From contig NZ_CP136521.1 in assembly GCF_032814565.1 (NCBI RefSeq), forward strand, positions 558,001 to 622,000: a stretch of DNA of 64,000 nt, in the 5' to 3' direction. Source of the stretch: Hwangdonia lutea (lineage in GTDB: Bacteria > Bacteroidota > Bacteroidia > Flavobacteriales > Flavobacteriaceae). The notes beneath the pieces were generated by a model. It did no database searches. It was not told where the DNA came from and saw nothing but the letters and a program-made list of their open reading frames with translations. Position numbers and translations under genes: made by a program. This document shows, piece by piece, positions 1 to 64,000 of this stretch; position 1 is the stretch's first letter; the number at the start of each line of letters is the position of its first letter.

Positions 1-1142
1 GCCTTACGGAATGCCAATCTTGGACTAATAAACATGTTTTCGTTGGTTTCTTGAAAACCTACAAGCACATCATTTTTTTTATTAACTGCTATTGTAGTCT
101 GAATGTAATTAGAGGTTTCGCTACTAATTAAACCGGTTTGCACAATGGTGCCATCTGTTTTTACTTGATGCCATTGAACCGCTGCTCTATCGTTAATATT
201 TATGGTATGTGAAAACCAAATAAAGCCATTTTGTAAAACTAAATTCTTTGGATTTCTGTCGCCTGAAGATGTTAGCTGACTAGTGTTTTTTTGAGGTGAT
301 TTGGGCGGCCATCCAAAATTTTCCAATCGTTTTGGTGTTTTAGCAACCACCTCGCAAATGGGAGAACCGTCTTTGGCTTCTATTATTCGTTTTATAATAA
401 AACCTCCGTTTCTTGTTATTTCAAAAAAGTACAAATCATCGGTTTTATCTTGAGTAGCCACCGGATGTCCTAAACTACCCGGAAAATGATATACCGTAGC
501 GGGTTTACCGGATTTTGCATCTTCCATTTTTAAAACAAATGTGCGCTCTTCACCTCCTGGAAACGAGTATCCAATCCATTTTCTACTATAGCTAATGCCA
601 CCACCATCTACACCGTTTGGTGCTGGTACAGGGTAAGTGTTCCAAGCACCTGTAGGGTCTTTGGTTTCGGAGATTGAAATATTTACGGGTTTCTTTTTTT
701 CCTTATCCCACGGATTCCATAAATTGAAACCAAATATTTTATTATGTGGGTCGAAGAAAAGTTTTGGATCTATACCGTTATTAAAACACGATTGCGAGAC
801 CCCTTGAATAAAGTTTCCTTTTTTATCGTATATAATTAAACCGCTATTTGTACCGTGCAATACGTAACCACCGCCCACTGCTATTTGCGGATCGACTTGT
901 CTGTTTCCGTCCATAGAGCCATCAAATGCTAAATAACCCGATACTTTCCTGGGGTTTCCGCCTTGGTTCCGCTCTTTGCATTCATCACCGTAATTAATTT
1001 TAAAGGCTGTTTTATGTATGGGCGCAATCACCTCTGTACGTGTAGGTTTTATATAGGAATTATTTTGTGCAAATACGAAGGGGTTGGTTATAAGTACCGC
1101 CGCAAATAAGCCTAAAAAGATAAAAATCTTATTTTTTGTCAT
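1..1142 (-). CDS. Exported propeller-like protein, C-terminus cut by window edge
   Basis: The minus strand is open from an ATG at 1142 to the window edge, giving about 380 residues without a stop, so the C-terminus is missing. Residues 1-26 (MTKNKIFIFLGLFAAVLITN, then PFVFAQ) form a good signal peptide ending in FAQ. The mature part contains a DPQIAVGGGYVLHGTNSGL segment followed by IYDKKG, and further segments of alternating beta character. That pattern resembles secreted beta-propeller proteins with sialidase/BNR-like folds, but I see no Asp-box series that would settle the family. It follows the Fn3 lipoprotein by 15 bp in the same direction, so it probably shares its transcript and is the distal gene of the SusCD-led locus. 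Likely role: extracellular binding or hydrolysis; the function is not established. Confidence 0.75.
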   Translation of the reverse strand, partial: MTKNKIFIFLGLFAAVLITNPFVFAQNNSYIKPTRTEVIAPIHKTAFKINYGDECKERNQGGNPRKVSGYLAFDGSMDGNRQVDPQIAVGGGYVLHGTNSGLIIYDKKGNFIQGVSQSCFNNGIDPKLFFDPHNKIFGFNLWNPWDKEKKKPVNISISETKDPTGAWNTYPVPAPNGVDGGGISYSRKWIGYSFPGGEERTFVLKMEDAKSGKPATVYHFPGSLGHPVATQDKTDDLYFFEITRNGGFIIKRIIEAKDGSPICEVVAKTPKRLENFGWPPKSPQKNTSQLTSSGDRNPKNLVLQNGFIWFSHTININDRAAVQWHQVKTDGTIVQTGLISSETSNYIQTTIAVNKKNDVLVGFQETNENMFISPRLAFRK

Positions 1143-1157
1143 TTTATTTAATATGTG

Positions 1158-1892
1158 TTAAATTCCATTAAAGCTGAATATTTCGGAATAAGACACATTG
1201 CCCTGGCTATCTTTTGTTGTGACGCTCCAGTAATACGTTTTATTGGCTTCAACAGTTATGTTATTTAAAGTTGTTCCTGTAACCTCTGTTTGAAACTCAG
1301 CTGGCGGGTTTACCTCTCCAAAGTTTACATTGTAATTTTCAATATCGTTATCCACATCGCTTGCTGTCCATTCTAAAGTGATAATACCATTAGTAACGTT
1401 TGTACCACTAATAGGGGATACTGCTTCTGCAGGAAATGGTGCATACGATGACACACCTTCGCCGGCATTAAAAAATTTCCAAGTGGCACTTGTACCCGTT
1501 TTTGAAGTTTTATTTGACCTGGACACGATATACCAAGAGTACGGATTGCCTCTTTTTAATTTTACAGCATAATTGTTTTCTGAAGTAGAATAGCTAGTAA
1601 CCGTTCCTGTAATCAAATCCTTTACCTGTAAATTATAGCTATCAGTATGTTTACTTGCATTCCATTGAAAATTAATAGTGCTTTCAGTTGCATTATTTAT
1701 TGTGCCCTCTGTACATTCGCTATTTGCCTCGGGAAACACTAATGTAGCTGCTGTTGGCTCTTTAATTTCTTTTACAGGATCTATTGGTGCATCGCCTCCG
1801 TCACCTGAACTGCAAGCTGAAATAAGACAAAATATGAACAAAACTCGTGTATTTGCTATTTGCGTAAACAAACTCTTTTTTAATGGTTTCAT
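1158..1892 (-). CDS. Lipoprotein with two fibronectin type III-like domains
   Basis: A 244-residue protein with a type II signal peptide; the lipobox is LISAC with Cys27, followed by SSGDGGD, an acidic stretch typical of surface-exposed Bacteroidota lipoproteins. Two Fn3-like domains follow, around residues 45-140 and 155-243; each has the W-NA/TASD-x-D core and a late YYWSV or YSWYI strand. There is no catalytic motif. The ATG overlaps the stop of the preceding 1343-residue gene by 4 bp (ATGA), which argues for translational coupling and supports this start. It probably acts as a surface adaptor or binding protein for the large secreted protein encoded just upstream. The role is inferred from domain type and position only. 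Confidence 0.8.
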
Positions 1893-4800
1893 TGTTTTAC
1901 GATTTTTAAGTTTGATGGACCAGAAGCTGTTTCAATAGTTACCAAATAGGTGCCATTTTTAAAATGCCTCCCGTCTATAACAACAGTATTATAACGGACT
2001 GGTAAATACCTTGATTGAATAAGTTTCCCTGTGGTAGCATATAGTTTTACAGATACCATTTTCGAAATATTATCACCAATGTTAATTTGAAGATAATCGG
2101 TAAAAGGATTTGGGTAAGCTATGGCCTTTTCTGAAACTAAGATGGATTTCTCAAATACCCCTTGACATTCTTTATCTGTACCTATACGAAGCGTATTCAT
2201 TCCATTGGCAAGCTTTAAAGTAATTTGAGAATCTGAAGTGGTTGTAATGGTACCGTTTAAATTAATGGTATAGTTTGTTCCATTAGCTAAGTTTAGTGAA
2301 ACCGATTTTTTATCGGCACTTACCTTTGATAAAACGGCCAAATCTGATGGTTCTGTAATTACAATATCATAGCATCTTTTAAACTCAGTTTCCGGCACAT
2401 CTTTAACCGTTATACATACTTTGTATGTTCCAGACTGTAAATTGGTAAGCTCTAATGTATCGGTAAATTCAAAAGTATCGGTATTGCCATTTCCCGTTAG
2501 AGTTACTATATAATTATGGGCTTCTGCTGCTGTTAAGATAATTTTTCCGTTATCACTACTTCTGCAGGTTTCACCAATCGCTTGTATGGTAAAATTGTTA
2601 ACCGGCAATATAAATAGGCTACAACCTTGGGCATTTACGGCAGTTCCCAACGGGGTTTCCGGGCAAAGGTCGTCTATATCTAGAACACCATCATTGTCAT
2701 CGTCTTCATCACAAGCATCTCCTATACCGTCGTTATCAAAATCAGCCTGATCTGGGTTATCTACTCCAGGACAATTATCGCTTATACACCCCACTACCGT
2801 TAACTCCGCGACAGATGTCCACGCTGCATCATTAACCTCAGAGAGCGCTACTAATCTCATGTATCGTCCTTTTACAGGTGTAGCAAAGGTGATTTTTTGT
2901 CTTGCATTCGTATTTTCGAAAGTGCCGGAGTGGGCTACACTACCCCAATTATTCTTGTCATAGCTAAAATAAAGCTCATAATCTTTTATTCTTCCGTTTT
3001 GACCACTAGACCTTGGCGTATAAATAAATTCACTAATGTTATAAGAATTGCCTAAATCGATTTGAATTTCATGAGGATGCGCATCTGTTCCAGTACTCCA
3101 TCGTGTATGCCAAATGGTAGATGGATCACCATCAAAGGCCATAGTAGCCAAACCTGGATAATTAACCTCTTCGCTATCAGCATAGATTAAAGACCACTCG
3201 TTTTTTGGCAGTTCGGCAGGGTTATTACAATCTGTAATAGACGGACATGTTGTTGTGGTAACCATATTAGGAATTTCCTTTACATAATCTACGCCGTTTT
3301 GTGTTACGGTTAACTTTACCGTATAAGATCCTGGGTTACCCAGAATTACTTCCGGGTTTCTAATATTGGCATCACTTATATAAACTGGTGCAGGAGTTAT
3401 TTCCCATTTCCAACTGGCACCTGCGTGATTTAAAATAGAATGATCATCAAAATGCAAAACATCGTCCATACATTTATTTGATATGTTTTCTACCCATGGA
3501 TTTATAATAGGTATAAAGTTTTGTTCTTGTAATGGTGTTTCCCAAACACCACCTCCACCGGCTAGCCTAAGTTTGGCATCTCTATAAAAGGGAATAGCCG
3601 TATTAACTGCAAAATTTTCAGGATAATTATTTCCAAATAATTCCCAATCTGCCATAGATTCCTTTCTATAATAGCATTGAGATTTTTCACCATTTTTACT
3701 AGTTGTAAATAGGTATATTAAATCTTCGCCAGTATTTGATGGCTGTATTACCAAGTTTTTAGTATGGCTATTTACAGAACCAGACCAATTAGACCAGGTT
3801 TCTCCGCCATCTGTAGATTTAAAAACCTGTCCCTTATTTGCTGTCCAAGTTCCATTTGAATAGCAAGCGTACACCGTGTTTTCATCATAAAGTGAAGTAG
3901 CGATATTAGTTCTTCCCTTCATTTTATCGCCTCCATTAGCATTATTACTCAACGAAGGTTTATAGCTCCATGTAACTCCTTGGTCTTCGCTTTTATACAA
4001 CCCATAACCTTTAACATCGGCATATATTACATTTGGGTTGGACACACTCATTTGAACACACATAACTTCTCCATCAAATGTATGTAATGCTTCAAAGCTT
4101 TCGCCCATGTCGGTACTTTCCCAGAAGCTATTGCCTTCACCCAAAAACAATATCTCGAAATAATTAGGGTGGTGTATTAAATTTCCTCTACTACCACCGT
4201 ACTCCAACATGTTTGGATATTTAGAGAAACTAAATTTGCCTTCGTAAACAGATTCTGCGGTACTTGGTAATATCCAGCCACCACCCAAGTCATTAAAAGC
4301 GACATGCCTACTTTTACCATGAATAACCCAACCTGTTGGAGATTCTGCTCCCCCCATTCGAAGTGCTTTATTGTTGTAGAAATCTGCCATAGCGGTATTT
4401 CCGTTGTGATATCTACCACCAACAACAATATCTTCATTCCAGCCTTGATCAAATCCCCACATATCGGAACCTACCAAACCATTTATTCTAGGCTGAAAAT
4501 CGGTTTCAAATGCATCTGTAGAAAAACTAGTACCACCATCGGTAGCTAACCATACGGAGCCATCATCAAACCATTTCATGTCTTGAATGTCTGGGTGAAT
4601 TGAAAATCGACCAAAATAGCCGCCAATGGCATCAAAACTGTTACCGCCGTTGTTTGTTTTAAATAAGGTTGTGGTACCAACCATAAACTGATTTTCGTTG
4701 GTAGGTGATATTTCTAAAACTAAATCGTAATATCCTTGACCATTGTTGTATGGAAAAGCATTTGTATTACAATCAATAACCTTAGTCCATGACCAGTTTC

Positions 4801-5920
4801 CAGAACTATTGGTACCCTTATATAAATGCGGGGTATTATCTGCACTTAGCATGGTAGTTAATAATAAGTTTGGGTTTGCTTTAGTTACAGCAATTAACCC
4901 ACCACTTGAGTCTGAAATTGCAGGGAATCCTGAAACTACAGAAAAATTAGCGCCCCCATTTTGCGATTGTAAAATTTCAAAATTACCATTAGTCGCCGTG
5001 GTCATGGCGTATAGTATGTTGCTATTATTTGGGTTAAACTCAATATCGTAAGTTCGTCTTGTGGATTTTTGGATCCACGTACTTCCGGCGTCTGTAGACA
5101 TAAATATGCCTTTATCAGTAGAAACAAACATGTTATTTGAGTTGTTTGGGTCTATTAAAATGTGATTTGAAGAAAAATAAGTGCCGTTTTGCAATAAAGG
5201 AGTCCACGTATTTCCACCGTCAAATGTTTTATGCAATTGATTTCCTGCCGAAACATACACAACATTAGCATTTGCTGGATGAATGGTAACTGCTACTATA
5301 CCACCAGAAAACACATAGTTGGGAGTTAACAAGGTCCAGTTTAATCCGCCATCAACGGATTTATTCATATAACCTGTTTCGGTACCTGCATATAAAATAT
5401 TATGGTCTTCAGAAAAAACATCAAAAGCATAAACATTAACCTGCCAAGGCGCTACGGGTTTTGCTGTAGGACTATTATCTTCATTAAGCCAAAATGTATT
5501 TTTCGGGCCTAAGAAAGTCCAATTTGAGTTTGAAGGGTCTACAAATTTATTATTTTGTTTGTTTAATTTTGATAGTTTTGACCTATAGTTTTTAGATTCT
5601 AAATGGTGAATAAACCCTTTTTCATCGGCAAAATTTCCAACCACTCTTCTCCAAACTTTATAGTATCTTATAATGGCATTTTTTTGTTTACCATATTTTT
5701 TAAAATGCTGTTGATAGCCTTCTTCTATTTCATTAAAGTTGATAGGATATTGGTATAGTAATTTTGCCCAAGCTGGAAAATTTTCGTTATAGCTTGGTTT
5801 ATTAATAGGATTAACACCTGGTAATTCATCATACGGTGTTATGTTAATTTGGGCAAGCATACTTTGATGCATAAAAAAACACAAACCTATAGCTGATAAA
5901 ATTTGTAATAAATTTTTCAT
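1889..5920 (-). CDS. Large secreted multidomain BNR / PKD / F5-8 C / TSP3 protein with T9SS signal
   Basis: A 1343-residue exported protein. Residues 1-24 are a Sec signal peptide ending in LAQ. Residues about 130-800 hold many sortilin/VPS10-type BNR repeats (SxDGGxTW-like motifs such as [19 protein letters not shown] and [11 protein letters not shown]), which form large beta-propellers. A PKD-like domain follows (about 813-890), then a coagulation factor 5/8 type C carbohydrate-binding module (about 905-1040), acidic thrombospondin type 3 calcium repeats (about 1045-1085, [17 protein letters not shown]), and a type IX secretion sorting domain (about 1266-1343, starting [13 protein letters not shown]). 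It is probably released or attached at the cell surface by T9SS. BNR propellers of this type can be exo-acting glycosidases (for example xyloglucanases of GH74) or binding proteins; I see no proof of activity. A strong terminator separates it from the SusCD operon upstream. Confidence 0.85.
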
Positions 5921-6045
5921 TTAAGGAAGATTTATAAAAAGAAAGACTTTGTTGGTAACTGTTAAAAACAAATAACAGACCAAAGAAAAACACGTGCAAT
6001 GCTTAAGAAGCATGCATTTTAAGCGTAAAAAAATAGTTAAAATAT

Positions 6046-6074
6046 AACAAGAGGGTTAAAAGAACCCTCTTGTT
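6046..6074 (-). terminator. Perfect 12-bp hairpin terminator after the SusCD-lipoprotein operon
   Basis: AACAAGAGGGTT (6046-6057) and AACCCTCTTGTT (6063-6074) form a perfect 12-bp stem with a 5-base loop. Read on the minus strand it is followed by a T-rich tract within 25 bases. It lies 14 bp past the stop of the 618-residue lipoprotein gene, so it probably ends that operon and isolates the 1343-residue gene as a separate unit or attenuates read-through into it. Confidence 0.7.
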
Positions 6075-6087
6075 AATTTATAAAAAT

Positions 6088-7944
6088 TTAGTCTATTAAA
6101 CCAAAAACATTAAGTTCTGCTAAATATGTGAAATTATTGGGGCCTGATACAGCAACATATTTAACATATCTCGCTGAGACCACTCCATTGGCATGAGCGA
6201 TATACCCATTGTCTGTATCTAAACTTGCGCTTAGGGTTGCCACTTGAGTAAAGTTAACATTATCGCTACTAACCCAAAATTCATGTTCTGTTGCAGCTCC
6301 TGTTCTTCCGCTTCTTCTAAAAATCTCAAAACCACCAATACTTCGTTCTGATCCTAAATCAATAGTAACATGATGCGGGTAAGACGAACCGCTACCTGTC
6401 CATTGGGAATGCCAAAAAGTTCCCGTATCACCATCAATTAAGGCCGTAGCATATCCATTTACAGGGCCTTCGCCACCAGCTTCTTCTGTTGAAAAGTCTA
6501 CAATTGAGTAGTCTGCATAATCTAATAGTTCTATCACATTAATTTCGGCTAAATAGGTGAAATTGTTTGGCCCTGAAGCTGCAACATACTTAACATATCT
6601 AGCTGTAACAACATTAGCCGTATTGGCTGTAAAACCATTATCAGAATTTAAATCTGCGCTTAATGTAGCTACTTGTGTAAAGTTTACATTATCGTTACTT
6701 ACCCAAAATTCGTGTTCTGTAGCGGCACCTGTTCTTCCGCTTCTTCTAAAAATCTCAAAACCAGTAATTTGTTTCTCTGCGCCCATATCGAATGTAAAGT
6801 GATGTGGGTAAGACGAACCACTACCGGTCCATTTTGAATGCCAGAATGTAGATACATCACCATCTATAACTGCAGTGGCATAACCATTTACAGGGCCTTC
6901 ACCCCCAGCTTCTTCGGTTGAGAAATCAACAATGGTCCAGCTGCCTTTACCTGCCGCTGCCAACGGAGTAACTGAGAATGTCATGGATTGTGAATTTCCG
7001 TAAATATCTGAGACAGTAATTTCAATTTCCTGTTCTTCACTTGTCATCCCTGAAAACGTATAAGTTCCCATAGATTCTGACGACACCACCGTATTGCTTA
7101 CCTCATTACCTTGTTTATCGTTATTTTTAAATTCAAAAGTCATTAATGCATTTTCTGAATTTTCCCAGTTTGCGATAATTCCACCAGATATTGGCTCTAA
7201 AGTAAAGCTTGATAGGATTGCAGTAATGGTACCTGGAAACACATAGGTTTTCCAATCTGAATCAAATTCATCAATAGAAGTTTCATTACCATCCTCATCG
7301 GCGGCTGTAGGCACATAAAACGTACGGTACATAATAGGTGCTGAACGGTCGATTTGCTCTAAAACGCCTTCAGATTCCTCTTGTGGCACAGAAACAACAA
7401 CTTCCTCACCGCTTAAATTCGTGAATTTAATTTCGGTAGCCCTAGTAAGTTCACTACTTGGTTTTAAACTCACGGTGGCACTTCCATCACTATTGTATGT
7501 AAAAGAATTTACTCCTCTTGCCTCTAAATTAGATCGGTATGTTTCTCCGTAAACCGTACCGAATACAGTAACTTTAACAGATTCATTTCCATCGGCATCT
7601 TTTGAGTAAACATCAAATTCATAAGATTTCTCCTCCAATCCCGTAACTATTAGTTCAATTAAATCTGTATCGTTTTGAGACTTAGTATAGGGAAAAGTTT
7701 GACTGTTCTCGCCTTTATCCCAAAACACAGTGATTTCTTCAATAGTGAAACCCTTAGTTAAATATCCAGAAATTTTAATTCTGCCATCGCCAGCAAGTGT
7801 AGTTAAAGAATCTACCTTGGTTGCATAAATAATCTCACCATCTTGAATGTATTTTTCATGAAACTCATAAGTATCATTACAGGAATAGAATCCGAAAAAA
7901 AGCATTAAAGTTAATGGTAAAATATAATATTTTATTTTTTTCAT
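6088..7944 (-). CDS. Surface lipoprotein: DUF4998-like region plus two tandem F5/8 C modules
   Basis: A 618-residue lipoprotein with lipobox FGFYSC (Cys22). The segment after it, HEKYIQDGEIIYATKVDSL, matches the start of DUF4998-type PUL lipoproteins (about 23-235). An Ig-like stretch follows (about 236-330). The C-terminal half consists of two F5/8 type C (discoidin) modules, about 335-475 and 478-618, that are near copies of each other; the DNA repeats with a 429-bp period. Each module has the DGDxxTFWHSxWTGSG and FEIFRRSGR signatures. It is the last gene of the SusC-SusD-lipoprotein-lipoprotein unit, the usual place for a surface glycan-binding protein (SGBP). It probably binds the target glycan outside the cell. 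Confidence 0.85.
   Translation of the reverse strand: MKKIKYYILPLTLMLFFGFYSCNDTYEFHEKYIQDGEIIYATKVDSLTTLAGDGRIKISGYLTKGFTIEEITVFWDKGENSQTFPYTKSQNDTDLIELIVTGLEEKSYEFDVYSKDADGNESVKVTVFGTVYGETYRSNLEARGVNSFTYNSDGSATVSLKPSSELTRATEIKFTNLSGEEVVVSVPQEESEGVLEQIDRSAPIMYRTFYVPTAADEDGNETSIDEFDSDWKTYVFPGTITAILSSFTLEPISGGIIANWENSENALMTFEFKNNDKQGNEVSNTVVSSESMGTYTFSGMTSEEQEIEITVSDIYGNSQSMTFSVTPLAAAGKGSWTIVDFSTEEAGGEGPVNGYATAVIDGDVSTFWHSKWTGSGSSYPHHFTFDMGAEKQITGFEIFRRSGRTGAATEHEFWVSNDNVNFTQVATLSADLNSDNGFTANTANVVTARYVKYVAASGPNNFTYLAEINVIELLDYADYSIVDFSTEEAGGEGPVNGYATALIDGDTGTFWHSQWTGSGSSYPHHVTIDLGSERSIGGFEIFRRSGRTGAATEHEFWVSSDNVNFTQVATLSASLDTDNGYIAHANGVVSARYVKYVAVSGPNNFTYLAELNVFGLID
6100..6950 (-). repeat. Tandem duplication of an F5/8 C module, period about 429 bp
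   Basis: The coding DNA for the two C-terminal discoidin modules is nearly the same. For example, the stretch starting TGTTCTTCCGCTTCTTCTAA is at 6301 and again at 6730. Conservation extends to synonymous positions over long runs, which points to a recent duplication or continuing gene conversion. Confidence 0.85.
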
Positions 7945-7964
7945 AATTTGTTTCTTAATATTAA

Positions 7965-9164
7965 TTATTCTACAACGTTACCCCAGAAAGTCATTTCTGA
8001 AAAATTTATATAACCAGCACCATCCCATGTAGAATGTACTGCAAAACGGAAATAACGAATTTCAATAGGGTCATCAAACGTGTATTCGTCTCCTCGGTCG
8101 AAGTGATCCATATCTTCGTCTGTGTTCGTTCCAAGTGGAGAACCAGAAGGTTTAATGGATTCACATTCTTTTAATAATATCCAATCATCCAAATTACCAT
8201 CTTGACCAGGTAATTCTTTCGCACCATATACCGTATAGGTTTTAGGATTTCCGTGCGTAAATGCAAAGTGTCTTGCGATTTCTGGGCTTCTTTGTAATAC
8301 GTTAAATCGGCTTAAGGTAACCACGGCTCCTAAATCGACCGTCATAATACTTGGTCGCGGATGATCTCCTTGGGTATGTACAATACTAGCGGGATCATCA
8401 TCAAAACAATTCCAATAATCGCCTTCCCAAGCATCCCAGTTATCATCGTTATTTAAAACGATTTTATTAAATTTAGTTTTGTCTAATCGCTCTTCAAATA
8501 ATGGCGTTAGCAACTTATCTGGGGTATTTGCGTAAATCGTATCGGAAAAATTATCGTATCTATCTCTAATTAACGCAGCGAACAATCTTGGTACAGATTC
8601 GTAACCTCTAATAGATGATCTTGATTCCGCTTGTTCGGTATATATCGTTTCTACAGTTTCCAATTCGCCGGTTGTGTCGTTTGTTGTTAACAACTCTATG
8701 GTTATAGGTGTTTTTGATTCGTTTATCCAAGAAAATCTAGCACCGCCAAAATCTGCGGTAATATCCATGGTTGCTTGAACAAGAAACACTGGAGGAGTTA
8801 GTGGTGCTGCTGAAACCGCAATAGGCTCTGAGGTATTCTCTGACCTATCTACAGAATATAGCTCAACAGTTTTTTCTGTGGTATCACCAAATCCTAAGAT
8901 TTCAATTTTATTATCATAAGCAGAGGTTTTTACTTCTGCAGTTTCACCTTTAGAATTCGTATACACCGCTTTTACATATAGTAAATCGCTATCGTTTGGT
9001 AAATCATAGCTTATGCTAAGCCCACCATAAATAGGTGTAACTTGAACATTCTCTACGGCTTGTGGATTGGTTCCATCTGAAACTAGAGGGCCATGTTGCT
9101 CTTCGTCGCATGCAAATAACACCAACATCATTGGTACTATTACTAATTTGAATAATTTCTTCAT
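7965..9164 (-). CDS. PUL lipoprotein of the DUF4959 / DUF5126 / DUF5000 type
   Basis: A 399-residue lipoprotein with lipobox LVLFAC (Cys19) followed by DEEQHG. The order fits the common PUL lipoprotein architecture: DUF4959-like Fn3 domain (about 20-125, PQAVENVQVTPIYGGLSISY), DUF5126-like domain (about 126-230), then a DUF5000 / F5-8-like C-terminal domain (about 245-399, with WDAWEGDYWNCFDDDPASIVHT and FRFAVHSTWDG). It sits between SusD and the tandem-discoidin lipoprotein in one operon. Proteins of this type are predicted surface glycan-binding proteins that help SusD load substrate. No enzyme motif is visible. The assignment is from recalled domain signatures, not a search. Confidence 0.82.
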   Translation of the reverse strand: MKKLFKLVIVPMMLVLFACDEEQHGPLVSDGTNPQAVENVQVTPIYGGLSISYDLPNDSDLLYVKAVYTNSKGETAEVKTSAYDNKIEILGFGDTTEKTVELYSVDRSENTSEPIAVSAAPLTPPVFLVQATMDITADFGGARFSWINESKTPITIELLTTNDTTGELETVETIYTEQAESRSSIRGYESVPRLFAALIRDRYDNFSDTIYANTPDKLLTPLFEERLDKTKFNKIVLNNDDNWDAWEGDYWNCFDDDPASIVHTQGDHPRPSIMTVDLGAVVTLSRFNVLQRSPEIARHFAFTHGNPKTYTVYGAKELPGQDGNLDDWILLKECESIKPSGSPLGTNTDEDMDHFDRGDEYTFDDPIEIRYFRFAVHSTWDGAGYINFSEMTFWGNVVE

Positions 9165-9192
9165 ATTTTTATTTTTTTAATTAGTCTATGGT

Positions 9193-11079
9193 TTACCATC
9201 CTGGGTTTTGGATTAAATCAGGATCCTTAATTGTTTCGTTTTCCGGTATGGGCCATAAATAATCTTTCTCAGAATACGATGGGTTATATAAGGTACGAAC
9301 CGTGTAATAATCATCAGCTTCTTCTTCTAAAACATTCCAACCTTTAATAGGCTTACTCATGTGTTCTTTAGCTAACTTCCACCGTCTTAAATCCCAGAAC
9401 CTTGTACCTTCAAAAGCCATTTCAATCATTCTTTCTTGTTGAATGATCTCTCTCATACCATTTTGGGTTGTTGGCTTCGTAGGGTTGTTTGAAAAAGCCG
9501 ACCAACTGTCTACCACAGTACCTAAGCCTGCTCTTTCGCGCACCAAATCGATATACTCGTATACCTGTGCATCGGGAGCCGATTTGGTTTCATTTAAAGC
9601 TTCAGCATAATATAAGTATAAATCGGCTAAACGAATAATTGGAAACGCATAGCGTGTTGTACTTAAAGAGGTTCCGTTATTAACTTGAGTAGGAATAGCC
9701 ACCAATTTTTTAGGCCAATACCCTGTTACAGAATATTGAGATATTTCAAATACCGAGGCAAACTCACCACCTCTGGCATGTACATACCATGGGTCGCTTT
9801 CATCGTTAGCGCCGTTACCATACCAAACCCCTCTATCGAAGGCTAAATCGGCATAAAAACGGGTTTCTCTATCAAAATTTAAGATAGCTGTTCTTTGTCC
9901 TTCTTCCACATGGTATTTATCGGCTTCTAAAGAACTTCTCAACTTATACCTGTTGGCGTAATCATAATTAACATCCTCTTCTATAGGTACTCCATTTTTT
10001 GAATAATACATCTCTGCAACACGCAATGTAGGCGCATGTCTAGAAGCAACCGGGTTTGTTAAATAATTATACAAACGAGGCATTGATTCAAACTCTATCC
10101 CCGAGGTAGACCCTGTATGACCCCAAACTATCTCAAAGTTCCATTTTTCGGTCATTCTACTTCTTAATCCTGCTTTAAGCAGTGTTATATCCGATGTAAT
10201 AGGATTACCTGATCTGTTAACATAATCTTCTTTTTGAAATAATCGGAAGCCTGCATCGTGGCATAAATCTATCGCCTCTTTAGCTGCAGTTGCTGCATTC
10301 TCCCATTTCTCTGGAGCATAGGCTTGAGGAAAAAATGGTTCGCCATCATGATTCAAAAAGCCACTGTATACTGAATTTCCATTAAACAATGGGCTCGCGT
10401 AAGTAATTAAAACCCGTGCTTTAATTGCTGCTGCAATAGGCTGTGTTATTCTTCCTAATTCCTCACTATCATTTTGTAAGGTAAGAGGTAGGTCTACTAA
10501 AGCTTCGTTAAGTAAATCAACCACATAAGTAAACACCTCATCTATGGTATTTCTACTGGTATTTACATTATCTAAAGATTCGGATACGGCAACTAACTCA
10601 TCACTGATTACTATGGGGCCGTACATTCTTGCCAAATAAAAGTGATAATACGCCTTTAGTACTTTAGCCTCTGCTTTCCAAATTGTTTTCTCATATTCTT
10701 GGAGGCCTTGAACGCCATCAATTCTGCTTAAGAAAATATTACAGTTTCTTATCCCTTCATACAATCCATTATCGCCCCAAAGGTTGTAACTTGGGCTGGT
10801 AGCACTTTGAAAACCTTGTGCAATTCTTACGCCCGCTCTGTTTCTCTCGGTTTCTGGATACCAAATTTCGTCGGCACCATTTAAGGCAGGGTTACTTGTA
10901 CTACCTGGTGCTGGTAATGCCGAATAAAGCGTAAACAAAAACTTTTGGGCATTAAACCTGTTTGAAAAGGCATTGTCTATAGTTGCCACATTATCGGGCA
11001 CTACATTTAAATAATCTCTTTCGCAAGAGTGAAACATACTTGCTAAAAGAACTATTGTTATATATATATTTTTTTTCAT
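9193..11079 (-). CDS. susD: SusD/RagB-type substrate-binding lipoprotein
   Basis: A 628-residue lipoprotein, lipobox MFHSC (Cys19). The N-terminal LNVVPDNVATIDNAF segment, the early TPR helices (GIRNCNIFLSRIDG; WKAEAKVLKAYYHFYLARMYG) and the C-terminal EEIIQQERMIEMAFEG-T-RFWDLRRW and PIPENETIKDPDLIQNPGW blocks are textbook SusD signatures. It caps the outer face of the partner TonB-dependent porin and captures oligosaccharide. Length is in the normal range for the larger SusD proteins. It follows SusC by 11 bp in the same operon. The substrate cannot be read from the sequence; the locus context suggests an amino-sugar-containing glycan. Confidence 0.95.
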   Translation of the reverse strand: MKKNIYITIVLLASMFHSCERDYLNVVPDNVATIDNAFSNRFNAQKFLFTLYSALPAPGSTSNPALNGADEIWYPETERNRAGVRIAQGFQSATSPSYNLWGDNGLYEGIRNCNIFLSRIDGVQGLQEYEKTIWKAEAKVLKAYYHFYLARMYGPIVISDELVAVSESLDNVNTSRNTIDEVFTYVVDLLNEALVDLPLTLQNDSEELGRITQPIAAAIKARVLITYASPLFNGNSVYSGFLNHDGEPFFPQAYAPEKWENAATAAKEAIDLCHDAGFRLFQKEDYVNRSGNPITSDITLLKAGLRSRMTEKWNFEIVWGHTGSTSGIEFESMPRLYNYLTNPVASRHAPTLRVAEMYYSKNGVPIEEDVNYDYANRYKLRSSLEADKYHVEEGQRTAILNFDRETRFYADLAFDRGVWYGNGANDESDPWYVHARGGEFASVFEISQYSVTGYWPKKLVAIPTQVNNGTSLSTTRYAFPIIRLADLYLYYAEALNETKSAPDAQVYEYIDLVRERAGLGTVVDSWSAFSNNPTKPTTQNGMREIIQQERMIEMAFEGTRFWDLRRWKLAKEHMSKPIKGWNVLEEEADDYYTVRTLYNPSYSEKDYLWPIPENETIKDPDLIQNPGW

Positions 11080-11090
11080 ATTTATTTTTT

Positions 11091-14000
11091 TTAAAATGAA
11101 AGATTTACACCTAAGTTAAACACGCGCTGATTAGGGTAATTTAATCCATTACCAGCTAATTCAGGATCCCACAATTTAAACTTGCTTAACACAAGTAAAT
11201 TAGTACCGCTTACATAAAATCTTACTTTTTCCATTTTAAGTTTCGTTATCAACTTATCAGACAAACTATATCCGATTTCAGCTTGTTTTAACCTTAAAAA
11301 GGCACCGTCTTGCATAAACCAAGTATTGGTTTGGTTGTTATTCTGCACATAAGTATCAGAAAGTCTTGGCCATTTCGCATAAATGTTTCTATTGGTTTCA
11401 GACCAGTAATCATCGGCCCACGCCTTTAACAATTGGCGTTCTCCAACAAATGGTGCGGTGTTGTATGGGTTAACCCAAAAGGATGAATTACCCGAGCCTT
11501 GGAAGAAACAAGATACATCAAAATTTTTATATCCTGCAGATAAACCTAAACCGTAAGTCATTTCAGGCACTGTTGGATTTCCAATAGGCACACGGTCTAA
11601 GGCTGAGATTTTACCATCGCCATTTATATCTCTATACTTAATGTCACCTCCCGAATATTCGCCAAAGGTTTGCTCAGGGGAGTTATTTACCTCGGCTTGA
11701 TCTACAAACAAGCGTTCTGCAACATAGCCCCAAACTTGGTTTATAGGTTTTCCTATTCTAGATAACCACGGTGTAGCAGAATAATCTGGTTCTTCCATTT
11801 TGGTGATTTTGTTTTTTGCATAGGTAAAATTACCTCTAAACTGTAACCAACCATCGCCATTAGCAAAATCATCAGAATATACTATGGTTCCATCTATACC
11901 TTGACTTCTAGCTTCACCTATATTAGCTCTTACTCCGGCTTGCAACCCTAAGCTCGATGGCAATACTCTGTTAGCCAAAATATTTTCTCTGTCTTCTCTA
12001 AAGAAATCGACTTCAAGATCTACTTTATCGAACAATTCCATTTCTACACCAATATTCATTTTTTTACCCGTTTCCCATGTAATAAGGTCGTTGGCATAGC
12101 GCTCGATACTTACCCCAGAATTGTAGTTTCCAAAGTTTTCTCCAAACACATAACCATGTTGACCTGAGCTTAAGTTAACCTGAGATAGGTAAAAGAACCT
12201 ATCGTTTGGCCCACCAATTTGGTCGTTACCAACCAATCCATAAGAACCTTTAACCTTTAATTTGGTTATTACATTTTTAACAGGCTCGAAGAATTTCTCG
12301 TCGGATGTCATCCAACCTAAAGCCAATGAAGGGAAGAATCCCCAACGCTCGTTTTTGGCAAATCTCTCTGAACCATTGTAACCAAAACTAAATTCGGCAA
12401 AATATTTTTGTTTTCTGGCGTAAGTAAAACGACCTGAAAGCCCCATATTTCTATAAGCCAAAGATTTTTGTAGCTGTTGTGCTTCAGAAGCTCCTAAATC
12501 GCCATCACCTAGTGTTGATAATCTATTATTCATAGTAAATACCAATAGGCCACTTAGTTCATTATCTTCATCAATCTCTTTATTGTAAGACACGTTAGAC
12601 TCAATATAAGTTGATGATGATATAAACCTGTTTCTTTGCGTAAAGCTTAAAGTTTCGGTACCCTCTTCCTCATTTAAGGGGGTTAAAACAACCTCGCCTG
12701 TAATTGGATTTAATCGGGGTTGATAATAGTATGGGCGGTACGATCTTAAAGCTTGATAGCTCGAGTTTTGCGTACCGTTAAAAACCAATTTAAAATCTAA
12801 GCCTTCAGTTATAAAATCAAAATCCTGGTTAAATTCCAGCTGTGCAATAACCTTGGTGTTGTCGCCTTCTTGATAACCTCTTACCATTTGTGCATAAGGA
12901 TTTAAGTAGTCTCCGTTTCCAAAGTTTCCAAATAAAATGTGATTGGTAAATTCGTTGGCCGCATCTTTCTCGTAAAAGGGTTTAAACAACACTGGGTTTG
13001 TTCGCATCACTTGATTGTAAACCGCTGAACCACCATCCATAGGTCCGGTGTAATCCTCAAAGTTAACATTAAAGCTCAACTTTAATTTAGAGGTTTCTGT
13101 TAAGTTTATGTTTGTACTAGAACGTAAATTGTATTGCTTAAATTTAATGTTGGAGTTAAAGTTACTCACTTTTGGTACTTCTAATATACCATTGTCCTGG
13201 CTCCCTGCAACAGACACATAGTAACGTGCCGTTTTACCACCACCATTTAAACTAAAATTTAAACGTTGACTGGCTGCTCGATCTTTAAAAAGCTCTGCAT
13301 ACCAATCTGTGGTTGGATATAAAATTGGGTTTGTTCCAGCCACCGTATTTTCAATTTTTTCCAACGAATATGGCAACAAGCCTAATGGATCTCTAGTTCT
13401 AACCGCTTCGTTACCCATTCTCATATAGGTAATCGGGTCTGCCAGTTCGATATCTCGAGTTGGTTGGGAAGTAGAGGTTTCCATTCTTACCGCAACCCTT
13501 ACTGGGCCTTCAACCCCTTCTTTAGTGGTTACAAAAATAACACCATTAGCACCACGAGCTCCGTACAGTGCTGTGGCTGACGCATCTTTCATAATTGAGA
13601 ATTCGGCGATATCATCGGGATGCAACCTTCTTAGATCACTTACAGTTAACTCAACACCATCAATTAAAATTAATGGGCTGGAAGCGTAACCAAAAGTAGT
13701 AACACCTCTTACAAAGAATTCGGCGTTGTCCCTACCAGGTTCTCCACCACGTTGATACGAAATTAAACCAGGTACTTTACCCGCTAAAGCCGTTGTTAAG
13801 TTACTGGATGCTATTTTTAATTCTGTAGGTTTTACAGTAGCAACCGATGAAATAACGTTTCTCTTTTTTTGCGTACCAAAACTCATTACCACAATCTCGT
13901 CCAGCTTATTATCCGGGTTTAGGGTAACGTTTATTGTGGTTTGGTTTTTAATTTCGATTTCTTGATTTGCATAACCGACGTAAGAAAACACTAAAATATT

Positions 14001-14198
14001 ACCAACATTGGCTTGAATAGAATAATTTCCATCAAAATCGGTGGTGGTTCCTTTAGATTCTCCTTTAATCTGTATGGTTGCCCCTGGAAGAGGTATACCA
14101 GCATCATCAATTACAGTTCCTGTAATCGTTTTTTCTTGCGCCTGTATTATATTAATACTGAGCCCAAAAATCAATAAACAAGTAAATAATTTTTTCAT
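11091..14198 (-). CDS. susC: SusC/RagA-type TonB-dependent outer-membrane transporter
   Basis: A 1035-residue protein. Residues 1-20 are a signal peptide ending in QA-Q. A carboxypeptidase-D-like regulatory domain follows (TGTVIDDAGIPLPGATIQIK, about 22-105), then the SusC plug motif (LDEIVVMSFGTQKKRNVISS) and plug domain to about 235, including KDASATALYGARGANGVIFV. The rest is a 22-strand-type barrel ending in the outer-membrane terminal strand VFNLGVNLSF. It imports glycan fragments across the outer membrane using TonB energy. It heads the minus-strand operon with SusD and two lipoproteins. I found no exact TAnnTTTG site in the 220 bp upstream; control is most likely by the neighbouring HTCS regulator. 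Confidence 0.96.
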   Translation of the reverse strand: MKKLFTCLLIFGLSINIIQAQEKTITGTVIDDAGIPLPGATIQIKGESKGTTTDFDGNYSIQANVGNILVFSYVGYANQEIEIKNQTTINVTLNPDNKLDEIVVMSFGTQKKRNVISSVATVKPTELKIASSNLTTALAGKVPGLISYQRGGEPGRDNAEFFVRGVTTFGYASSPLILIDGVELTVSDLRRLHPDDIAEFSIMKDASATALYGARGANGVIFVTTKEGVEGPVRVAVRMETSTSQPTRDIELADPITYMRMGNEAVRTRDPLGLLPYSLEKIENTVAGTNPILYPTTDWYAELFKDRAASQRLNFSLNGGGKTARYYVSVAGSQDNGILEVPKVSNFNSNIKFKQYNLRSSTNINLTETSKLKLSFNVNFEDYTGPMDGGSAVYNQVMRTNPVLFKPFYEKDAANEFTNHILFGNFGNGDYLNPYAQMVRGYQEGDNTKVIAQLEFNQDFDFITEGLDFKLVFNGTQNSSYQALRSYRPYYYQPRLNPITGEVVLTPLNEEEGTETLSFTQRNRFISSSTYIESNVSYNKEIDEDNELSGLLVFTMNNRLSTLGDGDLGASEAQQLQKSLAYRNMGLSGRFTYARKQKYFAEFSFGYNGSERFAKNERWGFFPSLALGWMTSDEKFFEPVKNVITKLKVKGSYGLVGNDQIGGPNDRFFYLSQVNLSSGQHGYVFGENFGNYNSGVSIERYANDLITWETGKKMNIGVEMELFDKVDLEVDFFREDRENILANRVLPSSLGLQAGVRANIGEARSQGIDGTIVYSDDFANGDGWLQFRGNFTYAKNKITKMEEPDYSATPWLSRIGKPINQVWGYVAERLFVDQAEVNNSPEQTFGEYSGGDIKYRDINGDGKISALDRVPIGNPTVPEMTYGLGLSAGYKNFDVSCFFQGSGNSSFWVNPYNTAPFVGERQLLKAWADDYWSETNRNIYAKWPRLSDTYVQNNNQTNTWFMQDGAFLRLKQAEIGYSLSDKLITKLKMEKVRFYVSGTNLLVLSKFKLWDPELAGNGLNYPNQRVFNLGVNLSF

Positions 14199-14418
14199 AA
14201 ATTTAATTTAGTTAGTTGTTTGGTTTCGGTTTAAATGTTAATTAATAAATCATTATTAATTGTAATCTTTGTCATAGTTTAAAAAAATTTAATTGGTTTG
14301 TTGGTTTAAATTATTTGTTATTTCGTGCTTTAAGAATTTTCTTTTTGATTTAGAAAGGATGAATGATATCCACCCTTTCTTTCTCAAAAAAAACTAATTC
14401 AAAAAAAAATTATTATTC

Positions 14419-15783
14419 TTAATAGGTATCCTTTATCCAGTTATACGGCTTTCGCTTTATCCAATTGCCTCGGGTGAAATCTGGAAAATCTTGTGGCTCG
14501 CCATTGTTTTCTATTGACAGTTCTGATAATGGTGTTACAGCGCTCCAAGCTGCGGCATCATAGGCATCCATTGGTGGCGCTATGTTTTCTTTGGCAGATT
14601 CTACAAAAGCATTTAAAACAAAAAAGTCTATACCGCCATGACCGGCTTCGGTTGCACTATCTCCGTATTTTTTCCAAAGTGGATGGTCGTATTTTTCAAA
14701 CCAAGCATCCATGTCTTCCCAACCATGTCCTTTGGTAATGCCTTCTACATGAATTCGTTGTGTGTGATAATCGAAATCTGTTACTCCTTGCGATCCCTTA
14801 ACCTTAAACCCCAAAGAGTAAGGTTGTGGAGAATTAACATCATGGGTAACGATAATGGTTTCTCCATTGGAGGTTTCGATGGTTGAGGTAATTACATCGC
14901 CCTGTTTCCATTTTAATTTGGCATTGGGGTGGTCTTTCCCCCCGTTTTCTACAATATATTTGTTTAAGCCAATAGCTTTTGTAGCATGAGATGTTAAAGA
15001 CACAAACCGGTTTCCTCTATTTACATCAGCCATAACCGCTATAGGCCCCAACCCGTGTGTTGGATACACGTCGGCATTTCGCAATAACGAATGTTGTGTT
15101 CTCCAAGCCGATTCTGAAATTCCTTTTTCACCAAATTCAACACCTTTACCATAAGCGGTTTTTCCGTCATTAAGCTTTACGCCCCTTAAATCGTGCTGGT
15201 AACCACATCTAAAATGCAGCAGCTCGCCAAAAACATTTTGCTTTACCATGTTTAATACGGCCAACACATCTCTTCGGTAGTTTACATTTTCAAGAATCAT
15301 TAAATGCGATCCGGTTTCTTCGTGGGTATTTACCAAATCCCAACACTCCTCTAAAGTATTTGCTGCCGACACTTCTAAACCAGTGTATTTTCCAGCCTTC
15401 ATAGAGTCGACCGCCATTCTTGTGTGCCACAACCAAGGTGTGGAGATTATAACGGCATCGATGTTTTTTAATTCCAATAAGTTACGATAATCGTAGTCTG
15501 AGTTCCCGAAAACCTGAGGTTTAACAAATCCCGCCTTACTTATGTTGTCCAAAGCAATTTTAATGCGATTGGAATCTATATCGCAAATGGCTGTAATTTC
15601 AATATCCTTTCTCTGCAAAGCATTATTAAGGTGGTTTGTGCCCCTTAACCCTACACCAATAAAAGCGAGTTTAAGCTTTTGGTTTGATGTTCCTTTTTGC
15701 AATCCGAAAGACAGATTTGGCAGCATGGTTATACCAGCCCCAGCCAAAGTTGTTTGCTTAACAAATTTTCGTCTTGAATTCAT
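14419..15783 (-). CDS. GH109-type Gfo/Idh/MocA protein, predicted alpha-N-acetylgalactosaminidase
   Basis: A 454-residue protein with a twin-arginine leader (NSRRKFVKQTTLAGAG), so it is exported folded with its cofactor. The Rossmann motif is FIGVGLRGTN (about 41-50). The sequence follows the NAD-dependent GH109 alpha-N-acetylgalactosaminidases closely: NTLEECWDLVNT, ENVNYRRDVLAVLNMV, CGYQHDLRGVK, YPTHGLGP with Tyr240 and His243 at the place of the catalytic Tyr/His pair, and the GGKDHPNAK and AGHGGIDFFVLNAF blocks. Normal length for the family (about 440-455). It sits 220 bp upstream of SusC, same strand, and divergent to the HTCS gene. Predicted to remove terminal alpha-GalNAc in the periplasm. 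Other Gfo/Idh/MocA activities remain possible, but the conserved GH109 blocks make that less likely. Confidence 0.88.
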   Translation of the reverse strand: MNSRRKFVKQTTLAGAGITMLPNLSFGLQKGTSNQKLKLAFIGVGLRGTNHLNNALQRKDIEITAICDIDSNRIKIALDNISKAGFVKPQVFGNSDYDYRNLLELKNIDAVIISTPWLWHTRMAVDSMKAGKYTGLEVSAANTLEECWDLVNTHEETGSHLMILENVNYRRDVLAVLNMVKQNVFGELLHFRCGYQHDLRGVKLNDGKTAYGKGVEFGEKGISESAWRTQHSLLRNADVYPTHGLGPIAVMADVNRGNRFVSLTSHATKAIGLNKYIVENGGKDHPNAKLKWKQGDVITSTIETSNGETIIVTHDVNSPQPYSLGFKVKGSQGVTDFDYHTQRIHVEGITKGHGWEDMDAWFEKYDHPLWKKYGDSATEAGHGGIDFFVLNAFVESAKENIAPPMDAYDAAAWSAVTPLSELSIENNGEPQDFPDFTRGNWIKRKPYNWIKDTY

Positions 15784-16090
15784 CTATGGTTTATTAAAAA
15801 TGTTATTTTATGTTAGTTTTTGCATTTCAAATATGATGTTTTTAAATTCAATATATGGTTAAAATATATTCAATTAGGTGGAAAATTTTAACACTAGAGG
15901 TTGTTAGTATAAAAAATCCACTTTTTTGACGAATTTATCCTCTTTTATGTATGTTGGTGTAAATTCTATATCTCCTTATAAAACAATAATTAATATATTT
16001 ACAGACCAAGCACTTGTGTTTTTTTAGAAGGCCTAGTCGCTTAAATAAGCTAATATTCAGATTTATACTTTAACCCATAAACACTAGTAA
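15784..16090. other. 307-bp divergent intergenic region (GH109 / HTCS)
   Basis: AT-rich region between the divergent GH109 and HTCS genes. It must hold both promoters. The best candidate for the plus direction is TATATTTA at 15994-16001, 7 of 8 matches to TAnnTTTG, but without a TTTG at the expected -33 place. No clear minus-strand promoter, hairpin or small gene was seen. Confidence 0.4.
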
Positions 16091-19000
16091 ATGCTTACAA
16101 TAAAACATGGTTTTTTTATAATATTTATTACTTGGTGCAGCACATTATTATATGGACAGAATTACTCTAATTTTGATCATGTTACGCCACTTTTAAATAA
16201 TAAGCGAGTTTTTGTTTCTAAAACCACTCAAGATGCCCTAGGAAACATGTGGGTACTTTCTACAACGGGTATTTTAAAGTTTGATGGTTATAATTATAGA
16301 GCTATCAATGATAAGGACATCTTTAAAGATTGGCAGCAACCAGATAGAGTTAAGAATATCCTTTCGGACAGCGAAAAAAACATTTGGTTTGTAACCGTAT
16401 CCGGATTGGTAAGTAAATATAATAGCACCCAAGGCACATTCGAGCAAGTCTCAGAACTATTAAAACATCCTGTAAACAAAATTTATTCGGGAGGTGATGC
16501 TGTTTGGCTTTTAACACCTAACAATAAATTATATCGCTACCAACAATCTAAGGTTGAAGAAATGGGCTATATTTTCAATAGCAATGCTACAACAAATACG
16601 CACTACCAAGTTGAAAACATGTGCTTGATAAACAAGAACGATTTATATGTAAGCACCAAGGTAGGACAGGTATTTCGCTACTCAATAAAAACCAAACAGC
16701 TTACTGACCTTGTAGGCCCCTACACAGATTACCCAGGCCATGTTATTCTAACCACCGATGAACGTAATAAACTTTGGATTGGCACCGAAACTTTGGGATT
16801 ATTTGTATATGATACAAACAAAAAAGAATTTATACAAGATTCCTTTTTTAGTGAAGATAGATATAACATAAACAAGGAAATGTTTCTATCTTTATTTTGC
16901 GACAGCAAAGGGAATATTTGGGGAAGTACTGATGGTGGCGGATTATACAAGATAAATTCCAATACCGGAAAAATAGATTTATTCACAGAGCATAATGCAA
17001 ATAAGTTTTCTTTAGATAGCAATACAATTTTAAACGTTAGTGAAGACAATCACAATAACATTTGGATTACCACAAAATCTGGAACGCTAAACATCCTTCC
17101 TTATAAAAATAGTGATATTAACTACCACCCAGGGACGGCCAATAATATTCCACAACGCATACTTAGTATTTACAAAACCAATAAAAATGAACTATGGTTA
17201 GGTACTGATGGTGTTGGTTTAACTAAAGTAACCAAAAATTCAAAAAATGAGATTGTAACCGAATCTCAATTTTTTAATGATTTAGGTTTAAACGAGGGGT
17301 TTTATGTTCAATCTATTACAGAAGACTCCAAGGCAAACATATGGTTTGGCACTTATAAAAACGGTCTTTATTATCACGACGCCAAAAACAATACATTTAA
17401 AAAAATAAAGATTGTAAACTCAAAAAATCAGGTAGGAACAGATGTAAGGACCGTATTTAAAGACTCTAAAAACCGCATATGGGTTGGTTCCAATATTGCC
17501 ATAAACATATATGATAGTAATCGTAAATTACTGGCTTCTTTTAACAGAAACACACATCAAATTGAAGGCTCAATACTACTAAGCATAGCAGAAGATAGAA
17601 ACGGTACAATTTGGCTAGGCATGAACGGAAGTGGCCTCTTTGAATTTAATGAAAACATAAATAACCTTCAGAACTCTAATTTTAGTAAGCAACCTTACTT
17701 TAAAAACGAAGAAAGAGATGTTATGGGTATAAAATACATCTCTGTAGGAAAAGCTAATGAGCTATGGTTAATTAGCAATACCAACAAACTATTAAAATAC
17801 AACACCAAAAATAAAACCTACAGCAGTTTAGATAATTTAGAATCTATAGATTATGGGTATTTAGCATCTGTATTGGTTAGTGGCGACAACCTATGGCTTA
17901 GTAGCAATAATGGTTTAATACGTTATAACTTAACATCCGCTACAAGTACGGTTTATTACAACTCCGATGGGTTACAAGACAATATGTTTTTAACTAGAAG
18001 TGCTTTTAAAGACAAGGACGGGCTTTTATATTTTGGAGGTGTTAAAGGTGTTAATTTTTTTAACCCATATCATATCAAGAAGCATATATCCCACCCAAAA
18101 TTATACATTAATGACATTGAAATTCTTAATCAACCTATAGAATCCCTTCTACCTTTACAAATCCCATCGGGCACTTTTAATTTAAAATCTTTAGATTTAA
18201 AAAATAATCAGTCCTCATTTTCTTTTCGGTTTTCGGCTATAGATAATATTTTAAATCCCAAATATTATTACGCTTATCGATTAAAAGGGTTTGATAAAGA
18301 TTGGATTACCAATCATACGGAGCGTATTGCTACCTATACCAATATTCCTGCCGGCAATTATACCTTTGAAGTAAAAGCTGGTACTAAAAAGAACAACTGG
18401 GATATACCCGCCAAACAAATTCATATCTCAATTGCACAACCCTTTTGGAACACACCTGTGGCTTATCTATTATATTTAGCTTTAATATTATTGATAGTTT
18501 ATGGCATACGGCGTTGGTATTTATTAAAAAAGAAATTACTCTTAGAAAAAGTAACCAACAAAAAAGAGCACGAACTTTATGATTTAAAAATGAATTTCTT
18601 CGCTAAAATGTCACATGAAATTCAAACACCAATTACCTTAATTTTGGGCCCCATAGAAGATATGTTAAAACGTGCTGAACAAAACGGAAACCTGCTTCTT
18701 AAACAACGCTTAAATATTATCTCTAATAACGCCAGTAGGCTTTCAAAAATAGCTCGAGAACTCACGTTGGTTAGAGACAAAGAACTCAATAACTTAAAAC
18801 TTTTAGTCACTAAAAATAGCTTGAGCCGTAATATAGAAAACATAGCATTGTCTTTTAAAGAATTAGCACGAAATAAACATATAGATTTTACGGTTAATTA
18901 CCCTCAAAACTCACTTAAAGTTTGGTACGACAAAGAAAAAGTAGAACACATAATTTACAATCTGCTCTCAAACGCTTTTAAATTTACTCCAAAAGAAGGG

Positions 19001-20194
19001 TTTATTCAGCTAAATGTGGTGCCCACCAATTCTAAAAAATTGATAAAAATTTCGGTAACCGATTCTGGACCAGGTATTTCAAAAAACGAATTGAACACCA
19101 TTTTTGAGTTGTTTTACCAATCTAACCATAATAACAAGAATAAAGGCTCAGGTATCGGATTAGCTTTAACCAAGGAACTGATAGATTTACATAAAGGAAA
19201 AATAGAGGTTGAATCCATTTTAAATGAAGGAACCACATTTACCGTAACCTTACCAATTAGTGAAGATGCCTATACAGAATCTGAACGAATCACAACCAGT
19301 GAAATAGAAGAGCCCACATTAAACATTGAAGTTGAAAAAGATGAGGAAATTGTTGAAGGAGAAAACAATTTAAACAAAAAAACCATACTTATCGTTGAAG
19401 ATAATTATGAGCTCCAAAACTTTTTAAAAGAGCTTTTAATGCCTCTTTATAATATTATTGCAGCAGAAAATGGCGAAGAAGGGTATTATTATGCAAAAAG
19501 TAATTTTCCTGATTTAATTCTAAGCGATATCATGATGCCTAAACTTAATGGTATAGAAATGTGCCGAAAACTTCAAGAGGATAATTTGACCAAACATATT
19601 CCATTGGTGCTTTTAACTGCAAAAAATTCTACCAAATCTAAAATTTCAGGTCTTAAATCTGGAGCTATCGAATACATCAATAAACCGTTTAACACTAATG
19701 AATTACTGCTAAAAATAAAAAACATTATTAGCTCTAAAGAACATATCATATCAAAATACAGAAAAGAGGCTATTAGTCGTCCAGAAGTTTTAATAAATAA
19801 ATCACAAGACGAAATTTTTCTTGAAAACCTGGTCGCCAAAATAAATTTAAAAATAGCGGATGCGAATTTAAAAATGGAAGACCTTGCAGCCTCATTAAAT
19901 ATTAGCTACTCTAGGTTATACCGAAAATGTCAAGCTTTAACAGGACACAGTGTAATTGATTTTGTACGTTTAATAAGATTAAAAAAGGCAGCTATCTTGA
20001 TGACAAAATATGGTTATAACATATCGGAAACATCATTTAAAACAGGGTTTAACGACCCAAAGTATTTTTCAAAATGTTTTAAAAGACAATTTAAGAAAAC
20101 ACCAGTTAGTTTTAAAAAGGAAGCCATTAAATCAGATATAGATAAATACTTAAAAAAACACAATATCACCGATTTAGAATTAGAAACTTCTTAA
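16091..20194 (+). CDS. Hybrid two-component system (HTCS) sensor-regulator
   Basis: A 1367-residue one-protein signalling system. Signal peptide 1-23; periplasmic two-propeller sensor of Reg_prop repeats (about 30-690, many NIWxGT/NELWLGTDG motifs); Y_Y_Y domain (about 703-783); one membrane helix (about 789-808). In the cytoplasm come a HisKA domain with the phospho-accepting His842 in MSHEIQTPITLI, HATPase_c (about 937-1055, N box NLLSNAFKFTP, G1 DSGPGIS, G2 GSGIGLAL), a receiver domain (about 1097-1210, phospho-acceptor Asp1146 in LSDIMMPKLNG, Lys in NKPFN) and an AraC-type DNA-binding domain (about 1254-1346). HTCS proteins bind oligosaccharides in the periplasm and activate the adjacent PUL, so it probably controls the SusCD operon next door. 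Note Gln in place of the usual Arg after HEI in the H box. Confidence 0.95.
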   Translation: MLTIKHGFFIIFITWCSTLLYGQNYSNFDHVTPLLNNKRVFVSKTTQDALGNMWVLSTTGILKFDGYNYRAINDKDIFKDWQQPDRVKNILSDSEKNIWFVTVSGLVSKYNSTQGTFEQVSELLKHPVNKIYSGGDAVWLLTPNNKLYRYQQSKVEEMGYIFNSNATTNTHYQVENMCLINKNDLYVSTKVGQVFRYSIKTKQLTDLVGPYTDYPGHVILTTDERNKLWIGTETLGLFVYDTNKKEFIQDSFFSEDRYNINKEMFLSLFCDSKGNIWGSTDGGGLYKINSNTGKIDLFTEHNANKFSLDSNTILNVSEDNHNNIWITTKSGTLNILPYKNSDINYHPGTANNIPQRILSIYKTNKNELWLGTDGVGLTKVTKNSKNEIVTESQFFNDLGLNEGFYVQSITEDSKANIWFGTYKNGLYYHDAKNNTFKKIKIVNSKNQVGTDVRTVFKDSKNRIWVGSNIAINIYDSNRKLLASFNRNTHQIEGSILLSIAEDRNGTIWLGMNGSGLFEFNENINNLQNSNFSKQPYFKNEERDVMGIKYISVGKANELWLISNTNKLLKYNTKNKTYSSLDNLESIDYGYLASVLVSGDNLWLSSNNGLIRYNLTSATSTVYYNSDGLQDNMFLTRSAFKDKDGLLYFGGVKGVNFFNPYHIKKHISHPKLYINDIEILNQPIESLLPLQIPSGTFNLKSLDLKNNQSSFSFRFSAIDNILNPKYYYAYRLKGFDKDWITNHTERIATYTNIPAGNYTFEVKAGTKKNNWDIPAKQIHISIAQPFWNTPVAYLLYLALILLIVYGIRRWYLLKKKLLLEKVTNKKEHELYDLKMNFFAKMSHEIQTPITLILGPIEDMLKRAEQNGNLLLKQRLNIISNNASRLSKIARELTLVRDKELNNLKLLVTKNSLSRNIENIALSFKELARNKHIDFTVNYPQNSLKVWYDKEKVEHIIYNLLSNAFKFTPKEGFIQLNVVPTNSKKLIKISVTDSGPGISKNELNTIFELFYQSNHNNKNKGSGIGLALTKELIDLHKGKIEVESILNEGTTFTVTLPISEDAYTESERITTSEIEEPTLNIEVEKDEEIVEGENNLNKKTILIVEDNYELQNFLKELLMPLYNIIAAENGEEGYYYAKSNFPDLILSDIMMPKLNGIEMCRKLQEDNLTKHIPLVLLTAKNSTKSKISGLKSGAIEYINKPFNTNELLLKIKNIISSKEHIISKYRKEAISRPEVLINKSQDEIFLENLVAKINLKIADANLKMEDLAASLNISYSRLYRKCQALTGHSVIDFVRLIRLKKAAILMTKYGYNISETSFKTGFNDPKYFSKCFKRQFKKTPVSFKKEAIKSDIDKYLKKHNITDLELETS

Positions 20195-20224
20195 TAAAAC
20201 CAAAAGCTTCATTTTATTAGCATA

Positions 20225-20258
20225 AAAAAAGCAGAAAGTAAAAACTCCCTGCTTTTTT
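20225..20258. terminator. Bidirectional hairpin terminator
   Basis: AAAAAAGCAG (20225-20234) pairs perfectly with CTGCTTTTTT (20249-20258) across a 14-base loop. It lies between the convergent HTCS and FKBP genes, and A/T runs at the stem base give a U-tract in both directions. Confidence 0.75.
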
Positions 20259-20279
20259 ATATCATTTTGGAAAGATACC

Positions 20280-21008
20280 TTACTTAACAATCTCCAATAA
20301 TTCAACCTCGAAAATTAATGCATCAAATGGTTTAATTTTACCACCTTGACGAGGAAAGGCTCCATACGCTAATTCTTGTGGAATAAAGAATTTGTATTTT
20401 GATCCTACGGGCATTAACTGTAACCCTTCGGTCCATCCTTTTATTACTTGGTTAACGAAAAATTCAGACGGCGTACCTCTGTCCACAGAGCTATCAAACA
20501 CTTCGCCATCAATAGTCGTACCGTGGTAGTGCACCTTTACTTTGGAAGCCTCCTCTGGCTTCTCACCATTGCCTTCCTTTAAAACGATGTACTGCAAACC
20601 TGACGCTGTGGTTTTAACACCCTCTTTAGCTTTGTTTTCTTCTAAAAAGTTTTCGCTGGCAACCTTAACATCATTGTATTGCTCTTCTGCTTTTTTTAAA
20701 GCTTCTGCTTGTTGCTTTTTTCTGTTTTCTTCTTGCTTAGATCTAAAGTAATTATTTATAATTTCTCTGGCTTTATCTTCTTCAATCAATGTTGCTGTAG
20801 AGTCTAAAGTGTTTATAAAACCTTGTATAAAAATATCTCTATCGATTTCAGAGGCACTTGTATTAACATTTCTTGCTACGTCCATTCCAATGGCATAACT
20901 TACAGAATCCACTTGCGTTTTTAACGGCTTGTTGGTTAGGCCATTATTATTACAAGAAAATAATGTGGTTGCCACTAAAGCGATACTTAAAATTTTAATT
21001 GTTTTCAT
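20280..21008 (-). CDS. FKBP-type peptidyl-prolyl cis-trans isomerase lipoprotein
   Basis: A 242-residue lipoprotein, lipobox TLFSC (Cys19) followed by NNN. An FKBP_N/Mip-like helical dimerisation domain spans about 30-130 (SYAIGMDVARNV, then a long charged helix rich in Lys, Glu and Gln). The FKBP_C catalytic domain is about 135-240, with VKVHYHGTTIDGEVFDSS, FFVNQVIKGWTEGLQLMPVG and ELAYGAFPRQGGKIKPFDALIFEVELL. It should catalyse proline isomerisation and assist folding of exported proteins in the periplasm or at the membrane. Convergent with the HTCS gene and not clearly linked to either PUL. A good Bacteroidota-type promoter is visible upstream. Confidence 0.93.
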   Translation of the reverse strand: MKTIKILSIALVATTLFSCNNNGLTNKPLKTQVDSVSYAIGMDVARNVNTSASEIDRDIFIQGFINTLDSTATLIEEDKAREIINNYFRSKQEENRKKQQAEALKKAEEQYNDVKVASENFLEENKAKEGVKTTASGLQYIVLKEGNGEKPEEASKVKVHYHGTTIDGEVFDSSVDRGTPSEFFVNQVIKGWTEGLQLMPVGSKYKFFIPQELAYGAFPRQGGKIKPFDALIFEVELLEIVK

Positions 21009-21120
21009 CTACTTATTTTTTATTTTTAATTGTTAGAAGTCCTGCTTTTTTAAAAACCCATAATAGTTATCTGGATTGGGTTATGCAGTTCATTTTTTAT
21101 GGTTAATTTTTATTCGATGC

Positions 21121-21152
21121 CAAAAGTATGGAATTTTATTGCAGTAAACAAA
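21121..21152 (-). promoter_or_regulatory. Bacteroidota-type promoter for the FKBP gene
   Basis: On the minus strand TTTG (21149-21152) is followed after 20 bases by TACTTTTG (21121-21128), an exact match to the TTTG-N19-21-TAnnTTTG promoter form known from Bacteroidota. The leader to the ATG at 21008 would be about 105 bases. An overlapping TAGCTTTG at 21149-21156 is a second -7-like match. Confidence 0.6.
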
Positions 21153-21173
21153 GCTAGTTTTTTACTGCTTCTT

Positions 21174-22055
21174 CTAATTAATATGAGTTAAAAACTTTTG
21201 CAATATGGGGTTTCTATTCTTTTTATTCCAGATGACCGAAAGCACGGTTTTTTGAGGGATTTTTGTCAATTCAATAAATTTCACCCCTTTTATATTTTGA
21301 TTTTGAAGCGATTTTGGTACGATGGAAATCCCGAATTCATTTTCAACCAATTTATAAATGGAACTTGCATGAATGGTGTTATGCGCAATAATGGGGGTAA
21401 AACCATTATCGTCAAAAATTTGCATCACTTTTTCGAAATACGAAGCGCTATATTTTGAATCAAACAGAATAAAAGCATCGTTTTTAAACTGTTTGAGGTT
21501 TTTAAAATTGGTAGCGTTTATCGGATGATTTTCGGGCAACACCAAGCAAAAATGCTCTTTTAAAATGGGTTTTATCTGTAAATCCCTTGGTACGCGTTCC
21601 AAACGCACAAAACCAATATCAATATCGTGCGATAGCAAACTATCTATTTGTTTTTGGTTGTCCAATTCTTTTAAACTAAAATGCGCATTGGGGTTTTCTG
21701 TTCTAAATTTTAACAATAAATTTGGTATAATTTCTTGCATGGCAGAGCCTACATAACCAAATTTTAAATCGCCACCAATACCATCATTTAACAATTTGGC
21801 TTGATTAAAAATTCGGTCTAAATCTTTTAGATGCTGAGTGAGTTCGGTTTTCAAAAATTGTCCGGCTTTTGTTAATTCCACTTTTCTGTTGTGGCGCTCA
21901 AACAATTTAATGCCTAAATCATTTTCCATCTGTTTTATTTGTCGGCTTAATCCAGGTTGCGAAATAAACAGACGTTCTGCGGCTTTTCTAAAATGTAAAT
22001 CTTCCGCCACAGCAATAAAATATTTAAGATGCCTTAACTCTAATTGATGCTTCAT
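21174..22055 (-). CDS. LysR-family transcriptional regulator
   Basis: A 293-residue LysR protein of normal length. The N-terminal winged helix-turn-helix is residues about 5-64 (LRHLKYFIAVAEDLHFRKAA ... QPGLSRQIKQMENDLGIKLF). The C-terminal part is a periplasmic-binding-protein-like effector domain (about 90-290). It is divergent from hutH with only 83 bp between the start codons, the classic LysR arrangement, so it probably regulates the hut operon and itself, perhaps with urocanate or histidine as effector. The effector is inference. Histidine operons elsewhere are more often controlled by HutC (GntR type) or HutP. Confidence 0.9.
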   Translation of the reverse strand: MKHQLELRHLKYFIAVAEDLHFRKAAERLFISQPGLSRQIKQMENDLGIKLFERHNRKVELTKAGQFLKTELTQHLKDLDRIFNQAKLLNDGIGGDLKFGYVGSAMQEIIPNLLLKFRTENPNAHFSLKELDNQKQIDSLLSHDIDIGFVRLERVPRDLQIKPILKEHFCLVLPENHPINATNFKNLKQFKNDAFILFDSKYSASYFEKVMQIFDDNGFTPIIAHNTIHASSIYKLVENEFGISIVPKSLQNQNIKGVKFIELTKIPQKTVLSVIWNKKNRNPILQKFLTHIN

Positions 22056-22073
22056 GATTATTAATTAACAACA

Positions 22074-22113
22074 TTATTAATCTTAATAAGCATCAAAAAT
22101 AAGAATAACTTTG
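22074..22113 (+). promoter_or_regulatory. hut / LysR divergent promoter region and operator-like inverted repeat
   Basis: TAACTTTG at 22106-22113 is an exact TAnnTTTG match reading toward hutH, about 25 bases before its ATG. On the other strand TATTTTTG (22094-22101) reads toward the LysR gene, so the two -7 sites nearly overlap. Just upstream, TTATTAA (22074-22080) and TTAATAA (22083-22089) form an inverted repeat, a candidate LysR binding site. No TTTG is present at the ideal -33 place for hutH, which fits an activator-dependent promoter. Confidence 0.5.
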
Positions 22114-22138
22114 TTAACACATCAATTACAAAAAAATC

Positions 22139-23629
22139 ATGTTTAAATACGGAATAGAACATCTTACAGTTGATAAAGCCATCGCCATTGCAAACGGGAC
22201 GCTACACGCTGGAATTACTGAAGATGTTAAAAACAATATAAAAAAATGTCGACAAAATGTTGAAACTATTGCCAGTTCAAATAAGGCTGTGTATGGCATA
22301 AATACAGGTTTTGGGCCATTGTGCGACGTTCAAATTTCACCCGAGCAAACCAGTAAATTACAAGAAAATTTGTTGATTACCCATGCGGTTGGTGTTGGAA
22401 ACCCGATTGACAAGCAACTTTCTAAAATCATGATGATTTGCAAAGTACATGCCTTATGCCAAGGGTTTTCTGGCGTGCGATTAGAACTTATTGAACGCAT
22501 TATTTATTTTATTGAAAACGATTTATTACCCACTGTCCCCGAGCAAGGTTCGGTTGGCGCTTCGGGAGATTTAGCGCCCCTAGCCCATTTGTTTTTACCC
22601 TTATTGGGCGAAGGCGAATTTTGGGTTGGCAACAGCATTAAACCTACTAAAACCGTACTAAAACAACACGGTTTAAAACCGATGACATTGCAAGCCAAAG
22701 AAGGTTTAGGGTTAATAAACGGCACGCAATTTATTTTGGCGCATACCATTATCGGGTTAAAAAAAATGGCATATTTGCTTGATTTGGCTGATGTGTCCGG
22801 AACGATGAGTTTGGAAGGTTTTCAAGGAAGTGCTTCGCCTTTTAAAGAAGCCTTGCATAAAATTCGTCCGTTTAAAGGGAATATAAAAGTAGCCGAACGC
22901 ATAAGAATGTTTTTGAAAGATTCTCAAAATCTTGAAAATCATTTTAAATGCGAACGCGTGCAAGACCCTTACTCTATGCGCTGTATGCCACAGGTTCATG
23001 GTGCTTCAAGAAATGCCTATTATCATTTGAATGAATTGGCTGAAATTGAAATGAATGCAGTTACCGACAACCCAATTATTTTAAGCGAAACCGAAGCTGT
23101 TTCTGGTGGAAACTTTCACGGACAGCCCTTAGCTATGGCTCTAGATTACGCATCCATTGCAGCCTCGGAACTCGGAAATATAGCCGACAGACGTTGTTAT
23201 TTATTATTAGAAGGCAAATACGGATTGCCACGGTTATTAACCGAAGCTGGTGGCTTAAACTCTGGATTTATGATTCCGCAATACACTACAGCGGCGCTAG
23301 TAACCGAAAACAAATCCTTGTGTTTTCCGCCATCGGCAGATAGTATTCCAACCTCTTTAGGGCAAGAAGACCATGTATCAATGGGCAGTATTTCTGGGCG
23401 TAAATTCAATCAAATTTTAGATAATATTGAAAAAATACTAGCCATAGAACTCATGTACGCCGCACAAGCTCTGGAATTTAGAAGACCCAATACGTTTTCA
23501 GAAATCATTGAACAAAATTTTAAAATGATAAGACAAAAAGTTGCTAAACTAGAAGACGATCGGGTTTTAAAGCACGACATTGACGCATTAATTACTATGG
23601 TGAAAAATCAAGTTTTTATTGTAAATTAA
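22139..23629 (+). CDS. hutH: Histidine ammonia-lyase
   Basis: A 496-residue protein, close to the usual length of about 500. It deaminates L-histidine to trans-urocanate in the cytoplasm, the first step of histidine degradation. The Ala141-Ser142-Gly143 triad in GSVGASGDLAPLAHL makes the MIO electrophile. Other hallmarks are YGINTGFGPLCDVQI near the N-terminus, NGTQFILAHTI, QDPYSMRC-type (VQDPYSMRCMPQVHG), TDNPII and SGGNFHGQPLA, and SADSIPTSLGQEDHVSMG. It opens the hutHUI operon and is followed by hutU after 13 bp. Phenylalanine or tyrosine lyase activity is unlikely given the coupled hutU and hutI. Confidence 0.97.
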   Translation: MFKYGIEHLTVDKAIAIANGTLHAGITEDVKNNIKKCRQNVETIASSNKAVYGINTGFGPLCDVQISPEQTSKLQENLLITHAVGVGNPIDKQLSKIMMICKVHALCQGFSGVRLELIERIIYFIENDLLPTVPEQGSVGASGDLAPLAHLFLPLLGEGEFWVGNSIKPTKTVLKQHGLKPMTLQAKEGLGLINGTQFILAHTIIGLKKMAYLLDLADVSGTMSLEGFQGSASPFKEALHKIRPFKGNIKVAERIRMFLKDSQNLENHFKCERVQDPYSMRCMPQVHGASRNAYYHLNELAEIEMNAVTDNPIILSETEAVSGGNFHGQPLAMALDYASIAASELGNIADRRCYLLLEGKYGLPRLLTEAGGLNSGFMIPQYTTAALVTENKSLCFPPSADSIPTSLGQEDHVSMGSISGRKFNQILDNIEKILAIELMYAAQALEFRRPNTFSEIIEQNFKMIRQKVAKLEDDRVLKHDIDALITMVKNQVFIVN

Positions 23630-23642
23630 TACATTCTAAAAA

Positions 23643-25640
23643 ATGACTTTTAAAGACCACATATTACAAGGCATACCTACGGAATTACCAGAAAAACGCG
23701 GGTATCCAAAAGATGCCAACAGAGCACCAAAGCGAAAAGACATTTTATCTAAAGCAGAAAAAAAGCTCGCTATTCGTAATGCTTTGCGGTATTTCCCTAA
23801 AAAATGGCATCGCGAATTGGCTGTTGAATTTGCCCAAGAATTGCTAGATTTTGGGCGTATTTACATGTACCGTTTCAAACCAAACTACAACATATACGCG
23901 CGAAATATAGCTGAATACCCTGCCAAATCTAAGCAAGCAGCAGCCATTATGCTGATGATTCAAAACAACTTAGACCCTGCCGTGGCACAACATCCCGAAG
24001 AATTGATTACCTATGGCGGTAATGGCGCCGTGTTTCAAAACTGGGCGCAGTACCTTTTGGTAATGCAATATTTGGCAACCATGACCGATGAACAAACTTT
24101 ACATCTGTATTCCGGTCATCCCATGGGTTTATTCCCTTCTTCCAAAAACGCACCACGTGTTGTGGTAACTAATGGCATGGTAATACCCAATTATTCGCAG
24201 CCGGACGATTGGGAAAAGTTTAACGCCTTAGGTGTTTCGCAATACGGACAAATGACGGCGGGCTCCTTTATGTATATCGGTCCGCAAGGTATTGTTCACG
24301 GCACGACGATTACCGTTATGAATGCCTTCAGGAAAATTCTTAAAAAAGAAGAAACTCCCGCAGGAAAAATATTCTTAACTGCCGGATTGGGTGGTATGAG
24401 TGGCGCACAACCAAAAGCAGGAAATATAGCGGGCTGCATTACCGTTTGCGCCGAAGTGAATGCCAAAGCGGCAACAAAAAGACACGAACAAGGTTGGGTT
24501 GATGTTTTAATTGATGATATGGACGAATTGGTTTTCAGAGTAAAACAGGCTCAAGAAAATAACGAAGTGGTTTCGATGGCTTTTATCGGCAATATTGTTG
24601 ATGTTTGGGAGCGTTTTGATGAGGACGATATTTATGTGCATGTTGGCTCTGATCAAACTTCGTTACACATTCCGTGGACAGGCGGCTATTATCCAGTCGA
24701 TATGTCGTACGAAGCGTCAAACCGATTAATTCGTGAGAACCCAAAACTTTTTAAAGAAAAAGTGCAGGAGACGTTGCGTCGTCATGCAGCATCCATAAAT
24801 AAACACACTAAAAAAGGCACGTATTTTTTCGATTATGGAAATGCTTTTTTATTGGAATCATCAAGGGCTGGCGCTGATGTGATGGCTGAAAATGGCATCG
24901 ATTTTAAGTACGCATCCTACGTACAAGATATTTTAGGCCCTATGTGTTTCGATTATGGTTTTGGACCTTTCCGTTGGGTTTGTACCTCGGGAAAATCAGA
25001 AGATTTAGATAAAACCGACGACATAGCAGCAACGGTTCTCCAAGAAATTATGGAACATTCGCCTGAAGAAATTCAATTGCAAATGCAAGATAATATCACT
25101 TGGATAAAAAACGCAAAACAAAACAACATGGTTGTGGGTTCGCAAGCGCGTATTTTATATGCCGATGCCGAAGGACGTACAAAAATTGCCAAAGCGTTTA
25201 ACGATGCCATAGCGAAAGGTAACATTGGCCCCGTGGTGTTGGGACGCGACCATCACGATGTTAGCGGTACCGATTCGCCTTTTAGGGAAACCTCAAATAT
25301 TTACGATGGCAGTAAATTCACGGCAGACATGGCCATACACAACGTTATTGGCGATAGCTTTAGAGGTGCCACTTGGGTATCTATTCACAATGGCGGTGGC
25401 GTAGGTTGGGGCGAAGTTATTAACGGCGGTTTTGGTTTATTATTAGATGGAACTCCCGAAGCCGAAGCCCGTTTAAAAAGCATGCTGTTTTACGATGTAA
25501 ACAATGGTATTGCTCGCCGAAGTTGGGCAAGAAACGAAGAGGCTTTATTCGCCATAAAACGTGAAATGGAACGGACTCCCAATTTAAAAGTCACTATTCC
25601 CAATTTAGTAGAAAATGATATTATAAACGATTTATTTTAA
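23643..25640 (+). CDS. hutU: Urocanate hydratase
   Basis: A 665-residue protein, longer than the roughly 555-residue proteobacterial enzymes; a long form is, as I recall, normal in Bacteroidota. It converts urocanate to imidazolone propionate using tightly bound NAD+. Visible signatures are TYGGNGAVFQNWAQYLL, YSGHPMGLFPS, the NAD-binding GLGGMSGAQPKAGNIAG, and FGPFRWVCTSGKSEDL, in which Cys447 corresponds to the conserved active-site Cys. The C-terminal part has HHDVSGTDSPFRETSN and HNGGGVGWGEVINGGFG. The stop overlaps the hutI start by one base (TAATG), so the two are coupled. Confidence 0.97.
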   Translation: MTFKDHILQGIPTELPEKRGYPKDANRAPKRKDILSKAEKKLAIRNALRYFPKKWHRELAVEFAQELLDFGRIYMYRFKPNYNIYARNIAEYPAKSKQAAAIMLMIQNNLDPAVAQHPEELITYGGNGAVFQNWAQYLLVMQYLATMTDEQTLHLYSGHPMGLFPSSKNAPRVVVTNGMVIPNYSQPDDWEKFNALGVSQYGQMTAGSFMYIGPQGIVHGTTITVMNAFRKILKKEETPAGKIFLTAGLGGMSGAQPKAGNIAGCITVCAEVNAKAATKRHEQGWVDVLIDDMDELVFRVKQAQENNEVVSMAFIGNIVDVWERFDEDDIYVHVGSDQTSLHIPWTGGYYPVDMSYEASNRLIRENPKLFKEKVQETLRRHAASINKHTKKGTYFFDYGNAFLLESSRAGADVMAENGIDFKYASYVQDILGPMCFDYGFGPFRWVCTSGKSEDLDKTDDIAATVLQEIMEHSPEEIQLQMQDNITWIKNAKQNNMVVGSQARILYADAEGRTKIAKAFNDAIAKGNIGPVVLGRDHHDVSGTDSPFRETSNIYDGSKFTADMAIHNVIGDSFRGATWVSIHNGGGVGWGEVINGGFGLLLDGTPEAEARLKSMLFYDVNNGIARRSWARNEEALFAIKREMERTPNLKVTIPNLVENDIINDLF

Positions 25641-26878
25641 TGACCACACTTTTTAAAAATATTAAAGAACTCATTCAAGTACGCGACAAGCAAATCGATT
25701 TTGTCGCTGGTGCGGAAATGAAGATTTTACCAACTATTAAAAACGCTTTTTTAGTGGTTGAAAACGGATTGATTTCAGATTATGGAAAAATGGATGATTG
25801 TCCGAATGCAGAATTTGACACCGTAGTTGATGCCACAGGAAAAATGATTTTACCCTCGTGGTGCGACTCGCATACCCACATTGTTTATGCGGGAAATCGA
25901 GAAGGTGAATTTGTGGATAGAATCAACGGACTATCCTACGAAGACATCGCCAATAACGGTGGCGGTATTTTAAATTCAGCAAAAAAACTTCAGGAAACTT
26001 CAGAAGACGATTTATATAATCAAAGCAAAACACGCTTAGAAGAAGTGATTCAATTAGGCACGGGAGCTGTTGAAATTAAATCGGGTTACGGCTTAACTGC
26101 CGATGCCGAATTAAAAATGCTTCGTGTAATTAAACGCTTAAAAGCAGCATATCCTATTGAGATAAAGGCCACTTTTTTAGGCGCGCACGCGGTTCCTTCA
26201 AACTATAAAAATAATAAAGCTGGCTATCTTAAAATGTTAATTGACGATGTGATGCCTAAAATTTCCTCAGAAAACCTCGCAGAATACGTCGATATTTTTT
26301 GTGAAAAAGGATACTTTTCGGTAGAAGACACCGAACTTATTTTAGTAGCAGGCAAAAAACACGGGCTCACTCCCAAAATACATGTTAATCAATTTAATGC
26401 CATTGGCGGTGTGCAAGTTGGTGTAAAATACAATGCGCTATCTGTAGATCATTTAGAAATAATGCGAGACGAAGATATTGCGGCTTTAAAAAACACCAAA
26501 ACCATGCCTGTTGCTTTACCGAGTTGCTCCTATTTTTTAAGTATTCCGTACACTCCGGCAAGAAAAATGATTGATGCTGGCTTACCGTTAGCTTTAGCAA
26601 CCGATTACAACCCGGGTTCAACACCATCGGGTAACATGAATTTTGTAATATCTACGGCATGCATCAAAATGAAAATAACACCCGAAGAAGCCATAAACGC
26701 TGCCACTATAAATGGTGCCTATGCCATGGGATTGGAACAGCAAGTTGGTTCCATCACCAAAGGGAAACTGGCTAATTTCATTTTAACAAAACCTATTAAT
26801 TCTTATGGTTTCATTCCGTATTCATTTGGAAATCATCACATAGAAAAAGTTTACTTAAAAGGATTGGAAGTTGAATAG
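25640..26878 (+). CDS. hutI: Imidazolonepropionase
   Basis: A 412-residue amidohydrolase of normal length. It opens the imidazolone ring to give N-formimino-L-glutamate, the third step. The metal-binding motif is SWCDSHTHIVYAGNREGEF; other conserved blocks are GTGAVEIKSGYGL, FLGAHAVP, HVNQFNAIGG, and LATDYNPGSTPSGNMNF with the metal-ligand Asp. The start is fixed by the one-base overlap with hutU. No hutG (formimidoylglutamase) or formiminotransferase follows; the next gene is an unrelated lipoprotein 252 bp later, so the last step must be encoded elsewhere. Confidence 0.97.
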   Translation: MTTLFKNIKELIQVRDKQIDFVAGAEMKILPTIKNAFLVVENGLISDYGKMDDCPNAEFDTVVDATGKMILPSWCDSHTHIVYAGNREGEFVDRINGLSYEDIANNGGGILNSAKKLQETSEDDLYNQSKTRLEEVIQLGTGAVEIKSGYGLTADAELKMLRVIKRLKAAYPIEIKATFLGAHAVPSNYKNNKAGYLKMLIDDVMPKISSENLAEYVDIFCEKGYFSVEDTELILVAGKKHGLTPKIHVNQFNAIGGVQVGVKYNALSVDHLEIMRDEDIAALKNTKTMPVALPSCSYFLSIPYTPARKMIDAGLPLALATDYNPGSTPSGNMNFVISTACIKMKITPEEAINAATINGAYAMGLEQQVGSITKGKLANFILTKPINSYGFIPYSFGNHHIEKVYLKGLEVE

Positions 26879-26941
26879 TTAATAAAATAATCACTTACAA
26901 CTTAATATTTAAAATAAGCTATCTGAAAAGCGAATGTCCTG

Positions 26942-27012
26942 TGTCAAACTGAGCGCAGTCGAAGTTTTAATGCATTGAAAACAAAAGCATTTCGACGGCG
27001 CTCAATGCGACA
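26942..27012. repeat. Palindromic intergenic repeat, type A (about 71 bp)
   Basis: An imperfect palindrome. The left arm has TGTC, TGAGCGC, GTCGAA and ATGC; the right arm has their complements GCAT, TTCGAC, GCGCTCA and GACA in reverse order, with the centre around ATTGAAAACAAAA. The composition differs from its AT-rich surroundings. It lies 64 bp after hutI and resembles small REP-like elements often scattered between flavobacterial genes. It could act as a 3'-end hairpin for the hut mRNA. Confidence 0.7.
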
Positions 27013-27130
27013 TTTAGAGAAGAAATTAACTTTTTAGACAGCCTCTCTTTCTTTATAAAAACTCCAATTTTCAAACAAGTTTGATGACATTCTTTGTGCC
27101 ATTCGATGTAATCTTATAAAACATAGTATT

Positions 27131-28294
27131 ATGAGACCATTGAGCCTTTTTTTAGTTGCAATCCTTTCCTTTTCATCTTTATTTTCCTGTAATTTTACTA
27201 ATCCAAATAACGAGGTTGGTAACTTAAATCTTGATCATGGCTATAATTATCAAAATCAAGAAAAAAACACTACGTCATCTCAAAACGGATTAAAATACCA
27301 TAATATTTACGATGATGGAAACGGCATGGTAATATGTCGAATGCCATTACCAGAAAACTGGAAATACAACGCCGCAAAAAATGCTGAAATAACCATTACC
27401 GCGCCCAATAATATAAAGGTAAACAAAACCGAAACCTATAATTATGCCTATGCCAATGATGCATACTCGTTGCAAACGCTTCAAATGGCCAACAATCCTA
27501 ACGTTCAAGTTTCTCCCGTTTACACGCTTCAACAAATACTTCAGAACAATATTGTACCCTCGGCAAAATCGCAGGGCTATAAGCTTATCAAAAGCTATCA
27601 AATGCCGAGGGTTTTACAGTTTTGGAACCGGTTTGATTCTGGCATGCTAAAAACAGGCAGCAACAGACGCTACCATGTTTTAGGTACAGATTGGGCAGAC
27701 GCTAACGGCAACAGATCTTGCATTATTTTAGTACAATCTATAATAGCCAAAGGCAACTTTACAAGCTGGACTTTGCAATCTACCGAACTGGAAGCGCCAG
27801 AGCAGCATTTTGAAACAGCAAAGGAAGCCTATATTCTTTCTGTGGCCAACACACAAATAAACATGTCATGGCAACAATACAAAAACAAAGCGCTTTTACA
27901 AAGTATTAGACACAATGAAGCATATTGGGCAAATGCCACCAAACAGAGTCAAATAGCACACAACCAACGCATGCGTGCCATAAATTCTAGAGGAAATACC
28001 ACGCGGTCCGTTGGCAAAACGTATAGCGATATTTTAGATATTAATCATGCGGGGTTTTTAAAACGAAGTGACATGAATAGTGCCGGACAATCGAAAACCG
28101 TTAATATGATTGGTGAGCGTGCAACAATTTCAAACATGGCAACTGGCGAACGCTATAATGTTGAAGATGGCAGTAAATATTATTGGGTAAATACCAATGG
28201 CGAATATTTTGGGACAAACAATACGTTTTACGACCCAAGAACCGATAACAGAATAAACAACCAGGAATGGCATCAATTTGAAGTTGAAAATTAA
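27131..28294 (+). CDS. Uncharacterised lipoprotein
   Basis: I do not recognise this 387-residue protein. It has a type II signal peptide with lipobox SLFSC (Cys20). The mature part starts with an Asn/Gln-rich linker, then has a segment NGMVICRMPLPENWKYNAA (about 62-80) and a mixed alpha/beta region. Around residues 250-290 is a Gln/Asn/Arg-rich predicted helix. The C-terminus has short beta-like elements with ERATISNMATGERYNVEDGS and YYWVNTNGEYFGT. There are no catalytic motifs. It is the first of three consecutive lipoprotein genes before the sigma factor operon; the 61-bp gap to the next suggests possible co-transcription. Function unknown. Confidence 0.75.
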   Translation: MRPLSLFLVAILSFSSLFSCNFTNPNNEVGNLNLDHGYNYQNQEKNTTSSQNGLKYHNIYDDGNGMVICRMPLPENWKYNAAKNAEITITAPNNIKVNKTETYNYAYANDAYSLQTLQMANNPNVQVSPVYTLQQILQNNIVPSAKSQGYKLIKSYQMPRVLQFWNRFDSGMLKTGSNRRYHVLGTDWADANGNRSCIILVQSIIAKGNFTSWTLQSTELEAPEQHFETAKEAYILSVANTQINMSWQQYKNKALLQSIRHNEAYWANATKQSQIAHNQRMRAINSRGNTTRSVGKTYSDILDINHAGFLKRSDMNSAGQSKTVNMIGERATISNMATGERYNVEDGSKYYWVNTNGEYFGTNNTFYDPRTDNRINNQEWHQFEVEN

Positions 28295-28355
28295 TATATG
28301 ATGACATTTTAGTTTTACTACGATGTATTAAAAATAAACCTAAAAACAGTATCAA

Positions 28356-29147
28356 ATGAAATCAATAAAACTATACGGTATTTTATTTATTATTTTAAAC
28401 GTGCTATCATGCAGCTCAGATAATAATGGCGATAACAACCAAAACAATCTAGCAAACTATACCCCTAGAATAAATTGCACGAGCAATACCGTTATAGGGC
28501 CAATCGCTGCTTATTGGGATTATGGCAACAGTGTACCGCCACCATTAGCACAAGTGCCCATTTTAGCCAACCCCGGAACACAGTTTATACACAGTCAACA
28601 TCCGTATTTGGGACTAACCATTCCGCAAGGTTATACCGCTTTGGAAGACACGGACCAGTTTACCGCTCCATTAGGCGTTAACATTATTAGAAACGGAAAC
28701 AACGCCGCACTTTGGCGGTATGTACCACTATCTACTTATCCGCTTAATTTTACAGTAGATGACATTATTGCCCGCGAAATAAACGATAAAATGTTTGCCT
28801 TTTACGGGGCCAACGGTAATAATTTTGAGGTATTGTGCGAAAACAAACCGCCTCTAATTAGCGAAAACGGCATTACCAGGGTATTTAGCTCCCGTTTGAT
28901 TCGCTTTGGTAATTTTACGGGACTCGTTTGGGTTAATGTTACGGCAGTTCAAGGATTGCCTACGCTTTCGGTGGCTTCATCAGTTTCAGCGGGTCCAACC
29001 AATGAATTCGACAACTTGGTGATGGATGTGTTTTTACCACTAAGCTTTCAATTGTTAGTTAGCGATAGAACCACACTTTCCGATAGAGATAACGATGGCA
29101 CTCCAGATATTTTTGACAGAGAGCCCGATAATCCTGATGTTCAATAA
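28356..29147 (+). CDS. Uncharacterised lipoprotein with C-terminal calcium-type DxDxDG repeat
   Basis: A 263-residue lipoprotein, lipobox NVLSC (Cys19) followed by SSDNNGDNN, an acidic surface-export-like start. The middle is beta-rich without a recognised family. The final 25 residues hold DRDNDGTPDIFDREPDNPD, a thrombospondin type 3-like or dockerin-like Ca-binding loop at the very C-terminus. It is followed by the propeller lipoprotein gene after 20 bp, so the two probably share a transcript and may work together at the cell surface. Function unknown. Confidence 0.75.
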   Translation: MKSIKLYGILFIILNVLSCSSDNNGDNNQNNLANYTPRINCTSNTVIGPIAAYWDYGNSVPPPLAQVPILANPGTQFIHSQHPYLGLTIPQGYTALEDTDQFTAPLGVNIIRNGNNAALWRYVPLSTYPLNFTVDDIIAREINDKMFAFYGANGNNFEVLCENKPPLISENGITRVFSSRLIRFGNFTGLVWVNVTAVQGLPTLSVASSVSAGPTNEFDNLVMDVFLPLSFQLLVSDRTTLSDRDNDGTPDIFDREPDNPDVQ

Positions 29148-29167
29148 TTAAAAAAAAATCAATAAAA

Positions 29168-30244
29168 ATGAAACATACGTTAATCAAACAAACAACCGCT
29201 CTATTTTTAATGGTAATTTTCAACATTACTTTTTTTGCCTGTAGTAAAGACGATGCCAATACCAAACAAGAAGAAAATCCCGGGACACAAGTATTCGTTG
29301 CAGGCATAAACCCAGTAAGTTCCCAATTAACCATTCCAGAATTATGGGAAAACAATGTGGCCAAAAACCTAACCAGCTCCAACCAATCGGGCATTGCCTA
29401 TTCTGTTTTTGCATCCGGAAACGATGTCTTTACGGCAGGGTTGGAATACAACGGCAGCGTAAACATTGCCAAATTATGGAAAAACGGTGCGGCCACAAAC
29501 CTAACCGACGGCACAAAAAACTCTGGGGCATATTCCGTTTTTGTTTCCGGCAACGACCAATATGTTGCTGGTTTCGAGGAAGGCGCCATTGGGCTTAACG
29601 CCAAGATCTGGAAAAACGGTGTGGTTACCGACCTATCCAACGGCATCCAATCCAGTGCCAATGCGGTTTTTGTTTCAGGTAACGATGTATATGTGGCAGG
29701 TTGGCAAGTTCCTGCAAATACGGCCGGTGGGCAGTTTATTGCCGTACTATGGAAAAACGGTGTAGTCACAAGCCTAACCGATGGTACCAAATATGCTGGG
29801 GCAACCTCTGTTTTTGTTTCGGGCAGCGACGTATACGTTGGCGGTTTTGAATACAATGACAACCAAAGCAAAACATTGGTGGCCAAGATATGGAAAAACG
29901 GCACTGCCATAGATTTGACCGATGGCTCGAAAAACGCTTTAGTGGAATCTGTTTTTGTCGATGGTAACAACGTATATGCGGCCGGCATGCAAAATACCGG
30001 CAACCAATTTGAAGATGCCGCGACAATATGGAAAAACGGTGTTGCTACCAAACTTACCGATGGCACCAAATATGCCAGGGCAAATTCCATATTCGTTTCC
30101 GGTAGCGATGTGTACGTAGCCGGAGTTGAAAGCAATGGCACTAACAATATCGCCAAAGTGTGGAAAAACGGTACGGCCACAAGCTTGAGCAGCAACAACG
30201 GATACGGTGTCGCACATTCGGTGTTTATAAAAATTCCAAATTAA
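29168..30244 (+). CDS. Lipoprotein with seven internal repeats, predicted seven-bladed beta-propeller
   Basis: A 358-residue lipoprotein, lipobox TFFAC (Cys25) followed by SKDDA. After a short linker the whole mature protein is seven repeats of 43-48 residues with the form VYVAGxExNG-x-IAKIWKNGxxTxLTDGTKxAxAxSVFVSGxD. Each repeat has one IWKNG and one SVFVSG strand pair. Seven four-stranded repeats are what a closed beta-propeller needs. The DNA also repeats, which creates long open frames on the opposite strand that I do not regard as genes. It lacks enzyme motifs and is likely a binding or sensing surface protein. The ECF sigma operon starts 147 bp downstream. Confidence 0.85.
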   Translation: MKHTLIKQTTALFLMVIFNITFFACSKDDANTKQEENPGTQVFVAGINPVSSQLTIPELWENNVAKNLTSSNQSGIAYSVFASGNDVFTAGLEYNGSVNIAKLWKNGAATNLTDGTKNSGAYSVFVSGNDQYVAGFEEGAIGLNAKIWKNGVVTDLSNGIQSSANAVFVSGNDVYVAGWQVPANTAGGQFIAVLWKNGVVTSLTDGTKYAGATSVFVSGSDVYVGGFEYNDNQSKTLVAKIWKNGTAIDLTDGSKNALVESVFVDGNNVYAAGMQNTGNQFEDAATIWKNGVATKLTDGTKYARANSIFVSGSDVYVAGVESNGTNNIAKVWKNGTATSLSSNNGYGVAHSVFIKIPN

Positions 30245-30391
30245 AAAATTATGGACCAAAGCATATTTTTGTAATAAATATTTTGAAAAAAATGACTTAA
30301 AAAGTTGATAAACGAATTCTTATGGCATTGAACGATGTAGTATTTGTATTATTTTAAAATAGTTGTATATTTCTTGTGAATTGCTGCAACT

Positions 30392-30964
30392 ATGGGACAA
30401 GCCTACAGACTTGAACATCAAATACAACTTCTCGATGCTATTAAAAGTAATAATTCTATTGCTTTAAAAGGATTATATATTGCAAATTATCCTAAGGTTG
30501 AAGCCTTAGTATTAAAGAACAGTGGCACTGTGGCACATGCTAAAGATATTTATCAAGAAGCCTTTATAACCGTTTGGCAACATGTGAAAAACGATAAGTT
30601 CGTACCACAAAACGATACCGCTTTACAAGGTTATTTATACAGAATTGCAAAAAATAAATGGATTGATGTTTTAAGATCCAAAGCTTTTAAAAACTCAAAA
30701 TTATTAAATATTGAAGCCTTGAAAGTTATTAAAAATGATGATATCGAAAATGATGACTTTGAAGATAAAAAGTTAAAAATAACCATGGATGCCTTTAAAA
30801 ATTTAGGCGAACCCTGTAAATCGCTTTTACGTCAATTTTATTTTGATAAAAAATCAATGCAAGACATTGCAAACGAATTAAAGCTAGATCCCGCATCGAC
30901 AAGAAATAAAAAATACCGATGTGTAAAAAAACTACGCGAGTTGGCTTTAAAAATTAATATATAG
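30392..30964 (+). CDS. ECF-type RNA polymerase sigma factor
   Basis: A 190-residue sigma-70 family protein. Region 2 covers about 25-95 (HAKDIYQEAFITVWQHV, then LQGYLYRIAKNKWIDVLR) and region 4 about 130-185 (LLRQFYFDKKSMQDIANELK, then STRNKKYRCVKKLREL, the helix-turn-helix). This is the usual ECF size and layout, with no region 3. It is followed after 2 bp by a membrane protein gene with the anti-sigma layout, so the sigma factor is probably held inactive by that partner. Its target promoters are unknown; the neighbouring TPR-CHAT gene is in the same operon. Confidence 0.93.
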   Translation: MGQAYRLEHQIQLLDAIKSNNSIALKGLYIANYPKVEALVLKNSGTVAHAKDIYQEAFITVWQHVKNDKFVPQNDTALQGYLYRIAKNKWIDVLRSKAFKNSKLLNIEALKVIKNDDIENDDFEDKKLKITMDAFKNLGEPCKSLLRQFYFDKKSMQDIANELKLDPASTRNKKYRCVKKLRELALKINI

Positions 30965-30966
30965 TA

Positions 30967-31716
30967 ATGAACCCAAATATTAACATATCCCAAAAACTAC
31001 TAGAGACCGTTGAGCAATATCTCAACAAAACTTTGGATGCCGACAAACTTAAAGCATTCGAAGACAGACTTAAAAATGATTTGGAATTTAAAACCCAAGT
31101 AGAAGACATAAAAACAATGCTACTTGGTATTGAAGCACAGAGCTTAAAGGAAACCTTAGACGATTTTCATAAAGAAACCAAAACGGCTCCACATAATATT
31201 ACAAAACGTAAAACGGCAACTAACAAATCTTTATGGAACTTCGGAAAATTCGCTGCGGCAGCTGCTATCATTATTGCCGTGGGCAGCATTTGGTTTTTTA
31301 GCCACTCGCCCAACCAAAACCTTTATGCCAAATATTTTAAACCCGATCCGGGTTTGCCAACAACCATGAGCAGTACAGATAACTATGATTTTTACGATGC
31401 CATGGTAAACTATAAACGTGGCGACTATGCATTGGCTATTGATAAATGGCAAACGCTTTTAACTCAAAAACCTGAAAACGACACGCTAAATTATTTTATA
31501 GGTGTGGCTCATTTGGCCAATAAAAATGAAACCGAAGCCATTCCTTTTCTAGAGCGCTCGGTATTATCAGAAGATGCATTTCCATTAATAAGCGACGCAT
31601 ACCACTATTTAGGATTGGCTTATTTAAAAGACGGCAATTTAACATTGGCTAAAAAAAATTTCGAACTCAGTCAATCTGAAGCCAGTAAACAAATTATTAT
31701 AGAACTGAACGATTAA
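30967..31716 (+). CDS. Membrane TPR protein, likely anti-sigma-type partner of the ECF factor
   Basis: A 249-residue protein with a cytoplasmic N-terminus (about 1-85) of helical character (KLLETVEQYLNKTLDADKLKAFEDRLKND), one membrane helix (about 91-110, AAAAAIIIAVGSIWFFS), and a periplasmic C-terminus with TPR-like helix pairs (about 135-245, NYKRGDYALAIDKWQTLL; DAYHYLGLAYLKDGNLTLAK). The N-terminal segment resembles the short sigma-binding helices of Bacteroidota anti-sigma factors but lacks the Zn motif of ZAS domains. Position immediately after the sigma gene (2 bp) supports the role. The periplasmic TPRs would be available to bind the downstream TPR-CHAT protein; that is inference. Confidence 0.8.
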   Translation: MNPNINISQKLLETVEQYLNKTLDADKLKAFEDRLKNDLEFKTQVEDIKTMLLGIEAQSLKETLDDFHKETKTAPHNITKRKTATNKSLWNFGKFAAAAAIIIAVGSIWFFSHSPNQNLYAKYFKPDPGLPTTMSSTDNYDFYDAMVNYKRGDYALAIDKWQTLLTQKPENDTLNYFIGVAHLANKNETEAIPFLERSVLSEDAFPLISDAYHYLGLAYLKDGNLTLAKKNFELSQSEASKQIIIELND

Positions 31717-31728
31717 ACTATTAATCAG

Positions 31729-34700
31729 ATGATTAGGTTATTAACATACTACAAATATGTCTTTTTTATTAGCCTTTTCATGTGTACCACAACATTACAA
31801 GCGCAGAATAAGTCGGTTTTTAATACTCAATATATCGATCAATTAATTGAAAATGATTCTTTGGAAAAAGCAGAAAATGAACTACACATTCAAACCCAAT
31901 ATTATACCAACAACAAACAATACGATTCACTTTCAAACCTTGTATATTATCACGGAAGAATAGCGTTATTAAAAGGTGACAACGATTTTTTTCATAAAAG
32001 CAAAACGGCCCTCGAAAAATTAAAATCCCTAACCAATAACCCTGACGATATATATAACGCTTACGCGGACATGTCTACCTTAACGGTTGATAACGGCATG
32101 TATCAAGAATCATATGATTTTAACAAACTAGGTTTCGAACAGGCCGAAAAATCATCTACCGATCGTTTAAATAAAATGGCGAAAAGAGCTTACGGACTCT
32201 CAAGCACATCGTATTTTATGAGGAAATTCGATTTGGTAAAAAAACACGGACTTGAAGCGTTTAAAATCAATCAAAGCAATCCTAAAGCCACGGCCACCAA
32301 TGTATATAGCGCCTGCAATATTGTAGGTTTGATGATGCAAAACGAAAATAAATTAGACAGTGCTTTATATTACTACAACAAAGGTTTTGATGCTTTAAAA
32401 AACACCAAGGGCAGCCTTAACGAGCGCTATTATTACCCCGCTGTATTAGCTGGAAATATGGCCATTATTTATATGAATCAAGGGAAATTTAGCAAGTCTT
32501 TAAAAATTCAAGAAAATGCCATTCGCAATTATAAAATTTACATAGATTCATCGGCAAAAAGCTCAAACATGAGCAATGTTAAGTACAACTACCTAGCTAT
32601 AATTAACGACATGGGTAGCAATTATGTAAAGCTCGGACAAGTTGAACGCGCCCTTAATTTATTTGAGTATAATTACAAAAAAGCCAAAGCATATTTTCCT
32701 GATAACAGCATTCAACAAATCATTTTTATCAATCAGTTTGCCCAAGGAAAATGGGTGGCCCACGATGGCGAAGAAGCTTTAAGGCTTATTAACGAATCTT
32801 ATAAAAAGTTTAAAAACATTTCTGAAGATTATGCGGGTTACATGACTTATGCCATGGGGACAAAAGCCAATATTTTAGAAAACATGGACAGTATTGCAGC
32901 CGCTTACGATGCTTATCAGTTAAGCGATGCCTTATTTGAAACCGTTAGTCCTGGAAGTTATAGCCACGACCGGCTTACAAAACTTCGGGAATCGGCATTA
33001 TTTTATTCCAGAAACGGCTATGAAAAAGAGGCCAACATAGCCACAAATAAGGTGTTGGAAGTTGTAAATAAAACAGCTACTCAAGAAGATTTGGAAACCA
33101 TAAAGGCCAATAATTTGATGGCCGAAGTTCAATTTAATCTCAAAAACTACAACGCTGCTATTTCATGGTCTGAAAAATCCTTAGCGCTTTTAGAAAAAAA
33201 CAAGGCCCTAAAAAGCACCGATTCCGCGTACTGGCAAACCCTTAAGGCAATGCCCTTGTTATACAAAAGCAAAGCTACTTACAAACGTATAGATACCACC
33301 AATGTTAAAGCTGTTTCAGATATTTACAACACGCTTAAAAACTCCATTGATATTTTAAATACATCATCATCAAAATATATTTCGAACGTTGATAAAAGTG
33401 AGCATTTATCAAAAATGAAACCTGTTCTAAACTTCACCATGCAAATCAGTCTTAAACTTTATGAAATGACTAAAGATAGCCTGTATTTAGAACAGCTCAT
33501 TTCCATGCACGAATCAACACTATACAGTCGCATCCGGTCAAAATTATCAATCAGGGAAAACATTCAATTTAAAGATGTGCCCCAAGATATTCTTGAAAAA
33601 GAAAACACCTTAAAAAACACTTTAAAACGGCTAAGAAACGATATTAATCTGGACGAAAATTCCATCCAACAGTTTATTAATACCAATAATGAATGGCTTA
33701 TTTTTTTAGACGATTTAAAAAAGAAGTACCCAAAATATTATAATATGCGGTACAAAACCATAAAACAATCGTTGGGCAACATTCAAAATAACATCCCGAA
33801 AAACACCACTGTTATCAGATATCTTTACATAAACAGCAACCTATATGCGTTTATTGCCACGGAAAAATCTACGGCGCTTTATAAATTAAATTCGGAAAAT
33901 TTAGAAGCACAAATTCAATTGGCGTCAAATAATATTACAGAAAAAGATTCTTCAAAAAAAGCATTACATCAACTTTACAAACAGCTTTGGGAACCGTTTG
34001 AAACTAAAATTACAACTAAAAATATTATTATTATTCCTGATGGCGCTTTATTTAATTTAAGTTTTGAATGCTTAACCTTCAAGGAAATTAACTCCTTTAA
34101 AGAATTGGAAACTAATAGTTTACTTTCAAAATACAGTATTTCTTACAATTACAGCTTATTACTGGTAGACAATAAAAAAACGGTTGATTATCAAAACGAT
34201 TTTATAGCTTTCGCCCCAGAATTTAACGATAAAATGAAGACGGATTACAAGATAGCTATTACCGATTCTATCGCCATTGATAAAACCTATTTAAAATTAA
34301 TTCCGCAGCCTTTTAGTGTCGATTTAGCCAAAGAATTTTCGCAGCTTTTTAACGGTACATCTTTTATTAATGAAAAAGCTTCAAAACAAATTTTTAAAAA
34401 CGAAGCCAACGAACACAAAATCATCCATATTGGCACGCATGCCGAATCTAATAATATTACTCCGGAATTGTCGCGTTTGATTTTTGCAAAAAATGATGAT
34501 AACGAAGACAACTCGCTTTACACCTACGAGATTTATAACGAAAATTTAAATTCCAATCTAGCCATTCTAACAGCTTGCGAAACGGGAAAACCAACCTTTC
34601 AAGCCGGAGAAGGCATGATATCGTTAGCACATGCTTTTAATTATGCCGGTAGCGAGAGTATTTTAACCAGTCTGTGGAAAATTGATGAGCAGTCGAGTGC

Positions 34701-34968
34701 CAAAATTATTGAACTGTTTTACAATAATATAAAAAACGGGCTTCCAAAGGATAAAGCGTTGCAACAGGCTAAATTGGATTATATAGCCCAAGCCGAAGGC
34801 CGAACCGTAACACCGCAGTATTGGGCGGGGTTAGTGCTTATTGGCGATGTGTCTCCTATAGCTTTGCAGACAGATTCCAACACTATATTTTATTGGCTTT
34901 TTGCTATGCTGGGGCTTGTATTATTAATTGTATTAGTCCGCAAATTGAAAACAAAAAATAAGAATTAG
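31729..34968 (+). CDS. Exported, membrane-anchored TPR-CHAT protease-like protein
   Basis: A 1079-residue protein. Residues 1-26 are a signal peptide ending in QAQ; about 30-480 carry TPR-type helix pairs; about 540-680 are helical; about 685-1045 are a CHAT (caspase HetF associated with TPRs) domain; 1051-1072 is a membrane helix (FYWLFAMLGLVLLIVLVRKL). The putative caspase-like dyad is intact: His904 in IIHIGTHAESN and Cys950 in AILTACETGKPTFQAGEGM. With a cleaved signal and a C-terminal anchor the CHAT domain should face the periplasm. It is third in the sigma/anti-sigma operon (12-bp gap). It may be a protease acting on a surface or membrane partner, or a signal-transducing receptor; no substrate can be named. 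Confidence 0.88.
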   Translation: MIRLLTYYKYVFFISLFMCTTTLQAQNKSVFNTQYIDQLIENDSLEKAENELHIQTQYYTNNKQYDSLSNLVYYHGRIALLKGDNDFFHKSKTALEKLKSLTNNPDDIYNAYADMSTLTVDNGMYQESYDFNKLGFEQAEKSSTDRLNKMAKRAYGLSSTSYFMRKFDLVKKHGLEAFKINQSNPKATATNVYSACNIVGLMMQNENKLDSALYYYNKGFDALKNTKGSLNERYYYPAVLAGNMAIIYMNQGKFSKSLKIQENAIRNYKIYIDSSAKSSNMSNVKYNYLAIINDMGSNYVKLGQVERALNLFEYNYKKAKAYFPDNSIQQIIFINQFAQGKWVAHDGEEALRLINESYKKFKNISEDYAGYMTYAMGTKANILENMDSIAAAYDAYQLSDALFETVSPGSYSHDRLTKLRESALFYSRNGYEKEANIATNKVLEVVNKTATQEDLETIKANNLMAEVQFNLKNYNAAISWSEKSLALLEKNKALKSTDSAYWQTLKAMPLLYKSKATYKRIDTTNVKAVSDIYNTLKNSIDILNTSSSKYISNVDKSEHLSKMKPVLNFTMQISLKLYEMTKDSLYLEQLISMHESTLYSRIRSKLSIRENIQFKDVPQDILEKENTLKNTLKRLRNDINLDENSIQQFINTNNEWLIFLDDLKKKYPKYYNMRYKTIKQSLGNIQNNIPKNTTVIRYLYINSNLYAFIATEKSTALYKLNSENLEAQIQLASNNITEKDSSKKALHQLYKQLWEPFETKITTKNIIIIPDGALFNLSFECLTFKEINSFKELETNSLLSKYSISYNYSLLLVDNKKTVDYQNDFIAFAPEFNDKMKTDYKIAITDSIAIDKTYLKLIPQPFSVDLAKEFSQLFNGTSFINEKASKQIFKNEANEHKIIHIGTHAESNNITPELSRLIFAKNDDNEDNSLYTYEIYNENLNSNLAILTACETGKPTFQAGEGMISLAHAFNYAGSESILTSLWKIDEQSSAKIIELFYNNIKNGLPKDKALQQAKLDYIAQAEGRTVTPQYWAGLVLIGDVSPIALQTDSNTIFYWLFAMLGLVLLIVLVRKLKTKNKN

Positions 34969-35051
34969 TTAACCCATTTAATCCCAATAAATTGAGTAAA
35001 TCCGTTTAACGCACGTCCAAAATACATGTTCCTTTAAAAACAAATCATCAG

Positions 35052-41235
<6,184 letters not shown>

Positions 41236-43254
41236 TTAATCGTTTTGTAATAACATGATTAGGTGGGCGGCACTCCAACTAAAATTTTGGGCATTTAAGC
41301 CTTCTCCCGTTAATGGGTGATAATTTTCGCGAATGGATTGTCCTTTTCCTAAAATGCCTTCAGCACCTTTAATAATTTGAATTGTAGCTTGGTCTGCCTC
41401 GGCATGAAACCCATAATTTCGCAAACCCTTTACACCAAAATAAGCCTGATCCAACCAATTCGGGCCTCGCCAATAACCTTCTAATGGGTCGAATCTTTCA
41501 TGGTCTGCACTCATGGTTTGAAAAGGTACTTTTGTATAAAATTTTTCAGGATTCATCATTTTGTTTTTTACGGCATTGGCTTGTTCTTGTGTTGCGGCGT
41601 TTGCCCAAAGGGCGGTCCAACCTTCGCTACCTTCACCTTTAATAAAAGTGGTGCCTTCTAAATTCGTATCGTAAAACCAACCGTCTTCTTTATCATAAAA
41701 TTGTTGTTGGATTTTGTCTTTTAAAAGTTTGGCTTCTTCTTTATATTTTTTAGTGTCATCTAAATTATGTATCACTTTAGCCAATTGGCTTAAATATAGT
41801 TTTTCAGCATACAAATATGCGTTTAAATCGACACTTTCTTGGTTTAGGGAATAAGCGCCTTCGCTATTTTTTAGAATTTTAGCATCATCGAAACGAATGG
41901 CATTGTCCATACCGCTTTCCCATTTGGCGGCAATTAAAGTACCATCTGTTGAGCCGTATTCACACAATCCATCTTGGTCGTGATCGCGTTTATTGTACCA
42001 CCAATTGTGATACAGTTTTAACTTTGGATAAAATGCTTTTACGAATCCAATGTCCTTGTCTTTTTCATAAATTTTAGCAACTGCCCATGCCGCTAGTGGC
42101 GGTTTTGTGTCGCGATAATTATGCGCTTCTATTGTGGTGTCGCGAAAAATACAGTCCACAATAAAGCCATCTTCCTTCTGAAAATCGAACATCGCCCACA
42201 TTTGGTTTTTTGCGACCTCGTTATTATAATACGACAAACCAACGGCGTGTTTCCACGAATCCCATGCCCAAAAGCCATTAAACCATTTGTAATGATAACT
42301 GGGAAATAAGCCTTCGTGCTTAATTTCACCAGCAGGAATGCGCCAATTGTTTTGTAAAGTTAAATGGGCTTTGGCTAAAACCTCGCCATATTTATCAGCT
42401 TCAAATTGCGGTTTTCTATTTTCAATAATAGATTTTAGCTGCTTGTTTTTTTCTTGTTTTCGAGCATTTAAAACGGAGTCGAAATTGATGTTTTGAATTT
42501 GTTTTTTTTCTTCTTCCCAAGAATATTCAGGAAAAATAAAGGTGTGCGAAACTACAATTTCTTTGGTTTCGTTGGGTTTTAAATCTAAACTTACATTGGC
42601 TTTATATTCTAAGCTGTCAATCAACTGAACGCGCAGATTCTTTGGAAAAGTTAAATATCCTTTAGCATTGGTTTTTGTTGAGATAATGTTAATCGTATTA
42701 TCATTTTGCGATAAAGAAATTCCAGAAATCAATATGGGTGAATGTCCCCATAAAAGTTCTAAATCGATATTTTTATCGCCTATATTCTTAATTTTGGTTT
42801 GCAATAAAGCAGTATGTCCGTTTTTAAAAACCAATTTTTCACTAACCTCAATTTTATCGCCAGAATAATTATTTTCTAAATGACTAGAATAGCTATACCC
42901 TTCTCCATTCTTTAACGATTCAAAGTTATTATCAACTTTAATCATAGCATTCATAAGTGATGTACTCAACCAAACCCCATTTTGTTGTGTCATTAAAAAA
43001 GGCCCTGAAAACCCGATAGACTCATTCGGTTCTTTATGAAACCCATATGCAAACCAAGCACCTTGATCTGAAAACATTAAACCAGATTTATCTACCGAGT
43101 CTTTTGGCGTTATGCGATAATCTAAAATATTTTTACTAAAGTTTAAAAAGCTATCACTTATGTTGGTTTTTTTTTGTTTTTTGGCATTGTTACAACCAAA
43201 ATTTAATAGCAATAGCAAAACACTTATATATTTAACCACTTTATTTAAATGCAT
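41236..43254 (-). CDS. GH63-like alpha-glucosidase lipoprotein
   Basis: A 672-residue lipoprotein, lipobox LLNFGC (about Cys21) followed by NNAKK. The catalytic part is an (alpha/alpha)6 barrel of clan GH-G (GH63/GH37 type). Signatures recall E. coli YgjK: FWAWDSWKHAVGL, WESGMDNAIRFDD with probable general acid Asp450, GYWRGPNWLDQAYFGV, and ENYHPLTGEGL with probable base Glu643. The N-terminal 250 residues form the beta-sandwich usual in GH63. YgjK acts on alpha-glucosides, including glucose linked to galactose; here the exact linkage is unknown. First gene of the operon with the kinase-lyase fusion and GH2; its promoter region carries the 18-bp element shared with the SusC gene of this locus. 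Trehalase (GH37) is the main alternative. Confidence 0.82.
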   Translation of the reverse strand: MHLNKVVKYISVLLLLLNFGCNNAKKQKKTNISDSFLNFSKNILDYRITPKDSVDKSGLMFSDQGAWFAYGFHKEPNESIGFSGPFLMTQQNGVWLSTSLMNAMIKVDNNFESLKNGEGYSYSSHLENNYSGDKIEVSEKLVFKNGHTALLQTKIKNIGDKNIDLELLWGHSPILISGISLSQNDNTINIISTKTNAKGYLTFPKNLRVQLIDSLEYKANVSLDLKPNETKEIVVSHTFIFPEYSWEEEKKQIQNINFDSVLNARKQEKNKQLKSIIENRKPQFEADKYGEVLAKAHLTLQNNWRIPAGEIKHEGLFPSYHYKWFNGFWAWDSWKHAVGLSYYNNEVAKNQMWAMFDFQKEDGFIVDCIFRDTTIEAHNYRDTKPPLAAWAVAKIYEKDKDIGFVKAFYPKLKLYHNWWYNKRDHDQDGLCEYGSTDGTLIAAKWESGMDNAIRFDDAKILKNSEGAYSLNQESVDLNAYLYAEKLYLSQLAKVIHNLDDTKKYKEEAKLLKDKIQQQFYDKEDGWFYDTNLEGTTFIKGEGSEGWTALWANAATQEQANAVKNKMMNPEKFYTKVPFQTMSADHERFDPLEGYWRGPNWLDQAYFGVKGLRNYGFHAEADQATIQIIKGAEGILGKGQSIRENYHPLTGEGLNAQNFSWSAAHLIMLLQND

Positions 43255-43310
43255 TTTAATGTAGATGTTGCTTGTTAAAAATTATCACTTTTATTGAAAA
43301 TCGAAACACA

Positions 43311-43365
43311 ACAAATTTCGATTATTTTTATTAAATAATTGAAAAATCACCTTTACTTGACCTTT
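43311..43365 (-). promoter_or_regulatory. Operator and promoter-like site of the GH63-kinase/lyase-GH2 operon
   Basis: On the minus strand AAAGGTCAAGTAAAGGTG (43365 to 43348) is an 18-base sequence found again upstream of SusC at 45287. It contains a direct repeat AAAGGT-N5-AAAGGT spaced by one helical turn. Downstream come TTTTTC and, 28 bases after the operator, GAAATTTG (43318 to 43311), a 7-of-8 match to the -7 form TAnnTTTG. The layout copies that of the SusC promoter to within one base. Confidence 0.65.
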
Positions 43366-43462
43366 CATTTTGATTTTTTTGAAAACTTTATTCATTAATA
43401 ATATCGATATTTGTAAACCACGTATCTGCCAATCCTAAATATGCATTTATAAATATCGACCC

Positions 43463-45157
43463 ATGAAAAAATTGATAAACCCCATCCTTTTTATACTCGT
43501 AATTATAAATTTTTCCGTGCAATCCCAAACCAATATTTGGGATGAAAATCCAAGCGATTCTCAAATAGAATTGGATAGTTTATTAACCATTTTACCTTTT
43601 TCAACCGGTCAAGATAAAATGCCTTTATTAAATAGAGTTGCAGAAATTTACTGGTCTATAAATCCCAACAAAACTATAGATTATGCGAATGAAGCTCTGC
43701 AATTATCTAGAGATTATAACGATAAAAAGCAGGAAGGATTGGCACTTATTAACCTTTGCCAAGGCTATCTGTTTAATGATTTTTACGACAAAGCTTTGCA
43801 ACTGGGATTGCAATCATTGGAAATTAGAAAAGACCTTAAAAACGATTACGATTTGGCCTTCACACTGCGTACCCTTGGCTGGTTGTATTTCGATATTGGG
43901 TACTTTGATAAAGCGCTCGAATATCACAACGAAACTTTAAAAATACACGAAAAAATAGGTGACAAACAGCGCATTGCTTATAGCTACAACAGTATTGGAT
44001 TAATTCATGAACGCAAAGGAAATTGCCATTTGGCGCTGACTTTTTTCGAGAAATCTTTGGATTTAAAAAAAGCGTTTAACAATAAAGATAGGATTGCCGA
44101 AACCATGAAAAATATGGGTGTTTGCTATCGAAAAATCAACAAGCTTGATTATGCCAAAGATTTTTTAGAGTCTGCCTTGGAAATCACCAATCAAATTAAA
44201 GACGACCAAAACAAAGTCCATATTCTAAACGAACTTGCTATTGTAAATTTAAAGCTCGAAAATTTAGATAAATGCTACGCTCTTTTAAAAGAGTCGAGAT
44301 TAATTATTGAAAACATAATTGACAACAAGGAGTTCATTTTGGAAAACGACAGGGTTATGTCTGAATATTATTTAGCAAGACAAAACTACAAAGAGGCGTT
44401 TAATTACTATAAAAAATATGCCGAAGGAAGCTCTGAAATTTTCTCAAGTAATAAAAGTGAGAAATTAGCGGAAATGAGAATTCTTTTCGAAGATGAACGA
44501 AGAGCTTCAGAGATTAAATTATTAGAAAAACAAAGAGACTTAGAAGCCCAAAAAAGAAAGGCAATATTAATAGGTTCTATTTTATCGGTAATCATTGCAA
44601 TTCTTGTTATCGCATCACTTTACAACAATATAAAAAAGAAAAAAGCGATTTACCTTCAAAACCATAAACTATCAAAAGAAAAGCTTAGAACACAGTCTTT
44701 AATACGCGAAAACCTGGAGCATAAATTGGAATTCCGTATGAAAGAGCTCACCAATTTAGCCTTATTCATATCTCAAAGAACATCCATATACAAAGACCTT
44801 ACAAAGTCTTTTAAAAGTTTAGATTTTACCGATATAAATCAATTGAAAAAAGACATTAATAAGCTTATAAAAGAATATACGTTTAAGTTTGATTTTAATG
44901 AAGATATACAAAGATTCCATACTAATGTAGAAACTTTGCAAAGTGATTTTCTTTTTAGAATTAAAAAAAAATACCCGCACTTAACCACAAAAGATGTTCA
45001 GCTAGCCGTACAAGTTAAGCTTAAATTAAGCTCAAAAGAAATAGCTAACATCAATAACATTTCTCTAAACTCTGTAGAAATAGGAAGGCACAGATTAAGA
45101 AAAAAACTAGGGTTGGAAAAAAAAGACAATCTAGTCGATTTTCTAGAAAGCATTTAA
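43463..45157 (+). CDS. Membrane-spanning TPR regulator with LuxR-type HTH
   Basis: A 564-residue protein. Residues 1-22 are a signal or anchor segment; about 50-345 carry six to seven TPR motifs (for example AYSYNSIGLIHERKGNCHLA, then ALTFFEKSL), probably periplasmic; a membrane helix follows (about 372-394, AILIGSILSVIIAILVIASLY), then a cytoplasmic coiled coil and a C-terminal LuxR-like helix-turn-helix (about 498-560, LTTKDVQLAVQVKLKLSSKE ... VEIGRHRLRKKLGLEKKD). There is no receiver or kinase domain, so it is a one-component transmembrane regulator, comparable in layout to SusR-like activators. It sits between the two divergent halves of the locus, both of which carry the same 18-bp site, so it is the likely activator of both. 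Confidence 0.85.
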   Translation: MKKLINPILFILVIINFSVQSQTNIWDENPSDSQIELDSLLTILPFSTGQDKMPLLNRVAEIYWSINPNKTIDYANEALQLSRDYNDKKQEGLALINLCQGYLFNDFYDKALQLGLQSLEIRKDLKNDYDLAFTLRTLGWLYFDIGYFDKALEYHNETLKIHEKIGDKQRIAYSYNSIGLIHERKGNCHLALTFFEKSLDLKKAFNNKDRIAETMKNMGVCYRKINKLDYAKDFLESALEITNQIKDDQNKVHILNELAIVNLKLENLDKCYALLKESRLIIENIIDNKEFILENDRVMSEYYLARQNYKEAFNYYKKYAEGSSEIFSSNKSEKLAEMRILFEDERRASEIKLLEKQRDLEAQKRKAILIGSILSVIIAILVIASLYNNIKKKKAIYLQNHKLSKEKLRTQSLIRENLEHKLEFRMKELTNLALFISQRTSIYKDLTKSFKSLDFTDINQLKKDINKLIKEYTFKFDFNEDIQRFHTNVETLQSDFLFRIKKKYPHLTTKDVQLAVQVKLKLSSKEIANINNISLNSVEIGRHRLRKKLGLEKKDNLVDFLESI

Positions 45158-45286
45158 TGCCCCCAAAGTCATTTTCCATTTTATCCTTAACATTTTTTAG
45201 TGCCAAACAAAGCACTTTTCCTTTTTCCATCTACTTATAGGCTCTTCACATGAATCACGCTTTAACAAAGGTTTTTAACACATTGT

Positions 45287-45341
45287 AAAGGTCAAGTAAA
45301 GGTGGTTTTTGAGGTTTTATTTGAAAATATCACAATATTTG
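45287..45341 (+). promoter_or_regulatory. Operator and promoter-like site of the second SusC gene
   Basis: AAAGGTCAAGTAAAGGTG (45287-45304) is identical to the site before the GH63-like gene. Three bases later come TTTG (45308-45311, -33-like) and, after 22 bases, AATATTTG (45334-45341), a 7-of-8 match to TAnnTTTG. The operator centre would be near -50, a usual place for a class II-type activator. A further AAAGGT half site lies at 45267-45272. Confidence 0.65.
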
Positions 45342-45406
45342 AGACTACATAAACTCGTGCATAGGCATTCATGCGGAGTTCTGACTAACAAATAAACTAA
45401 TCTAGT

Positions 45407-48400
45407 ATGAAAAAAAAACAATCAAAAAACAAAAACCATGCTTTAAGTAGAATGTTTTTATTGCTTTTTGCGTTTACGGCGTTTGGCTTTACTACAAAAG
45501 CTTTTGCGCAAAGCATTGAGGTAAACGGAACCATTACCGACGGCGCAGGAATACCACTTCCTGGAGCAACGGTTACGCTTAAAAGCGACCAAAGTATCGG
45601 GACACAATCCGATTTTGAAGGCAACTATTCAATTGAAGTGCCAAACAAACAAACCGTATTGGTTTACAGCTTTTTAGGGTTTTTAACCAAAGAAATTACT
45701 GTGGGCAACCAAACCACTATTAACGTTTCGTTAGAAGAAAGTGCAGAAAGTTTAGACGAAGTCGTTTTGGTAGGCTTCGGTACTCAAAAACGTGAAGAAG
45801 TAACCGCTGCCATCACATCTGTTAATGTCGCTGAGATTCAAAAAATACCAACTGCCAATGTAGCAACCTCGTTGCAAGGTCAAGCTGCAGGCGTTAACGT
45901 GTCTACGGCTTCCGGTGCACCGGGAAGTAATCCTGTAATACGCATTAGGGGTTTGGGAACTATTGGTAATAACAATCCTTTATTTGTTATTGACGGGATA
46001 CCGGGAGATTTATCATATATCAATCCTGCAGATATTGCTAATATCAGTGTGTTAAAAGATGCATCAGCAGCCACTATTTATGGCTCAAGGGCCTCAAATG
46101 GTGTTGTAATTATCACTACAAAAAGAGGACAAACGGGAGAACCTAAAGTAACCATTAACTCTTATATAAGTACACATTCTGTAAGCGACAATGTTAGTGT
46201 GGCTAATAAAAGCCAGCACGATCAAATTAAATTGGAAGCTTATAATAATGTGGGTGTTACGCCAGCACCTTACTTAACAAATGGTGCACAATATGCCGAT
46301 TCGGATTGGGTTGGTGAATATATTGGTAATGCTTTTGAACAAAAACATGATATTGGAATTTCTGGTGGAACGGAAAAAATGAACTACAACTTTTCTGCGG
46401 GTTATTTTGATAATTCCGGAACGGTTATAAACACCGGTTTCGACAGATTGAATACGCGTCTTAATATGGATTTTAAACTCTTAAATGATAGGTTGAAAGT
46501 GTCTCCAGGTTTAAGTTATACCAGAGAAAACACGCGCGGTATTTTTGAACCCATTGGAGGTGGAAATGCTAGCTTTTCTCCCTTTTTAGATATTTATTCG
46601 CAATTACCACACAAAGCTATTTATGATGCGAATTCTTTAAACGGTTTTGCTACTCCTGCCAGCGGATTGGGTTCTGGCAACCCCATAGGCGAAGGCAGTA
46701 TTACCGACAGAGCGGAACAAGATGATTACATGCAATTTAATATTTCTGCTACTTTAGAAATTATTGAAGGCTTAAATTATCAATTTCAATACGGTGCAAA
46801 TGTTGAGAATACGCATTTTTCGTTTTTCTTGCCTACCTATAATTTCGGGCCACAGTCAACCAATGACAATCCATTATTGGATGAATCACGGTCGAGAACA
46901 AACGCGTGGACTTTAAACAACACCTTAAATTATCGTAAAAAATTTGGTAATCACGATGTGGATGTCCTATTAGGTGTATCCAGAGAAAAAAGCCATTTTA
47001 GATCGGTTGGTGGCTCAAACAACACCTTGGCTTCAGACCAATTACAGGCTTTGAGCGCCGGTATTGGCGATGAATCTGCCTATGGTTTTAATTCAACAAA
47101 TACATTGCAATCTTATTTTGGGCGTATCAATTACGATTTCGGTAAAAAATACTATTTGCAAACCAGTATAAGGCGCGACGGGTCATCACGATTTGGACCA
47201 GATAATAAATATGGAACCTTTTACTCATTGTCATTAGGTTGGGCACTGCATAATGAAGATTTTTTCGAATCCGATTTATTCAGCCAAGTAAAACCTAGAT
47301 TTAGCTATGGTACTTTAGGAAATCAACTTATTGGCGAGCATTTGTTTTTAGCGCGAATAGGTTCTGGTGGACAGCAATTAAACTATCCTTTTGGCGAAGG
47401 TGTGAGTCAAAATGTATTGGTTGGCGCTATTGCTAATTCGTTACCTACTCCAGATATTCAATGGGAAGAAACAGCAACTACAAATATTGGTGTTGATTTA
47501 GGACTTTTAAATAATAGTATTAAAGCCACTTTCGATTATTTTATTTCTAAAACAAGCGATATGCTCGTGTCTGTGCCAATTCCAGCCTCGTCGGGAATAA
47601 CATCATTTCCTTTAACAAACGGCGGAAATTTAGAAAACAAAGGTTGGGGCTTATCGCTTACTTATAACAGCGATTCTGACAAAGATTTCACTTTTGATGT
47701 TTCAGCAAATATAAGCAGCTCAAAAAATAAAGTAACTAAATTGGGTGTGGCCAATGAGTCTTTTACAGATGGCTTTATTGAGTTTAACAACTTCCCAACC
47801 ACAAGAACTGAAGTTGGCGGCGAAATAGGAAGATTCTATTTATTTGAAGCCGATGGTATTTTTCAAACTCAAGCCGAAATTGATGCCCATGGTGTGCAGC
47901 CTGATGCCGTTCCCGGCGATTTAAGATTTACAGACATAAGTGGAAATGGCACTTTAGGCGATGAAGACAAACGATATATGGGAAGCGGGCTTCCAGATTT
48001 TGAATACGGATTAAATTTTAATGCCAGATATAAAAACTTTGATGCGAGCCTATTTTTTCAAGGAACGCAGGGCAACAAAATTTATAACGGTGTAAAAATG
48101 TGGTTGTACAGAACCGACAGAAACAATATGTCATCAGATTTATTGAATGCTTGGACACCTCAAAACACAGGAAGCGGCATCCCGAGAAATGCATTTGGCG
48201 ACCCCAACAATAATATTCGCCCATCGAGTTATTTCTTGGAAGATGGTTCTTATCTTAGATTGAAAAACATTCAAATTGGTTACACTTTTAAAGAATCGGT
48301 AACCTCTAAACTAGCCATATCAAACGCTAGAATTTATGTAACAGCCAATAATTTGTTCACCATTACAGATTATTCGGGCTTCGACCCAGGACTTGCAAAT

Positions 48401-48484
48401 GGAGGCACATTTACAAGAGGTGTAGACAGAGGTTTTTACCCTTTAACAAAGTCGTTTATTTTAGGCGTAAATCTTTCACTATAA
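45407..48484 (+). CDS. susC: SusC/RagA-type TonB-dependent outer-membrane transporter
   Basis: A 1025-residue protein. Signal peptide 1-35 (positively charged start, FTAFGFTTKAFAQ). Carboxypeptidase-D-like domain about 37-120 (NGTITDGAGIPLPGATVTLK), plug with LDEVVLVGFGTQKREEVTAA and KDASAATIYGSRASNGVVII, then the beta-barrel ending in SFILGVNLSL. It should import the glycan or glycopeptide fragment served by this locus. The 249 bp upstream carry the shared operator and a promoter-like site. It is followed by SusD after 16 bp. Confidence 0.96.
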   Translation: MKKKQSKNKNHALSRMFLLLFAFTAFGFTTKAFAQSIEVNGTITDGAGIPLPGATVTLKSDQSIGTQSDFEGNYSIEVPNKQTVLVYSFLGFLTKEITVGNQTTINVSLEESAESLDEVVLVGFGTQKREEVTAAITSVNVAEIQKIPTANVATSLQGQAAGVNVSTASGAPGSNPVIRIRGLGTIGNNNPLFVIDGIPGDLSYINPADIANISVLKDASAATIYGSRASNGVVIITTKRGQTGEPKVTINSYISTHSVSDNVSVANKSQHDQIKLEAYNNVGVTPAPYLTNGAQYADSDWVGEYIGNAFEQKHDIGISGGTEKMNYNFSAGYFDNSGTVINTGFDRLNTRLNMDFKLLNDRLKVSPGLSYTRENTRGIFEPIGGGNASFSPFLDIYSQLPHKAIYDANSLNGFATPASGLGSGNPIGEGSITDRAEQDDYMQFNISATLEIIEGLNYQFQYGANVENTHFSFFLPTYNFGPQSTNDNPLLDESRSRTNAWTLNNTLNYRKKFGNHDVDVLLGVSREKSHFRSVGGSNNTLASDQLQALSAGIGDESAYGFNSTNTLQSYFGRINYDFGKKYYLQTSIRRDGSSRFGPDNKYGTFYSLSLGWALHNEDFFESDLFSQVKPRFSYGTLGNQLIGEHLFLARIGSGGQQLNYPFGEGVSQNVLVGAIANSLPTPDIQWEETATTNIGVDLGLLNNSIKATFDYFISKTSDMLVSVPIPASSGITSFPLTNGGNLENKGWGLSLTYNSDSDKDFTFDVSANISSSKNKVTKLGVANESFTDGFIEFNNFPTTRTEVGGEIGRFYLFEADGIFQTQAEIDAHGVQPDAVPGDLRFTDISGNGTLGDEDKRYMGSGLPDFEYGLNFNARYKNFDASLFFQGTQGNKIYNGVKMWLYRTDRNNMSSDLLNAWTPQNTGSGIPRNAFGDPNNNIRPSSYFLEDGSYLRLKNIQIGYTFKESVTSKLAISNARIYVTANNLFTITDYSGFDPGLANGGTFTRGVDRGFYPLTKSFILGVNLSL

Positions 48485-48500
48485 ATTAAAAAAAAGAACA

Positions 48501-50021
48501 ATGAAAAATTTAAAATATATAATTATAACAATATGCTTTGTCGGTTTTTTAAATTCATGTAGCGATGATTTTATTAATGTTGACAACAAAGAAGTATTAA
48601 CTGAAGAAAGTTTTTGGCAAACCGAAGACCATGCTATGCAAGCTCTAACGGCTGCTTATGGCGCCATGCAAAGTGCGAGCGGAAGTAAATGGGCCTTTTT
48701 TGAGGAAATCTACACCTCTTTGGCATACAGAGCAGACGATGTTACCAATAATACCGCCGAAACCTACGGGCGTTCTTTGGCAAGTTTTTCTAACACAACC
48801 GAAGAAAGCGGCCCATACAATGTGTGGCAAGCTAGTTATGCGGGCATTGGTCGCGCCAATCAAATATTACAACAAGTTCCTGACATGGAAGCGCTTTCTG
48901 CAGATACCAAAAAAGGACTTATTGCTGAGGCTAAATTTTTAAGAGCTTACTACTATTTTTGGCTGGTAACGGGTTTTGAAAACGTACCGCTTGTTACCAC
49001 ATTTAGTGGCGAATTGGAAAATTTATTTCCAAGTCAAGCAGCACCTTCCGAAGTATGGGCGCAAATAGAAACCGATTTAGGTGAAGCCGAAGCTGATTTA
49101 CCAACAAGTTATCCTTCAGAATGGAAAGGTAGAGCCACACAGGGGGCTGCAAAAGCGCTTTTAGGTAAAGTCTATTTGTTTCAGGAAAAATGGGGGCAAG
49201 CTGAAACTAAATTACAAGAAGTTACGGGCATGGGCTATGCATTATTGCCAAATTATGCCGATAATTTTAACGGATTAGCCGAAAACGGCAGTGAAAGTAT
49301 TTTCGAAATCCAGTTTTCTGGAGACCGTTCAAATGGGAATGACGAGCGCCAAGTTTTAAACTTTCAGGTATCGCCTTATGCCTTTGGTGGTTGGGAATTG
49401 TTTTATCCATCCCAATGGTTGGTTGACGAAATGAAAACAGATGTAAACGCTGGTGGCGATATTAGTAACAGGGTTTACGAAAGTATTTTCTTTGATGATC
49501 CAAACTCTGAAATGTACAGTAGAGATTCCGGGCAAAATGAGACTTATGCCAGTGTTGCGGCTGATTTAAACCATCCTAAATACTTTAAAAAATACGCCTT
49601 TAATGCCGATGAGAATTTCTATAACGGTACAAATATCTCGGTAATCCGATATGCCGATGTGTTACTAATGTATGCCGAAGCCCTAAATGAAAATGACAAA
49701 ACAGCATTAGCCATCGATCAGGTTAACATGGTAAGACAACGTGGTGGGGCTATAGATTTGGGCGTAATGACAAAGGATGAGTTACGTATGCAAATCCGCC
49801 ATCATGAACGTCCTGTGGAACTTGCTATGGAATTTGGCATACGTTGGTTCGATTTGTACCGATGGCAACGTGGTAATACGGCAACAGAATCCATTAAAAC
49901 CACTTTGGAAAATCATAACAAACCCTTTGCAGAGAATTTTCAAGACAAACACATTGTGTTCCCTATTCCCTTGCAAGAAATAAATATAAACACCAATCTG
50001 AACCCAAATCCAGGGTGGTAA
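48501..50021 (+). CDS. susD: SusD/RagB-type substrate-binding lipoprotein
   Basis: A 506-residue lipoprotein, lipobox FLNSC (Cys20) followed by SDDFINVD, an acidic surface-export-like start. SusD signatures are present: the N-terminal LTEESFWQTEDHAMQAL, TPR helices with GIGRANQILQQV and EAKFLRAYYYFWLVTGF, and the C-terminal MQIRHHERPVELAMEFGIRW, then FDLYRWQRG and PLQEININTNLNPNPGW. It is the normal length for smaller SusD proteins. It caps the SusC porin encoded just upstream and selects the substrate. A strong terminator-like hairpin follows, 46 bp after its stop. Confidence 0.95.
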   Translation: MKNLKYIIITICFVGFLNSCSDDFINVDNKEVLTEESFWQTEDHAMQALTAAYGAMQSASGSKWAFFEEIYTSLAYRADDVTNNTAETYGRSLASFSNTTEESGPYNVWQASYAGIGRANQILQQVPDMEALSADTKKGLIAEAKFLRAYYYFWLVTGFENVPLVTTFSGELENLFPSQAAPSEVWAQIETDLGEAEADLPTSYPSEWKGRATQGAAKALLGKVYLFQEKWGQAETKLQEVTGMGYALLPNYADNFNGLAENGSESIFEIQFSGDRSNGNDERQVLNFQVSPYAFGGWELFYPSQWLVDEMKTDVNAGGDISNRVYESIFFDDPNSEMYSRDSGQNETYASVAADLNHPKYFKKYAFNADENFYNGTNISVIRYADVLLMYAEALNENDKTALAIDQVNMVRQRGGAIDLGVMTKDELRMQIRHHERPVELAMEFGIRWFDLYRWQRGNTATESIKTTLENHNKPFAENFQDKHIVFPIPLQEININTNLNPNPGW

Positions 50022-50066
50022 AATTTAAGAAAAAGAGTTAGTTGTAGATTAGTTTCTTAATTGGAT

Positions 50067-50107
50067 ACACCTAGGAATAAACTTATTTCTAGGTGTTTCT
50101 TATTTTT
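50067..50107 (+). terminator. Hairpin terminator between SusD and the FG-GAP/UnbV gene
   Basis: ACACCTAGGAATA (50067-50079) pairs with TATTTCTAGGTGT (50084-50096) with one mismatch, a 4-base loop and a T-rich tail (TTTCTTATTTTT). It probably ends most SusCD transcripts; some read-through would supply the next gene. The hairpin covers the ATG at 50093, so that upstream start is unlikely. Confidence 0.75.
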
Positions 50108-50128
50108 ACATTTATCAAATTCATTTTA

Positions 50129-53100
50129 ATGATTAAAGCGCATCAATATATAAAGTTGGTCATTGTTTTTTTAAGCATGTTTATCGTTTCGTGTAAAAAG
50201 GAATCAGATAAAAAAACTCACCAATTAGAAAATGCTAGCGTTACGTTATTTACCGAAATCAGCCCTAATGAAAGCGGCCTAAACTTTATAAACGAAATAC
50301 CTGAAAGCAGCGCTATGAACAGTATGGTTTACGAGTATTTCTATAACGGTGGCGGCGTTGCAGTTGGCGATATAAATAATGATGGTTTGCCCGACATCTA
50401 TTTTACATCCAACTTAAAAGACAATAAACTTTACTTAAATAAAGGTGATTTTAAGTTTGAAGACATAACGGATAAAGCCAAGGTAAAAGGTTCGTTTGGT
50501 TGGACAACAGGCGTTACCATGGTTGATATAAATGCCGATGGTTGGCTGGATATTTACGTGTGTAAATCTGGAAAAGGAAAGGCAAAAAACAGACAAAACG
50601 AATTGTTTGTAAATAATAAAAACGGCACGTTTACCGAAGCTGCCGCTACCTACGGATTAAATTTTTCGGGCTATAGCACGCAAGCGGCCTTCTTTGATTT
50701 TGATAAGGATGGCGATTTAGATATGTTTTTGCTTAATCACAATGTTACTCCAATTAACACAAATAATCCGGAAAACTACAAGACTAAAGAGGATGAATTT
50801 GTGGGCGATAAATTATACCGAAACGACTCTGGAAAATTTACAGACATTTCAAAAAGAGCTGGCATTATTGGTAATCCCTTGGGTTTTGGTTTAGGTGTAT
50901 CGGTGGGCGATTTAAATCAAGATGGTTGGCCTGATATTTATGTGGCCAATGATTATATAGAACACGACTATTTATACTATAATAATGGCGATGGTACGTT
51001 TTCCGAAAGTTTAAAATCATCAATAAAGCACATCCCAAATTTTTCAATGGGCACCGATATTGCCGATTTTAATAACGATGGCCTTTTGGATATTATGTCG
51101 TTAGATATGGTTGCCGAAGACAACTACGGCATTAAAACCAGTATGAGCGGCATGAATCTCGACATATTTAATCATGCCGTTAACCATGGGTTTCATTACC
51201 AATATATGTTTAATGCCCTGCAAATGAATATTGGCAACCGCAATTTTAGCGAGATTGCACAACTCGCGGGGGTATCAAACACCGATTGGAGTTGGAGTCC
51301 CCTTTTTGCAGATTTTGATAACGATGGCTATAAGGATTTGTTCGTTTCCAACGGATTAAAAAGAGATTTCAGAAATAACGATTTTAGAAATCACAAGCTA
51401 AAACGCTTAAAGCAAGCACAGAAAAACAAAGAAAAAATGGCGCCCGTTATTGAAGAATTGGTAAGCCAGACACCGCAACGAAAAACACCTAATTATTTCT
51501 TTAAAAACAATGGCGATTTAACCTTTACTAAAGCATCAACCCATTGGGGCATTTCAAAACCCACGTTTTCAAACGGCGCTGCTTATGCCGATTTTGATAA
51601 TGATGGCGATTTGGATTTAGTGGTTAATAATATTGATGAACCGGCTACCATTCTTAAAAATAATTCCAATAAAAACTACCTTCAATTTCAGTTTAAAGGA
51701 AATCCTAAAAACCCATTTGGTATTGGTGTTCGCGTTGAAGCTAAAACAAAAAACGGTACTCAGTATTTAGAAAATTATCCCACGCGGGGGTATCAATCGG
51801 CTGTTGAACCTATTTTACATTTTGGTTTAAACGATTTAAAATCTGTTGAAAGCATTAAAATTATTTGGCCAAACAATAAGGTTCAAACGCTTAAGGATAT
51901 TACAGCCAATCAACGATTGACTATACATTATACTGATTCAAAACTTAAAGAAAACAGGAATGACAAATTAAACCCAACGCTTTTTAAAGACATAACTAAA
52001 GCTTCAAAAATAAAACACAAGCACATCGAAAACGATTATAACGATTTTATCAATGAAAGCCTTTTGCCTCATAAAATGTCGCAATTTGGACCAGCCGTTG
52101 CCGTTGCAGACATCAATAATGACGGTTTAGACGATTTTTTTATAGGAGGCTCAAAAGGGCATTCGGGTACCTTATACATTCAAAATAACGGTGGCGTGTT
52201 TAAAGTATCTAATGCTAAAACCTGGAAAAATGATAAAAGTTATGAAGATGTTGATGCGCATTTTTTTGATGCCGATAACGATGGCGATTTAGATTTATAT
52301 GTCGTTAGCGGTGGTAACGAATGGAAGGCGAACAGCAATATGTATCAAGACCGACTGTACATTAACACTCATGGTAATTTTAAGAAAGCCAACGCGAATC
52401 TTCCTAAAATGTATTCTAGTGGAGGCTGTGTAAAACCTTTTGATTTTGATGGCGATGGTGATTTGGATTTATTTATTGGCAGCCGACTTAAAGCACAAAC
52501 CTATCCGTTTTCTGGCACAAGTTATCTGTTAGAAAACACCAACGGAAAATTTAAAGATATTACGCCACAAAGAGCTTCTGAATTATCAAATATAGGTATG
52601 GTAACCGATGCTATATGGACTGATTTTGATAACGACAATCAAACCGATTTAATCGTGGTTGGCGAATGGATGGCCATCAGCTTTTTTAAAAATGAAAATG
52701 GGAATTTTATACTTCAGGAAAATATGCTTCCCAATTCAAGTGGTTGGTGGAATAGCATAAAAGGCGCCGATTTTGACAACGATGGTGACACCGATTATAT
52801 AGTTGGCAACCTCGGTTTAAACTATAAATACAAAGCTTCAGTGAAAGAACCTTTTGAAGTGTTTTCAACCGATTTTGACGATAATGGTACTAACGATATT
52901 GTTTTGGGCTATTATAACAACCAAGATTTATTTCCGCTTCGCGGGCGTGAGTGCTCCTCAAATCAAATGCCATTTATAAAGAAAAAATTTCCAACCTATG
53001 ACGCTTTTGGCTCTGCTAAATTAATCGATGTTTACGGAAAAGAAAAACTAGAGAAGGCTTTACATTTAAAAGCAAACACCTTTGCTTCCGTATATTTGGA

Positions 53101-53452
53101 AAATTTAGGTAATGGACAATTTAACATGGTTGCATTACCCCATGAAGCACAAGTATCTTCTATTAATGATATTTTAATTGATGATTTTAACAAAGATGGT
53201 TTCAAAGATATTTTGGTAGCCGGTAACATGTATCAATCTGAAATTGAAACCACAAGAAACGATGCCAGTTACGGGTTGCTGTTACTCCATAATGGTAAAA
53301 ACAACTTTAAACCCATTTCTGCTTTAGAAAGCGGAATCGGCATTAAAGGTATGGTTAAAGATTTATCCATCATAAAGCAAAAAGACAGCAAATCAATCCT
53401 CGTAACTATAAATAATGACTCTATGGTAGTTTATAAATGGAACACCCCATAA
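50129..53452 (+). CDS. FG-GAP/VCBS-repeat lipoprotein with ASPIC/UnbV domain
   Basis: Starting at the ATG at 50129 the protein has 1107 residues and a clear type II signal peptide (VIVFLSMFIVSC, then KKESDKK). An ATG 36 bp upstream is in frame but lies in a terminator hairpin. The protein carries many FG-GAP/VCBS calcium-binding repeats with DxNxDGxxD loops (GDINNDGLPDIYF, DFDKDGDLDMFL, DFNNDGLLDIMS and others), probably forming two integrin-like propellers, separated by an ASPIC/UnbV-type domain (about 525-600, GVRVEAKTKNGTQYLENYPT, then RGYQSAVEPILHFGL). Such genes often accompany SusCD pairs in Flavobacteriia; the role is probably surface binding. No catalytic residues are evident. Confidence 0.88.
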   Translation: MIKAHQYIKLVIVFLSMFIVSCKKESDKKTHQLENASVTLFTEISPNESGLNFINEIPESSAMNSMVYEYFYNGGGVAVGDINNDGLPDIYFTSNLKDNKLYLNKGDFKFEDITDKAKVKGSFGWTTGVTMVDINADGWLDIYVCKSGKGKAKNRQNELFVNNKNGTFTEAAATYGLNFSGYSTQAAFFDFDKDGDLDMFLLNHNVTPINTNNPENYKTKEDEFVGDKLYRNDSGKFTDISKRAGIIGNPLGFGLGVSVGDLNQDGWPDIYVANDYIEHDYLYYNNGDGTFSESLKSSIKHIPNFSMGTDIADFNNDGLLDIMSLDMVAEDNYGIKTSMSGMNLDIFNHAVNHGFHYQYMFNALQMNIGNRNFSEIAQLAGVSNTDWSWSPLFADFDNDGYKDLFVSNGLKRDFRNNDFRNHKLKRLKQAQKNKEKMAPVIEELVSQTPQRKTPNYFFKNNGDLTFTKASTHWGISKPTFSNGAAYADFDNDGDLDLVVNNIDEPATILKNNSNKNYLQFQFKGNPKNPFGIGVRVEAKTKNGTQYLENYPTRGYQSAVEPILHFGLNDLKSVESIKIIWPNNKVQTLKDITANQRLTIHYTDSKLKENRNDKLNPTLFKDITKASKIKHKHIENDYNDFINESLLPHKMSQFGPAVAVADINNDGLDDFFIGGSKGHSGTLYIQNNGGVFKVSNAKTWKNDKSYEDVDAHFFDADNDGDLDLYVVSGGNEWKANSNMYQDRLYINTHGNFKKANANLPKMYSSGGCVKPFDFDGDGDLDLFIGSRLKAQTYPFSGTSYLLENTNGKFKDITPQRASELSNIGMVTDAIWTDFDNDNQTDLIVVGEWMAISFFKNENGNFILQENMLPNSSGWWNSIKGADFDNDGDTDYIVGNLGLNYKYKASVKEPFEVFSTDFDDNGTNDIVLGYYNNQDLFPLRGRECSSNQMPFIKKKFPTYDAFGSAKLIDVYGKEKLEKALHLKANTFASVYLENLGNGQFNMVALPHEAQVSSINDILIDDFNKDGFKDILVAGNMYQSEIETTRNDASYGLLLLHNGKNNFKPISALESGIGIKGMVKDLSIIKQKDSKSILVTINNDSMVVYKWNTP

Positions 53453-53570
53453 AGCATTATAATCTTTAAACCAGAAATCGTTCCTCTAAAAAATTTACAG
53501 AATATTTTGGATAAAAATCAAATACCCGTTTTGAAAATAAATGACCGTATTTGTAACCAGGAGAAAAAAT

Positions 53571-53632
53571 AAAAAACACTATCCTTTAAACATTTAGCTT
53601 TACATGCCAACTGTAAAAGCATAGTGTTTTTT
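53571..53632 (+). terminator. Branched hairpin terminator after the UnbV gene
   Basis: AAAAAACACTAT (53571-53582) pairs perfectly with ATAGTGTTTTTT (53621-53632), 12 bp, with a T run on the plus strand. The 38-base loop has its own hairpin, GCTTTACA with TGTAAAAGC, so the RNA would be branched. It could also serve the opposite strand through the A run. Confidence 0.6.
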
Positions 53633-53641
53633 TACTACCAT

Positions 53642-53826
53642 TAACCCGTTGTGCATTTCGAATGGAAAAAATATCAATATGTCAATTCGAGTGATTTTGA
53701 GGCACGAAAAATTGTATCGTGAATCAATTTCAAGTTGAAATTCTTATTCTCGATACAAATTTTACTCATTCCAATCGTAAAATTCACTCGAATTGACAGA
53801 ATTTTTTCAAAATGCACAACGGGTTA
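53642..53826. repeat. Three-level nested palindromic element (185 bp)
   Basis: The outer arms TAACCCGTTGTGCATTT (53642-53658) and AAATGCACAACGGGTTA (53810-53826) are a perfect 17-bp inverted repeat. Inside are TGTCAATTCGAGTGA (53680-53694) and its perfect complement (53784-53798), then AAATTGTATCG paired with CGATACAAATTT, and in the centre the 17-base palindrome AATTTCAAGTTGAAATT (53726-53742). It lies between convergent genes, 13 bp after the HMA lipoprotein gene. It looks like a mobile palindromic repeat unit of the non-coding REP/MITE kind. Confidence 0.8.
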
Positions 53827-53839
53827 CTATTATTTATTT

Positions 53840-54265
53840 TTAGTGCACATCTGCTTTTACCTCACCCGACTGATTCATCATCATTTCGTGATCGTATTTG
53901 CAACAATCCGGTAAGTTCTCGTAAGCTTCTAAATCGCCAGTTGCTTTCTCGGTATCATAACCAGAAGCAGCAATCGCTTTGTGAATGGCCATGGCATCTG
54001 TTTTAGTATCGTTAAAAGTAACGTCTATTTTCTTTTTATCCACATCCCAGTTAGCACTAGCTACGCCGTCAACACTATTGGCCGCTTTTTCAATGGTTTT
54101 TTTACACATCCCACAATTGCCTCTTACACCAAAAGACAGCTCAGTCATAGCCAGTTCTTTAGACACTTCGGTTGCTGTAGCTTCGGTTTCTTTTTTGGCT
54201 TCATTTTTACAACTTGTTAAACTCATTGCAGCTATTACAGCTACGCTTAAAATTACTCTGTTCAT
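53840..54265 (-). CDS. HMA-domain lipoprotein, predicted copper-binding
   Basis: A 141-residue lipoprotein, lipobox MSLTSC (Cys19). One heavy-metal-associated domain (about 40-110) has the metal-binding pair Cys51 and Cys54 in VRGNCGMCKKTIEKA, with Gly-Asn in place of the more usual Met-x before the first Cys. The C-terminal tail has DCCKYDHEMMMN and a final DVH, extra Cys, His and Met that could also bind copper. It is the last gene of the copper efflux operon, 25 bp after the CusB-type gene. It probably acts as a periplasmic copper chaperone or sink that hands metal to the pump. Confidence 0.88.
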   Translation of the reverse strand: MNRVILSVAVIAAMSLTSCKNEAKKETEATATEVSKELAMTELSFGVRGNCGMCKKTIEKAANSVDGVASANWDVDKKKIDVTFNDTKTDAMAIHKAIAASGYDTEKATGDLEAYENLPDCCKYDHEMMMNQSGEVKADVH

Positions 54266-54290
54266 GTTTAAATATTTAATTGTTATTAAT

Positions 54291-56063
54291 TTACTCTATT
54301 ACTTGCTTTACTTCACCACAAGTTAACATGGCGTCTCCAAAATAAGGATTGAATACTTTTTCCTCCTTACTCAACCAATAGGCGCCCTTGTTATTGTCAA
54401 CCATAGGGCAATATTGATGATATACTTTTTCGTTGATGCCAAATACTTCAATAGCATTGGTTAATTGTGACGAAAGGTTTTTGAAATGCGTTCGTTGATC
54501 TTCAATTTTAGATGTATTTGAAATGGATGTTGCTGCGGCCTTAATTTCTTTTTGTAAAGCCATCCAATGATTATGTGCGTTATCATCTTTAAGTAATGAC
54601 ATATTTACTTTAGCCAAATTCTCCTGTAATTTTTCGGCAACTGTTTTTACCTTTTTCGAATCATCTTTTACTAAAGCATCCTTTAACTGAATGTACTCGT
54701 TAAAAACAGCTTTTAATTGATTTTGAAAATCTTTGGAAACACTTATTCTTTCATTTAAATTGCTATGGTTTTTATTATCTTCAGAAGCCGATTCGTCCAT
54801 TCCAAGATGTCCTTCGTGCCCAGTCATAGCTACATCGCTACCTTTATTCATCATCGATTTTTTTCCTTGCAACTGTGCGGCTGCATCAATTGTAAATGTG
54901 CCATTAGAAACAATTTCGTCACCGCTATTTAAACCTTCTAAAACCTCATAATTTTCTCCTATTTTAGTGCCTACGGTAATTTCTCGCATTTCGAAAACAG
55001 GTTGCTCCGGATTGGTTTTTAAATAGACCACAGAGCGTTTACCAGTCCATAAAACCGCTGTTGATGGCACCGTTAATACTTCTTTTTCACTGGCACGACT
55101 TCTTTTAATATGACCTGCAACAAACATTCCTGGTTTAAATAAATCTTTTTGATTATTCAATACAACGCGTAAAGCCACAGTACGTGTTTTGGTGTTTAGG
55201 CTTGGTTCTATAAAGTCTACTTTTCCCGTAAATTCTTTATGGGGATAAGCTTTTGTAGTAACCGTAACGTTTTGTCCTTTTTTAAATAAATCGATTTGAT
55301 TTTCATAGACATCAAAATTGGCCCACACTGTTTTTAGGTTGGCTATTTTAAGCAATGGTTGCCCTTGTTTTACATAGTCGCCTTGCTCTACTAATTTTTC
55401 TGTTACGGTACCCGATACCGTGGCATACACAGGTACGTTTTCTTGTACTTTTCCAGAAGATTCAATTTTATTGATTTGATTTTCAGACAACTTCCACAAT
55501 TTCAGTTTGTTTCGAACAGCTTTGTACAAAGCAGGTTGCGATTCCTTTAAGGAAGCGGCTGTAAGAAGTTCCTGTTGAGCAGCATACAATTCAGGTGAAT
55601 AAATGGTTGCCAAAAGTTGCCCTTTACGCACTTCTTCGCCTGTAAAACTCACATTAAGGCGTTCTATCCGTCCTGAAAAATAACTCACTTGAACGGCATT
55701 AGCCTTTTCGTTTTCAACAATCTTTCCCGATAATGTAATGGTATTATCTTCAGCGGTTTCATTACCTACCACAGTGGTTTGAACGTTTGCCAATGCCATA
55801 GCATTTTCGGATAGCTTAAATTGATCGGCCAATAATCCGTCTGCACCTGCTTCTGCCGGAATTAAATCCATGCCGCAAATGGGACAATCACCTGGTTCGG
55901 GTTGCATAATTTGTGGATGCATAGAGCAGGTCCACATTTGATTGGTTTCTGCTACGGCTTCGTGATTGTGATTGGGTTCTGTATTGGATGAACCGCCAAA
56001 TAGCAACCAACCTAAAAGTAAGCCAATCGCCAATGTTCCGATATAAATGATGTATTTTTTCAT
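54291..56063 (-). CDS. cusB: CusB-type RND efflux adaptor with metal-binding N-terminus and DUF3347
   Basis: A 590-residue membrane-fusion protein. An N-terminal membrane anchor (about 3-24) is followed by a heavy-metal-binding motif (about 44-72, WTCSMHPQIMQPEPGDCPICG, continuing MDLIP), a barrel-sandwich and beta-barrel adaptor region (about 90-400, with RIERLNVSFTGEEVRKGQLL and VTEKLVEQGDYVKQGQPL), and a C-terminal DUF3347-like helical domain (about 440-590) that ends in a Cys-containing segment (HQYCPMVDNNKGAYWLS, LTCGEV). The adaptor links the RND pump to the outer-membrane channel. It lies downstream of CopA, PepSY and DUF305 genes rather than beside cusA. Confidence 0.9.
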   Translation of the reverse strand: MKKYIIYIGTLAIGLLLGWLLFGGSSNTEPNHNHEAVAETNQMWTCSMHPQIMQPEPGDCPICGMDLIPAEAGADGLLADQFKLSENAMALANVQTTVVGNETAEDNTITLSGKIVENEKANAVQVSYFSGRIERLNVSFTGEEVRKGQLLATIYSPELYAAQQELLTAASLKESQPALYKAVRNKLKLWKLSENQINKIESSGKVQENVPVYATVSGTVTEKLVEQGDYVKQGQPLLKIANLKTVWANFDVYENQIDLFKKGQNVTVTTKAYPHKEFTGKVDFIEPSLNTKTRTVALRVVLNNQKDLFKPGMFVAGHIKRSRASEKEVLTVPSTAVLWTGKRSVVYLKTNPEQPVFEMREITVGTKIGENYEVLEGLNSGDEIVSNGTFTIDAAAQLQGKKSMMNKGSDVAMTGHEGHLGMDESASEDNKNHSNLNERISVSKDFQNQLKAVFNEYIQLKDALVKDDSKKVKTVAEKLQENLAKVNMSLLKDDNAHNHWMALQKEIKAAATSISNTSKIEDQRTHFKNLSSQLTNAIEVFGINEKVYHQYCPMVDNNKGAYWLSKEEKVFNPYFGDAMLTCGEVKQVIE

Positions 56064-56102
56064 ATTTTTTTGTTTTAAAACCTGTTAGGTTTGATAATGC
56101 TT

Positions 56103-56594
56103 TTACTTCTCAGATTCCAAGCGATTTATCATAGTTTTCATTTCTTCAATTTCCCTACGTTGTGCCTTAATGATGTCTTCTGCTAATTTTTTAACTTCTG
56201 GGTCTTTAATATCTGCTCGTTCACTTGTTAAAATAGCGATGGAGTGATGCGGAATCATACCTTTCATCCACAGTACATCGCCCACCGTAGATTTTTGGTC
56301 ACGCACTAAACCTAAAGCACCAAGAAAGAGCACTATACTTCCTAATACAATGCCTAAATTTTTCTTTTTATTGTTATACATTTTCTTCATAAAGAAAAAC
56401 ATAATTAGAGCCATTGCAGAAACACCTAAACAAACCATATAAAACCTTGTTAAACTAAACCATACGTGGTCCAATTCGTAAGTATTTAAATACATGGTTA
56501 TGTACATCGCAATAAATGAAAATCCTAACATTAAAAAGAATTTTGTGTAGTTTCCCAAATTGTCCTTATTCTGTTTGTGATCTTGTGAATTCAT
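56103..56594 (-). CDS. DUF305 membrane protein
   Basis: A 163-residue protein with three predicted membrane helices (about 17-36, 47-69 and 78-97) and a C-terminal helical DUF305-like hairpin with GMIPHHSIAILTSERADIKD and KLAEDIIKAQRREIEEMKTM. The MIPHH motif is the family hallmark and may bind metal. DUF305 proteins are often encoded near copper resistance genes. It sits between the PepSY and CusB-type genes (21 and 39 bp away) in the copper operon. Its biochemical role is not known. Confidence 0.88.
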   Translation of the reverse strand: MNSQDHKQNKDNLGNYTKFFLMLGFSFIAMYITMYLNTYELDHVWFSLTRFYMVCLGVSAMALIMFFFMKKMYNNKKKNLGIVLGSIVLFLGALGLVRDQKSTVGDVLWMKGMIPHHSIAILTSERADIKDPEVKKLAEDIIKAQRREIEEMKTMINRLESEK

Positions 56595-56615
56595 AATATT
56601 CTGGTTTTCGTGTTT

Positions 56616-57317
56616 TTATTTTTTTCTTAATTTTCTTACTGAAGTCGAAGACGTAAACCATAGCAAAAAACCACTTAAAACGGTGATTAACCCTAAAAGT
56701 GAAAATGCTCTTAAAACAAAGGTGTTAAAATTGTCACGCCCTTGATAATCCATAGTATGTGTCATCCATAAAAAATCAAACCAACGCCAATCTCTATGTC
56801 TTACAGTTTGAAACGCTCCGTTATTTATAGCAACATAAGCTTTGAGGTTTTCATCGGTTTTATAAGAAATCTCAAAAGCCGGTAACGGTTTACCTCTGTA
56901 CTCGTGATGCGCATCTACGCTCTCAATTTTTCTTATATTTTCTACTTCTAAATCAGACAACATAAAACGCTCTGCAACTTTAATGGCTTCTTTTTCTGTA
57001 ATTCCTTCTTTTTTATCACCTGTTATGGCATGATACAGATGTTCTCCATTTATCCAATAATATGGATTACTGTCAATTTCCAATAACTCTAAAGATTTTA
57101 TGTTTTGCTCATTTTCTAAATGATTGGTTCCTATTAAATTATTAAACTCGGTTTGTAGTGGTTTTTCTTTTTTAAAATGATCGCCGTGTATCTCGTCGAG
57201 ATTGGTCCAACTAAAATAGAGTCCACTGATCGTCCAAATCAAAAATTGAATTCCTAAAAAGAGCCCCAAATAGCGGTGTGTTTTTCTTATTTTTAGTGCT
57301 GTATGTCTATTTACCAT
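56616..57317 (-). CDS. PepSY-domain membrane protein
   Basis: A 233-residue protein with an N-terminal membrane helix (about 15-38, YLGLFLGIQFLIWTISGLYF), a periplasmic PepSY-like domain (about 60-180, ITEKEAIKVAERFM) and a C-terminal helix (about 200-225, FVLRAFSLLGLITVLSGFLLW). RKTHRYLGLFLG is the usual start of the PepSY-associated membrane family. It is shorter than the full four-helix PepSY_TM proteins and so probably a two-helix form. It is encoded after copA in the copper operon. It may assist metal or redox handling at the inner membrane; the exact function is unknown. Confidence 0.85.
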   Translation of the reverse strand: MVNRHTALKIRKTHRYLGLFLGIQFLIWTISGLYFSWTNLDEIHGDHFKKEKPLQTEFNNLIGTNHLENEQNIKSLELLEIDSNPYYWINGEHLYHAITGDKKEGITEKEAIKVAERFMLSDLEVENIRKIESVDAHHEYRGKPLPAFEISYKTDENLKAYVAINNGAFQTVRHRDWRWFDFLWMTHTMDYQGRDNFNTFVLRAFSLLGLITVLSGFLLWFTSSTSVRKLRKK

Positions 57318-57368
57318 GCTTGTTACTTGTTTAATGACTTTATGTTTTTCATTACCCTGAAGTCATAC

Positions 57369-60086
57369 TTAAATTTTTATGGTTCTTAATCTCAAGGCAT
57401 TTCCAATCACTGACACCGAGCTAAAACTCATGGCTAAGGCCGCAATCATTGGCGATAGTAACAACCCAAAAACCGGGAATAATACACCTGCTGCTACGGG
57501 TACGCCTAGTGTGTTGTAAATCATGGCGAAAAATAGATTTTGCTTGATGTTTTTCATCACGCCATGACTCAAGTTTTTAGCTTTTACAATACCGTGTAAA
57601 TCCCCTTTAACCAATGTAATCATAGCACTTTCAATGGCCACATCGGTTCCTGTGCCCATTGCAATGCCCACATCACTTTTTGCTAATGCCGGTGCATCGT
57701 TTATTCCGTCTCCCGCCATGGCCACTACTTTGCCGTTTTCTTGTAGTTTTTCCACTTCTTTTAATTTGTCTTCTGGAAGCATACTGGCTTTAAAATCGGC
57801 AAGATTTAATTCGGTTGCAACTGCTTGTGCTGTATTGTGATTATCGCCTGTAAGCATGATTACATCGATGCCTTTATTTTGAAGCTGTTTAATAGCCATG
57901 GCACTTGTTTCTTTTATTTTATCGCCAATGACTACATAACCAATAACAGCTTTATCGATGGCTAAATAGGACACCGTTTTGCCTTGTTTTTGATAGGTTT
58001 TAGCTTCGTCTTCCATGTCTGCAGAAATTTCAGCTTTTGCATAATCCATCATTTCCGGATTTCCCAATGCTACGCTTTTAGCGTTTACTTTCCCTTCAAC
58101 ACCTTTTCCTGTTACAGCATTAAATCCTTCAGATTTTAAGACTTCCGCTTTCTGTTTTTTTCCATATTTAACGGTGGCTTCGGCCAGTGGATGTTCCGAA
58201 TTGCTATTTAAAGACACGATATATTGCAGGACCTCAGCTTCGGTAAAATTAGAATCAAAGGCACCCACTTTTTCTACCGTTGGTTTGCCTTCGGTAATGG
58301 TTCCTGTTTTGTCCACAATTAGAGTATCTACTTTGTCCATTTTCTCTAAGGCTTCTGCATTTTTAATCAGTACGCCATTTTGAGCGCCTTTACCAACACC
58401 AACCATAACCGACATTGGTGTTGCCAAACCTAGCGCACACGGACAAGCAATAATTAATACCGCAATAGCATTCACAAAGGCATACACATAAACCGGTTCT
58501 GGTCCCCAAATGGCCCAAACCACAAAGGTTATTACAGAAATAAGCACCACAGCCGGCACAAAATAACCGGATACTTTATCGGCTAGATTTTGAATGGGCG
58601 CACGACTTCTACTAGCATCGTTTACCATGTGGATAATTTGAGAAAGTAAGGTATCGCTCCCCACTTTTTCGGCTTTCATCAAAAACACTTGATTCCCGTT
58701 TATGGTACCACTACTTACTTTATCACCGACCGCTTTGTTTACTGGGATTGGTTCTCCGGTAATCATGGATTCGTCGATGGTGGTTTCGCCTTCGGTTATC
58801 GAGCCATCCACAGGAATTTTATCGCCTGGTTTTACTTTCAGAATATCACCTAAAACAATCTTATCGATACTCACTTCAACATCTTCACCATCAACAATTT
58901 TAACAGCTTTATTTGGTGCTAATTTTAACAGCTCTTTTACTGCCGAATTGGTTTTACTGTGTGCTCTCGCTTCTAACAATTGCCCTAAAAGCACCAATGT
59001 TAAAATTACGGTTGCTGCTTCAAAATACACATGAACAGCACCCGATTCGGATAAGAATTGCTCCGGGAAAATATCTGGAAAAAACATACCAAATACACTA
59101 AATAACCACGCCACACCGGCACCAATGCCAATAAGGGTAAACATGTTTAAATTCCAGGTTTTGATACTTTTATAGGCACGCTCAAAGAACATCCAAGTGG
59201 CATAAAACACCACAGGAATAGATAATACAAACTGAATCCAATTCCAGTTTTTTTGATGCATTAGCTCAAATAATGGATTGTTGGTCAGCATTTCACTCAT
59301 AGCGATGATAAAAATGGGTATCGTGAATATAGATGCTATCCAGAATTTCTTCAACAGCTTTTTATAGGTTTTCTCTTCTGAAGACAAATCTGGTTCCATA
59401 GGGACTAAATCCATGCCACAAATGGGGCAAGCCCCCGCTTCATCTTTTACTACTTCGGGATGCATTGGGCAGGTCCATTGCTCAGAATGGGCAGTTGACA
59501 AGTTTTGCTCTTCTACCAAATCCATACCACAAACAGGGCAATCGCCAGCTTGGTCGTAGGTTTTATCGCCTTCGCAATGCATGGGGCAGTAAAAGGTTCC
59601 TGTGCCTTTACCTTTAGGTTTTTCAGCCTTAGTTTCGTGTTTTGGTTTTTCTCCGTGTTTATGAATGCTATAAGTGTCACTGTCGTTTTTTAAAGCCTTT
59701 TGAAATGTTTCAATAGGAATATGTGATGCCATTTCAATGGTAGCTTCTGCTTTTTCTAAATTGACTGTAGCTTTTGAAACCCCTTCAACTTTTGAAAGTA
59801 TGTCTTCAACATGACTTCGACAACCATTACAGGTCATGCCATGTATGTGATATACATGTACCATCTCACCTTTCTTTAACTTATGAATTGAATAGTTATC
59901 ACCATCATTCTTCAACGCCTTTTGAAGTGTTTCAATAGGAATATGCGATGCCATTTCAATGGTAGCTTCTGCTTTTTCTAAATTTACAGTTGCTTTTGAA
60001 ACACCTTCCACTTTTGAAAGTATGTCTTCAACATGACTGCGACAACCGTTGCAGGTCATTCCGTGTATATGGTATGTGTGTGTCAT
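57369..60086 (-). CDS. copA: Cu(I)-exporting P1B-type ATPase with duplicated HMA and two metal-binding motifs
   Basis: A 905-residue pump that moves Cu(I) from the cytoplasm across the inner membrane. Two N-terminal HMA domains (metal Cys12/15 and Cys86/89, both in HGMTCNGC) are almost identical copies. Two CPMH...CPxCGMDL heavy-metal-binding motifs follow (about 168-195 and 208-236). The core has the transport motif Cys548-Pro549-Cys550 (IIACPCALGLATP), phosphorylated Asp592 in DKTGTITEG, the HP nucleotide-binding motif (SEHPLAEA), TGEP, and GDGINDAPALA. CPC points to Cu(I)/Ag(I). Its start follows the cusC-type stop by 2 bp. It sits inside an RND operon, so one transcript supplies both inner-membrane and trans-envelope export. 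Confidence 0.95.
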   Translation of the reverse strand: MTHTYHIHGMTCNGCRSHVEDILSKVEGVSKATVNLEKAEATIEMASHIPIETLQKALKNDGDNYSIHKLKKGEMVHVYHIHGMTCNGCRSHVEDILSKVEGVSKATVNLEKAEATIEMASHIPIETFQKALKNDSDTYSIHKHGEKPKHETKAEKPKGKGTGTFYCPMHCEGDKTYDQAGDCPVCGMDLVEEQNLSTAHSEQWTCPMHPEVVKDEAGACPICGMDLVPMEPDLSSEEKTYKKLLKKFWIASIFTIPIFIIAMSEMLTNNPLFELMHQKNWNWIQFVLSIPVVFYATWMFFERAYKSIKTWNLNMFTLIGIGAGVAWLFSVFGMFFPDIFPEQFLSESGAVHVYFEAATVILTLVLLGQLLEARAHSKTNSAVKELLKLAPNKAVKIVDGEDVEVSIDKIVLGDILKVKPGDKIPVDGSITEGETTIDESMITGEPIPVNKAVGDKVSSGTINGNQVFLMKAEKVGSDTLLSQIIHMVNDASRSRAPIQNLADKVSGYFVPAVVLISVITFVVWAIWGPEPVYVYAFVNAIAVLIIACPCALGLATPMSVMVGVGKGAQNGVLIKNAEALEKMDKVDTLIVDKTGTITEGKPTVEKVGAFDSNFTEAEVLQYIVSLNSNSEHPLAEATVKYGKKQKAEVLKSEGFNAVTGKGVEGKVNAKSVALGNPEMMDYAKAEISADMEDEAKTYQKQGKTVSYLAIDKAVIGYVVIGDKIKETSAMAIKQLQNKGIDVIMLTGDNHNTAQAVATELNLADFKASMLPEDKLKEVEKLQENGKVVAMAGDGINDAPALAKSDVGIAMGTGTDVAIESAMITLVKGDLHGIVKAKNLSHGVMKNIKQNLFFAMIYNTLGVPVAAGVLFPVFGLLLSPMIAALAMSFSSVSVIGNALRLRTIKI
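59650..60083 (-). repeat. Tandem duplication of the HMA domain in copA, period 222 bp
   Basis: The coding DNA of the two HMA domains repeats with a 74-codon period. The protein copies differ at only a few places (LQKALKNDGDN versus FQKALKNDSDT), and long DNA stretches such as ACTTTTGAAAGTATGTCTTC occur in both, so the duplication is recent. Confidence 0.85.
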
Positions 60087-60088
60087 TT

Positions 60089-61318
60089 TTAATTGCTTAA
60101 ATAGTTAATAATTGTCGATTGCACATAATAGTTTTTAACCGACTCTACTTGGTTCATTTGGAATTTTAATTGCAATTCCTGAATATCTAAAACATCATTA
60201 AAATCAATGGTTCCGGTTTCGTAACTTTTAATTAAAATGGTTTCGGCATCTTTAGCCTGTTTTAGGTTTTTCTCTTGCGTTTTAAATTTAATCCGCGACT
60301 GATTACGCTGTGAAATGGCTTTTGATAATTCCGATTTCAACATATTAAAACGTTGTTCTTTTTCCGATTGAATTTCCTGTTTCCGTAACTCGTTTTGTTT
60401 GGTCTTCGATTTATACTTTTTATTGAAAATAGGTATAGAAACCGACAACATGGGCATTACCATATCTTTATACGAACTGGTTATCATGGGATGATTTTCT
60501 TGATTAATGTATTCCACACCTAAACCAATCATCGGGCCACTTTCTTTTTGATTTAACAATTCTGACTGTTCTACAGATTGATACAATTTATCAAATTTTA
60601 ATAATTCTGGATTTACCGAAAGGCTATCATAGCTATAAAAATTATCGTTTTCTGGAATTTCCATGGCAGAAACTACAGACACATCTACATCATAATCCCG
60701 ATTCATGGCACTATTTAAAGCCGCTTGAATGCCTTTGTATTGCTGAACTAACACGTCTTTTTCTTGTTGTAATTCATTCTGCCTAATCTGTAATCGCAAA
60801 ACATCTACTGCCGATGCTTTGCTTACTTCCAAAGAGGTGAGCGCCAGTTGTTCATACGATTGTAAAAGCGCTATATTCTTACCCAGCACGTTCTGTTTCG
60901 CTTGAATTTCGTAAAGTTGGTAATAGAATTGCGATACCGAAAGCACTAATTTTCGTTTAGCAATTGTTATTTCAATATACTGTGCATCGGCCATCGATGT
61001 TGCATAGTTTTCTCTGGCTGTTATGGTACCAAACCACGGTAACATTTGCATAACCGAAACTCGGAATCGCTCCATGGGCATATCCATTTCTGGTGCAATA
61101 GCCATGGCTCCCAAATTAAACTCGGTATTTGGTAAACTGCTGGCTTCGTTTACTTTTTCGGAAGCAATTTTATGCTGAAAATCGAACTTTTGAATTTCAG
61201 GATTATTCTCTAATGCTTCATGTATCAATGTTTCCAATTCTTGAGCATTTCCTTTAAGAACAAAGAGAAAAGAACCAAGAATCAAGACTGCTTTTAAAGA
61301 TACTTTTAAATATTTCAT
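60089..61318 (-). CDS. cusC: CusC/TolC-type outer-membrane efflux protein
   Basis: A 409-residue protein with a signal peptide (1-25, ILGSFLFVLKGNAQ) and two long coiled-coil TolC-family OEP repeats (about 30-215 and 225-409). The internal QRNQSRIKFKTQEKNLKQAK and DAETILIKSYETGTIDFNDV, LDIQELQL segments are typical of this family. It forms the outer-membrane exit duct for the RND pump. Its ATG overlaps the cusA-type stop by 4 bp (ATGA), showing coupling with the pump gene. It is somewhat shorter than E. coli CusC and lacks a lipobox. Confidence 0.9.
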   Translation of the reverse strand: MKYLKVSLKAVLILGSFLFVLKGNAQELETLIHEALENNPEIQKFDFQHKIASEKVNEASSLPNTEFNLGAMAIAPEMDMPMERFRVSVMQMLPWFGTITARENYATSMADAQYIEITIAKRKLVLSVSQFYYQLYEIQAKQNVLGKNIALLQSYEQLALTSLEVSKASAVDVLRLQIRQNELQQEKDVLVQQYKGIQAALNSAMNRDYDVDVSVVSAMEIPENDNFYSYDSLSVNPELLKFDKLYQSVEQSELLNQKESGPMIGLGVEYINQENHPMITSSYKDMVMPMLSVSIPIFNKKYKSKTKQNELRKQEIQSEKEQRFNMLKSELSKAISQRNQSRIKFKTQEKNLKQAKDAETILIKSYETGTIDFNDVLDIQELQLKFQMNQVESVKNYYVQSTIINYLSN

Positions 61319-64000
61319 TTTACTGTTCTTTTAAGTTGAAACTCCGCTCTCCAGCTATATAAAACTGGAACTACAAACAAGGTGATTAAGGCGATGAGCA
61401 TGCCTCCAAAACTTGGGATTGCCATCGGAATCATAATGTCGCTTCCTCGTCCTGTGGATGTTAAAATGGGCAATAACGCTAAAATGGTGGTTGCAGTGGT
61501 CATCAAACACGGTCTGATTCGTTTTTCACCAGCTTCAACAATTGATGCTCTAATTTCCTGCCTATTTTCTGGTGTATTTCTACGGAAGGTTTGTGTTAAA
61601 TAGGTTGCCATAACCACGCCATCATCGGTTGCAATTCCGAAAAGTGCAATAAACCCAACCCAAACGGCAACACTTAAATTAATAGGATGCATTTGAAACA
61701 GGTCTCGCATGTTTTCGCCAAAAAAGCTGAAGTTTAAAAACCAATCTTGACCATAAAGCCAAATCATTAAAAACCCACCTGCAAAAGCAACTGCAATTCC
61801 TGTAAACACCATTAATGATGTTGTTACGGAACGGAATTGAAAGTACAAAATCAAGAAAATTATTGCTAATGCCAATGGCACCACAATGGATAAGGTTTTT
61901 TCGGCCCTTATTTGATTTTCATAGGTTCCGGTAAATTGGTAGTTGATGCCTTTTGGCACAATGAGTTCTCCGGAATCTATTTTACTTTGTATCAAAGCCT
62001 GTGCATTTTCAACCACGGTAACTTCTGCAAAGCCATCCAATTTATCAAAAAGCACATAACCCACTAAAAAGGTGTCTTCACTTTTAATTACTTGTGGTCC
62101 TTGCTCATAACGAATGCTTGCCAGTGCGCTTAACGGTACCGGACTACCTTTTTCAACAGGAATATAAATTTGTTCCAAATCGGAAGGGTCTCCTCGCAGC
62201 TCCCGTGGATAGCGCACACGAACCCCGTAACGCTCCCTGCCTTCAACGGTTTGCGTGATTACCATGCCACCAACAGCAACCTTTATTACATTTTGAACCT
62301 CTTGAATCGTTATACCATATCTGGCAATTTTCTCTCTATCGATATCTATTAACAAATATGGCTTTCCTACTATGCGGTCTGCAAAAACAGCCTCCTGTTT
62401 TACCCCTTCGGCATGTTTTAATATGTCTTCTAATTCTACTCCAAAGGCCTCTATTTGTTTTAAATCTTGCCCTTTTACTTTAATTCCCATGGGGGCGCGC
62501 ATGCCCGTTTGAAGCATCACCAATCGGGTTTCAATAGGTTGTAGTTTAGGCGCGGAAGTAACTCCGGGTAATTTGGTGACTTTTACAATTTCGTTCCAAA
62601 TATCGTCAGGCGATTTAATTTCTGGTCGCCAATTGCGGTAGAATTCACCGTCGTTGTCTTTAATTAATTGAGATTGTTTGATGGAATTTCCAGAAGCGAT
62701 GTAACGTGTTGTTTTGTCATTCTGAACATCGTGAAGAATCCCATTGTGAGATTCCTCGTCACTCGTACCTCGTTCTGTCGGAATGACATTCGTATTCAAC
62801 TCAAACAAGCCATCAGCATTAACTTTAAAGCGTTGACGTTCCCCGTTGTCATTGAGCATGTATTCCGGTTTATACTGAATGATGTTTTCATACATTGATA
62901 ATGGCGCAGGATCTAAAGCCGATTCGGTTCTACCTGCTTTACCAACTACAGTTTCAATTTCTGGAATACTGGCAACTGCCATATCCAATTGCTGTAAAAC
63001 GCGTTTATTTTCTTCAACACCAGAATGCGGCATCGAGGTTGGCATCAATAAAAACGAGCCTTCGTTTAAAGAGGGCATAAACTCTTTTCCTGTATTTTTC
63101 ATAATGAAAAAGCCAGCAATCACAATAGCTGTTGGAATAGACAAGAACAACAACTTGTTGTTTAAACACCATTTTAAAATTCGTGTATAAAATTTTATGA
63201 ATAAGGAAAATACGCCCAATATCCCAAAACAAATAACGCCAACAAAAATGAGATTCCAGAAAATGCTTTTATCAACCCCTAAAGGTCGCCAATATTCTGC
63301 CAAAAGAAATACAATAGCTGCTGCAGAAATTATGATATTTATAAGATTTGCTCGCTTCGCATTAATTTTTTCTTGAGCTTTTAAAACGCCGGTAACACCA
63401 AAAGCCATCAAAATAATTCCTAGCCAATAGCCGTAAATTAAGCCTATTATTCCTGCTACTATTAAGGCTCCGTTTATAAGGAAACTAAAGCTTTTTTTAA
63501 TGCTTTTTCTTCGGAATAAAAACGCAGCAAAGGGTGGAATTAAAAACAAGGCCACCATAATGGAAGCGATTAGCGCAAAGGTTTTTGTAAAAGCTAATGG
63601 GCGGAATAATTTGCCTTCGGCACCAATCATGGTAAAAACAGGAATAAAGCTGATAATTGTTGTCATTACTGCAGTTACAATGGCACCAGATACTTCGGCT
63701 GTAGCGTTGTAAACGACGGTATTTATGGATTCTTTACCATCGTCCTCATCCAAATGCCTAATGATGTTTTCAGAGAGAATAACCCCAACATCGACCATGG
63801 TTCCAATAGCAATCGCAATTCCAGAAAGTGCGACGATATTAGCATCTACATTAAAGAGTTTCATGGCGATAAACACCATTAAAACGGCGACGGGTAACAG
63901 GCCTGAAATTAAAATGGAAGCCCGAAGATTGAATACCATAATGATAATCACCAAAATAGTAATTAAAACCTCCAAAGTTAAGGCTTCATTTAAAGTGCCT
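61315..64000 (-). CDS. cusA: CusA-type heavy-metal RND efflux pump, N-terminus cut by window edge
   Basis: At least 895 residues; the frame runs open to the window edge (it reads GTLNEALTLEVLITILV there), so the gene starts outside the window and about 130-150 residues or more are missing. The TTG at 63975 is internal. RND signatures include a proton-relay Asp segment (AIAIGTMVDVGVILSENIIR), a QTGMRAPMGIKVKG block with Met residues of the CusA copper path, IATDDGVVMATYL, and twelve-helix topology. It exports Cu(I)/Ag(I) from the periplasm or cytoplasm through CusB and CusC. An in-frame 74-bp palindromic element lies in the periplasmic linker at 62715-62788. Confidence 0.93.
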   Translation of the reverse strand, partial: GTLNEALTLEVLITILVIIIMVFNLRASILISGLLPVAVLMVFIAMKLFNVDANIVALSGIAIAIGTMVDVGVILSENIIRHLDEDDGKESINTVVYNATAEVSGAIVTAVMTTIISFIPVFTMIGAEGKLFRPLAFTKTFALIASIMVALFLIPPFAAFLFRRKSIKKSFSFLINGALIVAGIIGLIYGYWLGIILMAFGVTGVLKAQEKINAKRANLINIIISAAAIVFLLAEYWRPLGVDKSIFWNLIFVGVICFGILGVFSLFIKFYTRILKWCLNNKLLFLSIPTAIVIAGFFIMKNTGKEFMPSLNEGSFLLMPTSMPHSGVEENKRVLQQLDMAVASIPEIETVVGKAGRTESALDPAPLSMYENIIQYKPEYMLNDNGERQRFKVNADGLFELNTNVIPTERGTSDEESHNGILHDVQNDKTTRYIASGNSIKQSQLIKDNDGEFYRNWRPEIKSPDDIWNEIVKVTKLPGVTSAPKLQPIETRLVMLQTGMRAPMGIKVKGQDLKQIEAFGVELEDILKHAEGVKQEAVFADRIVGKPYLLIDIDREKIARYGITIQEVQNVIKVAVGGMVITQTVEGRERYGVRVRYPRELRGDPSDLEQIYIPVEKGSPVPLSALASIRYEQGPQVIKSEDTFLVGYVLFDKLDGFAEVTVVENAQALIQSKIDSGELIVPKGINYQFTGTYENQIRAEKTLSIVVPLALAIIFLILYFQFRSVTTSLMVFTGIAVAFAGGFLMIWLYGQDWFLNFSFFGENMRDLFQMHPINLSVAVWVGFIALFGIATDDGVVMATYLTQTFRRNTPENRQEIRASIVEAGEKRIRPCLMTTATTILALLPILTSTGRGSDIMIPMAIPSFGGMLIALITLFVVPVLYSWRAEFQLKRTVK
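62715..62788. repeat. Palindromic repeat element inserted in frame inside cusA (74 bp)
   Basis: The ends TGTCATTC (62715-62722) and GAATGACA (62781-62788) are perfect inverted repeats, and the inside has a second inverted pair, GAATCCCA and TGAGATTC. The element is read as codons of the pump (about 25 residues, VIPTERGTSDEESHNGILHD and VQNDK) without a stop. The flanking protein is well conserved, but this stretch is not a typical CusA sequence. Confidence 0.75.

Follow-up and report, generated by a model that had tools for sequence, protein, structure and literature searches.

The locus lies in the genome of Hwangdonia lutea (assembly GCF_032814565.1, contig NZ_CP136521.1), within positions 558,001–622,000 of the forward strand. 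This whole stretch of 64,000 nt is referred to as the window, and all coordinates are counted from its first letter. Three genes follow one another on the + strand, separated by gaps of 2 and 12 bp: an ECF sigma factor of 190 aa (30392..30964, +), a membrane TPR protein of 249 aa, presumed to be the anti-sigma of that factor (30967..31716, +), and an exported TPR-CHAT protein of 1079 aa (31729..34968, +). An operon of this kind had been claimed in the first-pass annotation, and the checked ORFs, lengths and gaps agreed with it exactly. The sigma factor was assigned through its Sigma70_r2 domain (PF04542; 1.7e-12, 47.4 bits against a cut-off of 24) and belonged to the ECF group by the sigma70-ECF profile TIGR02937 (68.8 against a cut-off of 42.9). 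The membrane protein matched TPR_16 in Pfam (3.7e-10) and was further delimited by hydropathy and an AF2 model (pLDDT 87.6), and the third protein contained a CHAT domain (PF12770; 1.2e-41, 143.5 bits against a cut-off of 24).

Lipoprotein genes precede the trio on the same strand. Lipoprotein A (387 aa; 27131..28294, +) is followed by lipoprotein B (263 aa; 28356..29147, +), with homologues in 20 loci, and by a repeat lipoprotein of 358 aa that begins 20 bp past lipoprotein B (29168..30244, +) and was less conserved (7 loci). A putative sigma-dependent promoter, TGATGACATT-N12-CGATG, occurs as an exact motif before lipoprotein A (27082..27108, +), and a second exact copy stands before lipoprotein B (28299..28325, +). 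Another conserved element, GTATTTG...TTGTATATTTC, is located before the sigma gene (30340..30373, +); it was common to about 20 upstream regions and is possibly a basal promoter. The conserved upstream lipoproteins, the promoter with its regulon and the Csx29/Csx30 precedent had been left out of the first reading of this DNA.

Conservation and predicted topology of the trio

How often the three genes occur together had been proposed as the subject of a survey. Related loci were collected from named genomes, 80 in all; 67 contained the trio, and the 13 without it were mostly Aequorivita loci with lone CHATs. Across 298 genomes of the family, the TPR protein was found in 102, CHAT in 134 and both in 99 (Fisher p=2e-44, a value that, like the other co-occurrence p-values, is inflated by shared ancestry). 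In 60 relatives the sigma/TPR pair was a neighbour of CHAT, the two being co-directional, convergent, divergent or close by; gene order shifts repeatedly across genomes, and the association of CHAT with the sigma/TPR pair persists. The H. lutea genome itself carries three CHAT genes, of which the second (C1:1176660) has its own sigma/TPR pair in convergent order, forming a rearranged second trio, and the third (1792 aa) has no such pair beside it. The trio was also found in other families of the class, and several genomes outside the family had a sigma/TPR pair with no CHAT within about 7 kb. Because the same trio is kept across the family and recurs, rearranged, in the same genome, the arrangement is more than chance: the trio is a conserved module and no local coincidence.

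The membrane TPR protein is composed of an N-domain (aa 1–75), helical in the AF2 model, a single TM segment at about aa 93–113 and TPRs at aa 140–249. With one TM, a gene 2 bp past sigma and an N-terminus placed in the cytoplasm by its charge, the protein has the arrangement of a membrane anti-sigma, and nearly all homologues shared a positively charged flank N-terminal to the TM. The N-domain matched no anti-sigma domain in Pfam, and its matches to NCBIfam anti-sigma models were weak (two of ten members, best 0.0037). Structure searches with the model of the protein returned TPRs only, with no anti-sigma fold among the matches listed.

The CHAT protein comprises a signal peptide (aa 1–25), a TPR region (about aa 33–660), the CHAT domain (aa 744–1040) and a C-terminal TM (about aa 1052–1070), with no internal TM detected by hydropathy. 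Hydropathy-based predictions gave a similar picture for its homologues: 102/107 began with a signal-peptide-like stretch, 103/107 ended in a TM and a positively charged tail, and 0/107 had an internal TM. The protein is strongly predicted to face the periplasm, held by one C-terminal anchor, and its CHAT domain and the TPRs of the membrane TPR protein are predicted to lie on the same, periplasmic side. The periplasmic location put forward in the first-pass annotation is supported by this predicted topology, which is conserved in about 100 homologues; a cytoplasmic CHAT was rejected in view of the signal peptide and the C-terminal anchor.

The catalytic residues described earlier as intact were both found, H904 within HIGTH (codon 34438..34440, +) and C950 within TACET (codon 34576..34578, +). 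Among 131 CHATs these His and Cys residues were invariant, one gapped row aside, a conservation that selection for proteolysis predicts. The catalytic domain had a pLDDT below 50 in the AF2 model of the CHAT protein and was unusable, and a PDB search with the whole-protein CHAT alignment was swamped by TPRs. A defence-system reading was not retained, PADLOC having given no match in the three trio proteins.

The predicted cut site

The 9-mers of lowest entropy in the membrane TPR protein were (P)DPGLPTTM(S), at 0.43 bits over 51 sequences, and they fall just outside the membrane, not in the TPRs. In the AF2 model, a coil joins a short juxtamembrane helix to the first TPR, and the site is in that coil, some 20 residues out from the TM. 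The stretch DPGLPTTMS (aa 127–135; 31345..31371, +) is predicted to be recognized and cleaved by CHAT, with M134 (codon 31366-31368, +) as the predicted P1, so that the cut would fall after M134 in the exposed loop. In an alignment of 139 sequences, the column of M134 (column 270) was Met in 81 of 81 M-type proteins, a count that is partly by construction since the M-type was defined by a pattern including this Met, and Arg in 55 of the 58 others, the three exceptions being alignment-shifted or divergent. The independent result is therefore the occurrence of Arg at the same column in nearly all the other proteins. M134 was followed by Ser or Gly (51/51), and the residue after Arg was Gly, Ser, Asp or Asn.

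With an M-type search added, CHAT was found in 101 of the 105 genomes that had the TPR protein. Four genomes had an M-type TPR protein and no M-type CHAT: two lacked any CHAT (G155 and G198) and two had the other CHAT type only (G036 and G072). Their TPR proteins were intact and kept 173/224 conserved residues elsewhere, against 13/36 at the site, with M134 lost in all four. Four controls kept 8–9 of the 9 site residues; two of them (G158, G251) had an M-type CHAT in the locus itself, one (G027) had it at another place in the genome, and in the fourth (G015) the type of the nearby CHAT was ambiguous. In G027, the Aequorivita-type genome that was checked, DPGLPTTM was kept with the lone M-type CHAT in trans, on a different contig from the sigma/TPR pair. 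A genome with the other CHAT type only (G144) was intermediate, with 6/9 site residues and the Met kept. Per protein, Fisher values lay between 0.0037 and 0.09, and it is the consistency of the four genomes that carries the case for decay. As G155 and G198 share synteny, they possibly represent one loss, and the decay is likely, rather than proven, to comprise two to three independent events. In the three orphan TPR proteins without a sigma, the N-domain also looked relaxed (25/42, small numbers), which would fit the N-domain being the sigma-binding part.

Cutting of the TPR anti-sigma by CHAT, one of the actions suggested in the first-pass annotation, is supported by the predicted topology, the P1-like Met/Arg column and the decay of the site in genomes without a matching CHAT; of these, the column with its decay weighs most. 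On the side of the protease, residue 987 was Glu in CHATs paired with M-type proteins and Asp in those paired with R-type proteins, without exception among the sequences in which it could be aligned, and the same rule held in eight CHATs of distant families with DPGLxxxM partners. The M-type CHATs form one clade in the tree (support 1.0), and the match at residue 987 therefore represents a single evolutionary event. An identification of this residue with the Arg-binding Asp of separase was dropped: the Csx29 alignment puts separase D2151 / TPR-CHAT K670 at residue 991, which does not separate the M-type and R-type classes. Because the clade amounts to one event and the Arg-binding position maps to 991, residue 987 is kept as a lead for specificity, a candidate S1-pocket position that is not proven. 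Clade-wide differences near the active site (948, 954 and 955) were set aside as evidence, since not every distant M-type CHAT keeps them.

Candidate promoter, lipoproteins and putative regulon

The motif TGATGACATT-N12-CGATG, or a close variant, was found upstream of lipoprotein A in about 35 of 38 loci. For the window, which holds the two exact copies described above, the chance value was 0.28 even with two mismatches allowed. In the whole genome the motif occurred only five times, four times exactly and once with a single mismatch, and the genes behind these copies encode lipoprotein A, lipoprotein B, a barrel-like protein of the outer membrane, a subtilisin-like protease of 616 aa that is exported and a second lipoprotein of the lipoprotein A family. 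Among 299 genomes, the exact motif occurred in 29/41 M-type genomes vs 4/258 others (1.6e-26); a reversed control pattern occurred once. Twenty distal copies sampled from other genomes all had an ORF start, chosen by script, no more than about 50 bp downstream, and for 19 of the 20 the encoded protein was classed as exported by its signal peptide or lipobox. Lipoprotein B also stands behind distal copies in other genomes and is a probable member of the regulon. Comparative genomics indicates the motif as the candidate promoter of the module's sigma factor, together with its putative targets. In several loci the motif lies directly before sigma, which suggests that sigma autoregulates.

Homologues of lipoprotein A, recognized by alignment in 41 loci, were usually encoded just upstream of sigma and also beside lone Aequorivita CHATs. 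The protein matched no Pfam family. It is the fourth conserved member of the module, and it may be a mere regulon target or a CHAT ligand.

Proposed mechanism and related systems

The reading that we prefer, to which we give a probability of about 0.72, is that of an envelope-signalling module in which CHAT acts as the site-1 protease of the ECF sigma factor. The N-domain of the TPR protein would keep sigma on the inner side of the cytoplasmic membrane, and the exported CHAT protein is strongly predicted to stand in the periplasm on its one C-terminal anchor. An envelope signal would activate the caspase-like site, perhaps via the long TPR superhelix or lipoprotein A. Active CHAT is predicted from the comparative evidence to cut the TPR protein after M134, in the loop between the membrane and the TPRs, and the membrane stub would be finished by a general site-2 protease and cytoplasmic proteases, after the RseA/RseP paradigm. 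A candidate for the site-2 protease is present, the genome encoding one M50 homologue (PF02163, 4e-52). The freed sigma factor would then transcribe from TGATGACATT-N12-CGATG before lipoproteins A, B and other exported proteins.

Since both proteins carry periplasmic TPRs, CHAT might act by binding only, TPR-TPR contact altering an uncut anti-sigma and the conserved loop being a docking peptide. Decay of the loop in genomes without CHAT fits docking equally well as cutting, but the catalytic dyad is kept in all the CHATs compared, and a near-binary column, with Met or Arg at one position and a small residue next to it, resembles P1-P1' more than it does a docking surface; we regard action by binding only as unlikely. 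We also think it quite improbable that the sigma/anti-sigma pair serves to control expression of CHAT, which would work elsewhere, in cell-surface processing or cell death, with the TPR protein as its chaperone or inhibitor. Copies of the conserved motif lie upstream of the lipoproteins or sigma and not specifically of CHAT, site decay follows the loss of CHAT, and convergent and divergent loci put CHAT outside the sigma operon, yet the site persists. Such control would account for a CHAT gene in the sigma operon and for another exported protease, the subtilisin-like one, in the putative regulon, and CHAT proteins elsewhere have been reported to activate death effectors (PMC9729208).

Site-1 cuts are also made by other proteases, as is reported of signal peptidase on the anti-sigma RsiP (PMC8844934), and a DegS- or signal-peptidase-like enzyme might cut the loop here with CHAT as an accessory. 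Such an enzyme is very unlikely to be the answer, given that site decay tracks the loss of the M-type CHAT, not of housekeeping proteases, and that the identity of the site residue tracks the CHAT clade. Site-1 cleavage by CHAT itself remains the preferred reading, and known systems were compared with it.

The closest precedent of the trio is the Csx29-Csx30-CASP-sigma system (type III-E CRISPR Craspase; PMC10028731, PMC9729208), which combines, as the trio is predicted to, a TPR-CHAT protease, an ECF sigma factor and a protease-cut sigma inhibitor. Csx29 cleaves Csx30 upon RNA recognition, freeing the ECF sigma factor, and deletion of M427 at the cut site of Csx30 abolishes cleavage (PMC10028731). 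The CHAT domain of H. lutea had detectable similarity to Csx29 (5e-6). However, Csx29 belongs to a crRNA-guided complex switched on by target RNA, whereas in the trio the protease carries a signal peptide and an anchor in the membrane, the presumed anti-sigma is a TPR protein that spans the membrane, and the putative regulon is one of the envelope. The TPR-CHAT protein of Craspase lacks export signals and acts in a cytoplasmic RNA-guided complex; among the CHAT homologues of the trio, 102/107 had the signal peptide and 103/107 the anchor. No cas-like genes were seen by eye among the neighbouring ORFs. CalpL-CalpT-CalpS (type III CRISPR, PMC11417357) is a Lon-based parallel, being, like the proposed module, a tripartite switch of protease, anti-sigma and ECF sigma, but with a Lon-type protease triggered by cA4. 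The trio would work like the Csx29 and Calp switches and is not a member of either, because it is exported and membrane-bound, and those act inside CRISPR systems.

Outside CRISPR, DegS/RseP-RseA-RpoE shares with the proposed mechanism a periplasmic site-1 cut of a single-pass anti-sigma, followed by site-2 and cytoplasmic proteolysis, and an ECF sigma factor for envelope genes; DegS is a PDZ serine protease, in contrast to the clan CD cysteine protease with a TPR superhelix in the trio (PMC10028731 and general knowledge). Separase, which cuts after Arg, has a helical-repeat domain and a caspase-like domain related to CHAT (PMC9729208), but is eukaryotic, with cohesin as substrate and control by securin.

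No description of the envelope version of the trio was found in the literature searched, most subscription papers lying outside it, and an earlier mention in ECF classification work is possible. If the preferred reading is true, CHAT would be the first member of the caspase family known or found to act as site-1 protease on a membrane anti-sigma, and a TPR-CHAT/anti-sigma/sigma switch would exist outside CRISPR immunity, in the ordinary envelope biology of abundant marine bacteria. The model yields three testable predictions: the cut site at M134, the catalytic C950 and a promoter with a short target list. More doubtful is a wider proposal, in which CHAT proteins of the caspase/separase type would be a class of their own, widespread in Bacteroidota, of periplasmic site-1 proteases for ECF sigma factors with a switchable P1 (Met/Arg), and the CRISPR-linked Csx29-Csx30-sigma system would be an offshoot or sister of an older envelope module. 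Genome comparison thus suggests that many marine Bacteroidota have, outside their inner membrane, a caspase-like enzyme that cuts a membrane protein at a single conserved site and so releases a gene switch for cell-surface proteins; this would be a non-CRISPR counterpart, at the envelope, of a mechanism documented until now in CRISPR immunity.

Sequences flanking the sigma gene and the putative outer-membrane barrel target

A second conserved promoter-like element lies immediately before the ECF sigma gene, at 30340–30373 of the window. It is distinct from the TGATGACATT-N12-CGATG motif, the putative sigma promoter, and is possibly a basal promoter. Divergent from the gene for the outer-membrane barrel-like protein, one of the putative targets of this promoter in Hwangdonia lutea, were two adjoining genes (4800–6574, +, in L214, C1:1980500–1987500) with starts that looked TIR-like by eye (KIFTSYAHEDEGLKDEM...).

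CHAT genes in other settings

The CHAT proteins encoded at 475–3762 (+) of locus L028 and 2431–5238 (-) of L032 had a signal peptide, with neither a C-terminal anchor nor sigma/TPR neighbors; the former gene was opposed by a second CHAT gene (3767–5827, -). The 1792 aa CHAT protein was of a different kind, with three conserved genes downstream and no sigma gene, both in H. lutea (L050, C1:2890022–2904855) and in L049, a synteny that spans two genera. In one CHAT subtype (L042, L047, and L048), the CHAT gene was set apart from a divergent sigma/TPR pair by genes for a lipoprotein and for a protein of ∼650 aa. A small gene for a retropepsin-like aspartyl protease (ILDTGA motif; 6457–6900, -, in L042 and 7884–8330, +, in L048) adjoined the gene for the 860 aa CHAT subtype, and another with this motif was found near the sigma/TPR pair of L239 (3517–3969, -).

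Duplication and decay of CHAT genes

Four loci (L053, L054, L087, and L104) contained a single sigma/TPR pair followed by CHAT genes duplicated in tandem. In L245 (contig C4 of genome G176), an M-type CHAT remnant truncated to 214 aa was located near a copy of the promoter motif and the TPR protein was absent; this locus is decaying in the opposite direction to those that retain the TPR protein and lack the matching CHAT.
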